Shown: positions 1 through 64,000 of the stretch, piece by piece | Position numbering within the stretch: the stretch's first letter is position 1 | How the letters are laid out: each line of letters begins with the position of its first letter | DNA from: Cloacibacillus evryensis DSM 19522 | GTDB taxonomy: Bacteria > Synergistota > Synergistia > Synergistales > Synergistaceae | Reading direction: 5' to 3' | DNA: 64,000 bases | Assembly (NCBI RefSeq): GCF_000585335.1 | Contig: NZ_KK073872.1 | Coordinates: 661,317-725,316 of the forward strand | Translations under genes and position numbers: made by a program | Notes under the pieces: generated by a model | What the model was told of the DNA's origin: nothing | Seen by the model: only the letters and a program-made list of their open reading frames with translations | Database searches by the model: none

Positions 1-1392
<1,392 letters not shown>

Positions 1393-1433
1393 CATAAATC
1401 CTTTATAGACCTGATAGAAGGTTTATATAAAGT

Positions 1434-1550
1434 TTCCGGTGATTATGGAGAGAGGGTCCCACCCAGTTCCATGCCGAACCTGGCAGTTAAGCCTCTCATC
1501 GCCGATGGTACTACGGAGGGTATCCGTGGGAGAGTAGGTCGTTGCCGGAA
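1434..1550 (+). rRNA. rrf: 5S ribosomal RNA
   Basis: A 117-nt gene with complementary ends (TTCCGG at 1434, CCGGAA at 1545) forming helix I. The conserved 5S core is present: CCATGCCGAAC at 1470-1480 and CGATGGTACT at 1503-1512. It follows the 23S gene by about 40 bp and is followed directly by a terminator, so it is the last gene of the rRNA operon. Confidence 0.96.
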
Positions 1551-1561
1551 TTAATTGAGAA

Positions 1562-1598
1562 AACAGACTCAGGAGATTATCCTGGGTTTGTTTTTTTA
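1562..1598 (+). terminator. Rho-independent terminator of the rRNA operon
   Basis: A 13-bp stem allowing G-U pairs (AACAGACTCAGGA against TCCTGGGTTTGTT) with a GATTA loop is followed by a T run at 1590-1597. It lies 12 bp after the 5S gene. Confidence 0.9.
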
Positions 1599-1626
1599 TA
1601 GCCGATTGGCAACGGTTTTAGTTTGT

Positions 1627-1667
1627 GCCGGACCTGGCAGTTAAGCACTCCATCGCCGATGGTACTA
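1627..1667 (+). pseudogene. 5S rRNA remnant
   Basis: These 41 nt match positions 1473-1513 of the intact 5S gene at about 36 of 41 sites, including GACCTGGCAGTTAAGC and CATCGCCGATGGTACTA. Neither terminal helix is present, so this is a decayed fragment, not a functional gene. It suggests that a tandem second 5S was lost between the terminator and the next gene. Confidence 0.8.
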
Positions 1668-1720
1668 TTGTGTTCGCCCTTTGTATCAAGTTATAATCGT
1701 TGACGGCGGAGGTGGGGGTT

Positions 1721-2866
1721 ATGCAGTTTCCAAAACGGAGCGCCATGAATATCGTGCAGGAGATCGGGGACGTTATCGGCGAGAAGATAAATATGATGGA
1801 TTCGGAGGGAGTCATCATCGCCAGTACCGACCCGGCGCGGATGAAGACCTTCCATGCCGGCGCCAAGAAGCTGGTCGAGGAGCGGCTGGACGAGCTTGTC
1901 GTGCGTTATGATGGAGAATTTGACGGCGCCAGGCAGGGCATAAATCTGCCCATCACCTTCGAGGAGAAGATCGTGGGGGTGATCGGCGTCACGGGGCCTT
2001 ATGAAAAGGTGCGCAAGTATGGGCAGATCATCAAGAAGATGACGGAGATACTCATTCTCGATATCGCGCTCTCAGAGCAGTTGGGCATCGAGAACCGCGC
2101 TCGCAGCCGTTTTCTCAACGACTGGGTCCACGCGTCGCCGGCCGAGGTCGCGACTCTCGCCGAAAGCGCCAGAAGCCTTCATATAGATATCACCATACCG
2201 CGCCGGGTGCTGCTCCTTTCGGTCGTGCCGCTCAGGAACGACGGCGCCACGGAGACGCAGGTCACGATCGAAGGGGCGGAGCGGCGTGTCTCCGAGTTCT
2301 GCGGGGCCGGCAAGGATATTATAGTTTTCAAGCTTGAAAGCCGTATCGCGCTGCTTGTCCCGGCTCAGTCCGACGAGGGGATGCTGACCTTTGCCTCCGG
2401 CCTTAAACGCGAGGTCGAAGGTTGCTGTCCTGTTTCGCTGGCGATCGGGATCGACGCCGAATACAGGGGCTACCAATATATGGCGGCAGCCTTTGAGCGC
2501 GCGGAGAGGGCGCTGCGTACATGTCTGCGTTCCCCGTCGAGGCAGCCGCGTCTTTACGACAGTCTCAACATGGAGATTTTTCTCGGCGAGATCCCGGACG
2601 CCGTTAAGGCCGAATATGTCAAAAGGATCTTCCGCAACTGCGCGCCGGAGGAGATCGCCGCCTGCATATCTATGCTTGAGCTTTATTACGAATGCGAGGG
2701 CTCCGTCTCCGAGGCGTCGAAGCGGCTTTTCATCCATAAGAACACGCTGCAGTACCGGCTGCGGCGGCTGGCCGATACCACGGGCTACGATCCGCGCTCG
2801 ATAAAGTTCAGCTCGCTCTATTACAACGCGATCCATTTTTACCGCGACATTTCAAACATCATTTAA
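1721..2866 (+). CDS. cdaR: CdaR-family sugar-diacid/glycerate regulator
   Basis: A 381-aa transcription factor of the CdaR (SdaR) type. In known members the N-terminal diacid-recognition domain senses D-glycerate or related diacids and a PucR-type C-terminal helix-turn-helix activates uptake and kinase genes. Here the N-terminal domain spans about residues 1-140 (IVQEIGDVIGEKINMMDSEG near the start) and the C-terminal HTH lies at about 320-375 (ASKRLFIHKNTLQYRLRRL). I chose ATG 1721 because GGAGGT stands 7 bp upstream; a TTG at 1700 would add 7 residues but has no such site. It sits just upstream of gntP and glycerate kinase in the same direction, the expected targets. A possible promoter has TATAAT at 1692-1697 with only a weak -35. 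Confidence 0.88.
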   Translation: MQFPKRSAMNIVQEIGDVIGEKINMMDSEGVIIASTDPARMKTFHAGAKKLVEERLDELVVRYDGEFDGARQGINLPITFEEKIVGVIGVTGPYEKVRKYGQIIKKMTEILILDIALSEQLGIENRARSRFLNDWVHASPAEVATLAESARSLHIDITIPRRVLLLSVVPLRNDGATETQVTIEGAERRVSEFCGAGKDIIVFKLESRIALLVPAQSDEGMLTFASGLKREVEGCCPVSLAIGIDAEYRGYQYMAAAFERAERALRTCLRSPSRQPRLYDSLNMEIFLGEIPDAVKAEYVKRIFRNCAPEEIAACISMLELYYECEGSVSEASKRLFIHKNTLQYRLRRLADTTGYDPRSIKFSSLYYNAIHFYRDISNII

Positions 2867-2872
2867 ATCGCA

Positions 2873-2931
2873 TGTTACACAGAACAATAATTTAATGTAA
2901 TTATTGTTTCTTGTAATATTGTTCTGCCTTC
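2873..2931. promoter_or_regulatory. Nested inverted repeat upstream of gntP
   Basis: Between the regulator and the permease lie perfect 10-bp arms AACAATAATT (2883-2892) and AATTATTGTT (2899-2908). A further TATTGTTCT (2917-2925) pairs with AGAACAATA (2881-2889). The site is AT-rich and not followed by a T run. It could be the CdaR binding site controlling gntP and glycerate kinase, or a processing hairpin; the sequence alone does not decide. Confidence 0.5.
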
Positions 2932-2998
2932 TGCAACATGATATCTTAATACGACAAAGCGCTTTAATAAAGAAAAAATATATCGGAGGCGAAACTAA

Positions 2999-4348
2999 AT
3001 GACAGGTATTCCTCTCATTGTTGTGTTTGTGCTGGCAATTGTGGTTATGATCGTCGCGATCTCAAAGTATAAGATCCATCCGTTTCTTTCGATCATGACG
3101 GTGTCGCTTGTCTTCGGAATAATCGCGGGGGTTCCCATCGCGGAGCTGCCGAAGACCATCGGCGAGGGTTTCTCGGGGACGTTTAAAAGCATCGGCATCG
3201 TCATTATTTTCGGCGCGCTTGTCGGCACTCTGCTTGAGAAGACGGGAGCCGCGCTCAAGATGGCGGACCTCGTCGTCAAGGTCGTCGGCAAAAAGCATCC
3301 CGAGCTTGCGATCCTGATCATGGGCTGGATAGTCTCGATCCCGGTATTCTGCGACAGCGGTTTCGTGATCCTCAACCCGATAAGAAAGGCCCTTACAAAG
3401 CGGACCGGCACCTCAAGCGTAGCGATGACGGTGGCTCTTTCGATGGGGCTTTACATTTCCCACTGCTTTATTCCGCCGACGCCGGGGCCGATAGCCGCCG
3501 CCGACTCCTTAGGCATTGGAGACCATTTGCTGCTCGTCATTCTGCTCGGCGCCGTACTTTCAATACCGCCGCTTGTGGCCGGCTATCTTTTCGCCCTCTA
3601 TATCGGCGGGAAGGTCAAGGCGCGCGACGATGAAGAGGACGCTTCGCTTGTGAAGAGCTATGATCAGCTGATCGCCGAATATGGCAAGCTGCCGGGCGGC
3701 TGCGCGTCGTTCGCCCCCATCATCGTGCCTATCATTCTGATGGCGCTGGCCTCGGGGCTTGCGATGGCGAAGATCAACTGCCCCGTTATAGCCTTTCTCG
3801 GGACGCCCGTGATCGCGCTCGCCGTCGGCGTGATCCTCGGCGTCGTTCTGCTGGCCTCGGCGCGCAAGATGGATGAATTTTACGCGATAACCAACGATAC
3901 GCTGATGATCGTTGGGCCGATACTTTTCATTACAGCGGCGGGCGGCGTGCTCGGCAAGGTTATCAGCGTTTCGGGAATGGTGCAGTATATCACGGCCAAT
4001 TCCAACGTCCTTTCCACGATAGGCATTTTCTTCCCGTTCGTGCTCGCGGCGATACTCAAGACGGCGCAGGGCTCGTCAACGGTCGCGATAACAACCACGG
4101 CGGGAATGCTTGCTCCGGTGCTGCCGGCGCTCGGGCTTGATTCACCGGTTCTGGCGGCGCTCTGCGTCATCGCCATCGGCGCGGGCGCGATGACCGTCTC
4201 CCACGCGAACGACTCATACTTCTGGGTGGTCACCAATTTTGGTGAAATGGAGCCGCAGCAGGGATACAGGACGCAGACGCTCGGTACTCTCGTTATCGGC
4301 CTCGCTTCGATGCTCGGTGTCTATATCGCCTATATGGTGCTCGCATAA
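2999..4348 (+). CDS. gntP: GntP-family gluconate/glycerate permease
   Basis: A 449-aa inner-membrane permease of the gluconate:H+ symporter (GntP) family. About 12 to 14 hydrophobic segments run its length, with the family's conserved stretch IVSIPVFCDSGFVIL near residues 112-126 and HCFIPPTPGP near 155-164. Members import gluconate, glycerate or related sugar acids with protons. The start has GGAGG 9 bp upstream. With a CdaR-type regulator before it and glycerate kinase 50 bp after it, D-glycerate is the most likely substrate; gluconate cannot be excluded, but no gluconate kinase is near. Confidence 0.92.
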   Translation: MTGIPLIVVFVLAIVVMIVAISKYKIHPFLSIMTVSLVFGIIAGVPIAELPKTIGEGFSGTFKSIGIVIIFGALVGTLLEKTGAALKMADLVVKVVGKKHPELAILIMGWIVSIPVFCDSGFVILNPIRKALTKRTGTSSVAMTVALSMGLYISHCFIPPTPGPIAAADSLGIGDHLLLVILLGAVLSIPPLVAGYLFALYIGGKVKARDDEEDASLVKSYDQLIAEYGKLPGGCASFAPIIVPIILMALASGLAMAKINCPVIAFLGTPVIALAVGVILGVVLLASARKMDEFYAITNDTLMIVGPILFITAAGGVLGKVISVSGMVQYITANSNVLSTIGIFFPFVLAAILKTAQGSSTVAITTTAGMLAPVLPALGLDSPVLAALCVIAIGAGAMTVSHANDSYFWVVTNFGEMEPQQGYRTQTLGTLVIGLASMLGVYIAYMVLA

Positions 4349-4397
4349 GGGCCGTGGACAGGTTTCGTTCTTTCGTTGCCGGAGGGTTGAGGATGTC

Positions 4398-5564
4398 ATG
4401 AAAAGGTTTATTCTGATCCCCGATTCGTTCAAGGGTACCATGAGCTCGATGGAGATATGCGGGATCATGGCTGAGGCAATAAAGGCGCATATTCCCGACG
4501 CCGGCGTGCGCGGCATCCCCGTGGCGGACGGCGGAGAGGGCACGGTGGAGGCGTTTATTTCCGCCGTTGGCGGAGAGAAACGTGAAACCGCCGTCACCGG
4601 CCCCCGGTTTGAGAAGATAAGCTCGTTTTACGGAGCGCTGTACGACGGAAAGACCGCTGTCGTGGAGATGTCCGCCGCCGCGGGGCTGCCGCTGATGGGT
4701 AGCAGCCTCGACGTTCTTGGCAGCACGACCTTCGGCGTCGGCGAATTGATCCTCGAAGCGGTCAGAGGCGGTGCGGGACAGGTGATAATCGGCCTTGGCG
4801 GCAGCGCGACGAACGACGGCGGCTGCGGCGCGGCCGCGGCGCTCGGCGTCGTTTTTCGCGACGGAGAGGGACGTCCCTTCGTTCCTACGGGCGGCACGCT
4901 CTCTTCGATCGCCTCGGTGGAGACGGGCGGCATCGCGCCGGAGCTGAAAGATGTCAGGATCACGGCGATGTGCGACATAGACAATCCGCTTTACGGCGAG
5001 AGGGGCGCGGCTTACGTTTTCGCTCCGCAAAAAGGAGCCTCGCGTGAAGTGGTCCAGCTCCTCGACGCCGGCTTAAAACACCTCAATGAGACTGTCAAGC
5101 GCTGCCTCGGCGCGGACCGCGCCGAGGACAGAGGCGCCGGCGCGGCCGGCGGCATGGGCTACGGTTTCGCGGCGTTTCTCGGCGCGGAATTGAAAATGGG
5201 AATAGACGTCGTGCTTGACGCGGTCGACTTCGACGGTCTCCTTAAGGGAGCGGACTGCGTATTCACGGGCGAGGGCAGGATAGACTCGCAGAGCCTCGGC
5301 GGAAAGGTTGTCATCGGAGTCGCGCGCCGCGCGAAGAGACGCGGCGTGCCGGTGATCGCGGTCGTCGGAGATGTCGGCGACGGCATCGGCGGCGCTTACG
5401 AAGAAGGGGTATCCGCGATCTTCCCGATCAACCGCGTGGCGGTCCCCTACAGCGAGGCGCGGCTGCGCGCAAAAAGCGACCTGCGGCTGACGGTCGAGGA
5501 CATCGTCCGGCTGATAAAGACAGCCGAGCTGCGGCAGAGCGATGTCCGCCGCCTGCCTTTGTAA
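4398..5564 (+). CDS. glxK: Glycerate 2-kinase (GlxK/GarK family)
   Basis: A 388-aa kinase of the bacterial glycerate kinase family, which phosphorylates D-glycerate to 2-phosphoglycerate and feeds lower glycolysis. The N terminus MKRFILIPDSFKGTMSS and the motifs ADGGEGTVEAF (about residue 39), GLGGSATNDGGCGAAAALG (near 135) and FTGEGRIDSQS (near 288) are typical, and the length is normal. ATG 4398 is preceded by GGAGGG at 11 bp and GAGG at 4 bp. A longer in-frame extension back into gntP exists but is not family-like. It is the last gene of the cdaR-gntP-glxK group, followed by a terminator. Confidence 0.93.
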   Translation: MKRFILIPDSFKGTMSSMEICGIMAEAIKAHIPDAGVRGIPVADGGEGTVEAFISAVGGEKRETAVTGPRFEKISSFYGALYDGKTAVVEMSAAAGLPLMGSSLDVLGSTTFGVGELILEAVRGGAGQVIIGLGGSATNDGGCGAAAALGVVFRDGEGRPFVPTGGTLSSIASVETGGIAPELKDVRITAMCDIDNPLYGERGAAYVFAPQKGASREVVQLLDAGLKHLNETVKRCLGADRAEDRGAGAAGGMGYGFAAFLGAELKMGIDVVLDAVDFDGLLKGADCVFTGEGRIDSQSLGGKVVIGVARRAKRRGVPVIAVVGDVGDGIGGAYEEGVSAIFPINRVAVPYSEARLRAKSDLRLTVEDIVRLIKTAELRQSDVRRLPL

Positions 5565-5637
5565 AGGAATTCCGGGAATGCCGGCGTAAGGGACCGCTTC
5601 CCGCGAGTTTTCAGCAAGCAGGAAGGTAATAATAAGT

Positions 5638-5662
5638 AAGCCCGGCCTCCAAGGCCGGGCTT
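5638..5662. terminator. Bidirectional terminator between glxK and the nitronate monooxygenase gene
   Basis: Stem AAGCCCGGCC (5638) pairs with GGCCGGGCTT (ending 5662) across a short TCCAA-like loop. It stands between the 3' ends of two convergent genes. No long T run follows on either side, so efficiency is uncertain. Confidence 0.7.
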
Positions 5663-5668
5663 GTTCAT

Positions 5669-6790
5669 TTAATGCGCCGTTTTTAGTTCCGGCAGCCTGA
5701 AGTCTTCAACGAGCTCTCTTATCAGGTCTTTTACCTTGCCGATCGATTTGACCTGTGATACGTTGCTGCCGCAGAAGAAGAGACCGTTTTCCCAGTCGCC
5801 CTTATAGGCGCTTACCAGAGCGTCGGCGATGCAGAAGGTCTCGTGCTGAAGGCGGCAGAGGCAATGTGAGAGGCACCCCGCGCGGCAGCCCACTTTTTCC
5901 AGCGCTCCGGAGAAGTAGCGTTCGATGAGCGGGCTCATGATCGCGCGCCCCGGCAGCCCGCAGGGGCTCTTTATGAGAACGACGTCCTTCTCTTCCGCAT
6001 CGATGTATGCCTGCTTGAAGCGGTCGGAGGCGTCGCCCTCTTCGGTGGCGGCGAAGCGGGTGCCCATCTGGACGCCGCTCGCGCCCATTTCCAGGGCATC
6101 CTTGATGTCCTTACCGTCCCAGATGCCGCCAGCCGATATTACCGGTATATTATGGCCCAATTCTTTTAAATACTTTACAAGCGCGGGAACGACCTCTTTC
6201 AGCGAAAGATTTTCGTCCATAGCCTGTTCCTGATCGCGGGCCCCCAGATGGCCTCCGGCGGTATTCGGGGTCTCGACGACGAAGGCGTCGGGAAGCCTGC
6301 CGTAGTGTTTGAGCCAGCGGTTGAGGATGAGTCCCGCCGCCTTGACGCTGCTCACGATCGGCACAAGCGCGGTGTCGGGATATCCCTCTGCCAGCTGCGG
6401 CAGTTTGAGCGGCAGCCCCGCGCCCGAGATGATGATATCCGCCCCCGCCTCGCAGGAGGTGCGGACAAGCTGATCGTAGTCGCTCAGCGCGCACATGCAA
6501 TTTACCGCGATGACGCCCCCGTTTGAAGTTTCCTTGGCCTCTTTTATGTATTGTGAAAGTATTTTGTGGTTTTGATTATCGATATTTTTACTGCCGGAAC
6601 CCATATCAAAATCAGGCGACGAAGCGGCGAGCCCCACGGAGGCGATGGTGCCGATCCCTCCCGCGGCGGCTACGGCGCCGGCCAACCTGGGACCTGACAC
6701 CATTATGCCCATTCCTCCCTGGATGATGGGATATTTAGGCTGATGTTTCCCAATGGTTAATAATGGTAATTCTATTTTTTTATCGATCAT
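5669..6790 (-). CDS. Nitronate monooxygenase / 2-nitropropane dioxygenase family protein
   Basis: A 373-aa FMN-binding TIM-barrel protein of the NPD/NMO family, which also includes FabK-type enoyl-ACP reductases. Visible motifs are PIIQGGMGIMVSGPRLAGAV at the N terminus, the flavin-phosphate loop VISAGGIWDGKD followed by ALEMGASGVQMGTRFAATEE, and a C-terminal cysteine-rich segment (CRAGCLSHCLCRLQHETFC) common in anaerobe homologues. Family members oxidise alkyl nitronates or act as flavin reductases; the substrate here is not known. GGAAGG lies upstream of the ATG. The gene stands alone between convergent glxK and divergent umuC-like genes. FabK is a less likely alternative because no fatty-acid genes are nearby. 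Confidence 0.87.
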   Translation of the reverse strand: MIDKKIELPLLTIGKHQPKYPIIQGGMGIMVSGPRLAGAVAAAGGIGTIASVGLAASSPDFDMGSGSKNIDNQNHKILSQYIKEAKETSNGGVIAVNCMCALSDYDQLVRTSCEAGADIIISGAGLPLKLPQLAEGYPDTALVPIVSSVKAAGLILNRWLKHYGRLPDAFVVETPNTAGGHLGARDQEQAMDENLSLKEVVPALVKYLKELGHNIPVISAGGIWDGKDIKDALEMGASGVQMGTRFAATEEGDASDRFKQAYIDAEEKDVVLIKSPCGLPGRAIMSPLIERYFSGALEKVGCRAGCLSHCLCRLQHETFCIADALVSAYKGDWENGLFFCGSNVSQVKSIGKVKDLIRELVEDFRLPELKTAH

Positions 6791-6950
6791 TTTAAGTTCC
6801 TTCCAGGTATTTGTTTAAAAATATTATATCCATTAATATAATAATGGAATCTTGTATATACTATTCCATAAAACCCGCTTTGGCAAGCCCTTTTTAGAAT
6901 ATTGCCGGGGGAAGATAAGATAGAATTGTATTGTTATAGTTTACTTATAG

Positions 6951-6984
6951 TTGACATTATGGTTGTTTTTAAATATAGTATATT
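6951..6984 (+). promoter_or_regulatory. Sigma-70-type promoter of the umuC-like gene
   Basis: TTGACA at 6951-6956 and TATAGT at 6974-6979 are separated by 17 bp. The -10 box lies within a perfect 13-bp palindrome (AATATAGTATATT, 6972-6984), a possible repressor site such as an SOS operator. The start codon is 30 bp downstream. Confidence 0.7.
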
Positions 6985-7013
6985 AAAAGTTTTTATAAAG
7001 GAGAATATGTTAC

Positions 7014-8342
7014 ATGGAGGATATGGCTTCGCGTGCCATCGGGCTTTGCGACTGCAATAATTTCTTTGTCTCCTGCGAACGGCGTGAAAATCCGGCGCTT
7101 ATTGACCGGCCGGTGGTCGTCCTGAGCGGCAACGACGGATGTATCGTTGCGCGTTCCAACGAAGTGAAGGCTATGGGCGTGCCGATGGGTGAGCCCTATT
7201 TCAAGGTCAGGGGGCTGTTGGAACGCGCCGGCGCGGCGGTGCTCAGCGGCCGCCTTTCTCTTTATAACAAGATCTCCGCCGAGGTAATGTCGCGTCTTGC
7301 GTGTTTCAGCGATGTCACGGAGGTCTATTCGATAGATGAGGCTTTTATAAATCTCGCGATACCATCAATAAAGGACCCCGCCGCCTATTGCATGGAGCTG
7401 CGGAAGGATATCTGGCGGCATTGTTCGATCCCCGTATCGGTGGGGATATCTTCCACGAAGACGCTGGCAAAGCTGGCGTCGCACTGCGCGAAGCATTCTG
7501 ATAGCGGGGTCTTTTGGCTGAAGCGGGACTCTTATGCCGATCCGCGGTGGATGGCGCAGTTTGAGGTCGGCGATATATGGGGAGTCGGGAGGCGTATGGC
7601 AAAGCGCCTCAATCTCTATCACCGGATCTTGACCGCCGCGGATTTTGTATCGGCGGACGATCTGCTTCTTAAACGGGATTTTTCTGTAAACGCTCTTTAT
7701 ACGGCCTGGGAGCTGCGCGGCTATCCGGTCTATCCGCTCGCGGGAGGTCGGCGCGCGCCTAAGTCCATACAGGTCTCCCGTTCTTTTGGCGAGGCGGTAT
7801 TCTCTTACGACGAACTGCAGGAGGCTGTATCATATTTTACGCTCTGTGCCGCGCGGCAGCTGCGGGCCGCGAAGCAACGCGCCTCGCGCATGGGGGTATA
7901 CATAACGACGAGCCGTTTCCGCACGGATAATTTCTACGCGCGCGAAGACGCGCGCTCTTTTTCGTCTCCCCGTTCGCTTGACTGTGATTTTTTATCTGCG
8001 GCCAGGGATATGCTTGCCGGCATCTACAGAGAAGGCTGCGCCTATAAGAAGGCGGGGGTGGTCCTCGATGACTTTACCGATGTCAGCTGCGGCGTGCAGC
8101 AGCTTCTGTTTGATGAGGAGGGGCGGCCTGCGGCGCGGGAGGGGAAGTTCCTGCTGGCGGCCGCCGTCACCGACTCCCTGAACCGCGAATTCGGGCGCCT
8201 CGTCATCGGCTCCGCCGATAATTTCGGCGCGCCGGAGAGAAAGTCAAAATGGTATCCGCGGCGCGGGCATAGCGCCGCCGAGAACGATTACCGTGACCGC
8301 CCGGCGCTGCCGATCGGCCCTTCGAGAAGGGTCGGTTTTTAG
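7014..8342 (+). CDS. umuC: Y-family DNA polymerase, UmuC-like
   Basis: A 442-aa translesion polymerase of the UmuC branch. The N-terminal catalytic motifs are clear: GLCDCNNFFVSCER (first acidic residue and steric gate region), VVLSGNDGCIVARSNEVKAMGVPMG, and YSIDEAFINL (catalytic Asp-Glu). A thumb/helix-hairpin-helix segment (FEVGDIWGVGRRMAKRL) and a little-finger domain follow. UmuC copies damaged DNA, normally with a UmuD' partner; no umuD is seen in this window, so it may be encoded elsewhere or not used. The ATG has AAAGGAG 10 bp upstream. A strong promoter with a palindrome over the -10 box suggests SOS-type control. Confidence 0.92.
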   Translation: MEDMASRAIGLCDCNNFFVSCERRENPALIDRPVVVLSGNDGCIVARSNEVKAMGVPMGEPYFKVRGLLERAGAAVLSGRLSLYNKISAEVMSRLACFSDVTEVYSIDEAFINLAIPSIKDPAAYCMELRKDIWRHCSIPVSVGISSTKTLAKLASHCAKHSDSGVFWLKRDSYADPRWMAQFEVGDIWGVGRRMAKRLNLYHRILTAADFVSADDLLLKRDFSVNALYTAWELRGYPVYPLAGGRRAPKSIQVSRSFGEAVFSYDELQEAVSYFTLCAARQLRAAKQRASRMGVYITTSRFRTDNFYAREDARSFSSPRSLDCDFLSAARDMLAGIYREGCAYKKAGVVLDDFTDVSCGVQQLLFDEEGRPAAREGKFLLAAAVTDSLNREFGRLVIGSADNFGAPERKSKWYPRRGHSAAENDYRDRPALPIGPSRRVGF

Positions 8343-8366
8343 GGGGGCCGCCGTAAAATAAAAAGG

Positions 8367-8403
8367 AAGAGAGGCCTTTGAACAACGATCGAAGGCCTCT
8401 CTT
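8367..8403. terminator. Bidirectional terminator, umuC-like gene / rubrerythrin
   Basis: A perfect 12-bp stem (AAGAGAGGCCTT with AAGGCCTCTCTT) encloses a 13-nt loop. On the minus strand it is followed by CCTTTTTATTTT, ideal for ending rubrerythrin transcription; on the plus strand the downstream sequence is only mildly T-rich. Confidence 0.88.
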
Positions 8404-8443
8404 ATATCTTTGCAAGGCGGCCGGATGCGCCGCTTTTTTGTTT

Positions 8444-8932
8444 TTAGAATTTCTGGAAGATCGAGGGTTTTGCTCCGCAAATGGGGCAGGGGCTGCTTGT
8501 TTCGCCCTTGTGGATGAATCCGCAGATGGGGCAGAGATAGTAATCGGAATCGGTATTGCTCATATCGGCAAGCGCCTCTTTGTAGAGCTTCGCATGTACC
8601 TTTTCTGCTTCGTTGGCATAGTGGAAGATACGGGCTGCTTCTTTGTTGCCCTCGGCCTTTGCCTGTTCGATCATCGGGGGATACATCTCGGAGAATTCAT
8701 AGGTCTCTCCGTCAATACCGGCCTGAAGGTTGTCCGCCGTTGTGCCCACGCCGCCCTTTGCCTTGAATTCAGCGAAAGCGTGAATGGTCTCCGCCGCCGC
8801 GGTGGCGCGGAAGAGCTTCGCTATGCCGGCAAATCCGTCCTTTTCCGCCTGCTCGGCGAACATAAGGTACTTACGGTTGGCCTGTGATTCTCCCGCGAAA
8901 GCGGTTGCGAAATTTTCCTGTGTGGTTGACAT
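8444..8932 (-). CDS. rbr: Rubrerythrin
   Basis: A 162-aa cytoplasmic peroxide-scavenging protein of anaerobes. The N-terminal four-helix ferritin-like domain (about residues 1-125) holds the diiron ligands in ExxH pairs (AAAETIHAFAE and NEAEKVHAKLY). The C-terminal rubredoxin-like domain binds one iron through two CPxCG pairs (YLCPICGFIHKG and CPICGAKP). Length and domain order are standard. GGAGG precedes the ATG by about 9 bp. It is monocistronic, with its own terminator. Rubrerythrin reduces hydrogen peroxide with electrons from NAD(P)H through rubredoxin-type carriers and marks the host as an anaerobe. Confidence 0.97.
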   Translation of the reverse strand: MSTTQENFATAFAGESQANRKYLMFAEQAEKDGFAGIAKLFRATAAAETIHAFAEFKAKGGVGTTADNLQAGIDGETYEFSEMYPPMIEQAKAEGNKEAARIFHYANEAEKVHAKLYKEALADMSNTDSDYYLCPICGFIHKGETSSPCPICGAKPSIFQKF

Positions 8933-9063
8933 GATCAGTTTTCCTCCTTGTGGTTTTTATGCCCTATTTCTTGGTTTAATTCCCAAAACCTATATAGTTA
9001 TTTAAAACTATTTTAGTTTAACGCCATTCTCTAATTTTGTCAAGTTTAAAAACGGAATTTTTC

Positions 9064-9591
9064 TTAATATTCGACGCCTTTGCGCGCGCTGACGCCGCTG
9101 CGGTATGGATGCTTGATCTCTTTTATCTCGCTGACGAGATCTGCCATTTCGAGCAGTGATTTCGGCGCGTTTCTCCCTGTGAGAACGATCTCTGTTTTTT
9201 CAGGTTTACGGCCGATCAGCTCCGCTACGTCGTCGGCGTCGATGAGTCCGAAGTCTATCGCGACGTTGATCTCGTCGAGTATAACGAGGTCATATTCACC
9301 GGAGGCGATGAACTTTTCGGCCTCTTTCAGACCGCGCGACGCCTCTGTAAAGTCTTCTGCCGTTTCGTCGCCGCGGAAGATGCATTTGTCACGGCCGGTG
9401 TGGACGAGAGTCACATTTGGCAGATGCTTGACGGCGGCCAGCTCGCCATACTGTGCCCAGCCCTTCATGAACTGCACTATCGCGACGCGCGCGCCGTGGC
9501 CGCAGGCGCGCAGCGCCAGCCCGAGGGCGGCGGTAGTCTTGCCTTTTCCATCCCCGGTGTATATTTCAATGAGTCCTTTTGAGCCAAACAT
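9064..9591 (-). CDS. cobO: Corrinoid (cob(I)yrinic acid a,c-diamide) adenosyltransferase
   Basis: A 175-aa CobA/CobO/BtuR-type enzyme that transfers the 5'-deoxyadenosyl group of ATP to cob(I)alamin or cob(I)yrinate diamide, making coenzyme B12. The P-loop is GDGKGKTTAALGLALRA near the N terminus; FMKGWAQYGE and DLVILDEINVA (Walker B) follow. I chose ATG 9591: GGGGAAGG stands at good distance, while the upstream GTG at 9603 abuts that site. It lies about 50 bp downstream of the Nudix gene on the same strand. No other B12 genes are near, which fits a salvage role serving B12-dependent amino-acid mutases. Confidence 0.93.
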   Translation of the reverse strand: MFGSKGLIEIYTGDGKGKTTAALGLALRACGHGARVAIVQFMKGWAQYGELAAVKHLPNVTLVHTGRDKCIFRGDETAEDFTEASRGLKEAEKFIASGEYDLVILDEINVAIDFGLIDADDVAELIGRKPEKTEIVLTGRNAPKSLLEMADLVSEIKEIKHPYRSGVSARKGVEY

Positions 9592-9641
9592 CTTATCACA
9601 CACCTTCCCCTTTTATTTTCTCAATATTGCTTTACTATGCA

Positions 9642-10574
9642 TCAGTATTTTGTATGTCTTTTTATAAAATCCTCTATGAGTTTTGCGGAGATGCTGATGC
9701 CGCGGTAGTATTCGGGGATTTCACCGGGGGCGAACCAGCGGACGTCGGTGACTTCCGTGGTGTCCGGGCAGATGTCCCCCGATTCCCATTCGGCGACAAA
9801 GCCGAGCATCAGCGAACGCGGGAATGGCCAAGGCTGGCTGTTGAAGTATCTTATGTTCTTGACTCGTATCCGCGATTCCTCGTAGACCTCGCGCGCGACG
9901 CACTCTTCAAGGCTCTCTCCCGGCTCGACGAAGCCCGCAAGCACGCTGTAGCGCCCCGCGGGGAAGTTGACGCCGTGTCCGAGAAGGATTTTCCCCTCTT
10001 TCTCGACGCAGACGATGATCGCCGGCGAGATGACGGGGTAAAATAGTTCCCCGCACGAGGGGCATCTCATAGCGCCCTCCGCCGGGTCGAAGAGGTTCGC
10101 CGCGCCGCATCTGCCGCAGTGTTTATGGAGTCTCTGCCAGTCCATGATGTGGAAGGCCTTGCCGATGCGGAAGAATTGTTCCTCGCCGACCGCCGTCCAG
10201 CAGCCGCGCCGTTCGCAGGCGGCGAAGCCCTCGGGCAGCGCCGCCTCCGTATCGAGCTCCGCCCAGCGGTCCCCGACGCGCGCCGCCCCCTGTCCGCGCC
10301 CAGCGCGGACATCATAGATTTCTTCAGGGGGCAAGCCTGCGGATGCGTCTGCCGCGCACGCCGCCCCCTGTCCGCGCCCAGCGCGGACATCATAGATTTC
10401 TTCAGGGGGCAAGCCTGCGGATGCGTCTGCCGCGCACGCCGCGTTGTCTTCTTTATCTACGCAGCCGCTGTTGAGGAAGTTCTTCCTGAACTTCCCCGCG
10501 TCTGTCGCTTCCGGTATCGCGCCGTTTTCTTTGAGGATTATTTTTCCGTTTTGAAATATATAATAAAAGGACAT
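9642..10574 (-). CDS. nudC: Nudix hydrolase, NudC-type NADH pyrophosphatase, with internal duplication
   Basis: A 310-aa protein of the NudC family, which cleaves NAD(H) to NMN(H) and AMP and can remove NAD caps from RNA. A zinc ribbon (HCGRCGAAN ... RCPSCGELFYP) precedes the Nudix box (GFVEPGESLEECVAREVYEES), and QPWPFPRSLM is the NudC-specific SQPWPFP motif. The N-terminal region carries two perfect in-frame copies of a 26-residue segment rich in Ala, Gly and Asp (DNA 10281-10358 and 10359-10436). They make the protein longer than the usual 255-280 aa and are probably an inserted, duplicated repeat. The catalytic part looks intact. Confidence 0.9.
   Translation of the reverse strand: MSFYYIFQNGKIILKENGAIPEATDAGKFRKNFLNSGCVDKEDNAACAADASAGLPPEEIYDVRAGRGQGAACAADASAGLPPEEIYDVRAGRGQGAARVGDRWAELDTEAALPEGFAACERRGCWTAVGEEQFFRIGKAFHIMDWQRLHKHCGRCGAANLFDPAEGAMRCPSCGELFYPVISPAIIVCVEKEGKILLGHGVNFPAGRYSVLAGFVEPGESLEECVAREVYEESRIRVKNIRYFNSQPWPFPRSLMLGFVAEWESGDICPDTTEVTDVRWFAPGEIPEYYRGISISAKLIEDFIKRHTKY
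10281..10436 (-). repeat. 78-bp perfect tandem duplication within nudC
   Basis: Two identical 78-bp units lie head to tail. Each holds a 9-bp hairpin (TGTCCGCGC / GCGCGGACA with loop CCA) inside outer arms GCCCCCTG / CAGGGGGC. The length is a multiple of three and the unit is read through in frame on the minus strand. This layout resembles palindromic repeats that insert into coding regions, such as the RPE elements of Rickettsia; whether other copies exist in this genome is not visible here. Confidence 0.9.
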
Positions 10575-10811
10575 TCCGAAGCCTTCCCTCGTCTGCTTTG
10601 ATATTGGCAGTTATGATTATTTATTTTACTGGACTTATGCCAAAAAGAACACTATTATTTATCGTAAGCCGTTGGTCAAATATGTCTTTTATGGCCGGTG
10701 CTGCCGTCCGCCGGTATCGCGGGGGACGGCGTATTTGGCCGGCCGGGCAAAGGCGATGAGCTGCCGGACATATTCTGTCGATCGGTAAAAAACCTTCAGG
10801 AGGGCTTTGTA

Positions 10812-11132
10812 ATGATCGAAAAGTTGGAGAATGTAACAGCTATAGCCAAGGCTAACGTATATTTTGACGGGAAAGTGGTCAGCCACACTGTTTATCTGGC
10901 AAACGGCGACCGCAAGACGCTCGGGCTCTTTCTCCCCGGTGAGTACGAGTTCGGAACGGGCGACGCCGAGATCATGGATCTCACCGACGGCGTCTGCCAG
11001 GTGCTCCTTCCCGGTTCAAAGGAGTGGCAGGAGCTTAAGGCGGGCGAGTCCTTCAATATACCGGCGAACAGCAAGTTCGGCTTCCGCTGCTATGTCCCGG
11101 TGCAGTATGTCTGTTCCTACGTAAAAGCCTGA
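10812..11132 (+). CDS. ppnP: Pyrimidine/purine nucleoside phosphorylase (PpnP/YaiE family)
   Basis: A 106-aa single-domain cupin of the DUF1255 family. E. coli PpnP splits many nucleosides with phosphate to base and ribose-1-phosphate. The family features are visible: NVYFDGKVVSHTVYLANGDRKTLGLFLPGEYEFGT, then WQELKAGESFNIPANSKFGF and a C-terminal PVQYVCSYV. The length matches the family (about 95-106). ATG 10812 has AGGAGGG about 8 bp upstream; the longer in-frame extension has no support. It is monocistronic. Confidence 0.92.
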   Translation: MIEKLENVTAIAKANVYFDGKVVSHTVYLANGDRKTLGLFLPGEYEFGTGDAEIMDLTDGVCQVLLPGSKEWQELKAGESFNIPANSKFGFRCYVPVQYVCSYVKA

Positions 11133-11183
11133 TCCGATATGCCGGCCGCGCCTTTATACGCCGCGGCGATAAAGATAATAAAA

Positions 11184-11212
11184 AGCGCTCCCCGCCTGTG
11201 ACGGGGAGCGCT
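11184..11212. terminator. Terminator between ppnP and the M48 peptidase gene
   Basis: An 11-bp perfect stem (AGCGCTCCCCG / CGGGGAGCGCT) with a 7-nt loop. On the minus strand it is followed by TTTTATTATCTTT, so it mainly ends the M48 peptidase transcript; it may also stop ppnP. Confidence 0.88.
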
Positions 11213-11258
11213 GCGCTTGCTGTATCAGAATCAGGCGCGGTATCCAGCGGGCGGCCTT

Positions 11259-11897
11259 TTATTCCGGGAACCTGGCGCCGGGCTTCAGCTCGAGGATCTT
11301 GTTTTTGATATGGAGAAGGCGGCGGTCGTCAGGGGGGTGCGAGTTGAATCCGCTCGGTTGGGTGTTGTTCACCTTGGCGAGTTTGCTGATCGCGCTGTAC
11401 ATGCCGACGGGGTCCTCTCCGTTTTTAACGGCGAGTTCCACGGAGTAGTCGTCGGCCTCGATCTCCTGTTCGCGGCTCCAGCCGGAGTTTACGAGGTTTG
11501 CGCCGACGTTGACGGCGGTGCCGGCCAGGTCTCCGCCTAACAGCTGTCCGAGGATCGCCGCGGCGATCGAGAGTCCGGCGCCGCGCGAGGCGCTCTTATG
11601 CATATGGTTCAGCCTGACGTGTCCCGCCTCATGAGCGAATACGGCGTAAAGCTCCGCTTCGGTGTCCAGCATATTGAGCAGCCCGGTGGTCACCGTAACA
11701 GATTCGCCGTTCGTGACCCAGGCGTTGGGGGTCTCTTCATCTTTTATATAAAAAGGCAGCGCGGTCAAAGCCGTCGGCTCCGCCACTTTGTTCCAGATAC
11801 GTTTCGCCTCCGCGCGGGAAATGAGCGCCTCCGCCGGCAGCGGGACGGAGATGATGAGCAGCGCTAACACGGTAAGGGCTGTTTTCATTATCTTCAT
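11259..11897 (-). CDS. Exported M48-family zinc metallopeptidase
   Basis: A 212-aa M48 (Ste24/HtpX clan) peptidase. An N-terminal signal sequence (MKIMKTALTVLALLIISVPL, cleavage probably after AEA) sends it to the periplasm. The zinc site is HEAGH at about residue 90, with the third ligand in SREQEIEAD about 55 residues later. The protein lacks extra membrane domains or TPR repeats, so it resembles a short BepA/LoiP-like quality-control protease of the cell envelope. RBS AAGGTGAG lies upstream of the start. It stands alone between two terminators. Confidence 0.88.
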   Translation of the reverse strand: MKIMKTALTVLALLIISVPLPAEALISRAEAKRIWNKVAEPTALTALPFYIKDEETPNAWVTNGESVTVTTGLLNMLDTEAELYAVFAHEAGHVRLNHMHKSASRGAGLSIAAAILGQLLGGDLAGTAVNVGANLVNSGWSREQEIEADDYSVELAVKNGEDPVGMYSAISKLAKVNNTQPSGFNSHPPDDRRLLHIKNKILELKPGARFPE

Positions 11898-11965
11898 TCA
11901 TTCTCACCTTCCATCAACAGATCATGTTTTCTATATTATACTCAAGTGCGGCTCTAAATACAAAA

Positions 11966-11989
11966 AGGGACGCGCGTGGCCGCGTCCCT
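11966..11989. terminator. Terminator of the nitroreductase gene
   Basis: Stem AGGGACGCG pairs with CGCGTCCCT across a 6-nt loop. On the minus strand a T run (TTTTTG) follows directly, about 30 bp after the nitroreductase stop. Confidence 0.85.
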
Positions 11990-12016
11990 GATGTGTCCGT
12001 TCCGTCGTTTGGAGAG

Positions 12017-12616
12017 CTATTTTTCGCGCGGCTGCTGCCATTTGCCTTCAAAGACGAAGCTGTCCAGGGGAAGCCGCTCCCGCTTTTCAAGTTCGCGCTC
12101 TTTGAGTTCGCCCTCCAGCAGGGAGGGTTCTCCCACGTAGCCTACGGCGATGGCCACCAGCGGTTCGTAACCGTCGGGGACGCCGTAATACTCGCGCACG
12201 GCCTCCGTTGAGAAGCCTGCCATCGGGTGTCCCTGAAGCCCCTGCGCCGCGGCTTCCAGCAGAAGGTTCTCCAGCGCCAGGCCGCAGTCGTGCATCGCCC
12301 AGCGGTTCGGTTTATTATTGTAATCGAAGCTGTTTTTCACCACGAGGATCATCAGAAGCTGTGCCCGCTTTGCCCATACCTGATTGGAATCCGCAAGGCA
12401 GGAGAGCATCTTTTCAAACTCCGGCGGGTTGCCTTTAGAGGCCGTGATGAAGCGCCACGGCTGTTCGTTGAACGCGGAGGGCGCCCAGCGCGCCGCCTCG
12501 AAGAGGGAAAGTACCTTATCGCTCTCTATCGTTCTGTCGGAGAATGCGCGCGGACTCCAGCGTTCCGCGATGAGTCCCGTTATTTCATGGTCTGCTGACG
12601 CTCTTTTGTCGATCAT
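12017..12616 (-). CDS. Nitroreductase-family FMN oxidoreductase
   Basis: A 199-aa flavoprotein of the nitroreductase fold, which uses NAD(P)H to reduce nitro compounds, quinones or flavins. Visible features are an N-terminal RWSPRAFSDRTIE motif (phosphate binding), ARWAPSAFNEQPWRF, and the C-terminal half AMHDCGLALENLLLEAAAQGLQGHPMAGF. ATG 12616 is chosen because CAGGGGTG stands 6 bp upstream; a 12-residue longer start at 12652 is less supported. The true substrate is unknown. It is a single gene with a terminator. Confidence 0.9.
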   Translation of the reverse strand: MIDKRASADHEITGLIAERWSPRAFSDRTIESDKVLSLFEAARWAPSAFNEQPWRFITASKGNPPEFEKMLSCLADSNQVWAKRAQLLMILVVKNSFDYNNKPNRWAMHDCGLALENLLLEAAAQGLQGHPMAGFSTEAVREYYGVPDGYEPLVAIAVGYVGEPSLLEGELKERELEKRERLPLDSFVFEGKWQQPREK

Positions 12617-12752
12617 GTTATTCACCCCTGTTGGCAGTATTATGATTTCCATTTAAGACTACCTGTTTAAGTGTGCGGGCGAAAGCGTAAAAACTACGGC
12701 TTGGTAAAAATTTAACGGGATTATCGGGCAAACGAACATGATTGCCTGTAAA

Positions 12753-12783
12753 AGATCCCGGCTCAAATAACGAGCCGGGATCT
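12753..12783. terminator. Terminator of cstA
   Basis: A perfect 12-bp stem (AGATCCCGGCTC / GAGCCGGGATCT) with a 7-nt loop lies just beyond the cstA stop. The tract after the stem is only weakly T-rich (TTTACAGG), so it may also act simply as a stabilising hairpin. Confidence 0.75.
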
Positions 12784-12821
12784 GGCGTTCTTCTTATTTT
12801 GCTTGGGTATGTCGTCGTCCG

Positions 12822-14294
12822 TTATTTTGCGGCGTTGGGGCGCACGCATTTGAACCAGAAGGCGGCAAAGCATAGCGTGGCGAAGGCGATCCCCGCCGGG
12901 TAGCCGACCGCGGAGGCCGCCTTGAGGGCCGCCGCTCCTGTGAGAGCTTCGCCGGAAACCATCCTGGAGATGGCTGGTCCGAAGCCCTCGGGGGCCACAA
13001 GGATATATGTGCTGGATACCGCCGACATGAAGGTCGCCGGTATCGCCAGCGGCCAGAAATTGTGGCGCGCCTTGCAGAGGAATACCGCCGCCGCCCAGAG
13101 GGCGATCATCGCGAGGGTCTGATTGGACCAGGAGAAATAGCGCCAGATGACCTGGAAGTTCATGTTAGAGAGCAGGGCGCCGCAGAGAAGGAGCGGCACG
13201 GAGAGAAGCAGGCGTTTCACGCGCGGCTTCTGATCTATGTCAAACCAGTCGGCAAGGGTGAGGCGCGCGGAACGGAAGGCGGTGTCGCCGGAGGTTATCG
13301 GGCAGACGATGACGCCGATCATTGCGAGCACACCGCCCACCGGGCCAAGCACCCTTATGCAGATATCATAGACGAGCGCCGACTGCCCGGCGAGGCTCGT
13401 CGTCGCGTCCCAGAGCCCCTGCGTGCCGTTATAGACGCTGACGCCGGCCGCGGCCCATATCATCGCGATCACGCCCTCGGCGACCATCGCTCCGTAGAAT
13501 ACTTTGCGTCCCTGATACTCGTTCGTGATGCAGCGTGCCATCATCGGCGACTGTGTCGCGTGAAAGCCGGAGATGGCGCCGCAGGCGACGGTGATGAACA
13601 TCAGCGGCCATATAGGCAGCGCGCGCGGATGCAGGTTGGCAAAGCCGTCCCACATCTCAGGCAGATTATATCCCCGTACCACAAGGCCGCCGCCGACTCC
13701 CACGCACATGACGATCAGCGCCGCGCCGAAGAAGGGGTAAAAACGCCCGATGATCTTATCTATGGGCAGGAGCGTGGCGAGGAAATAATAGACGAGGATG
13801 ATCGCGAGCCAGAAGGTTACGTTGAGGGAGGCGGGGGTGAGAAGCGCGAGAAGTCCGGCCGGTCCCGTCGAGAATGTGGTCCCGACCAGTATGAGCAGCA
13901 CCACTGCGAAGACGCGCATCACCGTCTTCATCTGCGGTCCCAGGTAGATGCCGACGATCTCGGATATGCTCGCCCCGTTATGGCGTTCGGAGAGCATCCC
14001 CGAGAAATAATCGTGCACGCCTCCGGCAAAGATCGTTCCAAATACGATCCAGAAATATACGACCGGTCCCCACAGGGCGCCGGATAGGGCCCCGAAGATC
14101 GGTCCCAGCCCGGCGATGTTCAGCAGCTGGATGAGGAAGGACTTCCACAGCGGAAGCGGCAGGTAGTCGACTCCGTCAGGATGGGCGATGGCGGGAGTCT
14201 CTCTGTCGTCAGGCGGCAGGAGTTTTTCCACAAAAAACGAATATGTCATGAACCCGGCAACCAAGGTAAGCAGCGCAATAAAAAACGTCAGCAT
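12822..14294 (-). CDS. cstA: Carbon starvation protein A (CstA) family transporter
   Basis: A 490-aa inner-membrane protein with about 13-15 hydrophobic segments. Family-specific stretches include NIAGLGPIFGALSGALWGP, GGVHDYFSGMLSERHNGASISEIVG and GFHATQSPMMARC. CstA members import pyruvate or peptides; the shorter form seen here (under 500 aa, without the C-terminal extension of E. coli CstA) is common in anaerobes. RBS GAGAGGTGATT precedes the start. No LytS/LytT-type two-component genes (often linked to pyruvate CstA) are adjacent, and neighbouring genes handle peptides, so peptide or amino-acid uptake is plausible. Confidence 0.9.
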   Translation of the reverse strand: MLTFFIALLTLVAGFMTYSFFVEKLLPPDDRETPAIAHPDGVDYLPLPLWKSFLIQLLNIAGLGPIFGALSGALWGPVVYFWIVFGTIFAGGVHDYFSGMLSERHNGASISEIVGIYLGPQMKTVMRVFAVVLLILVGTTFSTGPAGLLALLTPASLNVTFWLAIILVYYFLATLLPIDKIIGRFYPFFGAALIVMCVGVGGGLVVRGYNLPEMWDGFANLHPRALPIWPLMFITVACGAISGFHATQSPMMARCITNEYQGRKVFYGAMVAEGVIAMIWAAAGVSVYNGTQGLWDATTSLAGQSALVYDICIRVLGPVGGVLAMIGVIVCPITSGDTAFRSARLTLADWFDIDQKPRVKRLLLSVPLLLCGALLSNMNFQVIWRYFSWSNQTLAMIALWAAAVFLCKARHNFWPLAIPATFMSAVSSTYILVAPEGFGPAISRMVSGEALTGAAALKAASAVGYPAGIAFATLCFAAFWFKCVRPNAAK

Positions 14295-14488
14295 AAAAAA
14301 TCACCTCTCTAAATAGTTAATAATAGATACCTTGCCTTATGGAAAATATAGCACCGGAGGTAACGACAGTCAAGAAAGCGGGCTATGCTTTTTTGAGCAT
14401 ATCTTATTGTAAATATAAGCATATTGTTATGATTTTATTCGTGTTTATTGCAAGATGCCTAGTTTTATTAAGAATTAAAGTCATTAAA

Positions 14489-14517
14489 AAGGAGCCTTTC
14501 GTAAAGAAAGGCTCCTT
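14489..14517. terminator. Terminator of the yfcC-like gene
   Basis: A 12-bp perfect stem (AAGGAGCCTTTC / GAAAGGCTCCTT) with a 5-nt loop, followed on the minus strand by TTTTAATGACTTTAATT. It lies about 20 bp after the stop of the YfcC-family gene. Confidence 0.88.
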
Positions 14518-14539
14518 GACGAAGAGACAAAGTTTCGTA

Positions 14540-16045
14540 TCAGTTGAATCCGATCATGACGGCGGCGATAACGAATATAGAACCGAAAAGGAAGAGCACT
14601 CCCTGGAACTTGATCTGCCACTTCGCCCAGGTGGCCCAGTCGATGCGGGCCGCGCCGATCGAGGCCATCATGACCGCGGAGGTCGGGACGATGAGGTTCG
14701 TGAATCCGTCGCCGAGCTGGAAGGCGAGCACAGCCACCTGGCGTGTCACGCCTGCGATGTCCGCTAGCGGGGCCATCAGCGGCATCGTCAGCGCCGCCTG
14801 CCCGGAGCCGGAGACGACGAAGAAGTTGAAGATTGACTGGAAGAGGTACATCAGCCAGGCGGATATGACCGGCGAGAGCCCCGATATCATGAGCCCGACG
14901 TTGTGAAGCACCGTGTTGAGCACAGTCGGCTCAGTAGGGGAGTCACCGCCGAGGACGAGGATGATTCCCTTCGCCATGCCGACGACGATCGCCGCGCCCA
15001 GAAGGTCTGAGGCCCCGGCCCTGAAGGATACGGCGATATCGTTGACCTTCATGCCGTTGAGCTTGAACACGACGCCGATAACGCCGGAGACGAGCCCCAT
15101 AACGAAGAACTGCGAGGCTATCTCCGGTATATAATATCCCTTTTCAACGACGCCCCAGATGGTCCAGACCATGCCGAGCGCGATCGTTAGGATTACGAGG
15201 ATGTCTCCCGTACCGAATTTTTCATCGGTATCGCCGGCCGCCGCTAGCTCGTCACGGAAATATTGGTCGGAGGCGCGGACGGGCGAAAGGTCGGGATTCT
15301 TCCTGATCTTTACGGCGTAGCGCCAGGTGTAAAGCGTGCCGAGCAGCGTGAAGAAGAACCACATAAAGAGACGGAAGCCGGAGCCGGAGAGCACCGGAAT
15401 CTGCGCGATGCCCTGCGCGATCGCGACGCTGAACGGGTTCATCCACGAAGCGCCGAAACCTATCTGCGTGGCGCAGTAAGTGATCATTACCGCCACTATC
15501 GAGTCATAGCCGAGCGCGATCACCACAGGCACGACGATGAAGACAAAGGGGATCGCCTCCTCTCCCATCCCGAAGACCGCGCCTCCGAGCGAGAAAAGAA
15601 AGAAAAGCACGGGGATTATCAGCGTGTCCATCCCCTTTGTCTTCTTTATCATGCGCTTCATCCCCGATTCGACCGCGCCGGTACGAAGCACGATGCCGAA
15701 AGCTCCCCCGACGATGAGGATGAAGGCTACGACGCCTACCGCCGAGCCCCACTTGTCGCCGGATACGAGGCCCTCAAAGGCGTAATTGAGTATGCCCGTC
15801 TCGCCGTAAGGTTCAAAAAGTCTGACGCCTTTAACGATAGGCTTGCCCTCCTTGTCGAGCTCATACCGGAACGACTCCGGCACGAGCACGTTGCGGCTCT
15901 TTTCGGTGCTGCCCATAGTGTACTTGATCTCGTGTGTCTCAAACTTTCCCACCGGTACGGCCCATGTCAAAAGCGCGGCGAAAAGAACGACGAAAAAGAT
16001 GATGATGTAGGTATCCGGTATCCACCGGGTTCTGTTTTGTGCCAT
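14540..16045 (-). CDS. yfcC: YfcC-family (DcuC-superfamily) transporter
   Basis: A 501-aa membrane protein of the YfcC family with about 12 hydrophobic segments and a large loop after the first (residues 35-90). The recognisable blocks are FSLGGAVFGMGEEAIPFVFIVVP, ATQIGFGASWMNPFSVAIAQGIAQIP and SGSGQAALTMPLMAPLADIAGV. Members are annotated as basic amino-acid or C4-dicarboxylate antiporters; the substrate is rarely proven. It diverges from isoaspartyl dipeptidase across about 100 bp, so export or import of an amino acid or dipeptide such as an aspartyl peptide is a reasonable guess. RBS GGAGGG precedes ATG 16045. Confidence 0.88.
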   Translation of the reverse strand: MAQNRTRWIPDTYIIIFFVVLFAALLTWAVPVGKFETHEIKYTMGSTEKSRNVLVPESFRYELDKEGKPIVKGVRLFEPYGETGILNYAFEGLVSGDKWGSAVGVVAFILIVGGAFGIVLRTGAVESGMKRMIKKTKGMDTLIIPVLFFLFSLGGAVFGMGEEAIPFVFIVVPVVIALGYDSIVAVMITYCATQIGFGASWMNPFSVAIAQGIAQIPVLSGSGFRLFMWFFFTLLGTLYTWRYAVKIRKNPDLSPVRASDQYFRDELAAAGDTDEKFGTGDILVILTIALGMVWTIWGVVEKGYYIPEIASQFFVMGLVSGVIGVVFKLNGMKVNDIAVSFRAGASDLLGAAIVVGMAKGIILVLGGDSPTEPTVLNTVLHNVGLMISGLSPVISAWLMYLFQSIFNFFVVSGSGQAALTMPLMAPLADIAGVTRQVAVLAFQLGDGFTNLIVPTSAVMMASIGAARIDWATWAKWQIKFQGVLFLFGSIFVIAAVMIGFN

Positions 16046-16149
16046 GACGTAATCCCTCCATTGTGATGTGTGATATTTTTTAAATATCGTATGCGAACTG
16101 ATAGTTTATATTATATAATAAAAACAAAAAAGCAAAAGAGGTATGAAAA

Positions 16150-17322
16150 ATGTTTGTACTTATCAAAAACGCAGATGTTTTTGCACCCGAACCGCTTGGA
16201 ATCTCATCCATTCTGATATCCCATGATAAAATCGCCTGGCTCGGTAAAGATTTCCCCGCCGAAAAGACGCTGCCGGACCTTGAAATAATCGATGCCGCCG
16301 GGAAAATCATGATCCCGGGCATCGTCGACGGCCATGTGCACGTCACAGGCGGCGGAGGCGAGGGAGGTTTTGCCACGCGCACTCCCGAGCTTGCGTTGTC
16401 GGACATGATAAAGGGCGGCGTGACTACGGTCATAGGCCTGCTCGGCACCGACGACGTGACGCGAAGCGCGGGGGCGCTGATCGCGAAGACGAACGCGATA
16501 CGCGCGGAGGGCATGAGCGCCTGGGCGATGACCGGCTCCTATCAGCTTCCCGTCAAGAGCCTCTGCGGCGGCGTGCGCGACGACATAGCGCTGATCGAGC
16601 CCTTCATCGGCGTCGGCGAGGTGGCGCTCTCCGACCATCGCTCCTCACAGCCGACATTTGAGGAATTCATGCGGCTCGCGGCCGCCGCGCGCGTAGGGGG
16701 CATGCTCTCCGGCAAAGCCGGCGTCGTCAACGTCCATCTGGGGGACGCTCCTTCGGGGCTCGACTATCTTTTCCGGGCCGCCAAGACGGAGATACCGCCG
16801 TCGCAGTTCATTCCCACCCACATGAACCGCAACCCGGAACTCTTCAAGGAGGCCTGCCGTTACGGGGCGATGGGCGGCTACGTAGACCTCACGACCAGTA
16901 CGACGCCGCAATTTCTCGATGAGGGAGAGGTAGAATGCGGCCGCGCCCTGTCGGAACTGCTTGCCGCGGGTGTGCCGGCGCGGCGTATCTCATTCTCCTC
17001 AGACGGCCAAGGCTCGATGCCGTTCTTTGACGAGGCGGGGGATTTCGCGGGGCTCACCATCGGACGCGTAACCTCGATATTTGAAACATTCCGCAGCACC
17101 GTTAAAAATTATGATATCCTCTTTGAAGACGCCGTGCGCGTCGTCTCGACGACCGCCGCCGATCATTGCAAACTGTCCGGCAAGGGGCATATAAAAGAGG
17201 GCTGTGACGCGGACCTGATCCTGATGGATGCCGGCAGCCTCGAGCTTGATACGCTCTTCGCCCGCGGCAGAAAGATGATGTCGGGAGGCAGGCCGCTTGT
17301 TAAAGGGACCTTTGAGCAATAG
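16150..17322 (+). CDS. iadA: Isoaspartyl dipeptidase (beta-aspartyl peptidase)
   Basis: A 390-aa amidohydrolase-superfamily metallopeptidase that cleaves beta-aspartyl dipeptides formed by protein ageing. Metal and catalytic features follow E. coli IadA: GIVDGHVHVTGGGGEGG (HxH plus the glutamate loop), VNVHLGD and PTHMNRN for the two later histidines, and FSSDGQGS for the final aspartate. GAGGT precedes the ATG. It is followed after 11 bp by an enoyl-CoA hydratase gene and diverges from the YfcC transporter. The trio may serve amino-acid/dipeptide catabolism. Confidence 0.94.
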   Translation: MFVLIKNADVFAPEPLGISSILISHDKIAWLGKDFPAEKTLPDLEIIDAAGKIMIPGIVDGHVHVTGGGGEGGFATRTPELALSDMIKGGVTTVIGLLGTDDVTRSAGALIAKTNAIRAEGMSAWAMTGSYQLPVKSLCGGVRDDIALIEPFIGVGEVALSDHRSSQPTFEEFMRLAAAARVGGMLSGKAGVVNVHLGDAPSGLDYLFRAAKTEIPPSQFIPTHMNRNPELFKEACRYGAMGGYVDLTTSTTPQFLDEGEVECGRALSELLAAGVPARRISFSSDGQGSMPFFDEAGDFAGLTIGRVTSIFETFRSTVKNYDILFEDAVRVVSTTAADHCKLSGKGHIKEGCDADLILMDAGSLELDTLFARGRKMMSGGRPLVKGTFEQ

Positions 17323-17333
17323 GAGTGAAAATT

Positions 17334-18110
17334 ATGCAGGATAAGATCGTCGCCGTAAAAAAAGAGGGAGCGGTCGCCTGGGTGACGATGAACCGCCCCG
17401 GATCTCTCAATTCCCTGACCGCCGAACTGTGCGCCGCGCTGAAACAGGCGCTTGCTGAATGTGAGGCCGACGACGACGTCCGCGTCGTCGTGCTTGCCGG
17501 AGAGGGGAAGGCCTTTTGCGCGGGCGGCGACCTGCGCACGATACTCGAACTCTCTGACTATGAGGCGGCGCGCAAATACGTGCGTGCCGCGGGAGAGATC
17601 ACGGCGGCGGTGATGCGCTCGCGGAGGCCCTTCATCGCAATGGTCGGCGGCGCGGCCGCCGGCGCGGGCTTCAACATCGCCCTTGCCTGTGATTTCATCT
17701 GCGCATCGAAGAGGGCCAAATTCACGCAGGCCTTCTCCTCGATCGGCCTCATATCCGACTGCGGCGGGAACCTCCTGCTGCCGCGCCTTGTCGGGCCGCA
17801 CGCGGCAAAAAGGCTGATGATGCTGCCGGCGACGCTCTCCGCCGAAGAGGCGCAGGCGCTTGGCCTCGTGACCGAACTCGCCGAGGAGGCGGATCTGCGC
17901 GAAAAAACCGCCGCCCTCGCCGCGCGCCTCGCAAAACAGCCGCCGCTGGCGCTGGCGCAGACCAAAAAGCTGCTGAACGACTGCGAAGGCCTGGAAAAGA
18001 CCCTCCGCAACGAAGAAGATATCCAGGCTGAGCTGATAATAGGCGAGGACTGCAAAGAGGGAGTAAGAGCCTTCTTTGAAAAACGGGAGCCGGGATTTAA
18101 GGGAAAATAA
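17334..18110 (+). CDS. Enoyl-CoA hydratase/isomerase family protein
   Basis: A 258-aa crotonase-fold protein. The oxyanion-hole segments are present (AFCAGGDLRTILE and MVGGAAAGAGFNIALACDF), and the second acidic region reads FSSIGLISDCGGNLLLPRLVG, where a glutamate common in hydratases is replaced; together with the FVRxAG-like region this may favour an isomerase. Reaction candidates are hydration of crotonyl- or other enoyl-CoA, or double-bond isomerisation. ATG 17334 has AGGAGTG 6 bp upstream (a GTG at 17325 is inside that site). The link to iadA is unusual, and no acyl-CoA dehydrogenase or thiolase is near, so the pathway is unknown. Confidence 0.88.
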   Translation: MQDKIVAVKKEGAVAWVTMNRPGSLNSLTAELCAALKQALAECEADDDVRVVVLAGEGKAFCAGGDLRTILELSDYEAARKYVRAAGEITAAVMRSRRPFIAMVGGAAAGAGFNIALACDFICASKRAKFTQAFSSIGLISDCGGNLLLPRLVGPHAAKRLMMLPATLSAEEAQALGLVTELAEEADLREKTAALAARLAKQPPLALAQTKKLLNDCEGLEKTLRNEEDIQAELIIGEDCKEGVRAFFEKREPGFKGK

Positions 18111-18202
18111 TTTATACTTGACTTTAATCGACAGGTAAGGCATACTTTTGTATAAAGTAATGATTTTAAAAAAATCCTACAAATTAAAAAGAGGAGAAAA
18201 AT

Positions 18203-18442
18203 ATGGCTGAGCTGACTACCGTTTCTCATAAAGGGCAGATAACAATACCGAAAGCTTTTCGCGATGAGTTTGATATTCAGCCAGGCGACAGGGTCTTTTT
18301 TGTGAAGACGGAAAAGGGAATTATGATAACAAAACCGAAAAAGACCCTGCTTGAATATAAAGGATTTCTGGTCGGCGCGAAAGTGGAAAGCCCGGACGAC
18401 GCGGCCAAGGAATTTGCTGAACACATAATGGGAGAAGCGTAA
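18203..18442 (+). CDS. AbrB/MazE-type antitoxin
   Basis: A 79-aa swapped-hairpin AbrB-family protein (ELTTVSHKGQITIPKAFRDEFDIQPGDRVFF is the DNA-binding domain, with a C-terminal toxin-binding tail). It has GAGGAG upstream and its stop overlaps the next start by one base (TAATG), so the two are translationally coupled. Together they form a type II toxin-antitoxin operon in which this protein neutralises the PIN toxin and represses the pair. Confidence 0.92.
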   Translation: MAELTTVSHKGQITIPKAFRDEFDIQPGDRVFFVKTEKGIMITKPKKTLLEYKGFLVGAKVESPDDAAKEFAEHIMGEA

Positions 18443-18849
18443 TGGCGACGTTTGTCGACGCCAATGTTTTTATAAGATTCTTTGCAAATGACGATAAGGT
18501 TCAGTCTGAAGCCGCGGAAAAACTTTTCCAAAAAGCGCGTTCAGGGGCGGCGGAGCTGCTGACCGGACCTCCGGTATTTTTTGAGATCGCCTGGGTGCTT
18601 GGCTATCGATATAAGATAAAGAGCGAAGAGATTATGGACATCCTTGAATCCATAGTTGGCTGGCCAGGTATCTCCGTTTTGGATGAAACGCTTGTCCTGA
18701 AAGCGATCGCGTTGGCGCGCGAAACAAAATCGGAGTTCGCCGACGCCTATATCGCGGCCAGCGCTGGTAACGCCGGCGCAAACGATATCGCAACTTTCAA
18801 TAAAAAGCATTTTATAAGGCTGAAGCAGGAACTCTGTCAGGAAATTTAG
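18442..18849 (+). CDS. vapC: PIN-domain ribonuclease toxin (VapC-like)
   Basis: A 135-aa PIN-domain protein. Acidic active-site residues are visible: the N-terminal FVDANVFIRFF (first Asp), a Glu in FFEIAWVLGY, ETKSEFADAYIAA (Glu and Asp) and the final Asp in ANDIATFNKKHF. VapC toxins cleave specific tRNAs or rRNA to slow growth. It directly follows and overlaps its AbrB-type antitoxin by one base. No terminator is obvious before the convergent gene ending at 18928. Confidence 0.92.
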   Translation: MATFVDANVFIRFFANDDKVQSEAAEKLFQKARSGAAELLTGPPVFFEIAWVLGYRYKIKSEEIMDILESIVGWPGISVLDETLVLKAIALARETKSEFADAYIAASAGNAGANDIATFNKKHFIRLKQELCQEI

Positions 18850-18927
18850 GCATCTTGGATTGCCAAAGGCAAACAGCTCTGGCGAGCAGCGCCCGCAGTT
18901 TTCCGCCCGCATTCCCGGGCTGTGTTC

Positions 18928-19494
18928 TTACGCTCTGGATATTTCCTCCAGCATCTCATAATCTTTTGAGCTGATGAGCGCGGCTTCGGCGGAGTTTTCG
19001 ATCAGCAGGGATATCACTTCGTCGAGGCGGCGCGTCATCGCCTTTTTGTGGATTTTTTTCAGCAGCGCGGCGGGAGCGCGTTCGGCTATTTCGCAGCCGG
19101 CTTCGCCTGTCCTGGCGTGCCATTTTGAGTAGAGTCCCACGAGCCATTCCGCCTCGGGCGAGATGTCGCGGAAGGCGGCCATACCGGCCTTTTCGTGGGG
19201 CACGGTCTCTATTTCGACGCCCTGCTGCGCGCAGCGGACCATGAAGTCGCGGAAGACCTCGTCCATTTTCAGCGAGAGGAGGGTCTCGGGGCGGTCGAGG
19301 GAGAGGGAGAAGTCCAATTCCATAAATTTCTGCGCGAAGTCCCAGATGTCGAGGCGGCGGCGGACCGCGGCGGTGAACACCGCTTCGAGGTATTCCCTAT
19401 GGATCTGTTCGAGTGTCTTTTTCGCGAGCTCCGCGCAGTGTCTTTTGGACTCCTGGTCGTATTTTCCGTATATTTCCAAGGTCGATTTCAGCAT
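18928..19494 (-). CDS. Unknown helical protein, third gene of the VirD4-like/AAA+ operon
   Basis: A 188-aa protein that I do not recognise. It is rich in Glu, Lys, Leu and Ala, has no signal peptide or membrane segment, and reads as mostly helical (for example HREYLEAVFTAAVRRRLDIWDFAQKFMELDF near residue 33 and LLKKIHKKAMTRRLDEVISLL near 145). Its start overlaps the AAA+ gene by 7 bp, a sign of coupled translation and partnership. It could be an adaptor or effector subunit for the AAA+ protein; that is inference from position only. Confidence 0.75.
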   Translation of the reverse strand: MLKSTLEIYGKYDQESKRHCAELAKKTLEQIHREYLEAVFTAAVRRRLDIWDFAQKFMELDFSLSLDRPETLLSLKMDEVFRDFMVRCAQQGVEIETVPHEKAGMAAFRDISPEAEWLVGLYSKWHARTGEAGCEIAERAPAALLKKIHKKAMTRRLDEVISLLIENSAEAALISSKDYEMLEEISRA

Positions 19495-20318
19495 GGTTGT
19501 CCGTCTTTCTCCAAGTATCTGTCCATTTTGAGGGCGGCGGCGCCTCTGGCGTCATCCGCCGTGATCTCCTTCGCGTATTCTCCGGGCGGCAGGTTTATCT
19601 GCGCCGCCGATACCGTGTAGTGGAGCAGTTCGAGCGACCGCGCCGGCTCCGACCTTTCGGGGGCGCAGAGTGCCGCGAGCCTCGTCGTCTCCGAGATCGC
19701 CTCTTTGGTGATGTCGGTCTGCGGGTAACGTACGCGCGCCACGCGCTCCACTATTTCCAGCAGCCGCTGACGGCCCGGCTCTCTGAGTTCGACGGACTGG
19801 AAGCGGCGTTCCATCGCCCGGTCACGGGCGATGTACTGGCGGAATTCTTCGGATGTGGTCGAGATGAGCATGCTGATGCCGCCGCTCGTTATGTAGGGCT
19901 TCAGCGTGTTCAGAAGGTTTGAAGGGCCGGCGTTCTCGCTGAGCCTATGCGCCTCGTCTACATAGATGATAATGTTGTAATATTCGGCCTCGTCAAGGAT
20001 ATGCTTGAATCTCAGGTCTCTCTTTTTGCGGTCCTGGTTTATCAGGTCTATGTTCAGCTCGACGACGCGCCGCCCCGCGAGGCGCGCGTAGCGGCCCTCT
20101 TCGATGAGCGCCGCGAGTTTGCGTACCGTAGTCGTCTTGCCGCAGCCGGCGGGGCCGGTGAGCGCGACGTTGTTCTGCTCTTCCGAGGCGAGGGCGACGG
20201 CGATGCGGTCCAGCGCCGTATAATCTTCGAGTATCTGTTCGATGCCGCCGCTTTTGCCGTTGAGTTCCCTGCCGTATTTCGCGCAGAGCGGCGGCAGTTT
20301 GCCGGTCCTGAGGTTCAT
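19488..20318 (-). CDS. Single-domain ClpB/ClpA-type AAA+ ATPase
   Basis: A 276-aa AAA+ protein that corresponds to one nucleotide-binding domain of a Clp/Hsp100 unfoldase. Walker A is GPAGCGKTTT (about residue 55), Walker B IIIYVDEAH (near 118), sensor-1 STTSEEFRQYI (near 155) and an arginine-finger segment AMERRFQSVEL (near 170), all closely ClpB D1-like. It lacks the N-domain, the second ATPase domain and any ClpP-binding loop. It overlaps the upstream VirD4-like gene by 4 bp (ATGA) and the downstream gene by 7 bp. It probably remodels a protein partner encoded in the operon. All catalytic motifs appear intact, unlike in the upstream gene. Confidence 0.85.
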   Translation of the reverse strand: MNLRTGKLPPLCAKYGRELNGKSGGIEQILEDYTALDRIAVALASEEQNNVALTGPAGCGKTTTVRKLAALIEEGRYARLAGRRVVELNIDLINQDRKKRDLRFKHILDEAEYYNIIIYVDEAHRLSENAGPSNLLNTLKPYITSGGISMLISTTSEEFRQYIARDRAMERRFQSVELREPGRQRLLEIVERVARVRYPQTDITKEAISETTRLAALCAPERSEPARSLELLHYTVSAAQINLPPGEYAKEITADDARGAAALKMDRYLEKDGQPC

Positions 20319-21775
20319 AGCGTCTCCCCCTCTTCAAGGAGCGATTCCAGCGTCAATTTTTCGTGCCGCGCCGCTCCCTCCGTTATCCAGAGTTTTGCCG
20401 CCTGGCGCGAGCGGCGCAGCCTCGCGCGCTTCCTGACCGGCGACGGCGGAGGGCTCTCCTCAAGTGAGGAGTAGCTTACGCGTCCCTCTTTTTCCACCGC
20501 GCGGATCTCTTCGTTGAGATCCTCCGGCCTGTAGATGACGTCCGCCGCCGATACGTAGGAGCCGAAGGCGCGGCCGATGCGCTCCTCTTCGCTTGCGTGC
20601 CATATCCTCTGCGTGCTCGCGGAATAGAGTGTTTCCAGCAGTTGGTCGTCCCCCGTCCGGCTTTCGAGCGACAGGCGTGAAAAGTTGTCGTAGCCAAAGG
20701 CAAAGCTGAGGCGGTCCCAGCTCTGACGGAATTTATCAAGGTAATTGAGCAGCCCCCAGCGGTCGAGTTCGGGGATGAGTATCACGGCGCGGCGCTTTGT
20801 GTTGCGCGCCGCGGCGCCGAGCGCGGCGATCAGCAGCGGCGCGAATCCCCGATCTGCCGAGGTGTTGCCGCTTGAGCAGACGAAGAGCGGACGTCCCTCC
20901 GGCGAGGCCAGGTAGTCGCCCAGTTTTAGCGTCTCAAGGCCGCGGAACAGTTCGCTGCCGCGCATCATCAGCGTTATCAGCGCGCGGAAGTCCGAGGTGC
21001 TGGCGTCGGCCTGCATTTTGATGCAGCGCTGGGTGTTGGTGTTGTCTCCGTTCGTGAAGAGCAGGTCTGCGAACGGCACCGGCGCGTCGCGGTCTCCGTT
21101 TTTCTGGAATCGCAGTTCGTGGTCGAGAATGTATTTCGCCAGCGCGAATTCCCTCGTGATAAAGCCGCTCTTCGACTCCGCCTCTTTGAGCCTGTATTTC
21201 ACCGGAAGCGTGTCGGACTCGCCGCCGATGGTCTTAGTCATCAGCGTCTCGATAAATCTGTGCTGGCGGCAGAAGATCTTGAAGAGGTTCAGTCTGGCCA
21301 GGAGGCGGACGACGCCCTCCCCGCCCTCTTCGCTGGCGCAGGCGGCGATGTTGTGGACGACGTTTTTCGCCGTTTCCAGCATATAGATGAGCATTCTGTC
21401 AGTCGAGAGCTTGCCGAGATCGTCAAAGAACTTGTCGTTGGCGTCGCGGGATTTTATCTCCTGATAGACCGCCTGGCGCAGCGCGTAGGCGATGTTTTCG
21501 CTTCCAGCGCCGATGTCTTCGTTGGCGGCGAAGGGTTCGATGAGGTCCGGGATGACGGAGCCCTCGCTGGAAAGATCGGCAAGCAGCGCGTCGCCCGCAA
21601 AGCTCTCATATAGACGCCCCTTGTGGTCGAGCACGACAAGCGCATGGTCCGGACAGGCTTCGGGCCACATTTCGATTATCTTGCCGATGCTGGCGTTTTT
21701 CCTTTCGGTGTTCCCAAGCAGGAGAGTGTCCTCCCCGCATATGATCCCGGCGCTGAATTTTTCGATTTCCACCAT
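20315..21775 (-). CDS. VirD4/TraG-like protein lacking Walker A, function unknown
   Basis: A 486-aa protein with a layout reminiscent of type IV coupling proteins: LLLGNTERKNASIGKIIEMW stands where a P-loop would be but has no GxxxxGK, followed by ALVVLDHKGRLYESFAG (compare VVLDxKGE in VirD4), then PLFVCSSG, RAVILIPELDRWG at the Walker B position and FAFGYDNFSRL ... RIWHASEEERIGRAFGSYVSA like the TraG C-terminal motif set. No membrane segments are seen. It would be a catalytically dead or scaffold ATPase-fold protein. GGAGAA precedes the ATG. It is first in a three-gene operon with an active AAA+ ATPase. The VirD4 assignment is by motif spacing and remains tentative. Confidence 0.6.
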   Translation of the reverse strand: MVEIEKFSAGIICGEDTLLLGNTERKNASIGKIIEMWPEACPDHALVVLDHKGRLYESFAGDALLADLSSEGSVIPDLIEPFAANEDIGAGSENIAYALRQAVYQEIKSRDANDKFFDDLGKLSTDRMLIYMLETAKNVVHNIAACASEEGGEGVVRLLARLNLFKIFCRQHRFIETLMTKTIGGESDTLPVKYRLKEAESKSGFITREFALAKYILDHELRFQKNGDRDAPVPFADLLFTNGDNTNTQRCIKMQADASTSDFRALITLMMRGSELFRGLETLKLGDYLASPEGRPLFVCSSGNTSADRGFAPLLIAALGAAARNTKRRAVILIPELDRWGLLNYLDKFRQSWDRLSFAFGYDNFSRLSLESRTGDDQLLETLYSASTQRIWHASEEERIGRAFGSYVSAADVIYRPEDLNEEIRAVEKEGRVSYSSLEESPPPSPVRKRARLRRSRQAAKLWITEGAARHEKLTLESLLEEGETL

Positions 21776-22001
21776 GATGATTCTCCGTCCGCGGCTCCCG
21801 CCACTTACATTGAAAGCCGCCGCTAAAATAAAAGGTCAAGCTCCATACCATGAAAAAGAATAACATAGACCGGCGGATTTGAAAATGCGCCGGCCGCCGC
21901 AGTCTCCGGAGCTAAAACAGAGCGACGAAAAACGCCCTCTGTTCAGGCGGTTTGTGTACGTATGGCTATATCACCGGTGTACGGCCGTTTTTTGTCACAC
22001 G

Positions 22002-22009
22002 CTTAAATC
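22002..22009. repeat. IS256 target-site duplication, left copy
   Basis: CTTAAATC immediately precedes the left inverted repeat; the same 8 bp follow the right inverted repeat at 25276-25283. IS256-family elements duplicate 8 or 9 bp. Confidence 0.85.
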
Positions 22010-22113
22010 GGGCGTGTGAAAAAAACTCTGTAAATATGGACCTTCTGTGAGAAATCCAATACAACTAGGGCTAATAACGATCCCTGTATAACAAAATTAT
22101 CAACCTATTAAGT

Positions 22114-22146
22114 GGCCAGTGTCAATACAAACACTGACCGCTTTTT
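22114..22146 (+). terminator. Terminator-like hairpin inside the IS256 3' part
   Basis: GGCCAGTGT pairs with ACACTGACC across an 8-nt loop, followed by GCTTTTT. On the plus strand it would block outside transcription entering the element, a common safeguard of insertion sequences. Confidence 0.65.
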
Positions 22147-22197
22147 ATTAATTGTGTTAATTGCATACCTAAGATCGAGTCGGAAAAAATCAACCTC

Positions 22198-22268
22198 GGG
22201 CTTAGTTCAGCAATAAATCTCTTTAGTCCGTAATGCAGCAATCTTACGCTTAGTTCCGCAATAGGCGG
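22198..22268 (+). repeat. Subterminal repeats, left end of the IS30-like element
   Basis: Three imperfect units of about 23-26 bp share GCTTAGTT..GCAAT: near 22199-22215, 22221-22243 (diverged) and 22248-22262. Comparable units occur at the right end (23856-23927: GCTTAATCTTGCAAGA, GTTTACATTTGCAAAC, GCTTAGTTTTACAATC). They are likely transposase-binding sites. Confidence 0.55.
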
Positions 22269-22314
22269 TATTATACAGCCGTTTCGTTCGACCTGGCTCT
22301 GAATGGAGACGACT

Positions 22315-23634
22315 ATGATGAAACAGTATAAACACATTAACGGAAACGACAGGGTAGCTATTCAATTGGGACTGGAAAGAGGCGACTTTTTTAAAACAAT
22401 AGCTGAAGCAATCGGCAAACATCCTTCATCTGTGGCAAATGAAGTCAGAAAATATCGTGAGTTTAAGAAGTGCGGCGCACAGGGAAACGTCTTTAACGAC
22501 TGCGCCCACAGGTTCGACTGCAGGAAAACAAATCTTTGCGACTCACCACAGTGCAGACGAAAGAATTGCCGGTTCTGCGCCAGATGCCGTGATCACTGCG
22601 GCGAGTATGAGCTGGAAAGGTGTGCCAAGCTTGCCAAGCCGCCGTATGTCTGTTATGGATGTCGGCAGAAACAGCATTGCACTCTTGAAAAAGCTTTTTA
22701 TGACGCAGGGATTGCAAACCAGACCTCTTTGAACGTACTCTCCGAATCACGCATGGGCATCAATGCAGATGAGGAAGATATGGAATGCTGGACGAAGACA
22801 ATCGTGCCTTTAATAAAGCGCGGTCAGTCACTGTATCATATCCTGCATACGACCTCTGACACTGCGAATTTACCGTCGCAGAGGACTTTGTATTCATACG
22901 TCGAAAAGGGGGGTCTATCCGGTGTATGCAGCCTGGATCTGCCCCGACAGGTAAAGTACAAGAAGAGGTATGTTAAGCGGACTAAAACCGATACCGCTTA
23001 CCGCAAGGGGCGGAGTCACGAAGAGTTTCTTAAGTACATGGAAGAAAACCCGGACACTCCTCTTGTCGAAATAGACTCGGTTGTCGATGCAGGAGGAAAG
23101 CACGCGATACTTACAATGCACTTTGTGGAAATAAGCATGATGCTGGCATATTTAAGGAACGGCAAGGACTCGCAGAGCGTCGTCAATATATTCGACACGC
23201 TGACGGAGTCTTTGGGCCTTGAGAAATTTCGCGAATTGTTTCCCGTCATCCTCACCGATAATGGAAGCGAATTCTCAAATCCGGAGATGCTTGAAAAAAC
23301 CTCTTCAGGCGAATCACGCACGAAAATTTTCTTTTGCGAGCCGTACTCCTCATATAAGAAAGGCGCTATAGAAAACAATCATGAACTTATTCGCAGGATA
23401 CTGCCGAAGGGCATAAGCTTCGAAGGACTTGCCCAAAAAGACATCACGGATATGATGAACAACATCAATTCTTATGCAAGGAAAAAGCTGAACGGCCATA
23501 CGCCTTACGACATGTTCAGCTTTCTCCATGGCGCTGAGAGCGCCGGGCTGTTGCGAGAGCTCGGCCTCAAAGCTGTTAAAGCAAAGAGTGTGCTGCTTAC
23601 GCCAAGTCTCATAAGCCGTAAGCAACCTAAGTAA
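22315..23634 (+). CDS. IS30-family transposase with cysteine-rich insert
   Basis: A 439-aa DDE transposase. The N-terminal helix-turn-helix (HINGNDRVAIQLGLERGDFFKTIAEAIG) is the IS30 HTH_38 type. Residues about 45-125 hold many cysteines in CxxC and CxxxC spacing (for example CRRKNCRFCARCRDHC), suggesting zinc binding, a feature not found in classical IS30. The catalytic triad lies in VEIDSVV, ILTDNGSEF and GAIENNHELIRR. ATG 22315 is taken because GGAGA stands about 5 bp upstream; ATG codons at 22303 and 22318 are alternatives. The gene appears intact. Confidence 0.9.
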   Translation: MMKQYKHINGNDRVAIQLGLERGDFFKTIAEAIGKHPSSVANEVRKYREFKKCGAQGNVFNDCAHRFDCRKTNLCDSPQCRRKNCRFCARCRDHCGEYELERCAKLAKPPYVCYGCRQKQHCTLEKAFYDAGIANQTSLNVLSESRMGINADEEDMECWTKTIVPLIKRGQSLYHILHTTSDTANLPSQRTLYSYVEKGGLSGVCSLDLPRQVKYKKRYVKRTKTDTAYRKGRSHEEFLKYMEENPDTPLVEIDSVVDAGGKHAILTMHFVEISMMLAYLRNGKDSQSVVNIFDTLTESLGLEKFRELFPVILTDNGSEFSNPEMLEKTSSGESRTKIFFCEPYSSYKKGAIENNHELIRRILPKGISFEGLAQKDITDMMNNINSYARKKLNGHTPYDMFSFLHGAESAGLLRELGLKAVKAKSVLLTPSLISRKQPK

Positions 23635-23945
23635 ACTATAGTACAGGTCGGACGGAAAAACAATACCTATAACCGTAAAAACAGGTCGCGTTTACCAATG
23701 CAAATTTTGTTCAAATACGCCTTGTAAGATAGGTTTGTGTCAAATTAGGCGCGTTTTTTACTTCAGGAGCATGAGAAGCAAGCGATGCTTCTCATATCCT
23801 TACTCCCAGCACTTGTTCTCAACTCATATATTACTTCTTGTAAGATAACGTAATCGCGCTTAATCTTGCAAGACTCTGCTCATCGCGTTTACATTTGCAA
23901 ACTTGGGCTTAGTTTTACAATCGACGGCTTTTTATTAATCTTAGC

Positions 23946-25187
23946 CTATTCAGGCATCCGTCCTTCATACATTACAGCTAGTTCACCAAGGATACTGCGC
24001 CAGTTCCTAACTGGCATACTCCATTTTTTGGTCGCCTCAAAAGTAGCCAGATATAAGGCTTTTAAAAGGGCGCCTGCGCTGGGGAATACGCTTCTTTGGC
24101 TGTTGAGCCTGCGATAGCTGGAATTAAGGCTTTCTATCGCGTTTGTCGTGTAAATGACCTTTCTTACCTGGCAAGAAAATTTAAATATCGGAGAGATCGT
24201 ATCCCAGTTGCGCTCCCACCCCTTCACTGCATTTGCATATTTTGATCCCCATTTCTCAGCAACACGATCCCTGGCTTCCAGCGCATGGGACTCGTCGGGA
24301 GCTTGATAGATTGTTTTCAGGTCTGCGGCAAATTCTTTGCGGTCTTTTTCAACCACATATTTCATAGTGCTCCTGACCTGATGTATAAGGCAGCGCTGGT
24401 ATTCGGTCTGCGGGAACGCACTTTCGACTGCTTCGCGCATTCCGCTAAGGCCGTCTGCACAGAGAATGAAGATATCCCTTACACCACGGTTCTTCAGGGA
24501 ATTCAGGACTGTCAGCCAGTATTTGGCGCTTTCATTTTCCCCCACCTGCAGAGAAAGCACTTCTTTTATACCGTTGCTGTTGATTCCAAGTATTACATAG
24601 GCTGCGAGCTTCTTTACTGCGTTATCTTCCCTAACAGAATAATGAATCGCATCTATAAAAACAATGGGATAGACTTCGGAGAGTGGCCTGTTCTGCCATT
24701 CTTCGATCTGCGGCATTATCTTGTCAGTCACATCCGATATGAAGCCTTCTGAGACGTCGAACCCGTAAATATCCTGTATCGTTGCCGATATCTGACGGGT
24801 AGTCATTCCTTTAGCGTACATAGATATTATTTTCTGGTCTATCTCGGAAATATCTTTTTGTCGCTTTCTTACTATCTTAGGCTCGAAGCTGGATTCCCTG
24901 TCCTGAGGAACGTCTATGGAAAACTCTCCAAAACTTGAGTTTACATGCTTTTGTTTGTATCCGTTGCGGTAGTCGCTGCCTTCTGAACGCTGAGATTTCT
25001 TATAACCGAGATGTTCGTCCATCTCAGTCTCCATCATCTCTTTAATCGTACCACCCAGAAGATCTTTCAGCGCATCCTGGATATCCTTTGCAGATTTGAT
25101 ATCGTATTCCTGAAGTAGGTATCTGATGATATCTCTTTTCCCGTCTGTCATCTGAACTTTGTGAGTAATCTTCTTATCTTTTGCCAT
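23946..25187 (-). CDS. IS256-family (Mutator-type) transposase
   Basis: A 413-aa transposase of the IS256/Mutator class. Typical blocks are ALKDLLGGTIKEMMETEMDEHLGY, YRNGYKQKHV, MYAKGMTTRQISATI, the acidic catalytic segment FIDAIHYSVRE, FILCADGLSGMREAVESAFPQTEYQRCLIHQVRST and the C-terminal TTNAIESLNSSYRRL carrying the last glutamate. Length and motif order are complete, so it should be functional. The RBS AGGAGGCC-like stretch precedes ATG 25187. It lies inside the 28-bp inverted repeats described for the element. Confidence 0.96.
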   Translation of the reverse strand: MAKDKKITHKVQMTDGKRDIIRYLLQEYDIKSAKDIQDALKDLLGGTIKEMMETEMDEHLGYKKSQRSEGSDYRNGYKQKHVNSSFGEFSIDVPQDRESSFEPKIVRKRQKDISEIDQKIISMYAKGMTTRQISATIQDIYGFDVSEGFISDVTDKIMPQIEEWQNRPLSEVYPIVFIDAIHYSVREDNAVKKLAAYVILGINSNGIKEVLSLQVGENESAKYWLTVLNSLKNRGVRDIFILCADGLSGMREAVESAFPQTEYQRCLIHQVRSTMKYVVEKDRKEFAADLKTIYQAPDESHALEARDRVAEKWGSKYANAVKGWERNWDTISPIFKFSCQVRKVIYTTNAIESLNSSYRRLNSQRSVFPSAGALLKALYLATFEATKKWSMPVRNWRSILGELAVMYEGRMPE

Positions 25188-25265
25188 TTAAAAGGCCTCC
25201 TGTAAGTAATTTTAATTTATCACAGAAGGCCTTTTTTTGCGATTTCTATATTTACAGAGTTTATT

Positions 25266-26630
25266 TCATAGGCTCCTTAAATCAGAAATATCCACCTCAT
25301 ATGTCAGCCCTTTTGGTACTTGAGCGGGACGGAGGAACATTACCAGATACCACGGCAGGTATGTAATGCCGTTTTCTGTTTCAATGTTATCCGCGCACAG
25401 GACGTAGACGCCGCCAAAGCTCCACCCTTCTACGCCGAGGACGTTGTCCAGCGCCTTGTGCTTTTTGTAGTCGCCGCCGGATTTGACCTCTGCCAAATCG
25501 ATGCGCATGCCATTCTGTATGACGAAATCGACCTCTCCGTGCCTTTTAGAATCGTAATAGCGAAGTATAAAGCCGTTTGCCTTAAGCTGCAGGGCGATGG
25601 CATCTTCCAGAATGCTGCCCATGTTGATCTCAAGCCGTCCGTTAAGAATTTCAAACTGAATGTTATCCATGCAGGCCGCGCAGAGCAGGCCGGTATCATT
25701 CATGAACAGTTTGAACAGGCTGTGCTTTTCATTGAGCGCCAGCGGAGGCTTCGGTTCCTTTACATTGTAGCACGGCAGTGCCACGCCGGCGTCGTCCAGC
25801 CATTTAAAGCTGTTGTCATAGCGGGTCAGGCGCGCGTTTTTGTCCAGATAGTTGACGTAGAAGCGACGGTTTTTTTCGTTGAGCTGAGTGGGGATGCTGT
25901 CAAAAATCGCCCTGATCTTTATCTTGTCGTTCCCTTCGGCATACTGCGCGATATCAAGGCGGTACTGTTCGAGGATATCCCGCTGATTTGTAATCACTCT
26001 GCCAATATCATGGGTATCTACATAGGTCTGTACCACCTCCGGCATTCCGCCGACGACGACGTAGCTGTAGAAGAGTTTTTTCATCGTGTTGTGGACTGAC
26101 TGCGATACCGGCGTTTTATCATCAAAACATTTTTTCAGATATGCGATCGTAGATACCTGCACGCCGTTTGCCCACAAATATTCTTCGAAATCCATAGGAT
26201 ACATACGGTATATTTCCTCAAAACCCACCGGATAAGATTTGACCTCTTTATGCTTTACTCCGAGCATTGAACCGGATTCTATATAATCAAAGCGTCCGTC
26301 TTCCACGAGGAACTTAATGGCAGTACGTACATCGGGGCACTTTTGAACTTCGTCAAACAGCACCAACGTCTTCCCTGGTTCCATCGAGCGGCGGACGTAA
26401 GCGGTCAGGTTTGTGATGATTGTGTCAGCGTCCAGGCTGCCGGCGAAAATCTCGCAGGCGCCATCGTCAGTAACGAAGTTGATTTCCACGAAATTTTCGT
26501 AATTCTGTCGTCCAAACTCACGGATGAGCGTGGTTTTGCCGATCTGACGAGCGCCGATGATGCACAGCGCCTTTTTCTTTTTTGTCCCCTTCCACTCCAT
26601 TAGCTTATCATATGCTTTTCGCCTCAGCAT
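25266..26630 (-). CDS. AAA_14 / DUF4143 ATPase
   Basis: A 454-aa protein with an N-terminal AAA_14 ATPase (Walker A IGARQIGKTTLIREF near residue 28, Walker B TLVLFDEVQKCPD near 90) and a C-terminal DUF4143 nuclease-like domain (GSILEDAIALQLKANG ... GEVDFVIQNGMRIDLAEVKSG, a PD-(D/E)XK-type ExK core). The family is common and largely uncharacterised. ATG 26630 has GAGGTG 6 bp upstream; a GTG 9 bp earlier is less likely. The stop codon lies inside the IS256 right end: the last residues RSL come from IS sequence, whereas the pre-insertion frame would have ended in SV. The change is two or three residues, so function is probably retained. Confidence 0.87.
   Translation of the reverse strand: MLRRKAYDKLMEWKGTKKKKALCIIGARQIGKTTLIREFGRQNYENFVEINFVTDDGACEIFAGSLDADTIITNLTAYVRRSMEPGKTLVLFDEVQKCPDVRTAIKFLVEDGRFDYIESGSMLGVKHKEVKSYPVGFEEIYRMYPMDFEEYLWANGVQVSTIAYLKKCFDDKTPVSQSVHNTMKKLFYSYVVVGGMPEVVQTYVDTHDIGRVITNQRDILEQYRLDIAQYAEGNDKIKIRAIFDSIPTQLNEKNRRFYVNYLDKNARLTRYDNSFKWLDDAGVALPCYNVKEPKPPLALNEKHSLFKLFMNDTGLLCAACMDNIQFEILNGRLEINMGSILEDAIALQLKANGFILRYYDSKRHGEVDFVIQNGMRIDLAEVKSGGDYKKHKALDNVLGVEGWSFGGVYVLCADNIETENGITYLPWYLVMFLRPAQVPKGLTYEVDISDLRSL
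25276..25283. repeat. IS256 target-site duplication, right copy
   Basis: CTTAAATC follows the right inverted repeat directly and matches 22002-22009. Confidence 0.85.
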
Positions 26631-26761
26631 GAAACGCACCTCGTTTATCGTTGTTCGCGATGGTAGCGTAACATAATTTTATATTTTTAACAACGACATG
26701 TCACATTATTCTCAATAAATCGGGCGCTTATGTCACAATATTTTACGCACCGGACGGCAAA

Positions 26762-26788
26762 CGCCGCCGGCGCTGATGGCCGGCGGCG
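26762..26788. terminator. GC-rich hairpin after the MBL hydrolase gene
   Basis: Ten-bp perfect stem CGCCGCCGGC / GCCGGCGGCG, followed on the minus strand by only a short TTT. It is the likely 3' end of the pepF-MBL transcript. Confidence 0.6.
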
Positions 26789-26827
26789 CGCATTGCGTAT
26801 ATAGTGCGGTTCCCCGGCTGTATCCGG

Positions 26828-27754
26828 CTATTTATGTCTCTGCCGGTACCAGAACGACAGCCCCTGCGCGTTGAGTTCAAGATCGACCGGCAGGGATTCT
26901 TCGATCGTCGCGGCGGGGAGTTTTGTGTCGTTTTCCTTTGCCGCCTCGGCGTACAGCTTTGCCAGTCCGGCCTTTATTTTCGTCTTGTCGCCCGCCGCGG
27001 CCTCCGTTATCCCGACATATTCCCTTACCCCGTCAATGAGCAGCGCCGCGGTTTCCCTTATGTTTGTCAGTTCGCCGAAGTGGGTGATAAATATCCGCGA
27101 CGGCGCGAGCGCCGTTATCATCTCTGTCGTCGCGATCATCGCCTCCGGGTCGAACTGCACGGGCGAGGCTGTGGGGAAGGCCCAGCGGCCCCTCTTACCC
27201 GTCATCCAAAGGTAGGAGATGCCGAAGGCGTCTCCCGCGAACAGTGAGCGGGTGCTCTTCTCGAAGAATATCATGTGGTGCTTAGCGTGCCCCGGAGCGT
27301 CGCGGCAGACGAGAGTCATCCTGCCGAATGTCAGCTCCCTGCCCTCTTCCGGCGCAATGACGCGATCTTCCGGCACGGGGATTATCGTGCCGTAGATGCG
27401 CTCCGTCTCCGCGTCGCCGTAGACGGCTTTGACGCCCTCGACGAGCTTTGCCGGATCTGTCATATGGCGCGCGCCGCGTGGGTGGACGACGAGCTTCGCC
27501 CGCGGGAATTCCCTCATATAACTGCCCGCGCCGCCGGCGTGGTCCAGGTGGACGTGGGTGACGCAGATGTAGTCGACGGTCTCGCGCTCCACGCCGAGCT
27601 CGGCGAGCGCCGCGAGCAGATATGGCAGAGAGGCGTTGTGCGCCGTCTCAATGATCGCGGCGCGCCCCTCCGAGAGAAGGACATAGACCGCCGCCATTCC
27701 CTCTATTTCATAATGGCCGTCGACGCCGTATATCCCGTTTCCGTAGTCGTACAT
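26828..27754 (-). CDS. MBL-fold metallo-hydrolase
   Basis: A 308-aa metallo-beta-lactamase-fold hydrolase. The dinuclear metal motif is THVHLDHAGG (near residue 65), with later ligands in DAPGHAKHHMIFFE, FAGDAFGIS and FITHFGE. Such proteins hydrolyse thioesters, phosphodiesters or related bonds; the substrate here is unknown. It starts immediately after the stop of pepF (TAA then ATG) with a GGAGG inside the pepF end, so it is co-transcribed and coupled with the peptidase gene. No signal peptide is seen. Confidence 0.88.
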   Translation of the reverse strand: MYDYGNGIYGVDGHYEIEGMAAVYVLLSEGRAAIIETAHNASLPYLLAALAELGVERETVDYICVTHVHLDHAGGAGSYMREFPRAKLVVHPRGARHMTDPAKLVEGVKAVYGDAETERIYGTIIPVPEDRVIAPEEGRELTFGRMTLVCRDAPGHAKHHMIFFEKSTRSLFAGDAFGISYLWMTGKRGRWAFPTASPVQFDPEAMIATTEMITALAPSRIFITHFGELTNIRETAALLIDGVREYVGITEAAAGDKTKIKAGLAKLYAEAAKENDTKLPAATIEESLPVDLELNAQGLSFWYRQRHK

Positions 27755-29587
27755 TTAAAGAAGTTCCTCCATCTCGTCGAGGGTCTCCTCAAACTGTTTT
27801 ACGACCGCCTTGACGGGCTCCGGCGTGCTCATGTCGACGCCGGCCCCCTTCAGCAGTTCGATCGGATAGTCGGAGCCGCCCTTCGTGAGGAAGTTCAGAT
27901 ATCTCTCCGTCGCGGGCGCGCCCTCTGCGAGGACGGCCTGCGCAAGCGCCGTCGCCGCCGAGAATCCCGTCGCGTACTGGTAGACGTAGAAGGGGCTGTA
28001 GAAGTGAGGGATCCGCGCCCACTCCATTTTCAGCGGTTCGTCGATGATGACCGTTTCTCCGTAATACTTCCTGTTGAGCTCATACCATAGCTCCTTGAGC
28101 CCGTCCGGCGTCGTGTCGCCGCCGTTTGCCGCGCGGAGGTGCGCCTCGCGTTCAAAGGAAGCGAACATCGTCTGGCGGTAGACCGTCGTGCGGATATTTT
28201 CAAGACGGCGGTTCAGCAGATAGAGGCGGCGTTTTTTCTTCTCCGTCTCGGAGAGCAGGCCGGAGAGGAAGAGCACCTCATTTGTCGTAGAGGCCACCTC
28301 GGCGGTGAAGATACAGTAGTCCGCCGTCGCGTAGGGCTGGCTCCTGCGTGAGTAAAAGCTGTGCATGGAGTGCCCCATCTCGTGGACGAGGGTCATGACG
28401 TCGTTGAGATTGTTCGTATAGTTCATGAATATATAGGGGTGAGTGCCGTAGGCGCCCCACGAATAGGCGCCGCTGCGTTTGCCGCGGTTCGGGAATATGT
28501 CGGCCCAGCCCTCGTCCAATCCCGCGCGGACATTGGCGAGATATTCCCCTCCGAGCGGAGCCAGATAGCGGTACATCATCTCTTTCGCATCGCTCCAGGC
28601 GATCTCTTTGAAGGAGTCCGCGACGAGCGGCACATAGAGATCGTACATATGGAGCTCCTTTACCTTCAAGATCCGTTTGCGCAGCTCCATGTAGCGGTAC
28701 ATCGGCGCAAGATTGTTCTCCAGCGTATCCACGAGGCTGTCATAGACCGAAAGCGGAATGTTGTTGGCGTCGAGCGCCTCCGCGAGGGGGGATTCGTACT
28801 TGCGGCATTCGGCGTAGAACTTTGAACTCTTGAGCATGCCGTCGAAGGTCGCGCCGAGAGTGTTCTTCATCTCGGCATAGGGCTTGTAGAGCGACTCGAA
28901 GGCCGCTTTGCGGACCTGGCGCTTCGGCGAGCGCAAATATGAGACGGCGCGCTCCTCGGACATCTCGACCTTATCGCCCTTCTCGTCGCGGATCGAGGGG
29001 AACTCCATGTCGGCGTTCGTCAGCATCGAAAAGACGTTGTCCGCCGTTCCCGCCATATCGCCGGTGCGGGCCAGTATCAGCTCTTCCGCCTCGGAGAGCA
29101 CGTGCGCGCGCTGGCGCAGCAGCTCCCGCAGCGAGAAGGAGTAATCGGCCAGCTCGGGCGCCCTCGCGAACTCCTCCAGCCGTTCGTGCGGCATCTCAAG
29201 TATCTCCGGCGTGACGTAGCTTGCGCAGGCGGAAAACTCCACCGAAAGGACGGAGACCCTGTTGGCCGGCCCCTGATATTTCGAGTCGGCGGTGTCCTCG
29301 TGGCTCTTCATGTTCGCGTAGACGAAGAGCTTGCCGAGCGTTATCGAAAGTTCGTCGCGCAGAGCGAAGAGCTTCGCCAACTGCGCGGGCGATTCGGCGA
29401 GCGTTCCCTTGAAGGCCGAAATTTCAGGCAGGCGCGCCTTGAGCTCCGCGAAGTCCTCTTCCCACTTTTCCTGTGAGGGATAGATATCTTCCAGACGCCA
29501 TTTATAGTCCTCCGGCATCTTTGAACGCTCAGGCAGCGATGCGCCGCGTCCCAGCTCCAGTTCTGTGTTTTTCTCTATAGCCATCAT
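27755..29587 (-). CDS. pepF: Oligoendopeptidase F (M3 family)
   Basis: A 610-aa cytoplasmic zinc endopeptidase of the M3B family, which cuts peptides of about 7-17 residues. The zinc motif is HEMGHSMHSFYSRR (about residue 389), with the distal glutamate in CIFTAEVASTTNEVL. Helical N-terminal regions are typical (RLEDIYPSQEKWEEDF near the start). Full normal length of about 600 residues. RBS GGAGG precedes adjacent ATG codons at 29587 and 29584; I use the first. It is followed with no gap by the MBL hydrolase. It fits a peptide-fermenting lifestyle. Confidence 0.95.
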   Translation of the reverse strand: MMAIEKNTELELGRGASLPERSKMPEDYKWRLEDIYPSQEKWEEDFAELKARLPEISAFKGTLAESPAQLAKLFALRDELSITLGKLFVYANMKSHEDTADSKYQGPANRVSVLSVEFSACASYVTPEILEMPHERLEEFARAPELADYSFSLRELLRQRAHVLSEAEELILARTGDMAGTADNVFSMLTNADMEFPSIRDEKGDKVEMSEERAVSYLRSPKRQVRKAAFESLYKPYAEMKNTLGATFDGMLKSSKFYAECRKYESPLAEALDANNIPLSVYDSLVDTLENNLAPMYRYMELRKRILKVKELHMYDLYVPLVADSFKEIAWSDAKEMMYRYLAPLGGEYLANVRAGLDEGWADIFPNRGKRSGAYSWGAYGTHPYIFMNYTNNLNDVMTLVHEMGHSMHSFYSRRSQPYATADYCIFTAEVASTTNEVLFLSGLLSETEKKKRRLYLLNRRLENIRTTVYRQTMFASFEREAHLRAANGGDTTPDGLKELWYELNRKYYGETVIIDEPLKMEWARIPHFYSPFYVYQYATGFSAATALAQAVLAEGAPATERYLNFLTKGGSDYPIELLKGAGVDMSTPEPVKAVVKQFEETLDEMEELL

Positions 29588-29818
29588 TCATTCCTCCAGT
29601 TTTAGTCGTTCTGTCCGGCGGTCTGCGCGCCGACCCCGTCCCCGGGCGTAAAAAATGCTTTGCCGCCGGCCAGAATAGCCGGTTTGTACAAATTGTGCGA
29701 ATCGGCGGATGCGTCCGGCGGTTTTTATTCTACCTCAATTCGGGCTTGCATATACAGATAATAAAGCGGAAAATATAAACGAAAACACGGCATAAGGCCA
29801 TAATAACGGGAGGCTGCG

Positions 29819-31006
29819 ATGAAATACGATTTCAATAAATACATGGACAGAAGAGGTACCGACTGCGAAAAATGGGACGGACTCAAGGATGATTTCGGCC
29901 GCGGCGATTTGCTGGCGATGTGGGTCGCCGATATGGATTTCCCCGCGCCGCCCGAGGTGCTGGAGGCGATCCATAAGAAGGTCGACGAGGGCGCGCTTGG
30001 CTACCCGATGATCCCCGACTCGCTGCGCGACACGGTCCGCGCCTGGGAGAAGGAACACTACGGCTGGGAATTCGGCCGCGAGGCTGTGAGCTGGGCTCCG
30101 GGCGTTGTCGCCGGACTCTCCTTCGCGGTGATGGGACTCACTAAGCCCGGCGACCAGATAATAATCCAGACGCCCGTTTATATGCCTTTCTACCGGACGG
30201 TCCGCGAAGCTGGGCGCATCATCGCCAAAAACCCGCTTAAATATGAAAACGGACGATACACGATGGACTTCGAGGGGCTGGAAAAACTTATCACGCCTAC
30301 CTGCCGCACGCTGATCCTCTGCAGCCCGCATAACCCCGTGGCGCGCGTCTGGAGCCGCGAGGAGCTTGAGCGGCTCGCCGACATCGCGATACGCAAAAAC
30401 ATGATCATCATATCCGACGAGATACACCAGGACCTCGTCTACAGCGACGCGAAGCATATCTGCATCGGTTCGCTGCCCGGCATGGCGGAGCGCACCGTCA
30501 CCTTCATCGCCCCGAGCAAGACCTTCAACATCGCGGGGATGAAGGCCTCCGTCGCGATAATCCCCGACGAACTTCTGCGCGGGATATACGTATCCGTTCT
30601 CGAACGGTTCCATCTCAACTCGATAAACATCTTGGGCATCACCGCCATGGAGGCGGCCTACGGCAAATGCGGCGAATGGCACCGCGAACTGGTGCCCCAC
30701 CTGGAGGGCAACCGCGACTACATGGAGGCCTTTGTGAAGGAGAGGATGCCGAAGGCGCATATGGACCATCCCGAAGGAACCTACATCTTCTGGATAGATT
30801 TCCGCGGCTACGGCTTCAACGACGAGACGCTGACAGATTTCCTCGTCAACGAGGCCAAGGTGGCGCTCGATCCCGGCACCTGGTTCGGCGTTGAGGGCGA
30901 CGGCTTCGCGCGCCTCAACATCGGCACGACCCGCGCCATGCTCAAAGAAGGGCTGGAACGTATCGCCGGCGCGCTCGACATAAGAGAAAACAAAAAAATA
31001 GGATAA
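29819..31006 (+). CDS. patB: MalY/PatB-type PLP aminotransferase (cystathionine beta-lyase-like)
   Basis: A 395-aa fold-type I PLP enzyme. The MalY/PatB signature is clear: ADMDFPAPPEVLEAI near residue 37, CSPHNPVARVWSREEL, SDEIHQDLVYS and the PLP lysine in APSKTFNIAGMKAS. Members split cystathionine or cysteine conjugates by beta-elimination, yielding pyruvate, ammonia and a thiol; some act as aminotransferases. GGGAGG precedes the ATG by about 7 bp. It is followed after 13 bp by an FAH-family gene, suggesting an operon. The true substrate cannot be read from sequence. Confidence 0.92.
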   Translation: MKYDFNKYMDRRGTDCEKWDGLKDDFGRGDLLAMWVADMDFPAPPEVLEAIHKKVDEGALGYPMIPDSLRDTVRAWEKEHYGWEFGREAVSWAPGVVAGLSFAVMGLTKPGDQIIIQTPVYMPFYRTVREAGRIIAKNPLKYENGRYTMDFEGLEKLITPTCRTLILCSPHNPVARVWSREELERLADIAIRKNMIIISDEIHQDLVYSDAKHICIGSLPGMAERTVTFIAPSKTFNIAGMKASVAIIPDELLRGIYVSVLERFHLNSINILGITAMEAAYGKCGEWHRELVPHLEGNRDYMEAFVKERMPKAHMDHPEGTYIFWIDFRGYGFNDETLTDFLVNEAKVALDPGTWFGVEGDGFARLNIGTTRAMLKEGLERIAGALDIRENKKIG

Positions 31007-31019
31007 AGGGGAAATCATT

Positions 31020-31802
31020 TTGGCTAAGAAATCAGCTCCGGTTCGCTACTGCCGCTTCATGGTCGACGGCCGCTCGTACAGCGGCCAACTGCGCGGCGGC
31101 TCGGTAGATATAGTGGAGGGCGATCCCTTCTCGGGGATCATTTCGCAGATACGTCTGAGCTACCCCGTGGAGCGCGTCAAGTTCCTGCCGCCCTTCGCGC
31201 CGAAAAAACTATGGTGCATCGGCCGCAACTATGTCGGCCACGTAAAAGAGCTGGAGCACGACATCCCCGAAGAACCGATGGTCTTCCTCAAGGCGACCTC
31301 CGCCATCATCGGCGCGAACGACTTCATCCGCATCCCCGCCTGGGCCGGCGTCATCCACTACGAGGGCGAGCTGGCCGTCGTCATCGGCAAGGCCGGCAAG
31401 AACATCAGCGAAGAAGATGCCTATGACCACGTCCTCGGCTACACGATAATGAACGACGTCACGGCGCGCGCGCTGCAAAACAAAGACGGACAGTGGGCGC
31501 GCGCCAAGAGCTTCGACACCTTCGCGCCCCTCGGCCCGGCGCTGCTGCTGACGAAGGAACTGCCGAAAGAGACCCGCGTGGTGACGCGCCTCAACGGCAA
31601 AGTGGTACAAGACGGCGCGATCGAGCAGATGATCTTCCCCATCCCGCGCCTCATCTCCCATATCAGCCGCTTCGCGGCGCTTGAAGAGGGAGACATAATC
31701 TCCACCGGCACGCCGCAGGGCGTCGGCGAAATAAAGGCGGGAGACCTCATTGAGGTCGAGGTCGAACCGATCGGCATGCTGAAAAACATCTGCAGCGAAT
31801 AA
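31020..31802 (+). CDS. Fumarylacetoacetate hydrolase (FAH) family protein
   Basis: A 260-aa FAH-family enzyme. The metal-binding region EGELAVVIGKAGKNIS with Glu pairs and the downstream Asp in TIMNDVTARALQ, together with KSFDTFAPLGPALL and STGTPQGVG, are typical. Members hydrolyse or decarboxylate beta-keto acids such as acylpyruvates or oxaloacetate. The first codon is TTG (31020), with AAAGGGG 8 bp upstream. An N-terminal extension of about 60 residues precedes the catalytic core. It is the second gene after patB and ends before a terminator. Confidence 0.9.
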   Translation: MAKKSAPVRYCRFMVDGRSYSGQLRGGSVDIVEGDPFSGIISQIRLSYPVERVKFLPPFAPKKLWCIGRNYVGHVKELEHDIPEEPMVFLKATSAIIGANDFIRIPAWAGVIHYEGELAVVIGKAGKNISEEDAYDHVLGYTIMNDVTARALQNKDGQWARAKSFDTFAPLGPALLLTKELPKETRVVTRLNGKVVQDGAIEQMIFPIPRLISHISRFAALEEGDIISTGTPQGVGEIKAGDLIEVEVEPIGMLKNICSE

Positions 31803-31818
31803 AAGACAATTATGCGTA

Positions 31819-31854
31819 AGCGGATCGTGCGAGACGGCCCTCGATCCGCTTTTG
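31819..31854 (+). terminator. Terminator of the patB-FAH operon
   Basis: Stem AGCGGATCG pairs with CGATCCGCT across a 14-nt loop, then TTTT. It lies 17 bp after the FAH stop. Confidence 0.8.
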
Positions 31855-31918
31855 CGGTGATACTCTAAACTAAGACATAACATAATATGTATAAAATGTC
31901 AGGAGTGCCGGTATCTAT

Positions 31919-32794
31919 ATGACTAAAATATACAGTACCAACGAAATCTGTAAATTATGTGACATCAGCCGCAAGCAGCTGCGATATTATGAAGAACGCG
32001 GCATGCTGGCTGGAGTATTGCGTAATGAGAACAATAACTATCGATTCTATACCATCGAGCACATAAAACAGATCATCGCCGCAAAAGAGCTGAAAAACAT
32101 AAGACTTTCGTTGGACGAAATAAGGGAATTGTTTTTTGAGCATTCCATCAGCGGAGTTCAGCTCACGATTGAGAAAAAAATACAGAGCGCGAAAGAGGAT
32201 GTGGAACAGAGCCTGCTTCGCTATGAGCAAACGATGGTGGTCTACGCGCGTCTAATGGAAGCGGTTGCGATTTTTAAGAATCACCTGAGCAATAAAAATC
32301 ACAGAGAGGAATTGTCTTATGAGGTAGTGGACTTCCCGGCGAGAGACATAATTTCGCTGAAATATTATGCGACGTTTGAAGACGAAGAGCGTCAGGCGAT
32401 TGAACAAGCCGCAAAAATACAAGTTGCCGCGAAAGATGTCAATGTCGCCGCTTTGGGGTCTTTGATATATCTTACCTTCGATCATTTTGACAGTGAAAAT
32501 TGTGTGTTTGATAATAAACGTCATTTAATGAAAGCCGCGATGCCCGTCGTCAGCACTGATAAACAATGCGCGTACTACGACAGGATCGAACGTTTTAAAG
32601 GAGTATCCACGCTTCATTTCGGGGATTTCCCCGTATCGCTGAAGGAAACCTATATAGGGCTTCTTAAGTGGGCTAAGGAGAAAGGTTATAAGCTTGCCAA
32701 CAATTCCGTGGAGGAATGGCTTATAGGATCTACGATCACGAACAATCAAAACTATTGGCTGCTGCGCGTCATCATCCCTTTCGCAGAACAATAA
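31919..32794 (+). CDS. MerR-family regulator with GyrI-like effector domain
   Basis: A 291-aa transcription regulator. The N-terminal MerR HTH reads STNEICKLCDISRKQLRYYEERGML with the wing NNNYRFYTIEHIKQI, followed by a dimerisation helix and a C-terminal GyrI/BltR-like small-molecule-binding domain (residues about 140-290, including YYDRIERFKGVSTLHFGDFPVSLKETYIGLLKWAKEKGY). BltR/BmrR-type members sense hydrophobic compounds. It lies directly upstream of the SDR-hisD-symporter operon in the same direction, but with about 290 bp between. It may control that operon; this is positional inference. AGGAG lies about 13 bp before the ATG. Confidence 0.87.
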   Translation: MTKIYSTNEICKLCDISRKQLRYYEERGMLAGVLRNENNNYRFYTIEHIKQIIAAKELKNIRLSLDEIRELFFEHSISGVQLTIEKKIQSAKEDVEQSLLRYEQTMVVYARLMEAVAIFKNHLSNKNHREELSYEVVDFPARDIISLKYYATFEDEERQAIEQAAKIQVAAKDVNVAALGSLIYLTFDHFDSENCVFDNKRHLMKAAMPVVSTDKQCAYYDRIERFKGVSTLHFGDFPVSLKETYIGLLKWAKEKGYKLANNSVEEWLIGSTITNNQNYWLLRVIIPFAEQ

Positions 32795-32919
32795 ACTGAA
32801 CTTGGACTATGGGGACAGGTTTAAATTCCTATCAATCAGGATATTTTCGACTTTCAATATGAAGAAAACAAGATAAAATCTGTCAACTCTAATCAGAAAA
32901 TTATATATATATTTCCCCC

Positions 32920-32950
32920 TTGACTTATTCATAATGGACACCTTTATACT
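32920..32950 (+). promoter_or_regulatory. Candidate promoter of the SDR-hisD-symporter operon
   Basis: TTGACT (32920-32925) and TATACT (32945-32950) are 19 bp apart; TTTATA at 32943-32948 gives 17 bp. Further downstream, TGTATCCATGG (33002-33012) matches the GGATACA box seen upstream of tctC and dctP/etfB and may be an operator. The rest of the 290-bp gap (32795-33084) is AT-rich, with no gene seen. Confidence 0.5.
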
Positions 32951-33084
32951 TCATCATACTAAGATAAATATTTAAAAACATGTTTCCAAATTAAATATAT
33001 ATGTATCCATGGAGGTGAGTTATCGGCGTCTGCGGATGTCTCTGTGTTTAAATTCGGAAAGTAATTTTTATGGAGGTGTTGTTT

Positions 33085-33852
33085 ATGGATTTGCTGCAAA
33101 AGTATTCTTTAGCGGGAAAGGTCGCGGTAGTTACAGGATCGGCTCAGGGACTTGGCAAAGGATACGCCGTCGGCCTGGCGGAAGCGGGGGCACTTGTCGT
33201 TTGCGCTGATCTTAACTTTGGAGGCGTGGAGAAAACCGCGGACGAGATAAGGGGCCGCGGCTGGTCCGCTGAAGCGGTGAGGCTCAACGTAACTAATCCA
33301 GCGGAGGTCAACGGAATTTTTCAGGAAATAGTTTCAAAACATGGACACTTGGACATTCTTGTCAATAATGCTGGTGTTGAGGATATAAGCCCTTTCATAA
33401 AAGTTACGGAGGCTCAGTATGACAAAATAATGGGTGTCAACTTAAGAGGGGCCTTCTTTACAGCCCAGGCGGCGGCTCGGATCATGAAAGGGCAGAAATC
33501 CGGCAAAATCCTCAATATAGGTTCTTTAGGCAGCGCGATCGGGCTTTCGGAATCGTCTGTCTATTGCGGCACCAAGGGGGGAATCCTCGGAATTACGAGG
33601 ACGATGGCTATCGAGCTGGCAAGGGATAATGTGCAGGTGAACGCCATTGGTCCCGGATATTTCCGTACGCCGATGACGGAACCGTTTTTTCAGGACCCGC
33701 AGCATAAAAAATGGATCGAGGAAAGAATTCCAGCTGGCAGGGTCGGCGTTGTGGAAGACCTGCTCGGTACGGTCATCTTTCTTTGCAGCCGCGCTTCCGA
33801 TTATCTTACGGGGCAAATCATCTATGTGGATGGCGGTTGGTTGGCAAGTTAA
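33085..33852 (+). CDS. Short-chain dehydrogenase/reductase (SDR)
   Basis: A 255-aa classical SDR. The NAD(P)-binding glycine motif is TGSAQGLGKG near residue 16, then NNAG near 91 and the catalytic Ser and YCGTKGG (Tyr, Lys) near 157-161. Asp in CADLNF after strand 2 favours NAD(H). Substrate is unknown; many relatives oxidise polyols or hydroxy acids. ATG 33085 is preceded by GGAGGTG at 6 bp. It is first of an operon with a HisD-like dehydrogenase, a symporter and a GldA-like dehydrogenase, so three dehydrogenases act on one imported alcohol-type compound. Confidence 0.92.
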   Translation: MDLLQKYSLAGKVAVVTGSAQGLGKGYAVGLAEAGALVVCADLNFGGVEKTADEIRGRGWSAEAVRLNVTNPAEVNGIFQEIVSKHGHLDILVNNAGVEDISPFIKVTEAQYDKIMGVNLRGAFFTAQAAARIMKGQKSGKILNIGSLGSAIGLSESSVYCGTKGGILGITRTMAIELARDNVQVNAIGPGYFRTPMTEPFFQDPQHKKWIEERIPAGRVGVVEDLLGTVIFLCSRASDYLTGQIIYVDGGWLAS

Positions 33853-33919
33853 GCAAGATAAAAATTGTTTTTCACCACGCAGGAAATCCATTGATTGTCA
33901 CCTAAAGGGGGTATTTTTT

Positions 33920-35176
33920 ATGATCGTTATAAAAGACGCGGAGAGAAATTTAACTCAGGAAAAGAATTCCGTGGAAGAAGCCGTGCGCGATATTTTATCA
34001 AACGTTAAATGCCAAGGAGACAAAGCTATCCTGGACTATACGGAAAAATTCGACAAGCTGCGTTTAAACGGTATCGCCGTGGCTAAAGAAGAGATAAAAG
34101 CGGCTTATGGTAAGGTCTCGCCGGAGACGATAGAAAACCTAAACTTCTCCGCAAAGAGAATCCAGGATTTCGCCGAACACCAGAAATCGTGTCTTAAAGA
34201 GTTCAGCTATGAAATCAGCCCCGGCGTTACGCTGGGACACCGTATTATCCCCATAGAGTCCTGCGGTTGCTACGTGCCGGCCGGAAGATACCCGCTCCCA
34301 TCGTCGGCGCTGATGTCGGTGATTCCCGCCAGAGTCGCTGGAGTTAAAAGAATAGCCGCCTGCTCGCCGGCAAATAAAGAGTTCGGCGGTATCCATCCAG
34401 CCGTGCTTGTCGCCATGGATATTGCCGGAGCGGACGAGGTCTACTGCATGGGCGGCGCCCAGGCTATCGGAGCCTATGCATATGGTACGGATACGCTGAA
34501 AGCCGTCGACATCATTGTCGGGCCGGGGAACAAATATGTTACCGAAGCCAAACGTCAGGTGAGCGGTAATGTGGGGATAGACATGCTGGCCGGTCCCAGC
34601 GAAGTCGTAATAATCGCCGACGAAACAGCGGACCCGAAGTGGGTTGCCGCTGATTCGCTTGCCAGGTGTGAACATGACCCGAACTCCTGGACTGTGATCG
34701 TAACGACCAGCAAAGCCATCGTCCATAAGATACTTAGCCATATTGAGGGAGAGGCGAAAGCACTTGCCACCGCAGAGGTAGCCATGTCCAGCTGGAAAAA
34801 CAACAGCCGGATCATTCTGGCTGAAGATATGGAAGAAGCGGTGAAGATCACGAATGACATCGTTCCAGAGCATCTTCAGGTAATGACGAAGGACAGCCGT
34901 GAAGTCGCGAATAAACTACATAATTTTGGATCACTCTTTATTGGCCATTACGCGCCTGTTGCGTTTGGCGACTATGTCTCCGGCACGAACCACATCCTGC
35001 CTACTCTGCGATGCAGCCGTTTCTCAAACGGAGTATTTGTCGGCACGTTCCTAAAAATGAGTTCCGTGCAGGAAATAACCAAAGAGGGCGCGCAGATGCT
35101 GTCGCCGCACTGCGCTTATCTGGCCGGCATCGAAGGGCTGTTGGGGCATCAATATTCCGCCGAACTGAGAAAGTAG
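33920..35176 (+). CDS. Histidinol dehydrogenase-family enzyme, probably sulfopropanediol dehydrogenase-like (HpsN)
   Basis: A 418-aa NAD- and zinc-dependent four-electron dehydrogenase of the HisD family. Conserved parts include YVPAGRYPLPSSALM, VGPGNKYVTEAKRQV, GIDMLAGPSEVV, the catalytic IVPEHLQV pair (Glu-His) and GDYVSGTNHILPT. The C-terminal stretch GVFVGTFLKMSSVQEIT resembles HpsN (which oxidises dihydroxypropanesulfonate to sulfolactate) more than histidine-biosynthetic HisD as I know them. No his genes are near; instead it sits with SDR, symporter and GldA-like genes. So catabolism of a polyol or hydroxy-sulfonate is likelier than histidine synthesis. RBS AAAGGGGG precedes ATG 33920. 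Confidence 0.8.
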   Translation: MIVIKDAERNLTQEKNSVEEAVRDILSNVKCQGDKAILDYTEKFDKLRLNGIAVAKEEIKAAYGKVSPETIENLNFSAKRIQDFAEHQKSCLKEFSYEISPGVTLGHRIIPIESCGCYVPAGRYPLPSSALMSVIPARVAGVKRIAACSPANKEFGGIHPAVLVAMDIAGADEVYCMGGAQAIGAYAYGTDTLKAVDIIVGPGNKYVTEAKRQVSGNVGIDMLAGPSEVVIIADETADPKWVAADSLARCEHDPNSWTVIVTTSKAIVHKILSHIEGEAKALATAEVAMSSWKNNSRIILAEDMEEAVKITNDIVPEHLQVMTKDSREVANKLHNFGSLFIGHYAPVAFGDYVSGTNHILPTLRCSRFSNGVFVGTFLKMSSVQEITKEGAQMLSPHCAYLAGIEGLLGHQYSAELRK

Positions 35177-35185
35177 CGTGAAAGT

Positions 35186-35213
35186 ATCCCGCGGCTGTTG
35201 ATAGCTGCGGGAT
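35186..35213 (+). terminator. Intra-operon hairpin (possible attenuator)
   Basis: ATCCCGCGGCT pairs with AGCTGCGGGAT (one G-U/A mismatch region) across a 6-nt loop, followed by TATATTCC. It lies between the HisD-like gene and the small ORF and may reduce read-through into the transporter genes. Confidence 0.5.
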
Positions 35214-35256
35214 TATATTCCACAATATAAAGAAAGCATGTGAGGAGGCACGTATT

Positions 35257-35382
35257 ATGGATGCGATGACGAATGTTCTTTTTTGTAATTATCCTGTGAG
35301 CACCGGATGTCTTATCATCGGTACTGTCGTGTTCGCTGCGATCGGTACGATTTCTTTTTATCTGGGAAAATGGACGCTGTAA
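35257..35382 (+). CDS. 41-aa membrane protein, symporter small accessory protein
   Basis: A short gene with a strong GAGGAGG site 7 bp before ATG 35257 and a TAA at 35380. The 41 residues contain one hydrophobic helix (CLIIGTVVFAAIGTISFYLG) followed by KWTL. It lies 30 bp upstream of the sodium:solute symporter gene. Short one-helix proteins are known next to symporters of this family and are annotated as small accessory proteins. It was recognised from its RBS, context and hydrophobic profile; no database match was made. Confidence 0.75.
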   Translation: MDAMTNVLFCNYPVSTGCLIIGTVVFAAIGTISFYLGKWTL

Positions 35383-35412
35383 AGGGCGGCCAATTGGAAG
35401 GGAGCGTTGAGA

Positions 35413-37006
35413 ATGCATATAGAAAACCTTAGTTCCGCTATGGGAATAGAAGTCCCCTTTATAGTTCCGGCCATCCTGATAGTGTATATGACGCTTATGC
35501 TCGGTATTGGGCTGTACGCCGCATTAAGGATCAAAAGCTCCGAGGATTGGTTTGTCGGCAGCCGGCAGATGGGGCCGTGGGTAACGGCGCTGGCTCACGG
35601 GGCGAGCTCTCTGGGGGGAGGCATGTACGTAGCGGGGCCGCAGTTTGGCTGGGAAATGGGAGCCGCCGCATTGTGGGCGGCGCCTGGAGATGTATTCGGT
35701 CCTTTGCTCAACTTTGGTATAATTGCCCGACGCATGAGGCGCTTCAGCGAGAAAATAAAAGCCTTTACGATACCTGATTTCTTCGCATACAGGTATTATA
35801 GCGGCTCTGTCAGGTTTATAGCCGTTATTATCCTGCTTGTCTCAATGACCATCAGCATGGTCGTTGAATATCTTGCCTTGGGGGTCATCATCTCCGCTAT
35901 TACAGGCTGGTCCTTTTTACTATCGCTGGTATCAGGTTGTATCATCATACTTCTGTACACGGGTGCGGGCGGATACCTGGCCGTTGCTTATACCGATTTT
36001 GTGCAGTCGCTGCTGATGATCCTTGGCATGTTCATTTTCATTCCCATCTGCCTGAGCCACGTAGGTGGATTATCTGGAATGAACCTTGGGCTATACAAGA
36101 TAAATGCGGGGCTGCCCACGCTATGGGGGCCGAATTTCCAGTTATGGGGAGCGCCGCTGATGATTGCCGGTATCGCGCTGGTATATTTCCTCGGCTATAT
36201 GGGGCAACCTCACCTGATAATCAAGACCGTCGCCGTTAAAGATACAAAATCTATCAGGCTGGTGCCGATGATCGGCGCGGCTTTTGGTTTCATGCTGGCC
36301 TTCGGCGTCTATACTTTGGGGTGTGGTTTTCCCGGAATTATCAATGCTGCCGGCGCAGAACGCAGAATATGTGATGCCGATGCTGACTTTGAAATTCCTG
36401 CATCCTGTGCTGGCCGGGCTGTTGCTGGCCGGCGCCACGGCCGCGATTATGTCCACGGCGAGCGCATTGCTCCTGGTCATCGGCTCCTGTGCCGGCAACG
36501 ACCTCTATAAAAACATCCTCCGTAAAAACGCCTCCGACGAATCTGTGATGAGGGTAAGCAAATATTCCACATATGGTTTAGGGGTGCTGGGGATCGTCAT
36601 GTGCTTCCTACCGATGATGCAGATTGGGATCTATCAAGTTACATGGATAGCGTGGAGCGTCCTCTCCCCCGCTTTCATCCCGCCCATCCTCGCCGGCCTG
36701 TATTGGCCGCGGGCGACCAAAGAAGGGGCTATGGCTTCGATGCTCAGCGGTTCCGTTATCGGTTTTGTCTGGTACTATACACTACAGGAAGCTACGGATA
36801 TACATACCTTCTTTGCCGCGCTGGTTGTTTCTTCGATTGCCATGATCGCAGTCAGTCTGATGACGAAAGAGCCGCCGCAGGAAGTTGTCGATCTTGTCCG
36901 TTATGCTGCGGAATTCGAGGACCTTGATATAAAAGAAAACACTAAAGAAGCCGCGGTCAAGATCAGCGCGCTGAAATTCGCTCAATTGCTGGAAGAGAAA
37001 ATGTAG
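35413..37006 (+). pseudogene. Sodium:solute symporter (SSS family), frameshifted
   Basis: The N-terminal part (ATG 35413, RBS GGGAG) gives an SSS protein with helices and the motif YLALGVIISAITGWSF, up to about GCGFPGIINAAGAE near 36360. From there the frame drifts to a stop at 36510, while the expected continuation (NAEYVMPMLTLKFLHPVLAGLLLAG, written here in two parts: NAEYVMPML and LAGLLLAGATAAIMSTA) is found in the next frame, running to 37006. The net change is one extra or two missing bases between about 36316 and 36360. The joined product would be about 530 aa, normal for SSS. It is a true frameshift or a base-call error; the rest is well conserved, so inactivation would be recent. Confidence 0.8.
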
Positions 37007-37033
37007 CTTCAAATTCTGCAAGGGGGAATGAAG

Positions 37034-37549
37034 ATGTTGTCTATCAATGTATTAAAAGGTGTTAAATATGTTCCTGAGACGTTGGTGAATAAAATCTCCT
37101 CGTCAAATAAGCATAGGTTAATAGATTGCCGGTACATTGACGTGCTTTATTCTCCCTGCTGGATATTCGCTTTTGGCGCGGTATTTAGATTTTCGCAGGC
37201 GAAACAAAAATTCGTAGGCTACCTCGGTGGAGTGGACGAACTGACTCTTTCTCCCGGGACCGTCACCGCGCTGCCGGAGACGGAAGAGATAAAGGTCATG
37301 GAGAAAAATGTCCTAAGCGATAAAATTACCGAGGCAAGGGCGGAAGAACTGGCATGGGAATACAGCAAAAGATGGGTAATACGTAAAAACCGGATACTTC
37401 ACAAAGTGCCGGAAAAGACGCAGACGCACAGTTATAAAGTGTATAAACCTCTCTACCTATTTGAGTTTTACAAAAAAGAAGAAGAACGCACATTTTACAA
37501 GATAATGGATTCTCTGACCGGAGATTTGGAAAATATAGAGCTAGTATAA
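37034..37549 (+). CDS. Unknown protein in the symporter operon
   Basis: A 171-aa protein with no family that I recognise. It has no signal peptide or clear membrane helix, is rich in basic and aromatic residues, and alternates Tyr/Phe/Lys towards the C terminus (VYKPLYLFEFYKKEEERTFYKI). ATG 37034 is preferred because AGGGGG lies 7 bp upstream; ATG 37028 is too close to it. It lies 27 bp after the symporter and 17 bp before the GldA-like gene, so it is part of the same operon and may bind or modify the operon's substrate. Confidence 0.7.
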   Translation: MLSINVLKGVKYVPETLVNKISSSNKHRLIDCRYIDVLYSPCWIFAFGAVFRFSQAKQKFVGYLGGVDELTLSPGTVTALPETEEIKVMEKNVLSDKITEARAEELAWEYSKRWVIRKNRILHKVPEKTQTHSYKVYKPLYLFEFYKKEEERTFYKIMDSLTGDLENIELV

Positions 37550-37565
37550 GGAGATGCAATCCGAA

Positions 37566-38675
37566 ATGTTGAAGATGTTCATATCGCCGGGGCGTTACGT
37601 CCAAGGGGCCGGCGCCGTCAAGGAACTTGGCAGACACATATCCGTCCTGCGCTGTAAGAACGCTCTGCTGGTTGTAGACCCGATTGGCATAAAGGCTGTG
37701 GGTGAAGGCATATACAAAAGCCTGGAAAATATGGATATAACGTGTCACACGGAAGAATTCAGGAGGGAATGCTGTCAGGAAGAAATAGACCGCATCGCAG
37801 AGAGCGCGAAAAAATATGCGAGTGATATCGTTGTCGCCGTCGGCGGCGGCAAAACGATAGACATTGCTAAAGCGGTTTCTTATAAGATGGAAACTAAGTT
37901 GGCCGTTATACCGACGATCGCCGCGACCGACGCGCCGTGCAGCGCCTTATCTGTAATATATACCAAAGACGGCGTATTCGAGTCATTCCTAGTCCTGCCT
38001 AAAAATCCTGACTTGGTGCTAGTTGATACGGAAGTGATCACGAAGGCCCCCGTGCGGCTTTTTGTTTCAGGTATGGGAGACGCGCTTTCAACCTGGTTTG
38101 AAGCCGACACCAGTTTTAAGTCCTGTACATGCGGCATGCAGCAGACCCTGTCCACTCTTGCCGCGCAGTCATTGGCGCGCACGTGCTATGAGACCATTAT
38201 CACCAACGGCTATGAGGCAAAATTGGCGGTCGAACGCGGAGTTGTTACCGAGGCGGTAGAAAGGGTGACTGAGGCAAACACGCTGCTCTCCGGGCTTGGC
38301 TTTGAGAGCGGAGGACTGGCGGCGGCACACTCCTTTCAGGATGGGGTCACGGTTCTTGAAGAGACCCATAAATATTTTCACGGAGAAAAAGTTTCTTTCG
38401 GAGTAATCTTCCAATTAGTATTGGAAAACCGGCCGGAAAAAGAGATCAACGAGGTCCTTGATTTTTGCCTGAAGGTGGGCCTCCCCGTTTCTCTTGAAGA
38501 TATAGGCGTCGTGGATATTGATAAGCCGCGTCTTTGGAAGGTCGCGGTTGCTACGGCGGGGCCCGAAGAGACGATTCATTCTGAACCGTTTGAAGTCACT
38601 CCTGAAAAAGTCTTTGCAGCATTATTAGTTGCCAATGCTTTGGGCAAAGAAGCTAAAAATAAATTTAATAAATAG
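37566..38675 (+). CDS. gldA: GldA-type iron/zinc-containing alcohol (glycerol) dehydrogenase
   Basis: A 369-aa family III metal-dependent alcohol dehydrogenase. The N terminus MFISPGRYVQGAGAVKELG, the NAD motif VVAVGGGKTIDIAKAV (near 85), IPTIAATDAPCSALSVIY, the metal ligands in GMGDALSTWFEAD and later His residues in GLAAAHSFQDG and THKYFHGEKVSFG are typical. It oxidises glycerol or a related 1,2-diol to the hydroxy-ketone. ATG 37566 was chosen because it gives the usual N terminus; AAGGAG lies 12 bp upstream. It closes the operon, followed by a strong terminator. Confidence 0.92.
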   Translation: MLKMFISPGRYVQGAGAVKELGRHISVLRCKNALLVVDPIGIKAVGEGIYKSLENMDITCHTEEFRRECCQEEIDRIAESAKKYASDIVVAVGGGKTIDIAKAVSYKMETKLAVIPTIAATDAPCSALSVIYTKDGVFESFLVLPKNPDLVLVDTEVITKAPVRLFVSGMGDALSTWFEADTSFKSCTCGMQQTLSTLAAQSLARTCYETIITNGYEAKLAVERGVVTEAVERVTEANTLLSGLGFESGGLAAAHSFQDGVTVLEETHKYFHGEKVSFGVIFQLVLENRPEKEINEVLDFCLKVGLPVSLEDIGVVDIDKPRLWKVAVATAGPEETIHSEPFEVTPEKVFAALLVANALGKEAKNKFNK

Positions 38676-38751
38676 GGGAAAATATATTAACTCGTGGTTT
38701 GTAATATGCCAGCCTAATCCTGCCATATAACAGATAGCTGTTCCATAGAAA

Positions 38752-38791
38752 ACAGATTTCCGCCATCGCTGCCAGGATGGCGGAAATCTGT
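38752..38791 (+). terminator. Terminator of the SDR-gldA operon
   Basis: A perfect 16-bp stem (ACAGATTTCCGCCATC / GATGGCGGAAATCTGT) with an 8-nt loop, followed by ATTTCGG. It lies about 75 bp after the gldA stop. Confidence 0.82.
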
Positions 38792-39217
38792 ATTTCGGAT
38801 GCTTGCCGAAATTTGAGACAGGGCTGCTGCTCTTTATCCCGACTTCGGCACTTTTCTCAAAATACGATGATACGAACCATTAGTGAAATAGTGATTAACA
38901 AGTAGCACCAACAACTTCTAAATGTACCCCAAAAAGAGGCCATAAAAACCGAAAATGTAGTACCTAGTGAATACATCCCATTGCTTTTTCCGGTTTTTAG
39001 ATATAATGTCTTTATGTATATAAGAGCGAATAAATCACCCAACAGCCCAAGGAAGGCAATACAGATCGTTGAATCGGTGCGGCACGGTAAGTCTGTCTCG
39101 ACCCGGATCATCCAGCATATTGGCGTGGCTTATTCAGATGAAGAGGTGCAGCAGATGAGGGCTCTTGGAGCTAAGATCATCGAATCTCTGGAACAGGAGA
39201 GGGCAAAGAAGGCTTCA

Positions 39218-39235
39218 AGCCAGACTCTTCTTTTT
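39218..39235. repeat. 18-bp target duplication of the inner IS1634-type element, left copy
   Basis: AGCCAGACTCTTCTTTTT stands immediately before the inner left inverted repeat and again immediately after the right one (41219-41236). IS1634 of Mycoplasma is known for long, variable target duplications, and the length here agrees with that behaviour. Confidence 0.9.
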
Positions 39236-41218
39236 CCTGACTTTTGCACTTATGAGCATCAACTGAGCCTCTAAACAGCTGCAATCACCATATTTGCAGC
39301 TGTTTTTGTTCTTAAAATTATTGTAGTTTATAGTAGTTTATATTTGTTATTTCATCTATATTGCTGTATAATGTCTGTGTATGGGAGGCGAGGCTTTGAG
39401 ACTGAACACGAGACGTTCCAACGGCGTTGAATATGTTTATTTCCTGGAAAGTTACCGCGATCCTGTCACAAAGGAACCAAGGACGCGGACTGTCAAAAGT
39501 TTTGGACGTCGGGATGTGCTCGAAGCGCGCGACCCGGATATAATGTCCAAGCTGCAGGCTGAGTGCGATAGGATAAACGCCGAGACATCTACTTCCGTCG
39601 AAGAAAAGCTGGCGGAACTTTTTAAGAAAGCTCCCGCCGACCCTGTGTGCGAAGGGTTGTCTTTAAAGAATTACGGCATTTTCTGTTACCGCGCTCTTTG
39701 GAACGAACTGAGTATGGACGTTTGTTTCCGCGGCATACAGTCTCTTTCACGAAGCAAATGTGATCTTGCAAGAAGCGCCTTTTTCCTTTCTGCTCTGAGA
39801 AATATGCAGCCATGCTCAAAGGTCGCATCTTTCAGGCAGAAGGATTCTTATCTCTTTAATTTTGGTTCTCTGCGTTTGGATGATATGTACAGATCTTTGA
39901 ATATGTTTGCCGACTATAAGAGCAAAATAGAGGCTCACCTTTACAAAAAGCTCTTCAACGGAGAAAAGAAGAATGTCAGCGTCGCGTTTTACGATGTGAC
40001 GACTTACTATTTCGAGAGCGTCGAGGCCGACGGTTTCAGAAATTTTGGTTTTTCAAAGGACCACAGGGTTGGAGAGGTCCAGGTTTTAATGGGACTTTTA
40101 ATAGACAAATGCGGTATTCCGCTTGGATACGAGCTTTTTCCCGGAAACACGTCCGAGTTTAAGACGCTGCTTTCATCTTTGAATAAACTGAAGAAGCAGT
40201 ATAAGGTCGAGAAAGTGATCGTTGTCGCCGACAGGGGCCTTAATTCCAAAAGCAATCTTGCCAGGATCAAGGAGATGGGCTTCGAGTATGTTCTTGCGTT
40301 TAAGATCCGCGGAGCTTCCGACGACGTAAAGGCCGCTGTCCTTTCCAAAGACGGATTTACAGAGTGTCTCAAAGAAGGCGAAGAAGATTCCTGCAGGTTC
40401 AAGGTATTGGAGCACACGCAGGTCGTAGTCTGTCCTGACGAGGATGGGGGCAGAAATAAGATATACCTCACAGACAGCCTTATCATAAGCTATTCGTCCA
40501 AAAGGGCGGAGAAAGATGCGAAGGACAGAGGGCGTCTGATCAAAAAAGCTGAGAAGCTTGTCGCTAATCCGTCAATGTTCAAAGCGGAGCTCAAGAAGGG
40601 CGGAAAGAGCTTTGTCGCAGCTGATATAGACGGGAACTCGCTGAAACTCGACGCGGCCAAGATCGCCGAACAGAGCCTCTACGACGGATACTACGGAATA
40701 CTGAGCAGCGACCCCGAGATAAGTCCGGAAGAGGCGGTGTCGATCCATCACGGCCTTTGGAAAATAGAAGAAAGCTTTCGGATAATGAAGAGCGGCCTGA
40801 GGTCGCGTCCCTGTTTTGTTTGGACGCCGGAACACATAAAAGGACACTTCGTGATCTGTTACTTAGCGCTTGTACTGCAGCGTCTTCTCGAGAAAAAACT
40901 TAAGGAGCGCGGCATTGCTGGAAGCTCTCAGGCGATACAGGATTCTTTGAACAAGGCTAACGTAATGGAGCTTCGCATCAAAGGACAGATATTCTACGCA
41001 AAAGAGAAAACCCCAAAGCTTTACGACGAGATAGCGGATACCTTGGGAATAGCGCCCTTAAGAACTTACTCTACTAAAACCGATCTTCAAAAACATTTCC
41101 GCCACAGAATTTCATAGAGAGCTCTGAACTACGTAAATTGTAAAAGGTAAAGAGCGCTGAGCTGTGATATACCAACGGCTCAGCGCTTGTTTAGCTGGGA
41201 GAAAGTGCTAAAGTCAGG
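39236..41218 (+). mobile_element. IS1634-type element (inner), intact
   Basis: A 1,983-bp element. Inverted ends: CCTGACTTTTGCACTT from 39236 and CCTGACTTTAGCACTT read inward from 41218. An 18-bp direct repeat flanks it. It carries one full transposase gene. It is inserted into the related outer element within the coding region, and its ends resemble the outer element's ends, so the two are relatives of one family but not copies. Confidence 0.9.
39396..41117 (+). CDS. IS1634-family (IS4-superfamily) transposase
   Basis: A 573-aa DDE transposase. Recognised parts: SVAFYDVTTYYFES (first catalytic Asp), KVIVVADRGLNSKSNL (second Asp) and HHGLWKIEESFRIMKSGLRSRPCFVWTPEHIKGHFVICYLAL (abbreviated: the catalytic Glu lies in KIEESFRIMKS). 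I take TTG 39396 as the start (GGGAGG 7 bp upstream); ATG 39381 would place the site inside the gene. It appears complete and may be functional. Confidence 0.92.
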   Translation: MRLNTRRSNGVEYVYFLESYRDPVTKEPRTRTVKSFGRRDVLEARDPDIMSKLQAECDRINAETSTSVEEKLAELFKKAPADPVCEGLSLKNYGIFCYRALWNELSMDVCFRGIQSLSRSKCDLARSAFFLSALRNMQPCSKVASFRQKDSYLFNFGSLRLDDMYRSLNMFADYKSKIEAHLYKKLFNGEKKNVSVAFYDVTTYYFESVEADGFRNFGFSKDHRVGEVQVLMGLLIDKCGIPLGYELFPGNTSEFKTLLSSLNKLKKQYKVEKVIVVADRGLNSKSNLARIKEMGFEYVLAFKIRGASDDVKAAVLSKDGFTECLKEGEEDSCRFKVLEHTQVVVCPDEDGGRNKIYLTDSLIISYSSKRAEKDAKDRGRLIKKAEKLVANPSMFKAELKKGGKSFVAADIDGNSLKLDAAKIAEQSLYDGYYGILSSDPEISPEEAVSIHHGLWKIEESFRIMKSGLRSRPCFVWTPEHIKGHFVICYLALVLQRLLEKKLKERGIAGSSQAIQDSLNKANVMELRIKGQIFYAKEKTPKLYDEIADTLGIAPLRTYSTKTDLQKHFRHRIS

Positions 41219-41236
41219 AGCCAGACTCTTCTTTTT
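41219..41236. repeat. 18-bp target duplication, right copy
   Basis: AGCCAGACTCTTCTTTTT, identical to 39218-39235, directly abuts the inner element's right inverted repeat. Confidence 0.9.
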
Positions 41237-42423
41237 GAACCTTCCGTCGAGGAGGCGGAAGAAGGGATCTGCAGATATGAACGCCCGGTCGAAGATGGCG
41301 CGTATATAAAGATCTCGGATATGGTGAATGAAGCGACGATCATAGAGGGGCCGATGAACGCGGCAGAAAAGCTGTACGATCTTTTGGGGTTGGACCATAT
41401 TTTCAAAAGCAGCGCGCGTGAGATGGGCAAGGTTTCTCTCTTGAAGCAGGCGCTTGCCAATACTATGGCTCACCCCTCCAGCAAGCGTGGCATGGTGCAG
41501 TGGCTTCGCGAAGCGTGCCGCAGCGAAGTCTCTGTGGAGCGTATGTATCGACTCATGGATACTCTGTGCGAACGGGAAGAAACGGTAAAGAGGATAATAA
41601 AGAGCCAGACAGAGGGTCTTTTCGCGTCAAAACCGACGCTTATCCTCTTTGACGCTACCACACTATATTACGAGAGCTTTAAAGAGGACGGTCTGCGGCA
41701 GTGTGGTTACAGCAAAGACGCAAAATTCAAAGAGACGCAGATAATAATGGCGCTGGCGGCGACGACGGAAGGGCTGCCGCTGTGGTATGAAATATTCCCA
41801 GGGAAAACGTGGGAAGGAGATTCAATAAAGTCGTTCGTCTCAGACTGGCGCAGAAACGTTTACGAGGAAAGCGGAGGCGTAGTGGCAGCCGACAGCGGCA
41901 TGCTTACCAAGAAGAGAGCTTCCGCATATCGAAGAGCGACCTTAAGATCCGTCCGATGTATCATTGGACGGAATCCAGGATACGCGGCCATATAGCGCTC
42001 TGCTACATAGCCTTTGCGATGATGAGGCAGCTTCAGAAGAGACTGCTTCTTCAGCAGCAGGACCAGATGAGCGTGAAGCGAATCAGGGAGGCATTGCTCG
42101 ACGAAACGTCAGTAATAATAAGAGACAAAAGCAACGGAAGACGTTTGCGTGTCCCGATGGAACAGACGTCGGAGATGAAAAAGATAAACAAAGTGCTTGG
42201 TATCAAACGCACCACCGTTCCGAGAGAAATAACGTCCATGGTCCAGTACAGGAACCGGTATAACTCCGTACAGTAAAGAAGAGCGTAAAAGAAGCGGAGT
42301 CCTCATAATTCATAATAATGAAAAACACAAGGTGCTGCATGCCCTACTAATAAATGTAGTACCTTGTGTTTTTAAAAAGGCTTGATATCACCGGATTTAT
42401 GAGACAAAAGTGCCAAAGTCGGG

Positions 42424-42709
42424 AAAAACTGCGTTTTTCAGCGGCGACTAAATATATCATAAAAGACGCGTCCGGCTGGCCTGCGGGCACTCTATGGAGT
42501 CGGTCGCGATATCAGCCGTAAGTATGAGGCTGGGCTGGGTTACAGGATCGTGGTGTCCCTTCCATTTGCCGGCAGATGTTCTCGCGGCGGCGACTCTTGA
42601 TGTGACCGCATGGCGCGTGCTGGATGTCCGCTGCAATGGCGAGTGTGATAATGTCGTGCCAAGATTATGCTTTGGCAAGGAAAAAGGTGGCAAATGGCCA
42701 GCGGCGGCT
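42424..42709. other. Intergenic stretch with no supported gene
   Basis: Between the outer IS end and the HTH gene, 286 bp hold no ORF with a convincing RBS or family. A 102-codon plus-strand reading frame (42494-42802) runs into the HTH gene on the other strand and shows odd composition; a 78-codon minus-strand frame (42457-42693) is also open. This may be residue of a gene cut off by the IS insertion. Confidence 0.4.
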
Positions 42710-44269
42710 TCAGTAGCCTTGACCGGCGGGAAGGTTGTCGTCTATCTCCATGACAAGTCTTTCGATTCGCGCAATGACATCCTCTCTGGCGGCGGGGGAT
42801 AACTTGGGTTCGATCTCGCGCAGCATGTATTCCCATAGCTCCGTAATGAGATTGCTTTCCGTGATCTCGATTATGGAGGCGGGGGCCGTGTCTTTGTATA
42901 AAAGAGCCAGGTTCCCCTCTCTTATGTATATTATGTCGGAGCGGATATGTTCGCCGCAGTTCTGTATGAGGTGGTAATTCGGGTGCTTTTTTAATAAAGC
43001 TGCAATATGCTGCAGATGCAGCTTGTACTCTATCATTGAGTAATAACAGGTGTCGCCGCATAATATCTGAGAGGCGGCGACCGGTACCTTTCCGGCGGCG
43101 ATCTCTTCCAGCGGGGCAAGGGGGAATATGTCTATGATCCTATGCTCTTTTACGATATCTTCAAAATGCCATGCATCTTCCCTCAACCTGCGCAGCAGTT
43201 TCTGGGACGCGGGGATCTTTGTCTTTGAAATGATATTTTTCACAACAGATGGCGGCATTGTGATCGAGGATAAGGATCCGCTTTGTTGAATACAGCTTGA
43301 GAATGTGCTTTCATAACCCAGCGCGCGCAGCAAAAGCATATTGCACATCTGCGCGCCGCCGTGGGTTTTCGTCATCGGCTTGCAGACGGAAAGATAATCG
43401 GAGAACTCTTTGGCGTAGCAATTCACCGTAGCCTTTTCCAGTGTAAGAAAGGTGGCTCCGCTCTCCCGCTGGTGTCCGACAGAGGTTGAAACCAGAGCGC
43501 CTAAATCCGGCACGACGATTATCGTCCGTCGGTAGAGGCCGTCCCTCATTCGGGGATAATGAAAGGATTCCAGCGATCCTGAGGACATCAGCGGCAGCCA
43601 GCGCGCTATTGAATCGAAAGAATAATTTATGTCGCTCGCTGACGCCGCTATGCGCTGGCAACGGCATCCCTTTTCGCGGAGCGCCGTGATCATACGTGAC
43701 AATTTGGCCGCAAAGTCATCGTTTTCCACTATCCATTCGGAGCTTTCGTCAGATGACACCTGGATGGTGCAATTAGTGCCGTACCTCAATATTTTCTGCA
43801 GAAAATCGCAGACCGCCCTTCTCTTTCCCTCGTTGCCGTAATAGACAAATAGTTTGCTGTTGTTCCATTTGACGTCACCGGCCGCGGTGTTGTCCGCGCC
43901 GTTTTTATCGTGGTATAGAGGCAGCCGGTCGAAAGTTTTTAGCAGTGGCCTTGCTTTGTTATCCTCGTCGTATCTCGCGGACAACAACCATTCAGATAAT
44001 ATCATACGGAGCAGATGCGGCTGGACGGGGTGGCAAAGTTCCTCGCATCCGAGCATTTCGCTGAGGGCGGAAAGCTGGTATCTTTTTGTAAGTTGTTTTG
44101 AAAAGTAATCAGCCATCGCTTCTATGTAAGAGTTGTCATGGGGGATGCCCCGCCTGCCTTTGCGCAGACGGCTGATCATCGACGGATCGACGTTGATTAT
44201 ACGCGCAAGCTGGGCATTTGACGTGGAAGTCATATCCAGCAGAAATTCCAGCTTATCTGAAAATAACAT
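42710..44269 (-). CDS. Large HTH (XRE-like) protein of unknown function
   Basis: A 519-aa protein. The first 60 residues form an XRE-like helix-turn-helix (NAQLARIINVDPSMISRLRKGRRGIP). The remaining 450 residues match no family that I know; they include YGNEGKRRAVCDFLQKIL, a segment with RRTIIVVPDLGAL and several short hydrophobic strands, giving the look of a large sensor or enzyme-like domain. ATG 44269 has GGGAGGG 8 bp upstream, and a longer frame from 44320 is not supported. It is convergent with nothing and divergent to the cyclic-di-GMP genes, so it could regulate them; there is no other evidence. Confidence 0.72.
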   Translation of the reverse strand: MLFSDKLEFLLDMTSTSNAQLARIINVDPSMISRLRKGRRGIPHDNSYIEAMADYFSKQLTKRYQLSALSEMLGCEELCHPVQPHLLRMILSEWLLSARYDEDNKARPLLKTFDRLPLYHDKNGADNTAAGDVKWNNSKLFVYYGNEGKRRAVCDFLQKILRYGTNCTIQVSSDESSEWIVENDDFAAKLSRMITALREKGCRCQRIAASASDINYSFDSIARWLPLMSSGSLESFHYPRMRDGLYRRTIIVVPDLGALVSTSVGHQRESGATFLTLEKATVNCYAKEFSDYLSVCKPMTKTHGGAQMCNMLLLRALGYESTFSSCIQQSGSLSSITMPPSVVKNIISKTKIPASQKLLRRLREDAWHFEDIVKEHRIIDIFPLAPLEEIAAGKVPVAASQILCGDTCYYSMIEYKLHLQHIAALLKKHPNYHLIQNCGEHIRSDIIYIREGNLALLYKDTAPASIIEITESNLITELWEYMLREIEPKLSPAAREDVIARIERLVMEIDDNLPAGQGY

Positions 44270-44435
44270 ATCAGTCACCCTCCCTGAATTAAAGATAACA
44301 TAAAAATGTCTTGTCAACATACTTGCAGTTATATTGGCAATGCCAATTTTCCCGGTATTTATATATGACGATAATTAAATTGCTAAAATTTATTGTAAAG
44401 CTAGGAATAACGTTTTTGGAAAGAGGCTGGCAGAA

Positions 44436-45614
44436 TTGAGGAAAATGACGAATCCCGCCGAATTGGCGGAGAATCGGCCACGTCAACCAGACAAGCTGAA
44501 AAAGAGGGTTTTTTCGGATAACGGCCATGAAATATCGAAAATAAATCAAAGAATGCTGCGAAGCCTCTCTTTCGTACTTTCGGTTCTGATGCCAAGCCTC
44601 TTTTTCTTGAGCTTGCGCCTGCCGGCACTTAATGAGCTCGACAGGCCGTATGCCTTTTTTTTCTTAATGTCCGTGCTCGTCTATTTTGCCAGCGGAGAAC
44701 TGAGAGAGGGGGCTGTCCTGCCGCTGATTTACCTTTATTTTCTCTCCCTTGTCGTATTTTCCGTCTACGGGGGTATTTTTTTGCATGTCAGCCATCCGCC
44801 TATTTTTATATTTGTGACGCTGCTGATCTTTCCGATGATCGTAATTGACCGTCGGTGGCGGATCAACATGGCTATTGTTTTTGTCTGTTCCGTCTACTGT
44901 AGCCTCTCTTTTTTATACAAACCCTTTTCATATTCTGTAGCTGCGCTGATAAACGTGACCATATCCTCTGTGCTGGGAATCGCTATCGGGCGTCATCTGA
45001 CGGCGATCAAGCTGGAGAATATAGAGACGAGGCGTCAGCTCGCCCTGCAGCGCGATACGGACATTCTTACCTCCCTGCCTAACCGGAGGAAGCTCTTCGA
45101 GGTGCTGGGGGAGATGGAGCTGGAGGATTCATTGACGCCGCTGACGGGGGTAATTATGATAGACATCGATAATTTTAAGAACTATAATGATTTCTACGGG
45201 CATGTTAAGGGAGACGAATGTCTTTCCGTCGTTGGGAGTTGTCTGCGTCTTTATTCGGAAAAATACGCGGTCGCCTTTTTCAGATACGGCGGAGAGGAGT
45301 TTATCGGCTTGAGTACTGAATATTCTTATAAAGAGATAGGAGCGATCGCCGAGAGCCTCCGCGAGACGATCCGCGGTCTTGACGTCCGTCATAGAGGTTC
45401 TTCCCTCGGTGTGGTAACCTGCAGCGTCGGATATGCGGAGAAGGCTGTCTGCGCTTCCTTGGGACACGAAGAGCTGATCGTAATGGCCGACCGCGCCCTC
45501 TATGCCGCCAAATCAATGGGCGGCGACAGGGCAGCCGGTTTTCTGGAAGCGACAGAGAACGAAGGTGGAGAATGTTTGACGCTGCGCCGGAAGACCAGGG
45601 GGCAGATGCTATAA
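44436..45614 (+). CDS. Membrane diguanylate cyclase (GGDEF)
   Basis: A 392-aa inner-membrane protein. About six hydrophobic segments (residues about 42-190) are followed by a GGDEF domain: DTDILTSLPNRRKLFE, IMIDIDNFKNYNDFYGHVKGDE and the active site RYGGEEF. All metal- and GTP-binding residues are present, so it should make cyclic-di-GMP. No RxxD inhibitory site was seen five residues ahead of the GGEEF. A TTG start at 44436 (AGAGG 9 bp upstream) or ATG at 44445 is possible. Its 3' end overlaps the next gene by 43 bp, so the cyclase and the phosphodiesterase gene are co-expressed. Confidence 0.9.
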   Translation: MRKMTNPAELAENRPRQPDKLKKRVFSDNGHEISKINQRMLRSLSFVLSVLMPSLFFLSLRLPALNELDRPYAFFFLMSVLVYFASGELREGAVLPLIYLYFLSLVVFSVYGGIFLHVSHPPIFIFVTLLIFPMIVIDRRWRINMAIVFVCSVYCSLSFLYKPFSYSVAALINVTISSVLGIAIGRHLTAIKLENIETRRQLALQRDTDILTSLPNRRKLFEVLGEMELEDSLTPLTGVIMIDIDNFKNYNDFYGHVKGDECLSVVGSCLRLYSEKYAVAFFRYGGEEFIGLSTEYSYKEIGAIAESLRETIRGLDVRHRGSSLGVVTCSVGYAEKAVCASLGHEELIVMADRALYAAKSMGGDRAAGFLEATENEGGECLTLRRKTRGQML

Positions 45615-47107
45615 ATATGCCGCCGACGAAAAAAAACTTCCAAAAAGCATATAAATATTTGCCAGTCAGCGCCTGTCTCTTCCGGAGCCTGTCCGTTATC
45701 CTCGCCGTATTGCTCGCGGCCTTCTTCTGCGCCTTCCCTTCCGATGCTTCGCAGGGAGTGCGGAAGGTCCGTGTCGGCTGGTTCGAACGGAACGGATATA
45801 TGGAAAAGGCCGAGGACGGCTCCTATTACGGATATAATTATGACTATCTGCGGAATATTTCCCGATATACCGGCTGGCGCTATGAATTTGTCGAGGGCAG
45901 CTTCTCCAGTTTATACGAAGCCCTGAAAAGGGGCGAGATCGACATCCTCGGCTGCGTCTTTTATACAAAGGAGCGTGTGGCGGAGGTCGGTTTTCCGGGG
46001 ACCGACGCCGGTGTGGATTACCTTTCTCTTTTTACGGCGGCAAAAAGCCGTCTGGCGGAAAATGATTTTTCCGAATTTGACGGCATGCGGGTCGGCGTTG
46101 ACAGCGACGAAAACCGCAGACGGCTGCTGGAATTCGCAAAAAACAATAAGTTTACGGTACGGCCGGTCAATTATCGTTCTCTGAGCGAGATACAGCGGGG
46201 GATACTGCGCGGCGATATCGACGCCGGCCTGACGGTCGGCCTGGGCAACAACGAAAAGTTCCGCATCCTGAGCCGTTTTGCGCCGCAGCCGTTTTATTTT
46301 GCGGCGGCGCCCGGCAGAAACGACCTTCGCGCCGGTTTGGAGACGGCGCTCACGCAGATCAAGATACAGAATCCCCTTTATGAAAAGGAGCTCTCGGAAA
46401 AGCACATTTTCAGGTCCAGCCGCTATATAACCTTCACCAGGGAGGAACAGGAGTATATAAAGCGTGCCGGAAAGATCAAGGTCGCGTATGATCCTAATTG
46501 GCTTCCCTATGAATTCACGGACAAGGATGGAAAATACAGGGGAATCACTTCCGATGTATTTGAGCGTATCTCCGCGGTCACCGGACTTGACTTTGTCTAT
46601 TGCCCTGCCGATTCGCCGCAGGCCGCCGACGCCGACCTGATCTCCTGCTTTGACCATGATTATGACGAGGCTGAAAAGCATGGGCTTCTGATGACCGATA
46701 TTTATATGCGTGTCCCGCTGATGCTGGTGAGGCGCAGCGATAAAGTATTTGATTCCACGAAGGATACTGTGACCGTGGCTCCCGAGAGTCTGCGCGCCTC
46801 CGGCAAAAAGCTTGAAAAAGAGGGATATCTGCTGCGTTATTGCAGGACTTCCGGGCAATGCCTGGAAGAGGTCGTGAAGGACAATGACGTCGATCAGACG
46901 CTGTTGAGCTCGTTTTCAGCGGAGATACTGCTTGACGAGTCACGCTATCGTGGACTATTCGGCGTCGTACTGCAGGGATACTGGTTCAACGCCTGCATCG
47001 CGCTGACGGACGACGGCAATGCCATGCTTCATGACATTATCAACAAGGCGGTGCTGTATATTTCCGACCAGGAGGTAGACAACATCGTCATCAGACATGT
47101 CCTTTAA
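45572..47107 (+). CDS. Periplasmic sensor part of a split sensor-phosphodiesterase (two SBP_bac_3 domains)
   Basis: A 511-aa reading frame with a signal-anchor (about residues 37-55, SLSVILAVLLAAFFCAF) and two solute-binding domains of the SBP_bac_3 type (VRVGWFERNGYMEKAEDG near 68; IKVAYDPNWLPYEFTDKDG near 305). It ends in VIRHVL then TAA at 47105. The frame continues without a shift after the stop as [19 protein letters not shown], the membrane helix of the following EAL protein. So a single ochre codon separates sensor from output. ATG 45572 overlaps the GGDEF gene; ATG 45617 is an alternative. If unread-through, this gives a periplasmic or membrane-anchored binding protein only. Confidence 0.8.
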   Translation: MFDAAPEDQGADAINMPPTKKNFQKAYKYLPVSACLFRSLSVILAVLLAAFFCAFPSDASQGVRKVRVGWFERNGYMEKAEDGSYYGYNYDYLRNISRYTGWRYEFVEGSFSSLYEALKRGEIDILGCVFYTKERVAEVGFPGTDAGVDYLSLFTAAKSRLAENDFSEFDGMRVGVDSDENRRRLLEFAKNNKFTVRPVNYRSLSEIQRGILRGDIDAGLTVGLGNNEKFRILSRFAPQPFYFAAAPGRNDLRAGLETALTQIKIQNPLYEKELSEKHIFRSSRYITFTREEQEYIKRAGKIKVAYDPNWLPYEFTDKDGKYRGITSDVFERISAVTGLDFVYCPADSPQAADADLISCFDHDYDEAEKHGLLMTDIYMRVPLMLVRRSDKVFDSTKDTVTVAPESLRASGKKLEKEGYLLRYCRTSGQCLEEVVKDNDVDQTLLSSFSAEILLDESRYRGLFGVVLQGYWFNACIALTDDGNAMLHDIINKAVLYISDQEVDNIVIRHVL

Positions 47108-47143
47108 AACAAAGAGATCAACCTAGGGACTATCATCAAAAAG

Positions 47144-48505
47144 ATGCCTGCCGACGTGCTCATGCTGGCGCTGATCCTGCTTGCCGTAATGGTCATCGCG
47201 CTCACCTTCGCCTCTATCACGAAGAGCCGTTCGATGAAGCGGATCAAGGACCTTCTCTACAATGACCAGCTTACGGGAGCCCTCAGCCAGGCCGGCTTCG
47301 AGCGCGGCCTGCGAAAAAGGGCCGCCTCCGACGCAGATAGTTTGTACATCATTGATTTTGACGTCTATAAGTTCCAGATATACAACGAGACCTTCGGCCG
47401 GGAAGAGGGCGACCTTTTGCTGTTGGAGATCGCCGCGGTCTATCGGCGTTATTTTGCGGACGGCGGGCTGCTCGCGCGTATCTACGCCGACCACTTTGCG
47501 GCGCTGGCCCTATGCGGCGGCATCGACGAACTGCGGGAGAGGATCGTCAGTATGACGGACGAACTCAAGCGAAGCCTCAAAGAGAGGTCGATAATAGTCA
47601 ATTACGGGATATATCCGATCGACGACCGTAAGATGCCGGCAGATATGATGATGGACTACGCCGCGGCCGCCAAACTGACGGTCAAGGGAAATTCGGAGAA
47701 GTATATAGGAGTTTTTGACGGACGCATATATAAGAAGCTGCGCGAGAATTCCGAGCTGATCTCCGGCTTTGACGCCGCCGCCGCGCACGGCGAATTCATT
47801 CCATATATCCAGGCGAAATATGACGGCGAAAGCGGGAGGATATCCGGCGGCGAGGCGCTGGTGCGGTGGAAATGCCCGGACGGCAGGATCATACCTCCGG
47901 CGCGTTTTATCAGCCTCTTTGAGAAGAGCGGGCAGATCACCAGGCTTGACTTCATCATTCTGGAACAGGTCTGTCTGCTGCTGCGCTCCGTGATCGACGC
48001 GGGGCTGACCGCGCTACCCATCTCCGTGAATTTTTCGCGCCTCCACCTGCACGACGCCGATTTTGTGGCGAAGATAAGGGAGGCGGCCGCGAAATATGAC
48101 ATTCCCAGCCGCCTGATAGAGATCGAATGTACGGAGAGCGTCGTCGCCGAGGATCTGAACACAATACGGCAGGTATTCTCCGAACTTAAAAAAGAGGGAT
48201 TCAGCATCGCTCTGGACGACTTCGGCAGCGGTTACTCATCGCTCAACACTCTGATAAGCATCCCGATGGACGTCATCAAGCTGGACCGCGGTTTTCTGCT
48301 GCAGCGCGAGACCGACCGGGCGAGCTCGGAGGAGGTCGTCGAGACGATCATCTCGCTGGCGCACAAGCTCTCATTCAAGGTCGTCGCCGAAGGGGTCGAG
48401 TCCAGGGATCAGCTTGATTTCCTGCGGCGAGCCGGCTGCGACACCATTCAGGGGTATTATTACGCGCGGCCGGTGCCGCCCGAGGAGTTCGTCAAAATGC
48501 TCTAG
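47144..48505 (+). CDS. Degenerate GGDEF plus active-site EAL cyclic-di-GMP phosphodiesterase, output part
   Basis: A 453-aa frame, the C-terminal part of the gene that begins at 45572 and in the same frame. One membrane helix ([19 protein letters not shown]) precedes a degenerate GGDEF domain (the motif reads IYADHF) and a complete EAL domain: [34 protein letters not shown] and QGYYYARP. The phosphodiesterase residues are present, so it should break down cyclic-di-GMP. The first ATG, 47144, has only weak AGGGA 14 bp upstream, so free initiation is doubtful; stop-codon read-through, or a sequence error, would restore the full sensor enzyme of about 977 aa. Confidence 0.82.
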
Positions 48506-48555
48506 GAACTTCTTCCGCGCGGCTGTGAGACAGGCGGTCCGCGGAAACGTCCCGG

Positions 48556-49245
48556 CTACATTTTTCCTTTTCTCTGCCTCCAGAGCCTGATGTAGGCCTG
48601 CATCGCGTCGCGCAGGTGTACGGAGGTGGCGAGCGCGGCTCCCTCGTAATCTTTTTTCTCCACAAGCCGGATTATCTCGGCGTGCTCTTTTAGCGCCTGC
48701 TCGGTACGGGTGGCCTCTTTAAATGAGGTGAAGCGGAAGGTCCGCAGATACTTCTGCGTCGTTTTTATCTGTTCTTTGAGGCGGGGCATCTCGCAGCTGT
48801 CGTAAATGCGGTCGTTGAATTTCGCCGTCCAGCGGCATACCGCCTCTATATCGTCGTGGGCGTGGGCCTCTTCGGCCTTTCGGCAATACATTTTGAGTTC
48901 CTCGAGCTCGTCCTTTGAAATTTTATCTATCACTATCTTTATGGCGCAGACCTCGAGCGCTTCGCGGATGGTGTAGTATTCGCGGATGTCGTTTTCCGTA
49001 TATTCCGCGACGATCAGCCCCTTGCGCGGGACCTGGTTTATGAGCCCCTCGCTTTCGAGCATCCTTAACGCCTCGCGCACCGGCATGCGGCTCACGCCGA
49101 GCTGTGAGGCGATCTCCGTCTCTATGAGGCGCTCGCCGCAGGGAATGTCCCCGTCCAATATCTGCTTGCGCAGAAGGTTCGCGACCTCCGTCCTCAGCGT
49201 GCTGCTCGGCTCCATGCCCAGTTCCGTATCTAATTTTATCGCCAC
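48556..49245 (-). CDS. GntR-family (FCD) regulator of the tricarboxylate locus
   Basis: A 229-aa regulator with an N-terminal winged HTH (VANLLRKQILDGDIPCGERLIETEIASQLGVSRMPVREALRML, abbreviated to the core ASQLGVSRMPVREAL) and a C-terminal FCD effector domain (about residues 80-215). The start is GTG 49245, with AGGGG about 10 bp upstream. It diverges from tctC across about 195 bp, where triple GGATACA boxes lie; it probably controls tctCBA-citDEF in response to citrate or a related acid. Confidence 0.88.
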   Translation of the reverse strand: MAIKLDTELGMEPSSTLRTEVANLLRKQILDGDIPCGERLIETEIASQLGVSRMPVREALRMLESEGLINQVPRKGLIVAEYTENDIREYYTIREALEVCAIKIVIDKISKDELEELKMYCRKAEEAHAHDDIEAVCRWTAKFNDRIYDSCEMPRLKEQIKTTQKYLRTFRFTSFKEATRTEQALKEHAEIIRLVEKKDYEGAALATSVHLRDAMQAYIRLWRQRKGKM

Positions 49246-49352
49246 AGCCTCGTCACCCCTCGGTCTCTTCTATAATGTGACTGGTCAAATACTAACATAA
49301 AAAATTGGATATTCGCCCCCTTTGATTTATGAAATTTTTATGTTTTTCGATA

Positions 49353-49380
49353 TTGACTTTCTGCTTTATAGAGATATTAT
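49353..49380 (+). promoter_or_regulatory. Candidate promoter of tctC
   Basis: TTGACT (49353-49358) and TATTAT (49375-49380) with a 16-bp spacer. Three tandem GGATACA units lie just downstream (49392-49414), in a position suited to repression. Confidence 0.6.
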
Positions 49381-49391
49381 ATAGCTACCGA

Positions 49392-49415
49392 GGATACATG
49401 GATACATGGATACAC
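49392..49415 (+). promoter_or_regulatory. Three tandem GGATACA(T/C) units, candidate GntR operator
   Basis: GGATACAT, GGATACAT and GGATACAC stand head to tail with an 8-bp period, just after the promoter and 26 bp before the tctC start codon. The same core recurs near dctP/etfB and upstream of the SDR operon. Confidence 0.6.
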
Positions 49416-49440
49416 AAAAATTTATAGGAGGAATTATCAC

Positions 49441-50424
49441 ATGAAGCGCTCAGCAGCAATATCAGTTTTCGCAGCATTATTTATCGCCGCTTTTGCCTTT
49501 ACGGCGGCGGCAGCGGATTATCCGTCAAGGCCCTTCGAGTTCCTTGCTCCGGCGGGCGCCGGCGGCGGCTGGGACACGACGATAAGGATGGTCGGCAAGA
49601 CGCTCGCCGATCAGAAGATCATCACACAGCCGATGCCCGTGACCAACAAGCCGGGCGGCGGCGGCGCGGTCAACCTTGCCTATATGCAGAAGAAGAAGGG
49701 CAACCCCTATACGATCACCGTCTATTCGCCGCCGATCCTTCTCATCAATCTCACGGGGCAGACCAAGCTCGGATATAAGGACCTGACACCGATCTCGATG
49801 CTGATCAACGATTTCGGAGCCTACGCTGTGCCGAAGGATTCAAAGTTCAACAACATGAAGGACGTCATGGACGCGATCAAGAAAGATCCCAAGAGCGTAA
49901 AGGTCGGCGGCACCAGCTCGGCGGGCAGCATGGACCACATCCAGTTCCTGCAGGCGGCGCGCGCGGCCGGCGTGAAGAACCTCAAAGAGATCCCCTACAT
50001 CTCGCTCCAGGAGGGCAGCATGGCCTCGCTGATGGGCGGCCACATCGACCTTCTCTCCACCGGCATGGCGGAGACGGTCGGAGCTCTTGAGGCCGGAGAT
50101 ATCAAGGTCCTCGCGGTAAGCTCGCCTAACCGCATCAAGAGCGGCCCGCTCAGCAAAGTGCCGACTCTTAAGGAAAACGGCATCGACACGGTGTTCATCA
50201 ACTGGCGCGGCATTTTCGGCACGCCGGGGATGGGCAAGGCCGAACGCGACTATATGGCGAACGCCCTGAAAAAGATGGCCGGCACGAAAGAATGGAAGGA
50301 CGTCTGCATGAAGAACGGCTGGGAGCCTGTCTACATGGATGCCGGCCAGTTCACGAAGTTCCTTGACAAGACGAACGACGAATACAAGGTCATCCTCGGC
50401 GAGATCGGTTTCTTAAAGCAGTAA
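49441..50424 (+). CDS. tctC: Tricarboxylate transporter substrate-binding protein TctC
   Basis: A 327-aa periplasmic binding protein of the TctC/Bug family, serving the tripartite tricarboxylate transporter. It has a signal peptide (about residues 1-24, ISVFAALFIAAFAFTAAAA) and family motifs YPSRPFEFLAPAGAGGGWD, VTNKPGGGGAVNLAY and DLTPISMLINDFGA. GGAGG stands about 10 bp before ATG 49441. It binds citrate or another carboxylate and is the first of tctCBA; its promoter region carries tandem GGATACA boxes. Confidence 0.93.
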   Translation: MKRSAAISVFAALFIAAFAFTAAAADYPSRPFEFLAPAGAGGGWDTTIRMVGKTLADQKIITQPMPVTNKPGGGGAVNLAYMQKKKGNPYTITVYSPPILLINLTGQTKLGYKDLTPISMLINDFGAYAVPKDSKFNNMKDVMDAIKKDPKSVKVGGTSSAGSMDHIQFLQAARAAGVKNLKEIPYISLQEGSMASLMGGHIDLLSTGMAETVGALEAGDIKVLAVSSPNRIKSGPLSKVPTLKENGIDTVFINWRGIFGTPGMGKAERDYMANALKKMAGTKEWKDVCMKNGWEPVYMDAGQFTKFLDKTNDEYKVILGEIGFLKQ

Positions 50425-50493
50425 TCTGGCAGATATTGACGCGGCGGCAGGGGGGACCCCGCCGCCTCTTTTTCACGTAAGGGGTGGATTTTT

Positions 50494-50934
50494 ATGAACG
50501 GAGATATCATTGTCGGTATTTTTTCCGCAGTTTTCAGCGCAGCGTATGTCGTGGCCGCGTGGCTGCTGCCGGACGCGGCGATCGGCAACCCGATGGCGCC
50601 GAAATATTTTCCCTTGATGGTAGGGCTTCTTGCGCTTGCTTTTTCCCTCGCGCTGATCGTGCGCGGAGCTAAAAAGGGCTGCGCCGCGAAGAAGGGCAGA
50701 GCGCCCGATCCCGGCCACTGGGTATTGATCGGCGGGCTCATCGCCTGCTGTCTCGCCTACGCGGCGATCCTTGACAACCTCGGCTTTCTTATCAGCACGC
50801 CTCTCTTTCTCGGCGCGATGCTCTTCCTTGTGAACGGCGTCAAGGGGTGGAAGGCCAATGTCGCAACGGCGCTCTGCTTCTCTTTCGGCGTCTGGTACAT
50901 CTTTGAAAAAATATTTCAGATAACTCTGCCCTAA
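50494..50934 (+). CDS. tctB: Tricarboxylate transporter small membrane subunit TctB
   Basis: A 146-aa membrane protein with four hydrophobic segments, the size and layout of TctB (DUF1468): MNGDIIVGIFSAVFSAAYVV near the start, GNPMAPKYFPLMVGLLALAFS, ILDNLGFLISTPLFLGAML. It lies between tctC and tctA, 69 bp after tctC and 16 bp before tctA. Confidence 0.92.
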   Translation: MNGDIIVGIFSAVFSAAYVVAAWLLPDAAIGNPMAPKYFPLMVGLLALAFSLALIVRGAKKGCAAKKGRAPDPGHWVLIGGLIACCLAYAAILDNLGFLISTPLFLGAMLFLVNGVKGWKANVATALCFSFGVWYIFEKIFQITLP

Positions 50935-50950
50935 GGAAGGGGTATTGAAT

Positions 50951-52456
50951 ATGGAAACCATACAGCTTCTATTATCGGGATTTTCCAACGCCATGACGCC
51001 GATAAACCTCATCTGGCTCGTGGCGGGCTCGGCGCTGGGGACGGTGCTCGGCATGCTTCCCGGCCTCGGCCCCACGACCGGCATCGCGCTTCTTATGCCG
51101 CTGACATTCACGATGGCCCCCGACACGGCGTTGGTGACGATGTGCGCCATCTATTACGGGGCGATGTTCGGCGGCAGCCGCAGCTCGATCCTGCTCAATG
51201 TCCCCGGCGACGGCGCCGCGGTCGCCTCCTGCTTCGACGGCTACCCGATGTCGCCCTCGGGGCAGGCGGAGGCGGCGCTCGCCATTTCGGCCATCGCCTC
51301 GTTCATCGGCGGCCTCATCGCGACGATAGCGTTCGTCGCCGTCGCCGTACCCGTAGCGCGCTTCGCGCTTAAATTCGGGCCGCCGGAATATTTCATGCTC
51401 ATGTGCTTCGCGCTCGCGGCGACCGCCGCCATCTCGAAAGAGGCGATGCTGAAGGGGCTGCTTTCGATGTGCCTCGGACTGATGATCGCCACCGTCGGCA
51501 TCGACCCGCAGTCGGGCGCGATCCGCTTTACCTTCGGCGTGACGGCGCTGCAGACCGGCATTGATTTCGTCGTCGTCATCATCGGAGTCTACGGGCTCGG
51601 CGAGGTCTTCCATAATATGGATCACATCCGCTCGGACGTCGCGGTCAAGGTGCAGTCCAAATTCGGGCGTATCTGGGTCACGATGGCGCAGTTCAAGCGC
51701 TGCTGGTGGCCGATGATCCGCCAGACGCCGGTAGGCTTCTTCGTCGGCGTGCTTCCCGGCGCCGGCGCTACGATCGCCGCGCTGATGGCCTACAACAATG
51801 AAAAACAGCTCTCCAAGAATCCCGAAAACTTCGGCAAGGGCGAGATCGTCGGCCTCGCCGCGCCGGAGGCGGCTAACAACGCCTGCTCCGTCGGCGCGCT
51901 GATCCCGATGATGACGCTCGGCGTCCCCGGTTCGGGCACGACTGCGGTCATGCTCGGCGCGCTGATGATACTCGGCCTCCAGCCCGGGCCGCTGCTCTTC
52001 CAGCAGCACGCCGACATCGCCTGGACGGTGATCGCGAGCATGTTCCTCGGCAACGTGGCCTGCGCCTTCATCAACATCCCGCTCGCCAGCCTCCTCGTGC
52101 GCGTCCTTGCCGTGCCGACGAAGATCCTCTACCCGTTGATCGTGGCGATGGCGCTCATCGGCGTCTATACGATCAATTTCAGCGTCGTCGATTTTGTCCT
52201 GCTCGTGATATTCGGACTTGTGGGATATTTCATGAAAAAGTACAAGGTCCCGACTTCGCCGCTGATCCTCGCGGTAGTCGTCGGCGTCTCGATGGAGCAG
52301 TCCTATCGCCAGTCGATGATGCTCTCCGACGGGAACTTCGCCATCCTCTTCCGTTCGCCGATCTGCTGGGTGCTCTTCTTCCTGACGATATTTTCGATCG
52401 TCTGGCCCTTCTTCAGCGACTGGAAAAAGAAAAGGAAGAGCGCCGCGCAGGCGTAA
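50951..52456 (+). CDS. tctA: Tricarboxylate transporter large membrane subunit TctA
   Basis: A 501-aa membrane protein of the TctA family with about 12 hydrophobic segments. Conserved parts: GMLPGLGPTTGIALLMPLTF, YYGAMFGGSRSSILLNVPGD, GFFVGVLPGAGATIAALMAY and PMMTLGVPGSGTTAVMLGAL. It is the main pore subunit of the TTT transporter. ATG 50951 has GGAAGGGG 8 bp upstream (a TTG at 50945 is less likely). A terminator-like hairpin follows, before citD, so lyase genes downstream may be expressed at reduced level. Confidence 0.94.
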   Translation: METIQLLLSGFSNAMTPINLIWLVAGSALGTVLGMLPGLGPTTGIALLMPLTFTMAPDTALVTMCAIYYGAMFGGSRSSILLNVPGDGAAVASCFDGYPMSPSGQAEAALAISAIASFIGGLIATIAFVAVAVPVARFALKFGPPEYFMLMCFALAATAAISKEAMLKGLLSMCLGLMIATVGIDPQSGAIRFTFGVTALQTGIDFVVVIIGVYGLGEVFHNMDHIRSDVAVKVQSKFGRIWVTMAQFKRCWWPMIRQTPVGFFVGVLPGAGATIAALMAYNNEKQLSKNPENFGKGEIVGLAAPEAANNACSVGALIPMMTLGVPGSGTTAVMLGALMILGLQPGPLLFQQHADIAWTVIASMFLGNVACAFINIPLASLLVRVLAVPTKILYPLIVAMALIGVYTINFSVVDFVLLVIFGLVGYFMKKYKVPTSPLILAVVVGVSMEQSYRQSMMLSDGNFAILFRSPICWVLFFLTIFSIVWPFFSDWKKKRKSAAQA

Positions 52457-52470
52457 TATATTGACACAAT

Positions 52471-52496
52471 GGGCGGCCTCTGCCGCCCGTTTTATT
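52471..52496 (+). terminator. Terminator-like hairpin between tctA and citD
   Basis: GGGCGGC / GCCGCCC with a 4-nt loop, followed by GTTTTATTAT, lies 15 bp after tctA. It may partly separate the transporter from the lyase genes. Confidence 0.75.
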
Positions 52497-52519
52497 ATAT
52501 GAAAGGTGATGAGTGTAAA

Positions 52520-52792
52520 TTGCAGCTGTTTCACACGGCCCATGCGGGCACACTGGAGTCCTCGGACTGCCTGGTGACTGTCGCCCCGGGCGAAGGGTTC
52601 GCCCTCGACTACCGCGGCGCCAACAGCGTCATATTTGCGAAGAGGACGGAGCTCCTCGTGCGCGGGATGCTGGAAAAACATTCACTTAAAGAGGCGCGCG
52701 TAACGATCCAGGATCAGGGCGCGATCGAGATAACGATCATGGCGCGCCTTGAAACGGCGCTGCTGCGCGCCGCGAAGGAGGAGACAAGATGA
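52520..52792 (+). CDS. citD: Citrate lyase acyl-carrier protein CitD
   Basis: A 90-aa acyl-carrier subunit of citrate lyase. The prosthetic-group site is GTLESSDCLV, in which the first Ser is modified with phosphoribosyl-dephospho-CoA. The start is TTG 52520, with AGGTGA about 10 bp upstream; an ATG at 52499 would give 97 residues but has no RBS. The stop overlaps the CitE start by 4 bp (ATGA). It works with CitE and CitF to split citrate into acetate and oxaloacetate. CitC, CitX and CitG maturation genes are not in the window. Confidence 0.88.
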   Translation: MQLFHTAHAGTLESSDCLVTVAPGEGFALDYRGANSVIFAKRTELLVRGMLEKHSLKEARVTIQDQGAIEITIMARLETALLRAAKEETR

Positions 52793-53673
52793 GGGCCTTC
52801 CGCTCGATGCTCTATATACCGGCCGACGCTCCCGGAATGCTCCAGCACGCGCCGATATTCGGCTGCGACAGCATCCTCATGGACCTTGAAGACGCGGTCG
52901 CGTACACGGAGAAAGACTCCGCGCGCCTGATGGCCGCGTGGTTCCTGAGGGAGTTCGACTTCAAAGACCTCTTTGTCACGGTGCGCGTAAACGGCGCGGA
53001 CACAACGTTTTTTGACGATGATGTCAGCGCGGTCGTCCCCTGCCGCCCGGCCGCCGTACGGCTTCCGAAATGCAATTCCGAGGCTGACATACTCTACGCG
53101 GATAAAAAAATCGCCGAGGTAGAACGGCAAAACGACATGCCCCTTGGCACGGTCAAGCTCCACGCGATGGTGGAGACGGCTCTGGGACTGGAAAACGCCT
53201 TCCGTATCGCCACCGCCTCGCCGCGTGTCACGGCGCTGACCCTCGGCGGGCAGGATTTCACCGCCGATATGGGCATCCAGAAGACCAGAGGCGGGCGCGA
53301 GCTCTTCTACGCGCGCAGCCGCATAGTCGCCGCGGCGCACGCCGCGCGTATAGATTCTTTTGACACCGTATGGACCGACCTTAACGACCAGGAGGGGCTT
53401 TTCCTGGAGGCCAAAGAGATCGTGGAGCTCGGCTTCACGGGCAAAGCCTGTATCCACCCGAGCCAGATCAGCGTGATACACAAGGCCTTCATGCCCAATG
53501 AGAAAGATCTTCGCAAAGCCCTGCGCGTCGTCGAAGCGGCGGAGAAGGCCGAACGCGAAGGCAAGGGCGTCATCTCCGTCGACGGTAAAATGGTGGACGC
53601 GCCGATAGTGGCCCGTTCCGCCCATCTGCTGGAACTGGCCGAACTCTACGGCTTTGACAGGGAGGCGCTTTAA
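52789..53673 (+). CDS. citE: Citrate lyase beta subunit CitE
   Basis: A 294-aa HpcH/HpaI-aldolase-family subunit. MLYIPADAPGMLQHAPIFGCDSILMDLEDAV, abbreviated here as the core DSILMDLEDAV, plus LGGQDFTADMG and GKACIHPSQI, are typical of CitE. It cleaves citryl-acyl-carrier into oxaloacetate and acetyl-carrier, with Mg. It overlaps citD by 4 bp and stops 1 bp before citF. Confidence 0.94.
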   Translation: MRAFRSMLYIPADAPGMLQHAPIFGCDSILMDLEDAVAYTEKDSARLMAAWFLREFDFKDLFVTVRVNGADTTFFDDDVSAVVPCRPAAVRLPKCNSEADILYADKKIAEVERQNDMPLGTVKLHAMVETALGLENAFRIATASPRVTALTLGGQDFTADMGIQKTRGGRELFYARSRIVAAAHAARIDSFDTVWTDLNDQEGLFLEAKEIVELGFTGKACIHPSQISVIHKAFMPNEKDLRKALRVVEAAEKAEREGKGVISVDGKMVDAPIVARSAHLLELAELYGFDREAL

Positions 53674-53674
53674 G

Positions 53675-55239
53675 ATGAAAACAGCAGTAAACTCACTCGG
53701 AAGAACAGTCCCGCTCGAAGTCCCCGGCGTGGGGGCTTTCGCGCCGTACGTGTCGCCGTTTGACAGAATATCTTCGCTCGCCGGCCTTTATACAAAACCG
53801 CGCACGATCCGCGCGGCGATGCCCTGCCGCGACAAACGCGCCGCCTCTCTGCGCGCCGCGATCGAAAAATCGGGCCTCACCGACGGCATGACCATCTCCT
53901 TCCACCACCACCTCCGCAACGGAGACGCCGTCATACCCATGGTCCTAGCAGAACTCGAGGCGATGGGCTTCAAAAACCTCACCTTCGCCCCCAGCTCCAT
54001 ACCCGACTCCCACGACTGCGTCGCCGACTACATAAAAAGCGGACTCATCGGCAGACTCTACACCTCCGGCGTTCGCGGCAAACTGGGCAAACTCCTCTCC
54101 AGCGGCGAAGTAGACATCCCCGTCATCATCAGAAGCCACGGCGGCCGCGCCCGCGCCGTCGAAGAGGGCTCCATCAAAATAGACGTCGCCTTCCTCGCCG
54201 CCCCCGCCTGCGACTGCCTCGGCAACATCAACGGCACAGAAGGCCCCTCCGCCTGCGGCTCCCTCGGCTACGCGATAACCGACGCGAAAAACGCCGCCCA
54301 CGTCATAGCCGTAACCGACAACCTACGTCCCAATACCCCCTCTCGCCGAGAATCTCCATCCCGCAATACCTCGTCGACCAGGTAGTAGTAGTCGGCAGCA
54401 TCGGAGACCCGGCGAAAATAGCCACCGGGGCGGCGCGCATCACGCGCAGCCCCGTAGACCTCCGCATCGCGCAGGACTCCTTCCGGCTCATGAAAGCCGC
54501 CGGCATCGTCGAACCCGGCTTCTCCTTCCAGATGGGAGTCGGCGGAGCGAGCCTAGCCGCCGCCGTCTACCTTGAAGAATACATGTCGGACAAACAAATA
54601 ACGGGCAGCTTCGGCCTCGGTGGAGTGGGGGGCTACATGGCGTCCATGCACGACAAAGGCATGTTCAGGACAGTATTCGACGTCCAGTCCTTCGACGCGG
54701 CGGTGACAAAATCCATGATATCCAACCCGAGCCACATAGAAATAGACGCCTCCTGGTACGCGAACCCCTTCAACGCGGGAGCGCTCGTCAACAACCTCGA
54801 CTGCGTAATCCTCGCGGCGCTCGAAGTCGACACAGACTTCAACGTCAACGTCCTAACCGGCAACGACGGAGTGCTGCGCGGAGCCTCCGGAGGGCACCAG
54901 GACACGGCTGCGGGAGCGAAACTCTCGATAATAGTCTGCCCCTCCTTCCGCGGCGGAGTTCCGTCCGTCAAAGACCGGGTGACGACGATAACCACGCCTG
55001 GCGAGACAGTGGACGCGATCGTGACAGAGCGAGGGATCTGCGTCAACCCGCGCCGCGCGGAACTTCTGGAAGCGGCCCTCAAAGCGAAACTGCCGGTGAC
55101 GGAAATAACGGAACTCAAAAAAGAGGTTGAAAAACTGACGGGAGTGCCGGAGCCGATAGAATTCGACTACGGCAAACTGCTTGCCGCCGTGGAATACCGC
55201 GACGGAACATTGATCGACGGAGTATACGCGGCAAGTTGA
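53675..55239 (+). pseudogene. citF: Citrate lyase alpha subunit CitF, frameshifted
   Basis: The N-terminal half starts at ATG 53675 (MKTAVNSLGRTVPLEVPG) and runs to about 54325 (HVIAVTDNL); the frame then fails, with a stop at 54383. The C-terminal half (GFSFQMGVGGASLAAAV to the natural end at 55239) is read in another frame. At 54327-54343 the sequence CTACGTCCCAATACCCCC becomes the expected coding NLVPYPLSP if two bases are removed. It is a recent inactivation or a base-call problem. CitF is the acetyl:citrate transferase; without it the lyase cannot work. Confidence 0.85.
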
Positions 55240-55259
55240 ACAATATTTTGAAAATATAA

Positions 55260-55287
55260 ACCGCCCGGCCACGATAGGCTGGGCGGT
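55260..55287. terminator. Bidirectional terminator, citF / GntR regulator
   Basis: ACCGCCCGGCC / GGCTGGGCGGT (one G-T pair) with a 6-nt loop. On the minus strand TTTATATTTTC follows, which should end the regulator transcript. Confidence 0.82.
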
Positions 55288-55327
55288 CAACTGTTTATAC
55301 TGGCGATACTTTTCCGTTACGCGATTC

Positions 55328-56032
55328 CTATTTTCTTTTTAGAGGGAATATTGTTTCTTCCGTTTGTCCGTGCGTATTTGGTGTTTTTTCTATCGATTCG
55401 AGCATTCGCCTTTCGACGTTGTCTAAGTGCATATTCATTGCCGCAGATGCCTTGGAGGCAATTTTCAATTTTATCGCGTTAACTATAATTTTGTGTTCCT
55501 CAAGTGCGGTAACGATGTCTTCTCCCAGTGTGTTGCTGAGAGCCAGATACAATGAGATCTTGTATCCCAGAATGCCTACGAACTCTGAATATATTTTATT
55601 ACCTGAGGCCTGAGCAATACAATTGTGAAACATCATGTCAATGGACGATATCATCAGATTGTCGTGCATTCTCAATGCCTCTTTTTCGTCCCAGATCAAA
55701 TGTTCCAGGCGTGTGATGTCTTTTTCCGTTGCCCGATTACAAGCCTCAGCCACAGCCGCTGTTTCAATAAGCCTGCGAGCCTTCAGCGTGTCTTTCAGTT
55801 CACTTGTCGATATATATGGAATGCGCAGCGTGCGGTCTTTACCCTTTACGAGAAATCCTTCGGCTAGGAGCTGCGTCAAAGCCTTGCGCAAAGGCGTCCG
55901 GCTTACTCCCAGCGACTCTGAAAGCTGTTCCTCCCGCAGTGGGAATCCTGATTTAAGTTCGCCCCGCAATATTTTATTCTTCAGAGCGAAATACGCTGCG
56001 TCTGCCAGGTTTGCTGTTGTCTGCGTTATCAT
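55328..56032 (-). CDS. GntR-family (FCD) regulator of the lactate-type locus
   Basis: A 234-aa regulator. The N-terminal winged HTH (LREEQLSESLGVSRTPLRKALTQL, cut here to EQLSESLGVSRTPLRKA) and a C-terminal all-helical FCD ligand domain are clear. Its ATG overlaps the larA stop by 4 bp (ATGA), so it is the last gene of dctPQM-larA-gntR. By position it should control this operon and the divergent etfBA-lactate dehydrogenase operon through the TTTGGATAC boxes in between. Confidence 0.88.
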   Translation of the reverse strand: MITQTTANLADAAYFALKNKILRGELKSGFPLREEQLSESLGVSRTPLRKALTQLLAEGFLVKGKDRTLRIPYISTSELKDTLKARRLIETAAVAEACNRATEKDITRLEHLIWDEKEALRMHDNLMISSIDMMFHNCIAQASGNKIYSEFVGILGYKISLYLALSNTLGEDIVTALEEHKIIVNAIKLKIASKASAAMNMHLDNVERRMLESIEKTPNTHGQTEETIFPLKRK

Positions 56033-57312
56033 CGGACGGTTTCCTCCCTTACGGGCAGCATCAAAGGAGCCTGATACAAAACCGCGACAGTCTTTTTTAA
56101 TGAAAAGACCTTATCAACGGCCTCCTGCAATGTTTTATATGTGCGGATACCCGTTACTTCTGTTATGTTAGCAGAATAGGGCGAATTCGTAACTATCGAG
56201 ATTTTTGCCTTTTTTCTGACCTGCGCGGTTACAAAAGCTGCCGCCGCCGCGATCGATGAATTTTCATCGCCGTTCCGATATGAAATTATCTCGGAGACGC
56301 TCTTGTTCATCAGCTCGGCGTAGAGGCGATGCGGCCCGAATCCCTCTGTCAGGGCGGCGATTATTATGATGTCACCTCCGTCAGACACAATATTCTCCGC
56401 CGCGTACAGCGCCTTGCCGGCCTGCCAAAGGTCCGCCTCTTCAGGCCATGCTTCGGCGATGACAATATCCGATTGCGGCATCGTCACCTTCATATGCCGC
56501 GAAGCGATCTCTATTGCTCTTCTATGGGCAGGGGCAGGCCTCCCCGTGACGATGTCCATTACCTTTCCGTCTCCCGAGCATATCACTTGGATGAGGAATG
56601 AAAGTCCGGCGATATCGGAGGCGGAGGCGATTTCCCTCATGGCGAGGTTATCGTTGCTCCCAAGCGTTATCGAAGGATCCTCATATGGCATCCAGTGTGT
56701 AGCGGCGACGGCCGTTGCACCGCTGACGCCGGGGAGTATTATCTTTCCTCCGCCGGACCATCCGCAGTAACGGTGGGGAAAGACGCTTCCAACGCCTATG
56801 ACGCACGCATATTCTTTCACGACAGGGTTTATGTCCACAGGAATCCCTCCCGCGGTAACGCCGATTCGCAGCAATGCCGCATTGTAGCTGTGGTTCGACC
56901 AACTGATCCGTCCGTAGGAGGCTCCCAGTTTTTTCTCCGCTTCTTTGGCGTTCATTGCCCTGTGAGTACCGGTAGCGAATAATACATGTTGTTTTTCTAC
57001 CGGTACTCCATTGGCCGCCAAGAAATCTGAGAGCGCCGGAATTATTTTCCCGGTCGGGGTCGGGCGCGTGATATCGTCGCAGATGATAAGGGCGCCGCCG
57101 CTTTCCCGAGCCGCAGATGAGAGAAAAAGTATTTCCGGAGCGTCCAGCCTTTCGCGCACCAGAGCTTCTATATCGATGACAGGCGCGAACGGTTTCGGCT
57201 TCGCCGCCGCTGTTATTGCGGAGCTTGAAATCTTCGCTTCATAAATTATCCCCTCTGAACGGGGAAAGATTATCTTCTTTCTCACTCCGCCCGCTTTGCC
57301 GTCGCCAGGCAT
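56029..57312 (-). CDS. larA: LarA-family nickel-pincer racemase (lactate racemase-like)
   Basis: A 427-aa LarA-family enzyme. Recognisable: ICDDITRPTPTGKI, LFATGTHRAMN (His near residue 112), VGVGSVFPHRYCGWSGGGKIIL (His and Lys region that binds the nickel cofactor, cut here) and ATHWMPYEDPS. LarA binds a nickel-containing pyridinium pincer and interconverts D- and L-lactate; relatives racemise other 2-hydroxy acids. Cofactor genes larB, larC, larE are not in the window. It starts 7 bp after dctM, and a GTG start at 57285 is possible. It would let a D-specific dehydrogenase use L-lactate. Confidence 0.85.
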   Translation of the reverse strand: MPGDGKAGGVRKKIIFPRSEGIIYEAKISSSAITAAAKPKPFAPVIDIEALVRERLDAPEILFLSSAARESGGALIICDDITRPTPTGKIIPALSDFLAANGVPVEKQHVLFATGTHRAMNAKEAEKKLGASYGRISWSNHSYNAALLRIGVTAGGIPVDINPVVKEYACVIGVGSVFPHRYCGWSGGGKIILPGVSGATAVAATHWMPYEDPSITLGSNDNLAMREIASASDIAGLSFLIQVICSGDGKVMDIVTGRPAPAHRRAIEIASRHMKVTMPQSDIVIAEAWPEEADLWQAGKALYAAENIVSDGGDIIIIAALTEGFGPHRLYAELMNKSVSEIISYRNGDENSSIAAAAAFVTAQVRKKAKISIVTNSPYSANITEVTGIRTYKTLQEAVDKVFSLKKTVAVLYQAPLMLPVREETVR

Positions 57313-57319
57313 CTTTAAG

Positions 57320-58591
57320 CTATCTCAGCGCCCGTACCAAGCACATGCTTATGGACGGAAAGTATGTGAAGAGAAGGAGGCATAATACCATCACCGCGAT
57401 CATAGGAATTATCGCCTTTGAAAGCCGTACCATGCTTACTCCGGATACCGCGGACGCGACAAAGAGGTTGGCTCCATATGGCGGTGTGACAAAACCGGTT
57501 GCGAGCGCCACCGTCATTACCAGTCCGAAATGCACCGGGTCAACGCCTATTTTAGTTACTATCGGCAGGAGGATCGGCGTCAGGATTATCATCGAAGAGA
57601 TGTTGTCCACGAAACAGCCGACAATAAGGAGAAGTATATTTATTATGAGCAATATCATGGCGGGACTTGAAGACAGAGAGAGCATCCATGCGCCTATTTT
57701 TGCAGGCACCTGCTCCATGGCCAGAAATGCCGCAAATGACATGGAAAGCCCTATCATAAATGTGGTGGCCCCGTTTACCAGCACCGCGTCCTTGAATGCG
57801 TCGTAAGTCGTTCTAAAATCTAGTTCTTTGTATATAAATTTACCGATTATCAGCGCGTATACCGAGGCTACGACTGCGGCCTCCGTCGGCGTGAAGATGC
57901 CCCCATATATTCCGCCAAGAATGATAAGCGGTACGAGCAGGGCCCAAACAGCCTCCCTGAAAGCCTTGCCGATGGGAACTCTGTTCTGCGAAACAGGATA
58001 GTTCCTTTTCTTGGCGGTTCGGTATGAGACGGCCATCAGTGAAAATCCTATTATGATGCCAGGCAGTATTCCCGCCATAAAAAGCTCTCCTACGGAGGCT
58101 CCGGAAACTACTCCATATATGACAAAGGGTATCGACGGCGGGATTATTACGCCGATAGAGCCCGCCGCTGCGGTAAGTGCCGCCGCGAAGTCGTCATCGT
58201 ACATTTTTGCCTTCATGGCGGGGATCATGAATGATCCTATCGCCGAGACGGTTGCCGGCCCTGAGCCGGATATCGCGGCAAAGAACATGCAGGCGGTTAC
58301 AGTGACCATCGCAAGCCCGCCGATGACGGCGCCGACCATAGCCTCAGCTAGTGAGACAAGCCTCTTTGATATTCCCCCATAGCTCATGAGCGCCCCGGCA
58401 AGCATAAAAAAGGGGATGGCCAGAAGCGGGAATGAATCCAGCGCGGCGAAGGCATTTTGCGCTATCATAATAAGCGGTACGGATTTTGTGTAAACCAGAG
58501 TGATTGCCGTGGCCATGCCGAGCGATATGCCTATGGGCAGAGAGAGGGCAAGCAAAATAGTCATACTGCCGAAAAGGACAACGATCTCCAT
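57320..58591 (-). CDS. dctM: TRAP transporter large permease DctM
   Basis: A 423-aa membrane protein of the DctM family with about 12-13 hydrophobic segments. Family blocks include FPLLAIPFFMLAGALMSYGGISKRLV, ISGSGPATVSAIGSFMIPAM (Gly-Pro-rich signature) and FTPTEAAVVASVYALI. It pumps the substrate in with Na+. Its start shares one base with the dctQ stop. RBS GGAGG stands before it. Confidence 0.94.
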   Translation of the reverse strand: MEIVVLFGSMTILLALSLPIGISLGMATAITLVYTKSVPLIMIAQNAFAALDSFPLLAIPFFMLAGALMSYGGISKRLVSLAEAMVGAVIGGLAMVTVTACMFFAAISGSGPATVSAIGSFMIPAMKAKMYDDDFAAALTAAAGSIGVIIPPSIPFVIYGVVSGASVGELFMAGILPGIIIGFSLMAVSYRTAKKRNYPVSQNRVPIGKAFREAVWALLVPLIILGGIYGGIFTPTEAAVVASVYALIIGKFIYKELDFRTTYDAFKDAVLVNGATTFMIGLSMSFAAFLAMEQVPAKIGAWMLSLSSSPAMILLIINILLLIVGCFVDNISSMIILTPILLPIVTKIGVDPVHFGLVMTVALATGFVTPPYGANLFVASAVSGVSMVRLSKAIIPMIAVMVLCLLLFTYFPSISMCLVRALR

Positions 58592-59082
58592 TATACGTTA
58601 CCTCCGTTTTCACAGGTTATGCAACGAATGCTTTTTACTATCTCCACGCAGAGACGAACAGACATAAGCGCGCAGCCGACGGGGACGGACGCATAGGCGT
58701 AAGCCATAGGGATGCGCATGGCGGGGGATACCTGGCCGCGCATAAAGAGGATCTTAGTCAGCGTGCTTCCTTCGTAGACCATGAACAGACTGAATCCGAG
58801 CCATAACACCATCACAAAGAGCTCGAAGCATATTTTCCCCTTTCTGGTTTTTATCAAGTCCTGGATGATTTCAATACGCAGATGCCGGTGTTCCTTTACC
58901 GCATAACTGGCTCCCAGCCATATCTGCCATAGAAAAAGGTAGCGCGCCAGTTCCTCGCTCCAGGAAAGAGAATTGCTGAAAACATAACGCATTATCACTT
59001 GTACGAAGACCAGGGCGACAGAAAACATCATACTATAGACGAGAATATACTCTTCCAAATTATCCCAAAGTTTTTTCAGCAT
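58591..59082 (-). CDS. dctQ: TRAP transporter small permease DctQ
   Basis: A 163-aa membrane protein with four hydrophobic segments; the DctQ motif VIMRYVFSNSLSWSEELARYLFLWQIWLGA, cut to SLSWSEELARYLFLW, is present. ATG 59082 has GGAGGTG upstream. It forms the membrane complex with DctM. Confidence 0.92.
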   Translation of the reverse strand: MLKKLWDNLEEYILVYSMMFSVALVFVQVIMRYVFSNSLSWSEELARYLFLWQIWLGASYAVKEHRHLRIEIIQDLIKTRKGKICFELFVMVLWLGFSLFMVYEGSTLTKILFMRGQVSPAMRIPMAYAYASVPVGCALMSVRLCVEIVKSIRCITCENGGNV

Positions 59083-59145
59083 TGCGACACCTCCAGAGTT
59101 GAACCTACGGAGAGCCATAAGGCCTCTCCGTAGATTCTGCTGTTA

Positions 59146-60135
59146 TTACTTGCTTTTTTTTGCCAGATCAAGTAATTCCTGCCCGCCTTTGACGGATTTT
59201 GCGAATTCTTTGTACACGCCCGCCGTGGCCGCGGAAAAAGCTTTCTTTTGTTCCGGAGTGATATCGTTCACCTTCATGCCGTTTTTCTTCAGGGCTTCAA
59301 TCATTTCCTTATCCTGCTGTTCGGATATCTTTCGCTGTTCCGTTCTGTATATTATAGCCGCGTCTGACAGGACTTTCTGGTGCTCTTTGGAAAGGCCGTT
59401 AAACCACGCGTCATTCACGAGAAGAGCTGTAGCCGCATAGACGTGTCCGGAGAGTGAGCAGTACTTTTGTACCTCGTAAAACTTAGATGTGTAAATAAGA
59501 GGTATCGGGTTTTCCTCGGCGTCTACCGTTTTCTGCTGAAGGGCTGTGTAAAGTTCGCCAAAACTCATCGGCGTCGGGTTTGCGCCCAGCGCTTTGAAAG
59601 TGGCCATGTGGATGGGGTTCTCCATAGTGCGGATCTTCAGCCCTTTGAGATCTGCCGGTTTTGTCACTGGCCCCCTGTTGTTCGTTATCATGCGGAAGCC
59701 GTTTTCCGCGTACGCCAGGTTTTTAATGCCCAGAGGCGGCAGTAAATCGTTGAGTTTGCTTCCCAGTTCTCCGTCAAGGGCACGGTAAACTTCTTGCCTG
59801 CTGTTGAAAAGAAATGGCAGGTCAAATACCTGAAAACGCGGATCAAAACCGGAAAGTACTGCCACAGCCGGTATCGTCATGTGTATCGTTCCCAATCCGA
59901 CCGCCTCGATAACCTGACGGTCTCCTCCCAACTGCCCGTTGGGGTATAGTTCGACTATTATTGCGCCATTAGTATGTTTCTCAACGTAGGGCTTGAAGAA
60001 TTTGACTGCCGCTACATGGGTCGATTGCGCCTCCGGCACGACGTAGGCCAGTTTCATCTTTGTCACAGCGAATGCCTGTGGGGAGAATGACGTGATTGCC
60101 GCCGCGATGACAGCCAGGACTAAAAATTTCTTCAT
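59146..60135 (-). CDS. dctP: TRAP transporter substrate-binding protein DctP
   Basis: A 329-aa periplasmic binding protein. A signal peptide (about residues 1-23, ending SPQAFA) precedes a DctP-type domain with AVKFFKPYVEKHTNGAI, GGDRQVIEAVGLGTI and LKIRTMENPIHMATFKALGANPTPMSFGELYTALQ, in part the ligand-binding Arg motif (GLKIRTMENP). ATG 60135 has AAAGGAGG 9 bp upstream. It binds a carboxylic acid (lactate or a 2-hydroxy acid is likely from context) for DctQM. Confidence 0.93.
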   Translation of the reverse strand: MKKFLVLAVIAAAITSFSPQAFAVTKMKLAYVVPEAQSTHVAAVKFFKPYVEKHTNGAIIVELYPNGQLGGDRQVIEAVGLGTIHMTIPAVAVLSGFDPRFQVFDLPFLFNSRQEVYRALDGELGSKLNDLLPPLGIKNLAYAENGFRMITNNRGPVTKPADLKGLKIRTMENPIHMATFKALGANPTPMSFGELYTALQQKTVDAEENPIPLIYTSKFYEVQKYCSLSGHVYAATALLVNDAWFNGLSKEHQKVLSDAAIIYRTEQRKISEQQDKEMIEALKKNGMKVNDITPEQKKAFSAATAGVYKEFAKSVKGGQELLDLAKKSK

Positions 60136-60493
60136 TGGTAAAGTTCCTCCTTTAGTAATGTTTTTGTACAGTACGACTCTATGTAAAAACAAAGAGCTTT
60201 TTATTTTTTGTATCCAAACACTAGATCAAGAAGCATTATTTTATCTTAGAACTTTAACGTAAATAAATAATATCATATCTTATCCTAAACGCAAGTATTT
60301 TGGATACTAAAAATAAAAAAATATTTAATCGATTTCATAATAATATATTGGCAAAAACAGGATTTTAAGATATTATTTGTTTTGGATACAAAGTCCTGTT
60401 ATTTTCTGATAATATTTTTATATATTTTATTAATAAATATAAATATATTTATAAGGTATACAATGAAAATATATCTATATAGGGGTGATGTCA
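60136..60493. promoter_or_regulatory. Divergent control region dctP / etfB with three GGATAC boxes
   Basis: This AT-rich 358-bp stretch carries no gene. Three related 12-15 bp sites occur: TTTGTATCCAAA (60207-60218), TTTTGGATACTAAAA (60299-60313) and TTTGGATACAAA (60381-60392). The first and third are exact reverse complements. They fit operators for the GntR regulator encoded at 55328, controlling both divergent operons. Clear -35 and -10 boxes were not assigned. Confidence 0.7.
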
Positions 60494-61279
60494 GTGAGAA
60501 CGGCAGTTCTTATCAAACAAGTACCGGATTCAGACGAAATCAAAATGGACCCTGAAAAGGGAACGATGATTCGCGAAGGAGCGGGAAATATTGTAAACCC
60601 GCTTGATCTCAACGCCCTCGAAACGGCTCTGTCCCTGCGCGGCGAACTGGGGGGCAGCGTGACGGTCGTCTCGATGGGACCGCCTCAGGCGGACATTGCG
60701 CTCCGTGAAACGCTGGCGCTCGGGGCTGATAAGGCCTGCCTTCTTTCGGATCGCTTTTTTGCCGGGGCCGACAGCTGGGCTACTTCGCTTACGCTTGCCA
60801 AAGCGCTTGAAAAATTGGGCCCGTTCGACCTTATCATTGCAGGAGAAAAGGCGACGGATGGGGAGACAGGGCAGGTCGGTCCTGAGGTCGCGGCGATAAT
60901 GGACCTGCCATGTTCCACCTATGTCAGTTCCGTTGTATGCGATGGGAAATGTGCCGTCGTTAGACGCACGGTCGAAGGTGGGATTGAGACGCAGCGAATA
61001 AAACTTCCATGCCTCTTAACCGTGCTCAATGATATAAACGAACCGTCTATGCCGACGTTGAGAGGCAAAAAGAGCGCCAGGCGCGCCTCGGTAGATACGC
61101 TTAATGCGGCTGATCTAAGGTTATCAAAGGAGGAAGCGGGGCTTGTCGGCTCTCCGACGAGGGTGGTCAAGATAAGCCATCCTAAAATATCACGTAAGAC
61201 TGAATTTTACAGCGGCAGGGAGCTTGAGCGTGGTTTTGAGCGTGTGCTTGAAATATTGCGCGAGCTTGCAGTACTTTAG
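60494..61279 (+). CDS. etfB: Electron transfer flavoprotein beta subunit
   Basis: A 261-aa EtfB subunit. Typical parts: VLIKQVPDSDEIKMD at the N terminus, NPLDLNALETALSL, the AMP/FAD region PFDLIIAGEKATDGETGQVGPEVA (cut: GEKATDGETGQVGPE) and LPCLLTVLNDINEPSMPT. The start is GTG 60494, with AGGGGTG 6 bp upstream; the earlier ATG and GTG lie inside that site. EtfB with EtfA carries electrons from the following dehydrogenase, here to NAD or ferredoxin. It is 12 bp ahead of etfA. Confidence 0.92.
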   Translation: MRTAVLIKQVPDSDEIKMDPEKGTMIREGAGNIVNPLDLNALETALSLRGELGGSVTVVSMGPPQADIALRETLALGADKACLLSDRFFAGADSWATSLTLAKALEKLGPFDLIIAGEKATDGETGQVGPEVAAIMDLPCSTYVSSVVCDGKCAVVRRTVEGGIETQRIKLPCLLTVLNDINEPSMPTLRGKKSARRASVDTLNAADLRLSKEEAGLVGSPTRVVKISHPKISRKTEFYSGRELERGFERVLEILRELAVL

Positions 61280-61291
61280 GGGGGATTGAGG

Positions 61292-62299
61292 ATGCGTAGG
61301 GATGCGGTAAATGTCAGCGGTATAATGGTATGCGGGGAGGTCCGCCGCGGTACGATACATTCCGTTACTATGGAACTGACGGGCAAGGCAAGGGAGCTCG
61401 CCGATAAAAAAAATGCGAAGGTTTCATGCCTCCTTTTCTCCCGGGATCTCAATGATGATCCGGCTCTGCTCTTCCGTTTCGGAGCCGACCGTGTGATCGT
61501 GGTTCGTCACGATTTGCTGAAATATTTCAACCAAGAGATCGTGGCCAAGCTGTTGGCATATATTATCAAGATATATCTTCCGGAAATAGTGTTGGCGCCT
61601 GCTACCACGGCCGGCCGTACCTATCTTCCGGCAGTCGCTGCCATGGTCCATACGGGGTTGACGGCTGACTGCACCGGACTGGATATTGACGAAGAAAACG
61701 GCCTTTTGCTGCAGACCAGGCCGGCGATCGGCGGCAACGTAATGGCCACGATAAAAACCCCTGACCATGTGCCGCAGATGTCGACAGTTCGTCCCAAAAC
61801 TTTTCGTATCCCTGCACAGGAAGAACGGTGCGGCGAGGTCGTATATCCCGACATCCCTGCAGAAATTTTTAAAAGCCGGATCGAAGTGCTCTCGGCGGAA
61901 TACAGCGGCGGCGAAGAGGCGGACATACAGGACAAAGAAGTCGTTATTTCAGGCGGCAGGGGGCTGAAACGTCCTGAAAATTTCGCTCTTATTCGTGCGC
62001 TTGCGGAGTTGCTTGACGGTGGGGTCGGCGCTTCTCGCCCCACGGTGGAGGCTAAATGGATATCTTATCCTCATCAGGTCGGCCTCTCCGGCAAGGTCGT
62101 CGCGCCAAAATTTTATCTGGCGGCTGGCATCTCAGGCGCGGTCCAGCACCTTGCCGGCATGCAGACGGCACAGAAGATCGTCGCCGTCAACAAAGACCCG
62201 GACGCGCCGATTTTTAGGGTCGCGGATATCGCCCTCTGCGGCGATCTTACGGATATTTTGCCGAGGCTTGCAGGGCGTATAAGGGAGGAGGCTAGATAA
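61292..62299 (+). CDS. etfA: Electron transfer flavoprotein alpha subunit
   Basis: A 335-aa EtfA. The C-terminal FAD-binding domain is clear: [22 protein letters not shown] (cut: [14 protein letters not shown]), [16 protein letters not shown], and [15 protein letters not shown]. The N-terminal part lacks the cysteine cluster of ferredoxin-fused EtfA types such as A. woodii LctC, so bifurcation through such a domain is not supported. ATG 61292 has GGGGG 7 bp upstream. It is followed after 2 bp by the FAD dehydrogenase. Confidence 0.93.
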
Positions 62300-62301
62300 T
62301 T

Positions 62302-63738
62302 ATGGAGGCGAATTTTTCTTATTCTCCGGTCACGGATAATACGGTCGCTGATTTGATCGCAATTTTCGGCAGGTCGGGAGTGTCGGTAGATCGGGAAAAA
62401 ATAGAGGCATATTCAAAAGACGAAGTAGCGCCGCATCTGTGGGAGAAGAAATACGAAGCGGAAGTCGTCTGCTTTGCCGAGACTGCGGAGCAGATATCAC
62501 GGCTTATGGAATACGCAAACGAATATCGGATTCCCGTGACACCGCGCGGCGCGGGGACAGGCCTCTCCGGCGGAGCGGTCCCCGCATATAAAGGAATAGA
62601 ATTGTCGTTGGAGCGTATGAACAGGATACTTGAATTCGACGCGGAGAATCTTACGATGACGGTAGAGCCAGGCGTTATTACCTCTGATATAAACAAAGCG
62701 GCGCTGGACAACCACCTGATGTACGCCGGTGACCCGTGCAGCGGCGACGCCTCCTTTATCGGCGGCAACGTAGCGGAAAATGCCGGGGGCAATAAGGTCG
62801 TTAAGTACGGCCCTACGGGCAGTCATGTATTAGGCATGGAAGTGGTGCTGCCGGATGGGGCCGTCTCCTGGTTCGGCGGCAAGCGGCGAAAGGATGTAAC
62901 GGGCTATGACTTTGTTCATTTGATGGTTGGCTCTGAGGGCACACTTGGAATCGTGACGAAGATAATACTCAAACTTTTGCCCTGCCCCTCATTTATTGTG
63001 GACTTACTGGTACCTTTTGCCGATGTTGGAAGCGCGATAAAAGCGGTGCCGGCCGTCATGACGGAGGGGAAGTGCGTGCCTAGTTCCATTGAATTCATTG
63101 ATAAACAATCGATGGTGCTCACAGAAGAATATCTTCAGACGAAATTTCCGTTTTCGCGTGAGGCCGGCGCTCATTTGATATTGCAATATGAGGGAAATGA
63201 CAGGGAGCACCTTGCCGATGAGATTGAGAAGGTAGGTGATATATGTTTGAAACAGGGGGCGCTGGAAGTATTTGTCGCGGATAACAGAACCACAAAAGAT
63301 AAATTGTGGAAGGGGCGTAAAAGCGTTGCGGAAGCGGTATGGGCGCACGCTCCAATTCAGATAGCCAATGAGGACGTCGTCATTCCTACCAGCCGCGCGG
63401 CCGATTTTATGAAGGAGCTGGAGAATCTATGCCGTGGCGCGGGAATCAAGTATGCCGCTTATGGTCATCTTGGAGACGGCAATATGCATGTGACCTTATA
63501 TCTGGAGAGGGAAGAGAGGGAATGGCGCGAAATTATTGAAGCCGCCAGGCGGAGGCTTTACGCTGTTGTCATAAAATTTGGCGGCACGCTCACCGGGGAA
63601 CATGGCGTCGGGCTGAAGCGTGTGGAATACGTCCCTCTTTTTATCGATAGGGCGCAGATAGAATTGATTCGCAGGGTAAAACTTGCTTTTGACCCAAATA
63701 ACATACTAAATCCCGGTAAGATGGTACCCTGGGAATAA
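62302..63738 (+). CDS. glcD: FAD-linked D-lactate/glycolate dehydrogenase (GlcD family)
   Basis: A 478-aa VAO-family flavoprotein. The FAD-binding part has [17 protein letters not shown] (near residue 78), [19 protein letters not shown] (near 155) and the domain end [18 protein letters not shown]; the C-terminal cap has [12 protein letters not shown] and [13 protein letters not shown], metal/substrate histidines typical of D-lactate or glycolate dehydrogenases. It is encoded with EtfBA as in the lactate dehydrogenase/ETF complexes of Acetobacterium, which oxidise lactate to pyruvate. GGAGG precedes ATG 62302 by about 10 bp. The end is normal, with nothing clear after it. Confidence 0.93.
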
Positions 63739-64000
63739 CGCTCGGAACCAGGATATTTTCCGCGGAGCTTCACCTTTTTAAACGCGGCAGAGAATTGTTG
63801 ATTCATGTCGGTGTCTGACGTGACGACGATTTTCTGCCTCTTTTTTGTCTTTTTGCGATGGCAGTTTTCGCAGCTTGTCGCCCAACAGAGAAGTCCGCCA
63901 TGATTAGGCGCATCGTTGATAGATATCAGACATAAATAGTCGTTAATTTTTAAAAAACAACAAAAATTTACAAAATCTTCCAATTAACGCAAATAATTTG
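63739..64000. other. Right-edge stretch without a supported gene
   Basis: About 260 bp after glcD. A minus-strand frame (63558-63983) is open but overlaps the dehydrogenase gene by 180 bp and has no visible RBS or known family; I leave it uncalled. The window ends in AT-rich sequence. Confidence 0.4.

Follow-up and report, generated by a model that had tools for sequence, protein, structure and literature searches.

HerA/FtsK proteins paired with AAA+ ATPases of the Orc/CDC6 type are a described theme in systems directed against invaders, and the part of that account available to us (PMC10853773) gives their AAA+ component as Orc/CDC6 or SF3 type and their endonucleases as active. In the MoxR-vWA (VMAP) conflict systems, as far as the accessible portion of the source goes (PMC7159879), there are FtsK domains predicted to be inactive, and inactive enzymes serve as decoys; the AAA+ ATPase of these systems is MoxR, which has a vWA partner, and the FtsK domain in its inactive form is one of many variable effectors. 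The present study deals with three genes, here called A, B and C, in a window of 64,000 nucleotides from Cloacibacillus evryensis DSM 19522. The trio resembles the first group in that a protein of probable HerA/FtsK fold and an AAA+ ATPase are encoded together, and the second in that an AAA+ ATPase stands beside a partner with an apparently inactive FtsK-type domain. It differs from the capture systems because its AAA+ protein is a Clp D1 domain, its HerA-like protein has no P-loop and it includes no nuclease; it differs from the MoxR-vWA systems because the dead partner is here an entire protein, fixed and conserved, and again because the AAA+ is Clp D1. The initial annotation knew of no described system with this layout, and literature searches aimed at the layout likewise gave none in which a dead VirD4/HerA-type protein is operon-tied to a Clp-derived ATPase.

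All three genes lie on the minus strand and overlap (Table 1). The open reading frames reported at the outset were all found, and the overlaps are exact: 4 bp between A and B (20315-20318) and 7 bp between B and C (19488-19494).

Table 1. Features of the three-gene locus (positions in the window)
Feature	Position	Strand	Basis
Gene A, 486 aa, probable dead VirD4/HerA-type protein (FtsK-HerA superfamily)	20315..21775	-	ORF, hhalign, structure comparison
Walker A remnant of A, GNTERKNAS (HerA: GSTGSGKS)	21689..21715	-	alignment register, motif table
Probable Walker B remnant of A, VILIPE, Asp replaced	20768..20785	-	motif table; strand assigned by reading and strand order
Conserved C-terminal tail of A, residues 461-486, LW...LTLESLLEEGETL	20318..20395	-	follows variable basic linker
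Gene B, 276 aa, single Clp/Hsp100 D1-type AAA+ ATPase	19488..20318	-	ORF, NCBIfam, motif table
Walker A of B, GPAGCGKT	20133..20156	-	motif table
Pore loop 1 region of B (by alignment with Clp), lacking the aromatic	20010..20042	-	motif table
Walker B of B, IIIYVDEAH	19947..19973	-	motif table
Arginine-finger pair of B, R171 R172	19803..19808	-	motif table
Gene C, 188 aa, all-helical (predicted)	18928..19494	-	ORF, structure model, matches
Putative promoter element, extended -10 TGTTATTCT, 5' of A	21857..21865	-	by-eye reading of alignment

Gene A had been read as a type IV coupling protein fold without its P-loop. Pfam, PADLOC, NCBIfam, PHROGs and PDB sequences gave no family match to A at E<=1. 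Comparison of alignments by hhalign gave a score of 35.7 against HerA (maximum of 100 column shuffles 28.1) and 31.0 against a 10-sequence VirD4/TraG alignment (maximum of 100 shuffles 24.1), for which hhalign itself assigns low probabilities, 14.7% and 4.6% respectively. No signal came from a four-sequence VirD4 set (16.1) or from another HerA/FtsK-like set (14.3), and the profiles of B and C, used as decoys, scored 17.2 and 14.4. The structures nearest to the low-confidence model of A (pLDDT 47) were HerA (Z 12.6) and TrwB (Z 12.1), with Rho and F1 folds only about Z 1.5-3 behind. As the model is poor, the placement of motifs in A depends on profile register and reading. The core of A is probably of the VirD4/HerA type, judging from profile register and this weak model. 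It shares with VirD4/TraG/TrwB and HerA the register of the P-loop strand and a 'VLDxKG' motif in strand 2, and its ND-FF/W stretch aligns with a similar stretch of coupling proteins. It differs from them in having neither a P-loop (no GK[ST] at that position in 11 of 11 aligned rows) nor, by hydropathy, a transmembrane segment or N-terminal anchor (top 19-residue mean 1.02). The Walker B Asp is likewise absent in the ten trio rows. It was found that the body of A is conserved along with its tail despite the dead P-loop; mean pairwise identity over the ten rows is 0.73 in the tail as against 0.45 in the linker, which is basic (6-10 K/R versus 1-6 D/E per 23-25 residues). The tail pattern, run across the own genome, returned A itself and one site with 2 mismatches, and the control returned 0. 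Coupling genes (PF02534, T4SS-DNA_transf) number 0 in the own genome, and the 4 of 60 relatives having them include none of the ten trio carriers.

Gene B encodes a single AAA+ domain of the Clp type, in keeping with the first proposal of a ClpB-type domain. Its top NCBIfam matches are ClpA, ClpV and ClpB, which cover residues 14-244 and the D1 part of the profiles; Walker A, Walker B, the sensor-1 Thr and the ERRF arginine fingers are intact. B ends after the D1 lid and, unlike the Clp/Hsp100 proteins ClpA, ClpB, ClpC and ClpV to which it aligns along D1, has no N domain, no D2 and no second AAA ring, and it is encoded together with a dead VirD4/HerA-type protein. The ATPase motifs are kept and the pore-loop-1 aromatic is lost in all ten trio B proteins. 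Since this residue grips the substrate, the description of B as an active unfoldase motor could not be upheld. The own genome also codes for Clp-type frames of 826 and 883 aa, so B is not its sole ATPase of this type.

Gene C, described earlier as a helical protein of no known family, keeps that description. It is predicted to be all-helical, with pLDDT 74.8 for the top one of five models and 65.4 to 48.4 for the rest, and the best structural match, Z 4.7, is not meaningful. Pfam, NCBIfam and PADLOC gave nothing at E<=1, and PHROGs gave two weak matches to families of unknown function (E 0.13 and 0.34). Among 185 Synergistota genomes, strong matches to C (E<=5.3e-89) occur in the ten trio genomes only, and one weak match (E 0.0089) lies outside them.

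Recurrence of the trio had been named as a sign of a system, and the three genes do occur together, in the order A-B-C, in nine loci besides the window. The 4-bp overlap of A and B is present in the window and in eight of the other loci, the start of B in L019 not being fixed. The carriers form one Synergistaceae clade of six genera, where the trio is present in all 10 sampled genomes. The genomes with A and those with B coincide exactly, being 12 of the 185 from Synergistota, with 13 B-type matches at E<=7.8e-105 followed by a Clp-sized frame at 3.3e-58. Some of the non-carrier genomes are less than complete (the lowest 55%), and an absence from one of them is no proof. Of the 52 family genomes, 36 entered the fmt tree (15 others had a match but were left out, and one had no match), with one in-frame stop in row G002 entered as X. 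The trio is inherited vertically, and all three genes are under purifying selection, dN/dS against the sister genome being 0.128, 0.124 and 0.141 for A, B and C. A scan of genome contigs, whose reach is close relatives only, yielded five loci from 130 pattern matches: three Synergistes sp., one Synergistaceae bacterium and one Candidatus Caccocola. Searches with B outside Synergistota return ordinary Clp-type proteins, judged by annotation or length. The profile of A found no homologue in viral contigs, 80 viral loci from a search with B showed none either, and the A homologue of L022 found nothing in viral contigs, plasmids or phages.

Three further loci, L022, L034 and L035, carry divergent A-B pairs. 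In L034 a ClpP paralogue overlaps the end of B (PF00574, 2.6e-77); it is a second clpP copy in that genome, its motifs GQAASMGA, HQPLGG and DRDFF are presumably catalytic, and L034 is the one A-B locus among 13 which ClpP adjoins. The pore-loop Tyr is kept in the B proteins of L022 and L034 and absent in that of L035. The B proteins of L035 (AAA_2 match) and L022 (by reading) are longer and have a second AAA-like part; not every B protein is thus of the D1-only form. Directly 3' of the L022 pair lies a full PDC-M69A/B/C set, a candidate set of PADLOC (1.7e-41, 3.9e-102 and 7.3e-76), made up of an XRE regulator (PDC-M69A), an IrrE-like peptidase and a protein with no Pfam match. An integrase-like gene, assigned by reading, is present beyond this set. 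L034 and L035 encode homologous helix-turn-helix-like proteins (E 6e-8).

The reading that we favour, tentatively and at somewhat under an even chance, is that the trio forms a Clp-derived ATPase complex in the cytosol, whose output is remodelling rather than threading. B would assemble an ATP-hydrolysing ring; A could be serving as a VirD4/HerA-fold scaffold or client-holder bound to B, perhaps by its conserved C-terminal tail, and C as an adaptor. ATP turnover by B would then remodel or free the cargo of A, a protein or a DNA complex. Remodelling or release is proposed, and not pore threading, because the gripping aromatic was lost in the trio lineage. Retention of the Tyr in two of the three related B proteins, one of them with its own ClpP, suggests descent from a protease-linked machine. 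Dead copies of ring motors which remain under selection are usually regulatory or scaffolding. It should be noted here that gene adjacency by itself is no proof of an A-B-C complex. Being small and purifiable, the trio offers a system in which the function of a Clp ring after loss of its gripping loop can be studied, and it lets one ask whether the protein-remodelling and DNA-pumping families of rings merged into one machine. Alternative outputs can be compared side by side in its relatives, of which one comes with a ClpP and another adjoins a candidate defence set.

It is possible, though less probable, that the trio is a defence module: A would detect or obstruct DNA that invades the cell, or the packaging or coupling machinery of such DNA, and B and C would deliver the response. 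The PDC-M69 set and the integrase-like gene at L022 point in this direction, as do the HerA/FtsK proteins with AAA+ partners and the inactive FtsK domains and decoy enzymes in the parts of the two accounts discussed at the beginning (PMC10853773; PMC7159879). However, the trio has no nuclease or toxin gene, and it is vertically inherited, present in all 10 sampled genomes of the clade, and native in base composition: its GC3 of 0.76-0.78 matches that of native neighbours, whereas the adjacent toxin-antitoxin, transposase and DUF4143 genes have 0.48-0.61. In the sister genome these genes have no match beside the trio. All of them, IS genes included, look like later arrivals and so provide no argument for a defence role, which the initial annotation had seen hinted at by the toxin-antitoxin pair and the IS elements. 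In PADLOC-DB 2.0.0, A and C have no match at E<=1, and B has weak AAA matches, the best being mad8 at 6e-6 over part of the profile. PDC-M69 gave no match among the window genes tested (the trio and the PIN, MazE and DUF4143 genes).

It is unlikely that B is still a feeder, perhaps a weak unfoldase, for a ClpP, with A and C picking the substrates. Such an arrangement would suit the ClpP of L034 and the retained Tyr of L022 and L034, and a ClpP is encoded at some other place in the genome of every one of the ten carriers; none of the ten, however, has a ClpP match near the trio, and the trio B proteins have no pore-loop aromatic. Clp ATPases dock via an IGF/IGL loop, and no such loop was seen in B by eye.

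The fold family of VirD4 and HerA handles DNA, and the linker of A is basic. Together with the regulators at the divergent loci, HTH-like at L034 and L035 and XRE-type at L022, this would fit a nucleic-acid-handling ATPase independent of defence, in which A would bind DNA as a clamp and B would act as its loader or as a switch, a role which we consider quite unlikely. The XRE-type regulator doubles as PDC-M69A, and the HTH-like family is dispersed over 32 of 185 genomes and was rejected as a fixed partner of A-B. Besides L034 and L035 there are 46 listed matches to it, of which 18 loci were examined and gave 0 homologues of A, with weak AAA matches at two of these loci (5e-5 and 9e-5); open reading frames in the 18 were chosen greedily, and an HTH-bearing frame of L247 was omitted. 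Kinship of C with the HTH-like protein was also rejected, the hhalign scores of 13.1-18.5 being within shuffles (maxima 19.3-21.6, 60 each).

An improbable further reading is that of an anti-coupling machine encoded by the cell: A, as a dead copy of a coupling protein that pumps DNA, would join the coupling or packaging motor of invaders or imitate it, and B, with C as adaptor, would dismantle the mixed assembly. If true, the cell would have a resident barrier against DNA transfer, passed on vertically and made up of a pseudo-motor and a Clp ring. Decay of a conjugative element, which the coupling-protein likeness of A and its lost ATPase motifs might recall, is rejected as extremely improbable in view of the purifying selection on A, B and C, their conserved order and the lack of T4SS-DNA_transf genes in the carriers.

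As regards expression, no CodY box was found upstream of A at <=3 mismatches; a spaced variant gave a single site with 2 mismatches, in L018 only. The putative extended -10 element of Table 1 is absent from the sigma-70 scan listing, and elements resembling it, recognized by eye in the alignment, are present upstream of A in 8 of the 10 loci.

Three overlapping minus-strand genes, A, B and C, are linked in the order A-B-C in the window and at nine other loci, as revealed by the neighbourhood search proposed in the initial annotation. The three ORFs described there were found again, with overlaps of 4 bp (A/B) and 7 bp (B/C). In 8 of the 10 loci a putative extended -10 element could be read by eye in the alignment of the region ahead of A. 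A is present in 10 of 60 relatives and 12 of 185 Synergistota genomes. The B-family profile matches Clp-type proteins in 180 of the 185, and among the matches listed the 13 strongest (E<=7.8e-105) come from exactly the 12 A-bearing genomes, the 14th-ranked match being at E 3.3e-58. C gave strong matches in the ten trio genomes and one weak match (E 0.0089). The trio has descended vertically: a tree built on one gene, Met-tRNA formyltransferase, from 36 of the 52 genomes of the family groups the ten carriers in a single clade (support 0.934). These ten are every sampled member of six genera, and no A match was found in the other 42 family genomes, some of which are incomplete. Pairwise identities of A follow those of the marker (Mantel r 0.84, p 1e-4, 10 genomes), and all three genes are under purifying selection (dN/dS against the sister genome 0.128 for A, 0.124 for B and 0.141 for C). 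Near the trio, six loci have an M3 peptidase and five a metallo-beta-lactamase-fold gene (window counted in both); at L020 the M3 gene sits directly beside A, and C is followed by an iron-type alcohol dehydrogenase.

Coordinates of the trio, its neighbours and features of two divergent A-B loci
Feature	Sequence	Coordinates	Strand	Remark
gene A	window	20315-21775	-	ORF
gene B	window	19488-20318	-	ORF
gene C	window	18928-19494	-	ORF
MazE-like antitoxin and PIN toxin	window	18203-18849	opposite to C	downstream of C
IS256-type (Mutator) and IS30-like transposases	window	22012-25273		between 29-nt inverted arms
inverted arms	window	22012-22040, 25245-25273		86% complementary
AAA_14/DUF4143 ATPase	window	25266-26639		PADLOC candidate PDC-S01 (5.2e-172); GC3 below native genes
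A-B pair and PDC-M69A/B/C	L022	5012-10151		complete PDC-M69 set after the pair
integrase-like gene	L022	3318-4556		by reading; beyond PDC-M69 set
ClpP paralogue	L034	6872-7462		PF00574, 2.6e-77

A and C are unnamed families in the databases searched, homologues having been sought as far as close relatives. At a cutoff of E<=1, A was without a match in Pfam, PADLOC, NCBIfam, PHROGs and the PDB sequences; for C, Pfam, NCBIfam and PADLOC gave nothing, and PHROGs gave two weak matches, both to unknown families (E 0.13, 0.34). The initial annotation had described A as a VirD4-like fold without its P-loop. The P-loop is indeed missing in all 11 aligned rows, and the Walker B Asp, by our own strand placement, in the ten trio rows. 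For the fold itself, hhalign comparison of a profile built from 11 A homologues with alignments of HerA (five sequences) and VirD4/TraG (10 sequences) scored 35.7 and 31.0, both above the best of 100 column-shuffled profiles (28.1 and 24.1); the probabilities were low (14.7% and 4.6%). No signal came from a smaller VirD4 set of four sequences (16.1) or from a second HerA/FtsK-like set (14.3). Residues 8-65 align to the P-loop and strand-2 motif of HerA, and residues 44-137 to the corresponding stretch of VirD4. Because of the shuffle controls and this register, a VirD4/HerA-type core is likely, though not proven. Structure search placed HerA (VIA-align Z 12.6) and TrwB (Z 12.1) nearest, followed by Rho, Cag-beta and VirB4 (Z 10.6-11.1) and F1 folds (about 9.6), but the model is weak (mean pLDDT 47.3; ten-residue blocks better, 63-86, over residues 11-60 and mixed, 39-76, over 291-390). 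Foldseek gave nothing at E<=0.001, its top match being a Legionella coupling complex (E 0.012). Hydropathy indicated no transmembrane segment in A. At its C-terminus a conserved tail (identity 0.73) follows a basic linker of variable sequence (identity 0.45).

The reading of B as one Clp-type AAA+ domain was supported by its top NCBIfam matches (ClpA 2.1e-26, ClpV 3.5e-26, ClpB 1.8e-20), all on the D1 part, and by Hsp104, ClpC and ClpA as best PDB matches. Aligned with two Clp-type proteins of its own genome, which we labelled ClpC-like and ClpB-like, B retains Walker A, Walker B, the sensor Thr and the ERRF arginine fingers, and from these motifs it should hydrolyse ATP. In the ten trio B proteins, pore loop 1, which reads TKYRGEFEER in the ClpC-like protein, has lost three residues by comparison and contains no aromatic, so that the active unfoldase supposed earlier is not supported; judged by this sequence, B is not a textbook threading unfoldase. 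As the favoured reading we tentatively propose that the trio could form a Clp-derived ATPase complex in which A would serve as a dead scaffold or client-holder, perhaps with some role for its tail, C may be an adaptor, and the output would be remodelling.

A role in defence appears somewhat unlikely. It had been suggested by the neighbouring toxin-antitoxin pair and IS elements, but MazE (GC3 0.48), PIN (0.54), the transposases (0.49 and 0.54) and the DUF4143 ATPase (0.61) fall below the trio (0.76-0.78), the metallo-beta-lactamase-fold gene (0.79) and the M3 peptidase gene (0.80), and none of the five low-GC3 genes was matched in the 19.9-kb stretch around the sister genome's trio. These neighbours look like later arrivals and are therefore little informative on trio function. 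The second transposase is presumably IS30-like, from HTH_38, and the arrangement looks as if one IS element had inserted into the other. On the other side stands L022, a divergent A-B pair in a genome that also carries the trio (A homologue 21% identical; B homologue 571 aa, D1 part 35% identical). There PDC-M69A/B/C all adjoin B (1.7e-41, 3.9e-102, 7.3e-76), making with the integrase-like gene a candidate defence island.

Feeding of clients to a protease is distinctly unlikely for the trio, given its pore loop. The pore-loop Tyr is kept in B of L022 and of L034, another divergent pair, and not in L035, a third. At L034 (A interrupted, possibly by assembly error; B 298 aa) a ClpP paralogue overlaps the end of the B homologue, and another ClpP elsewhere in that genome is 59% identical to it.

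A literature search aimed at the layout found no described system sharing it, as had been claimed. In the parts of the literature consulted, capture systems combine HerA/FtsK proteins and endonucleases with Orc/CDC6- or SF3-type AAA+ partners (PMC10853773), whereas the partner in the trio is Clp-type; the variable effectors of MoxR-vWA conflict systems include FtsK domains predicted to be inactive (PMC7159879), and a dead VirD4/HerA protein with a Clp-type partner was not found. Nucleic-acid handling by the trio, for which the likely HerA-type core of A and the HTH-like proteins beside two divergent pairs could speak, is improbable. L034 encodes a protein of 894 aa that carries an HTH-like segment, and L035 has a homologous one (E 6e-8) with A split over two frames and a two-part B. 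Eighteen other loci with this family (L247-L264) had no A homologue; the family is dispersed, with matches in 32 of the 185 Synergistota genomes and as many as four in one genome.
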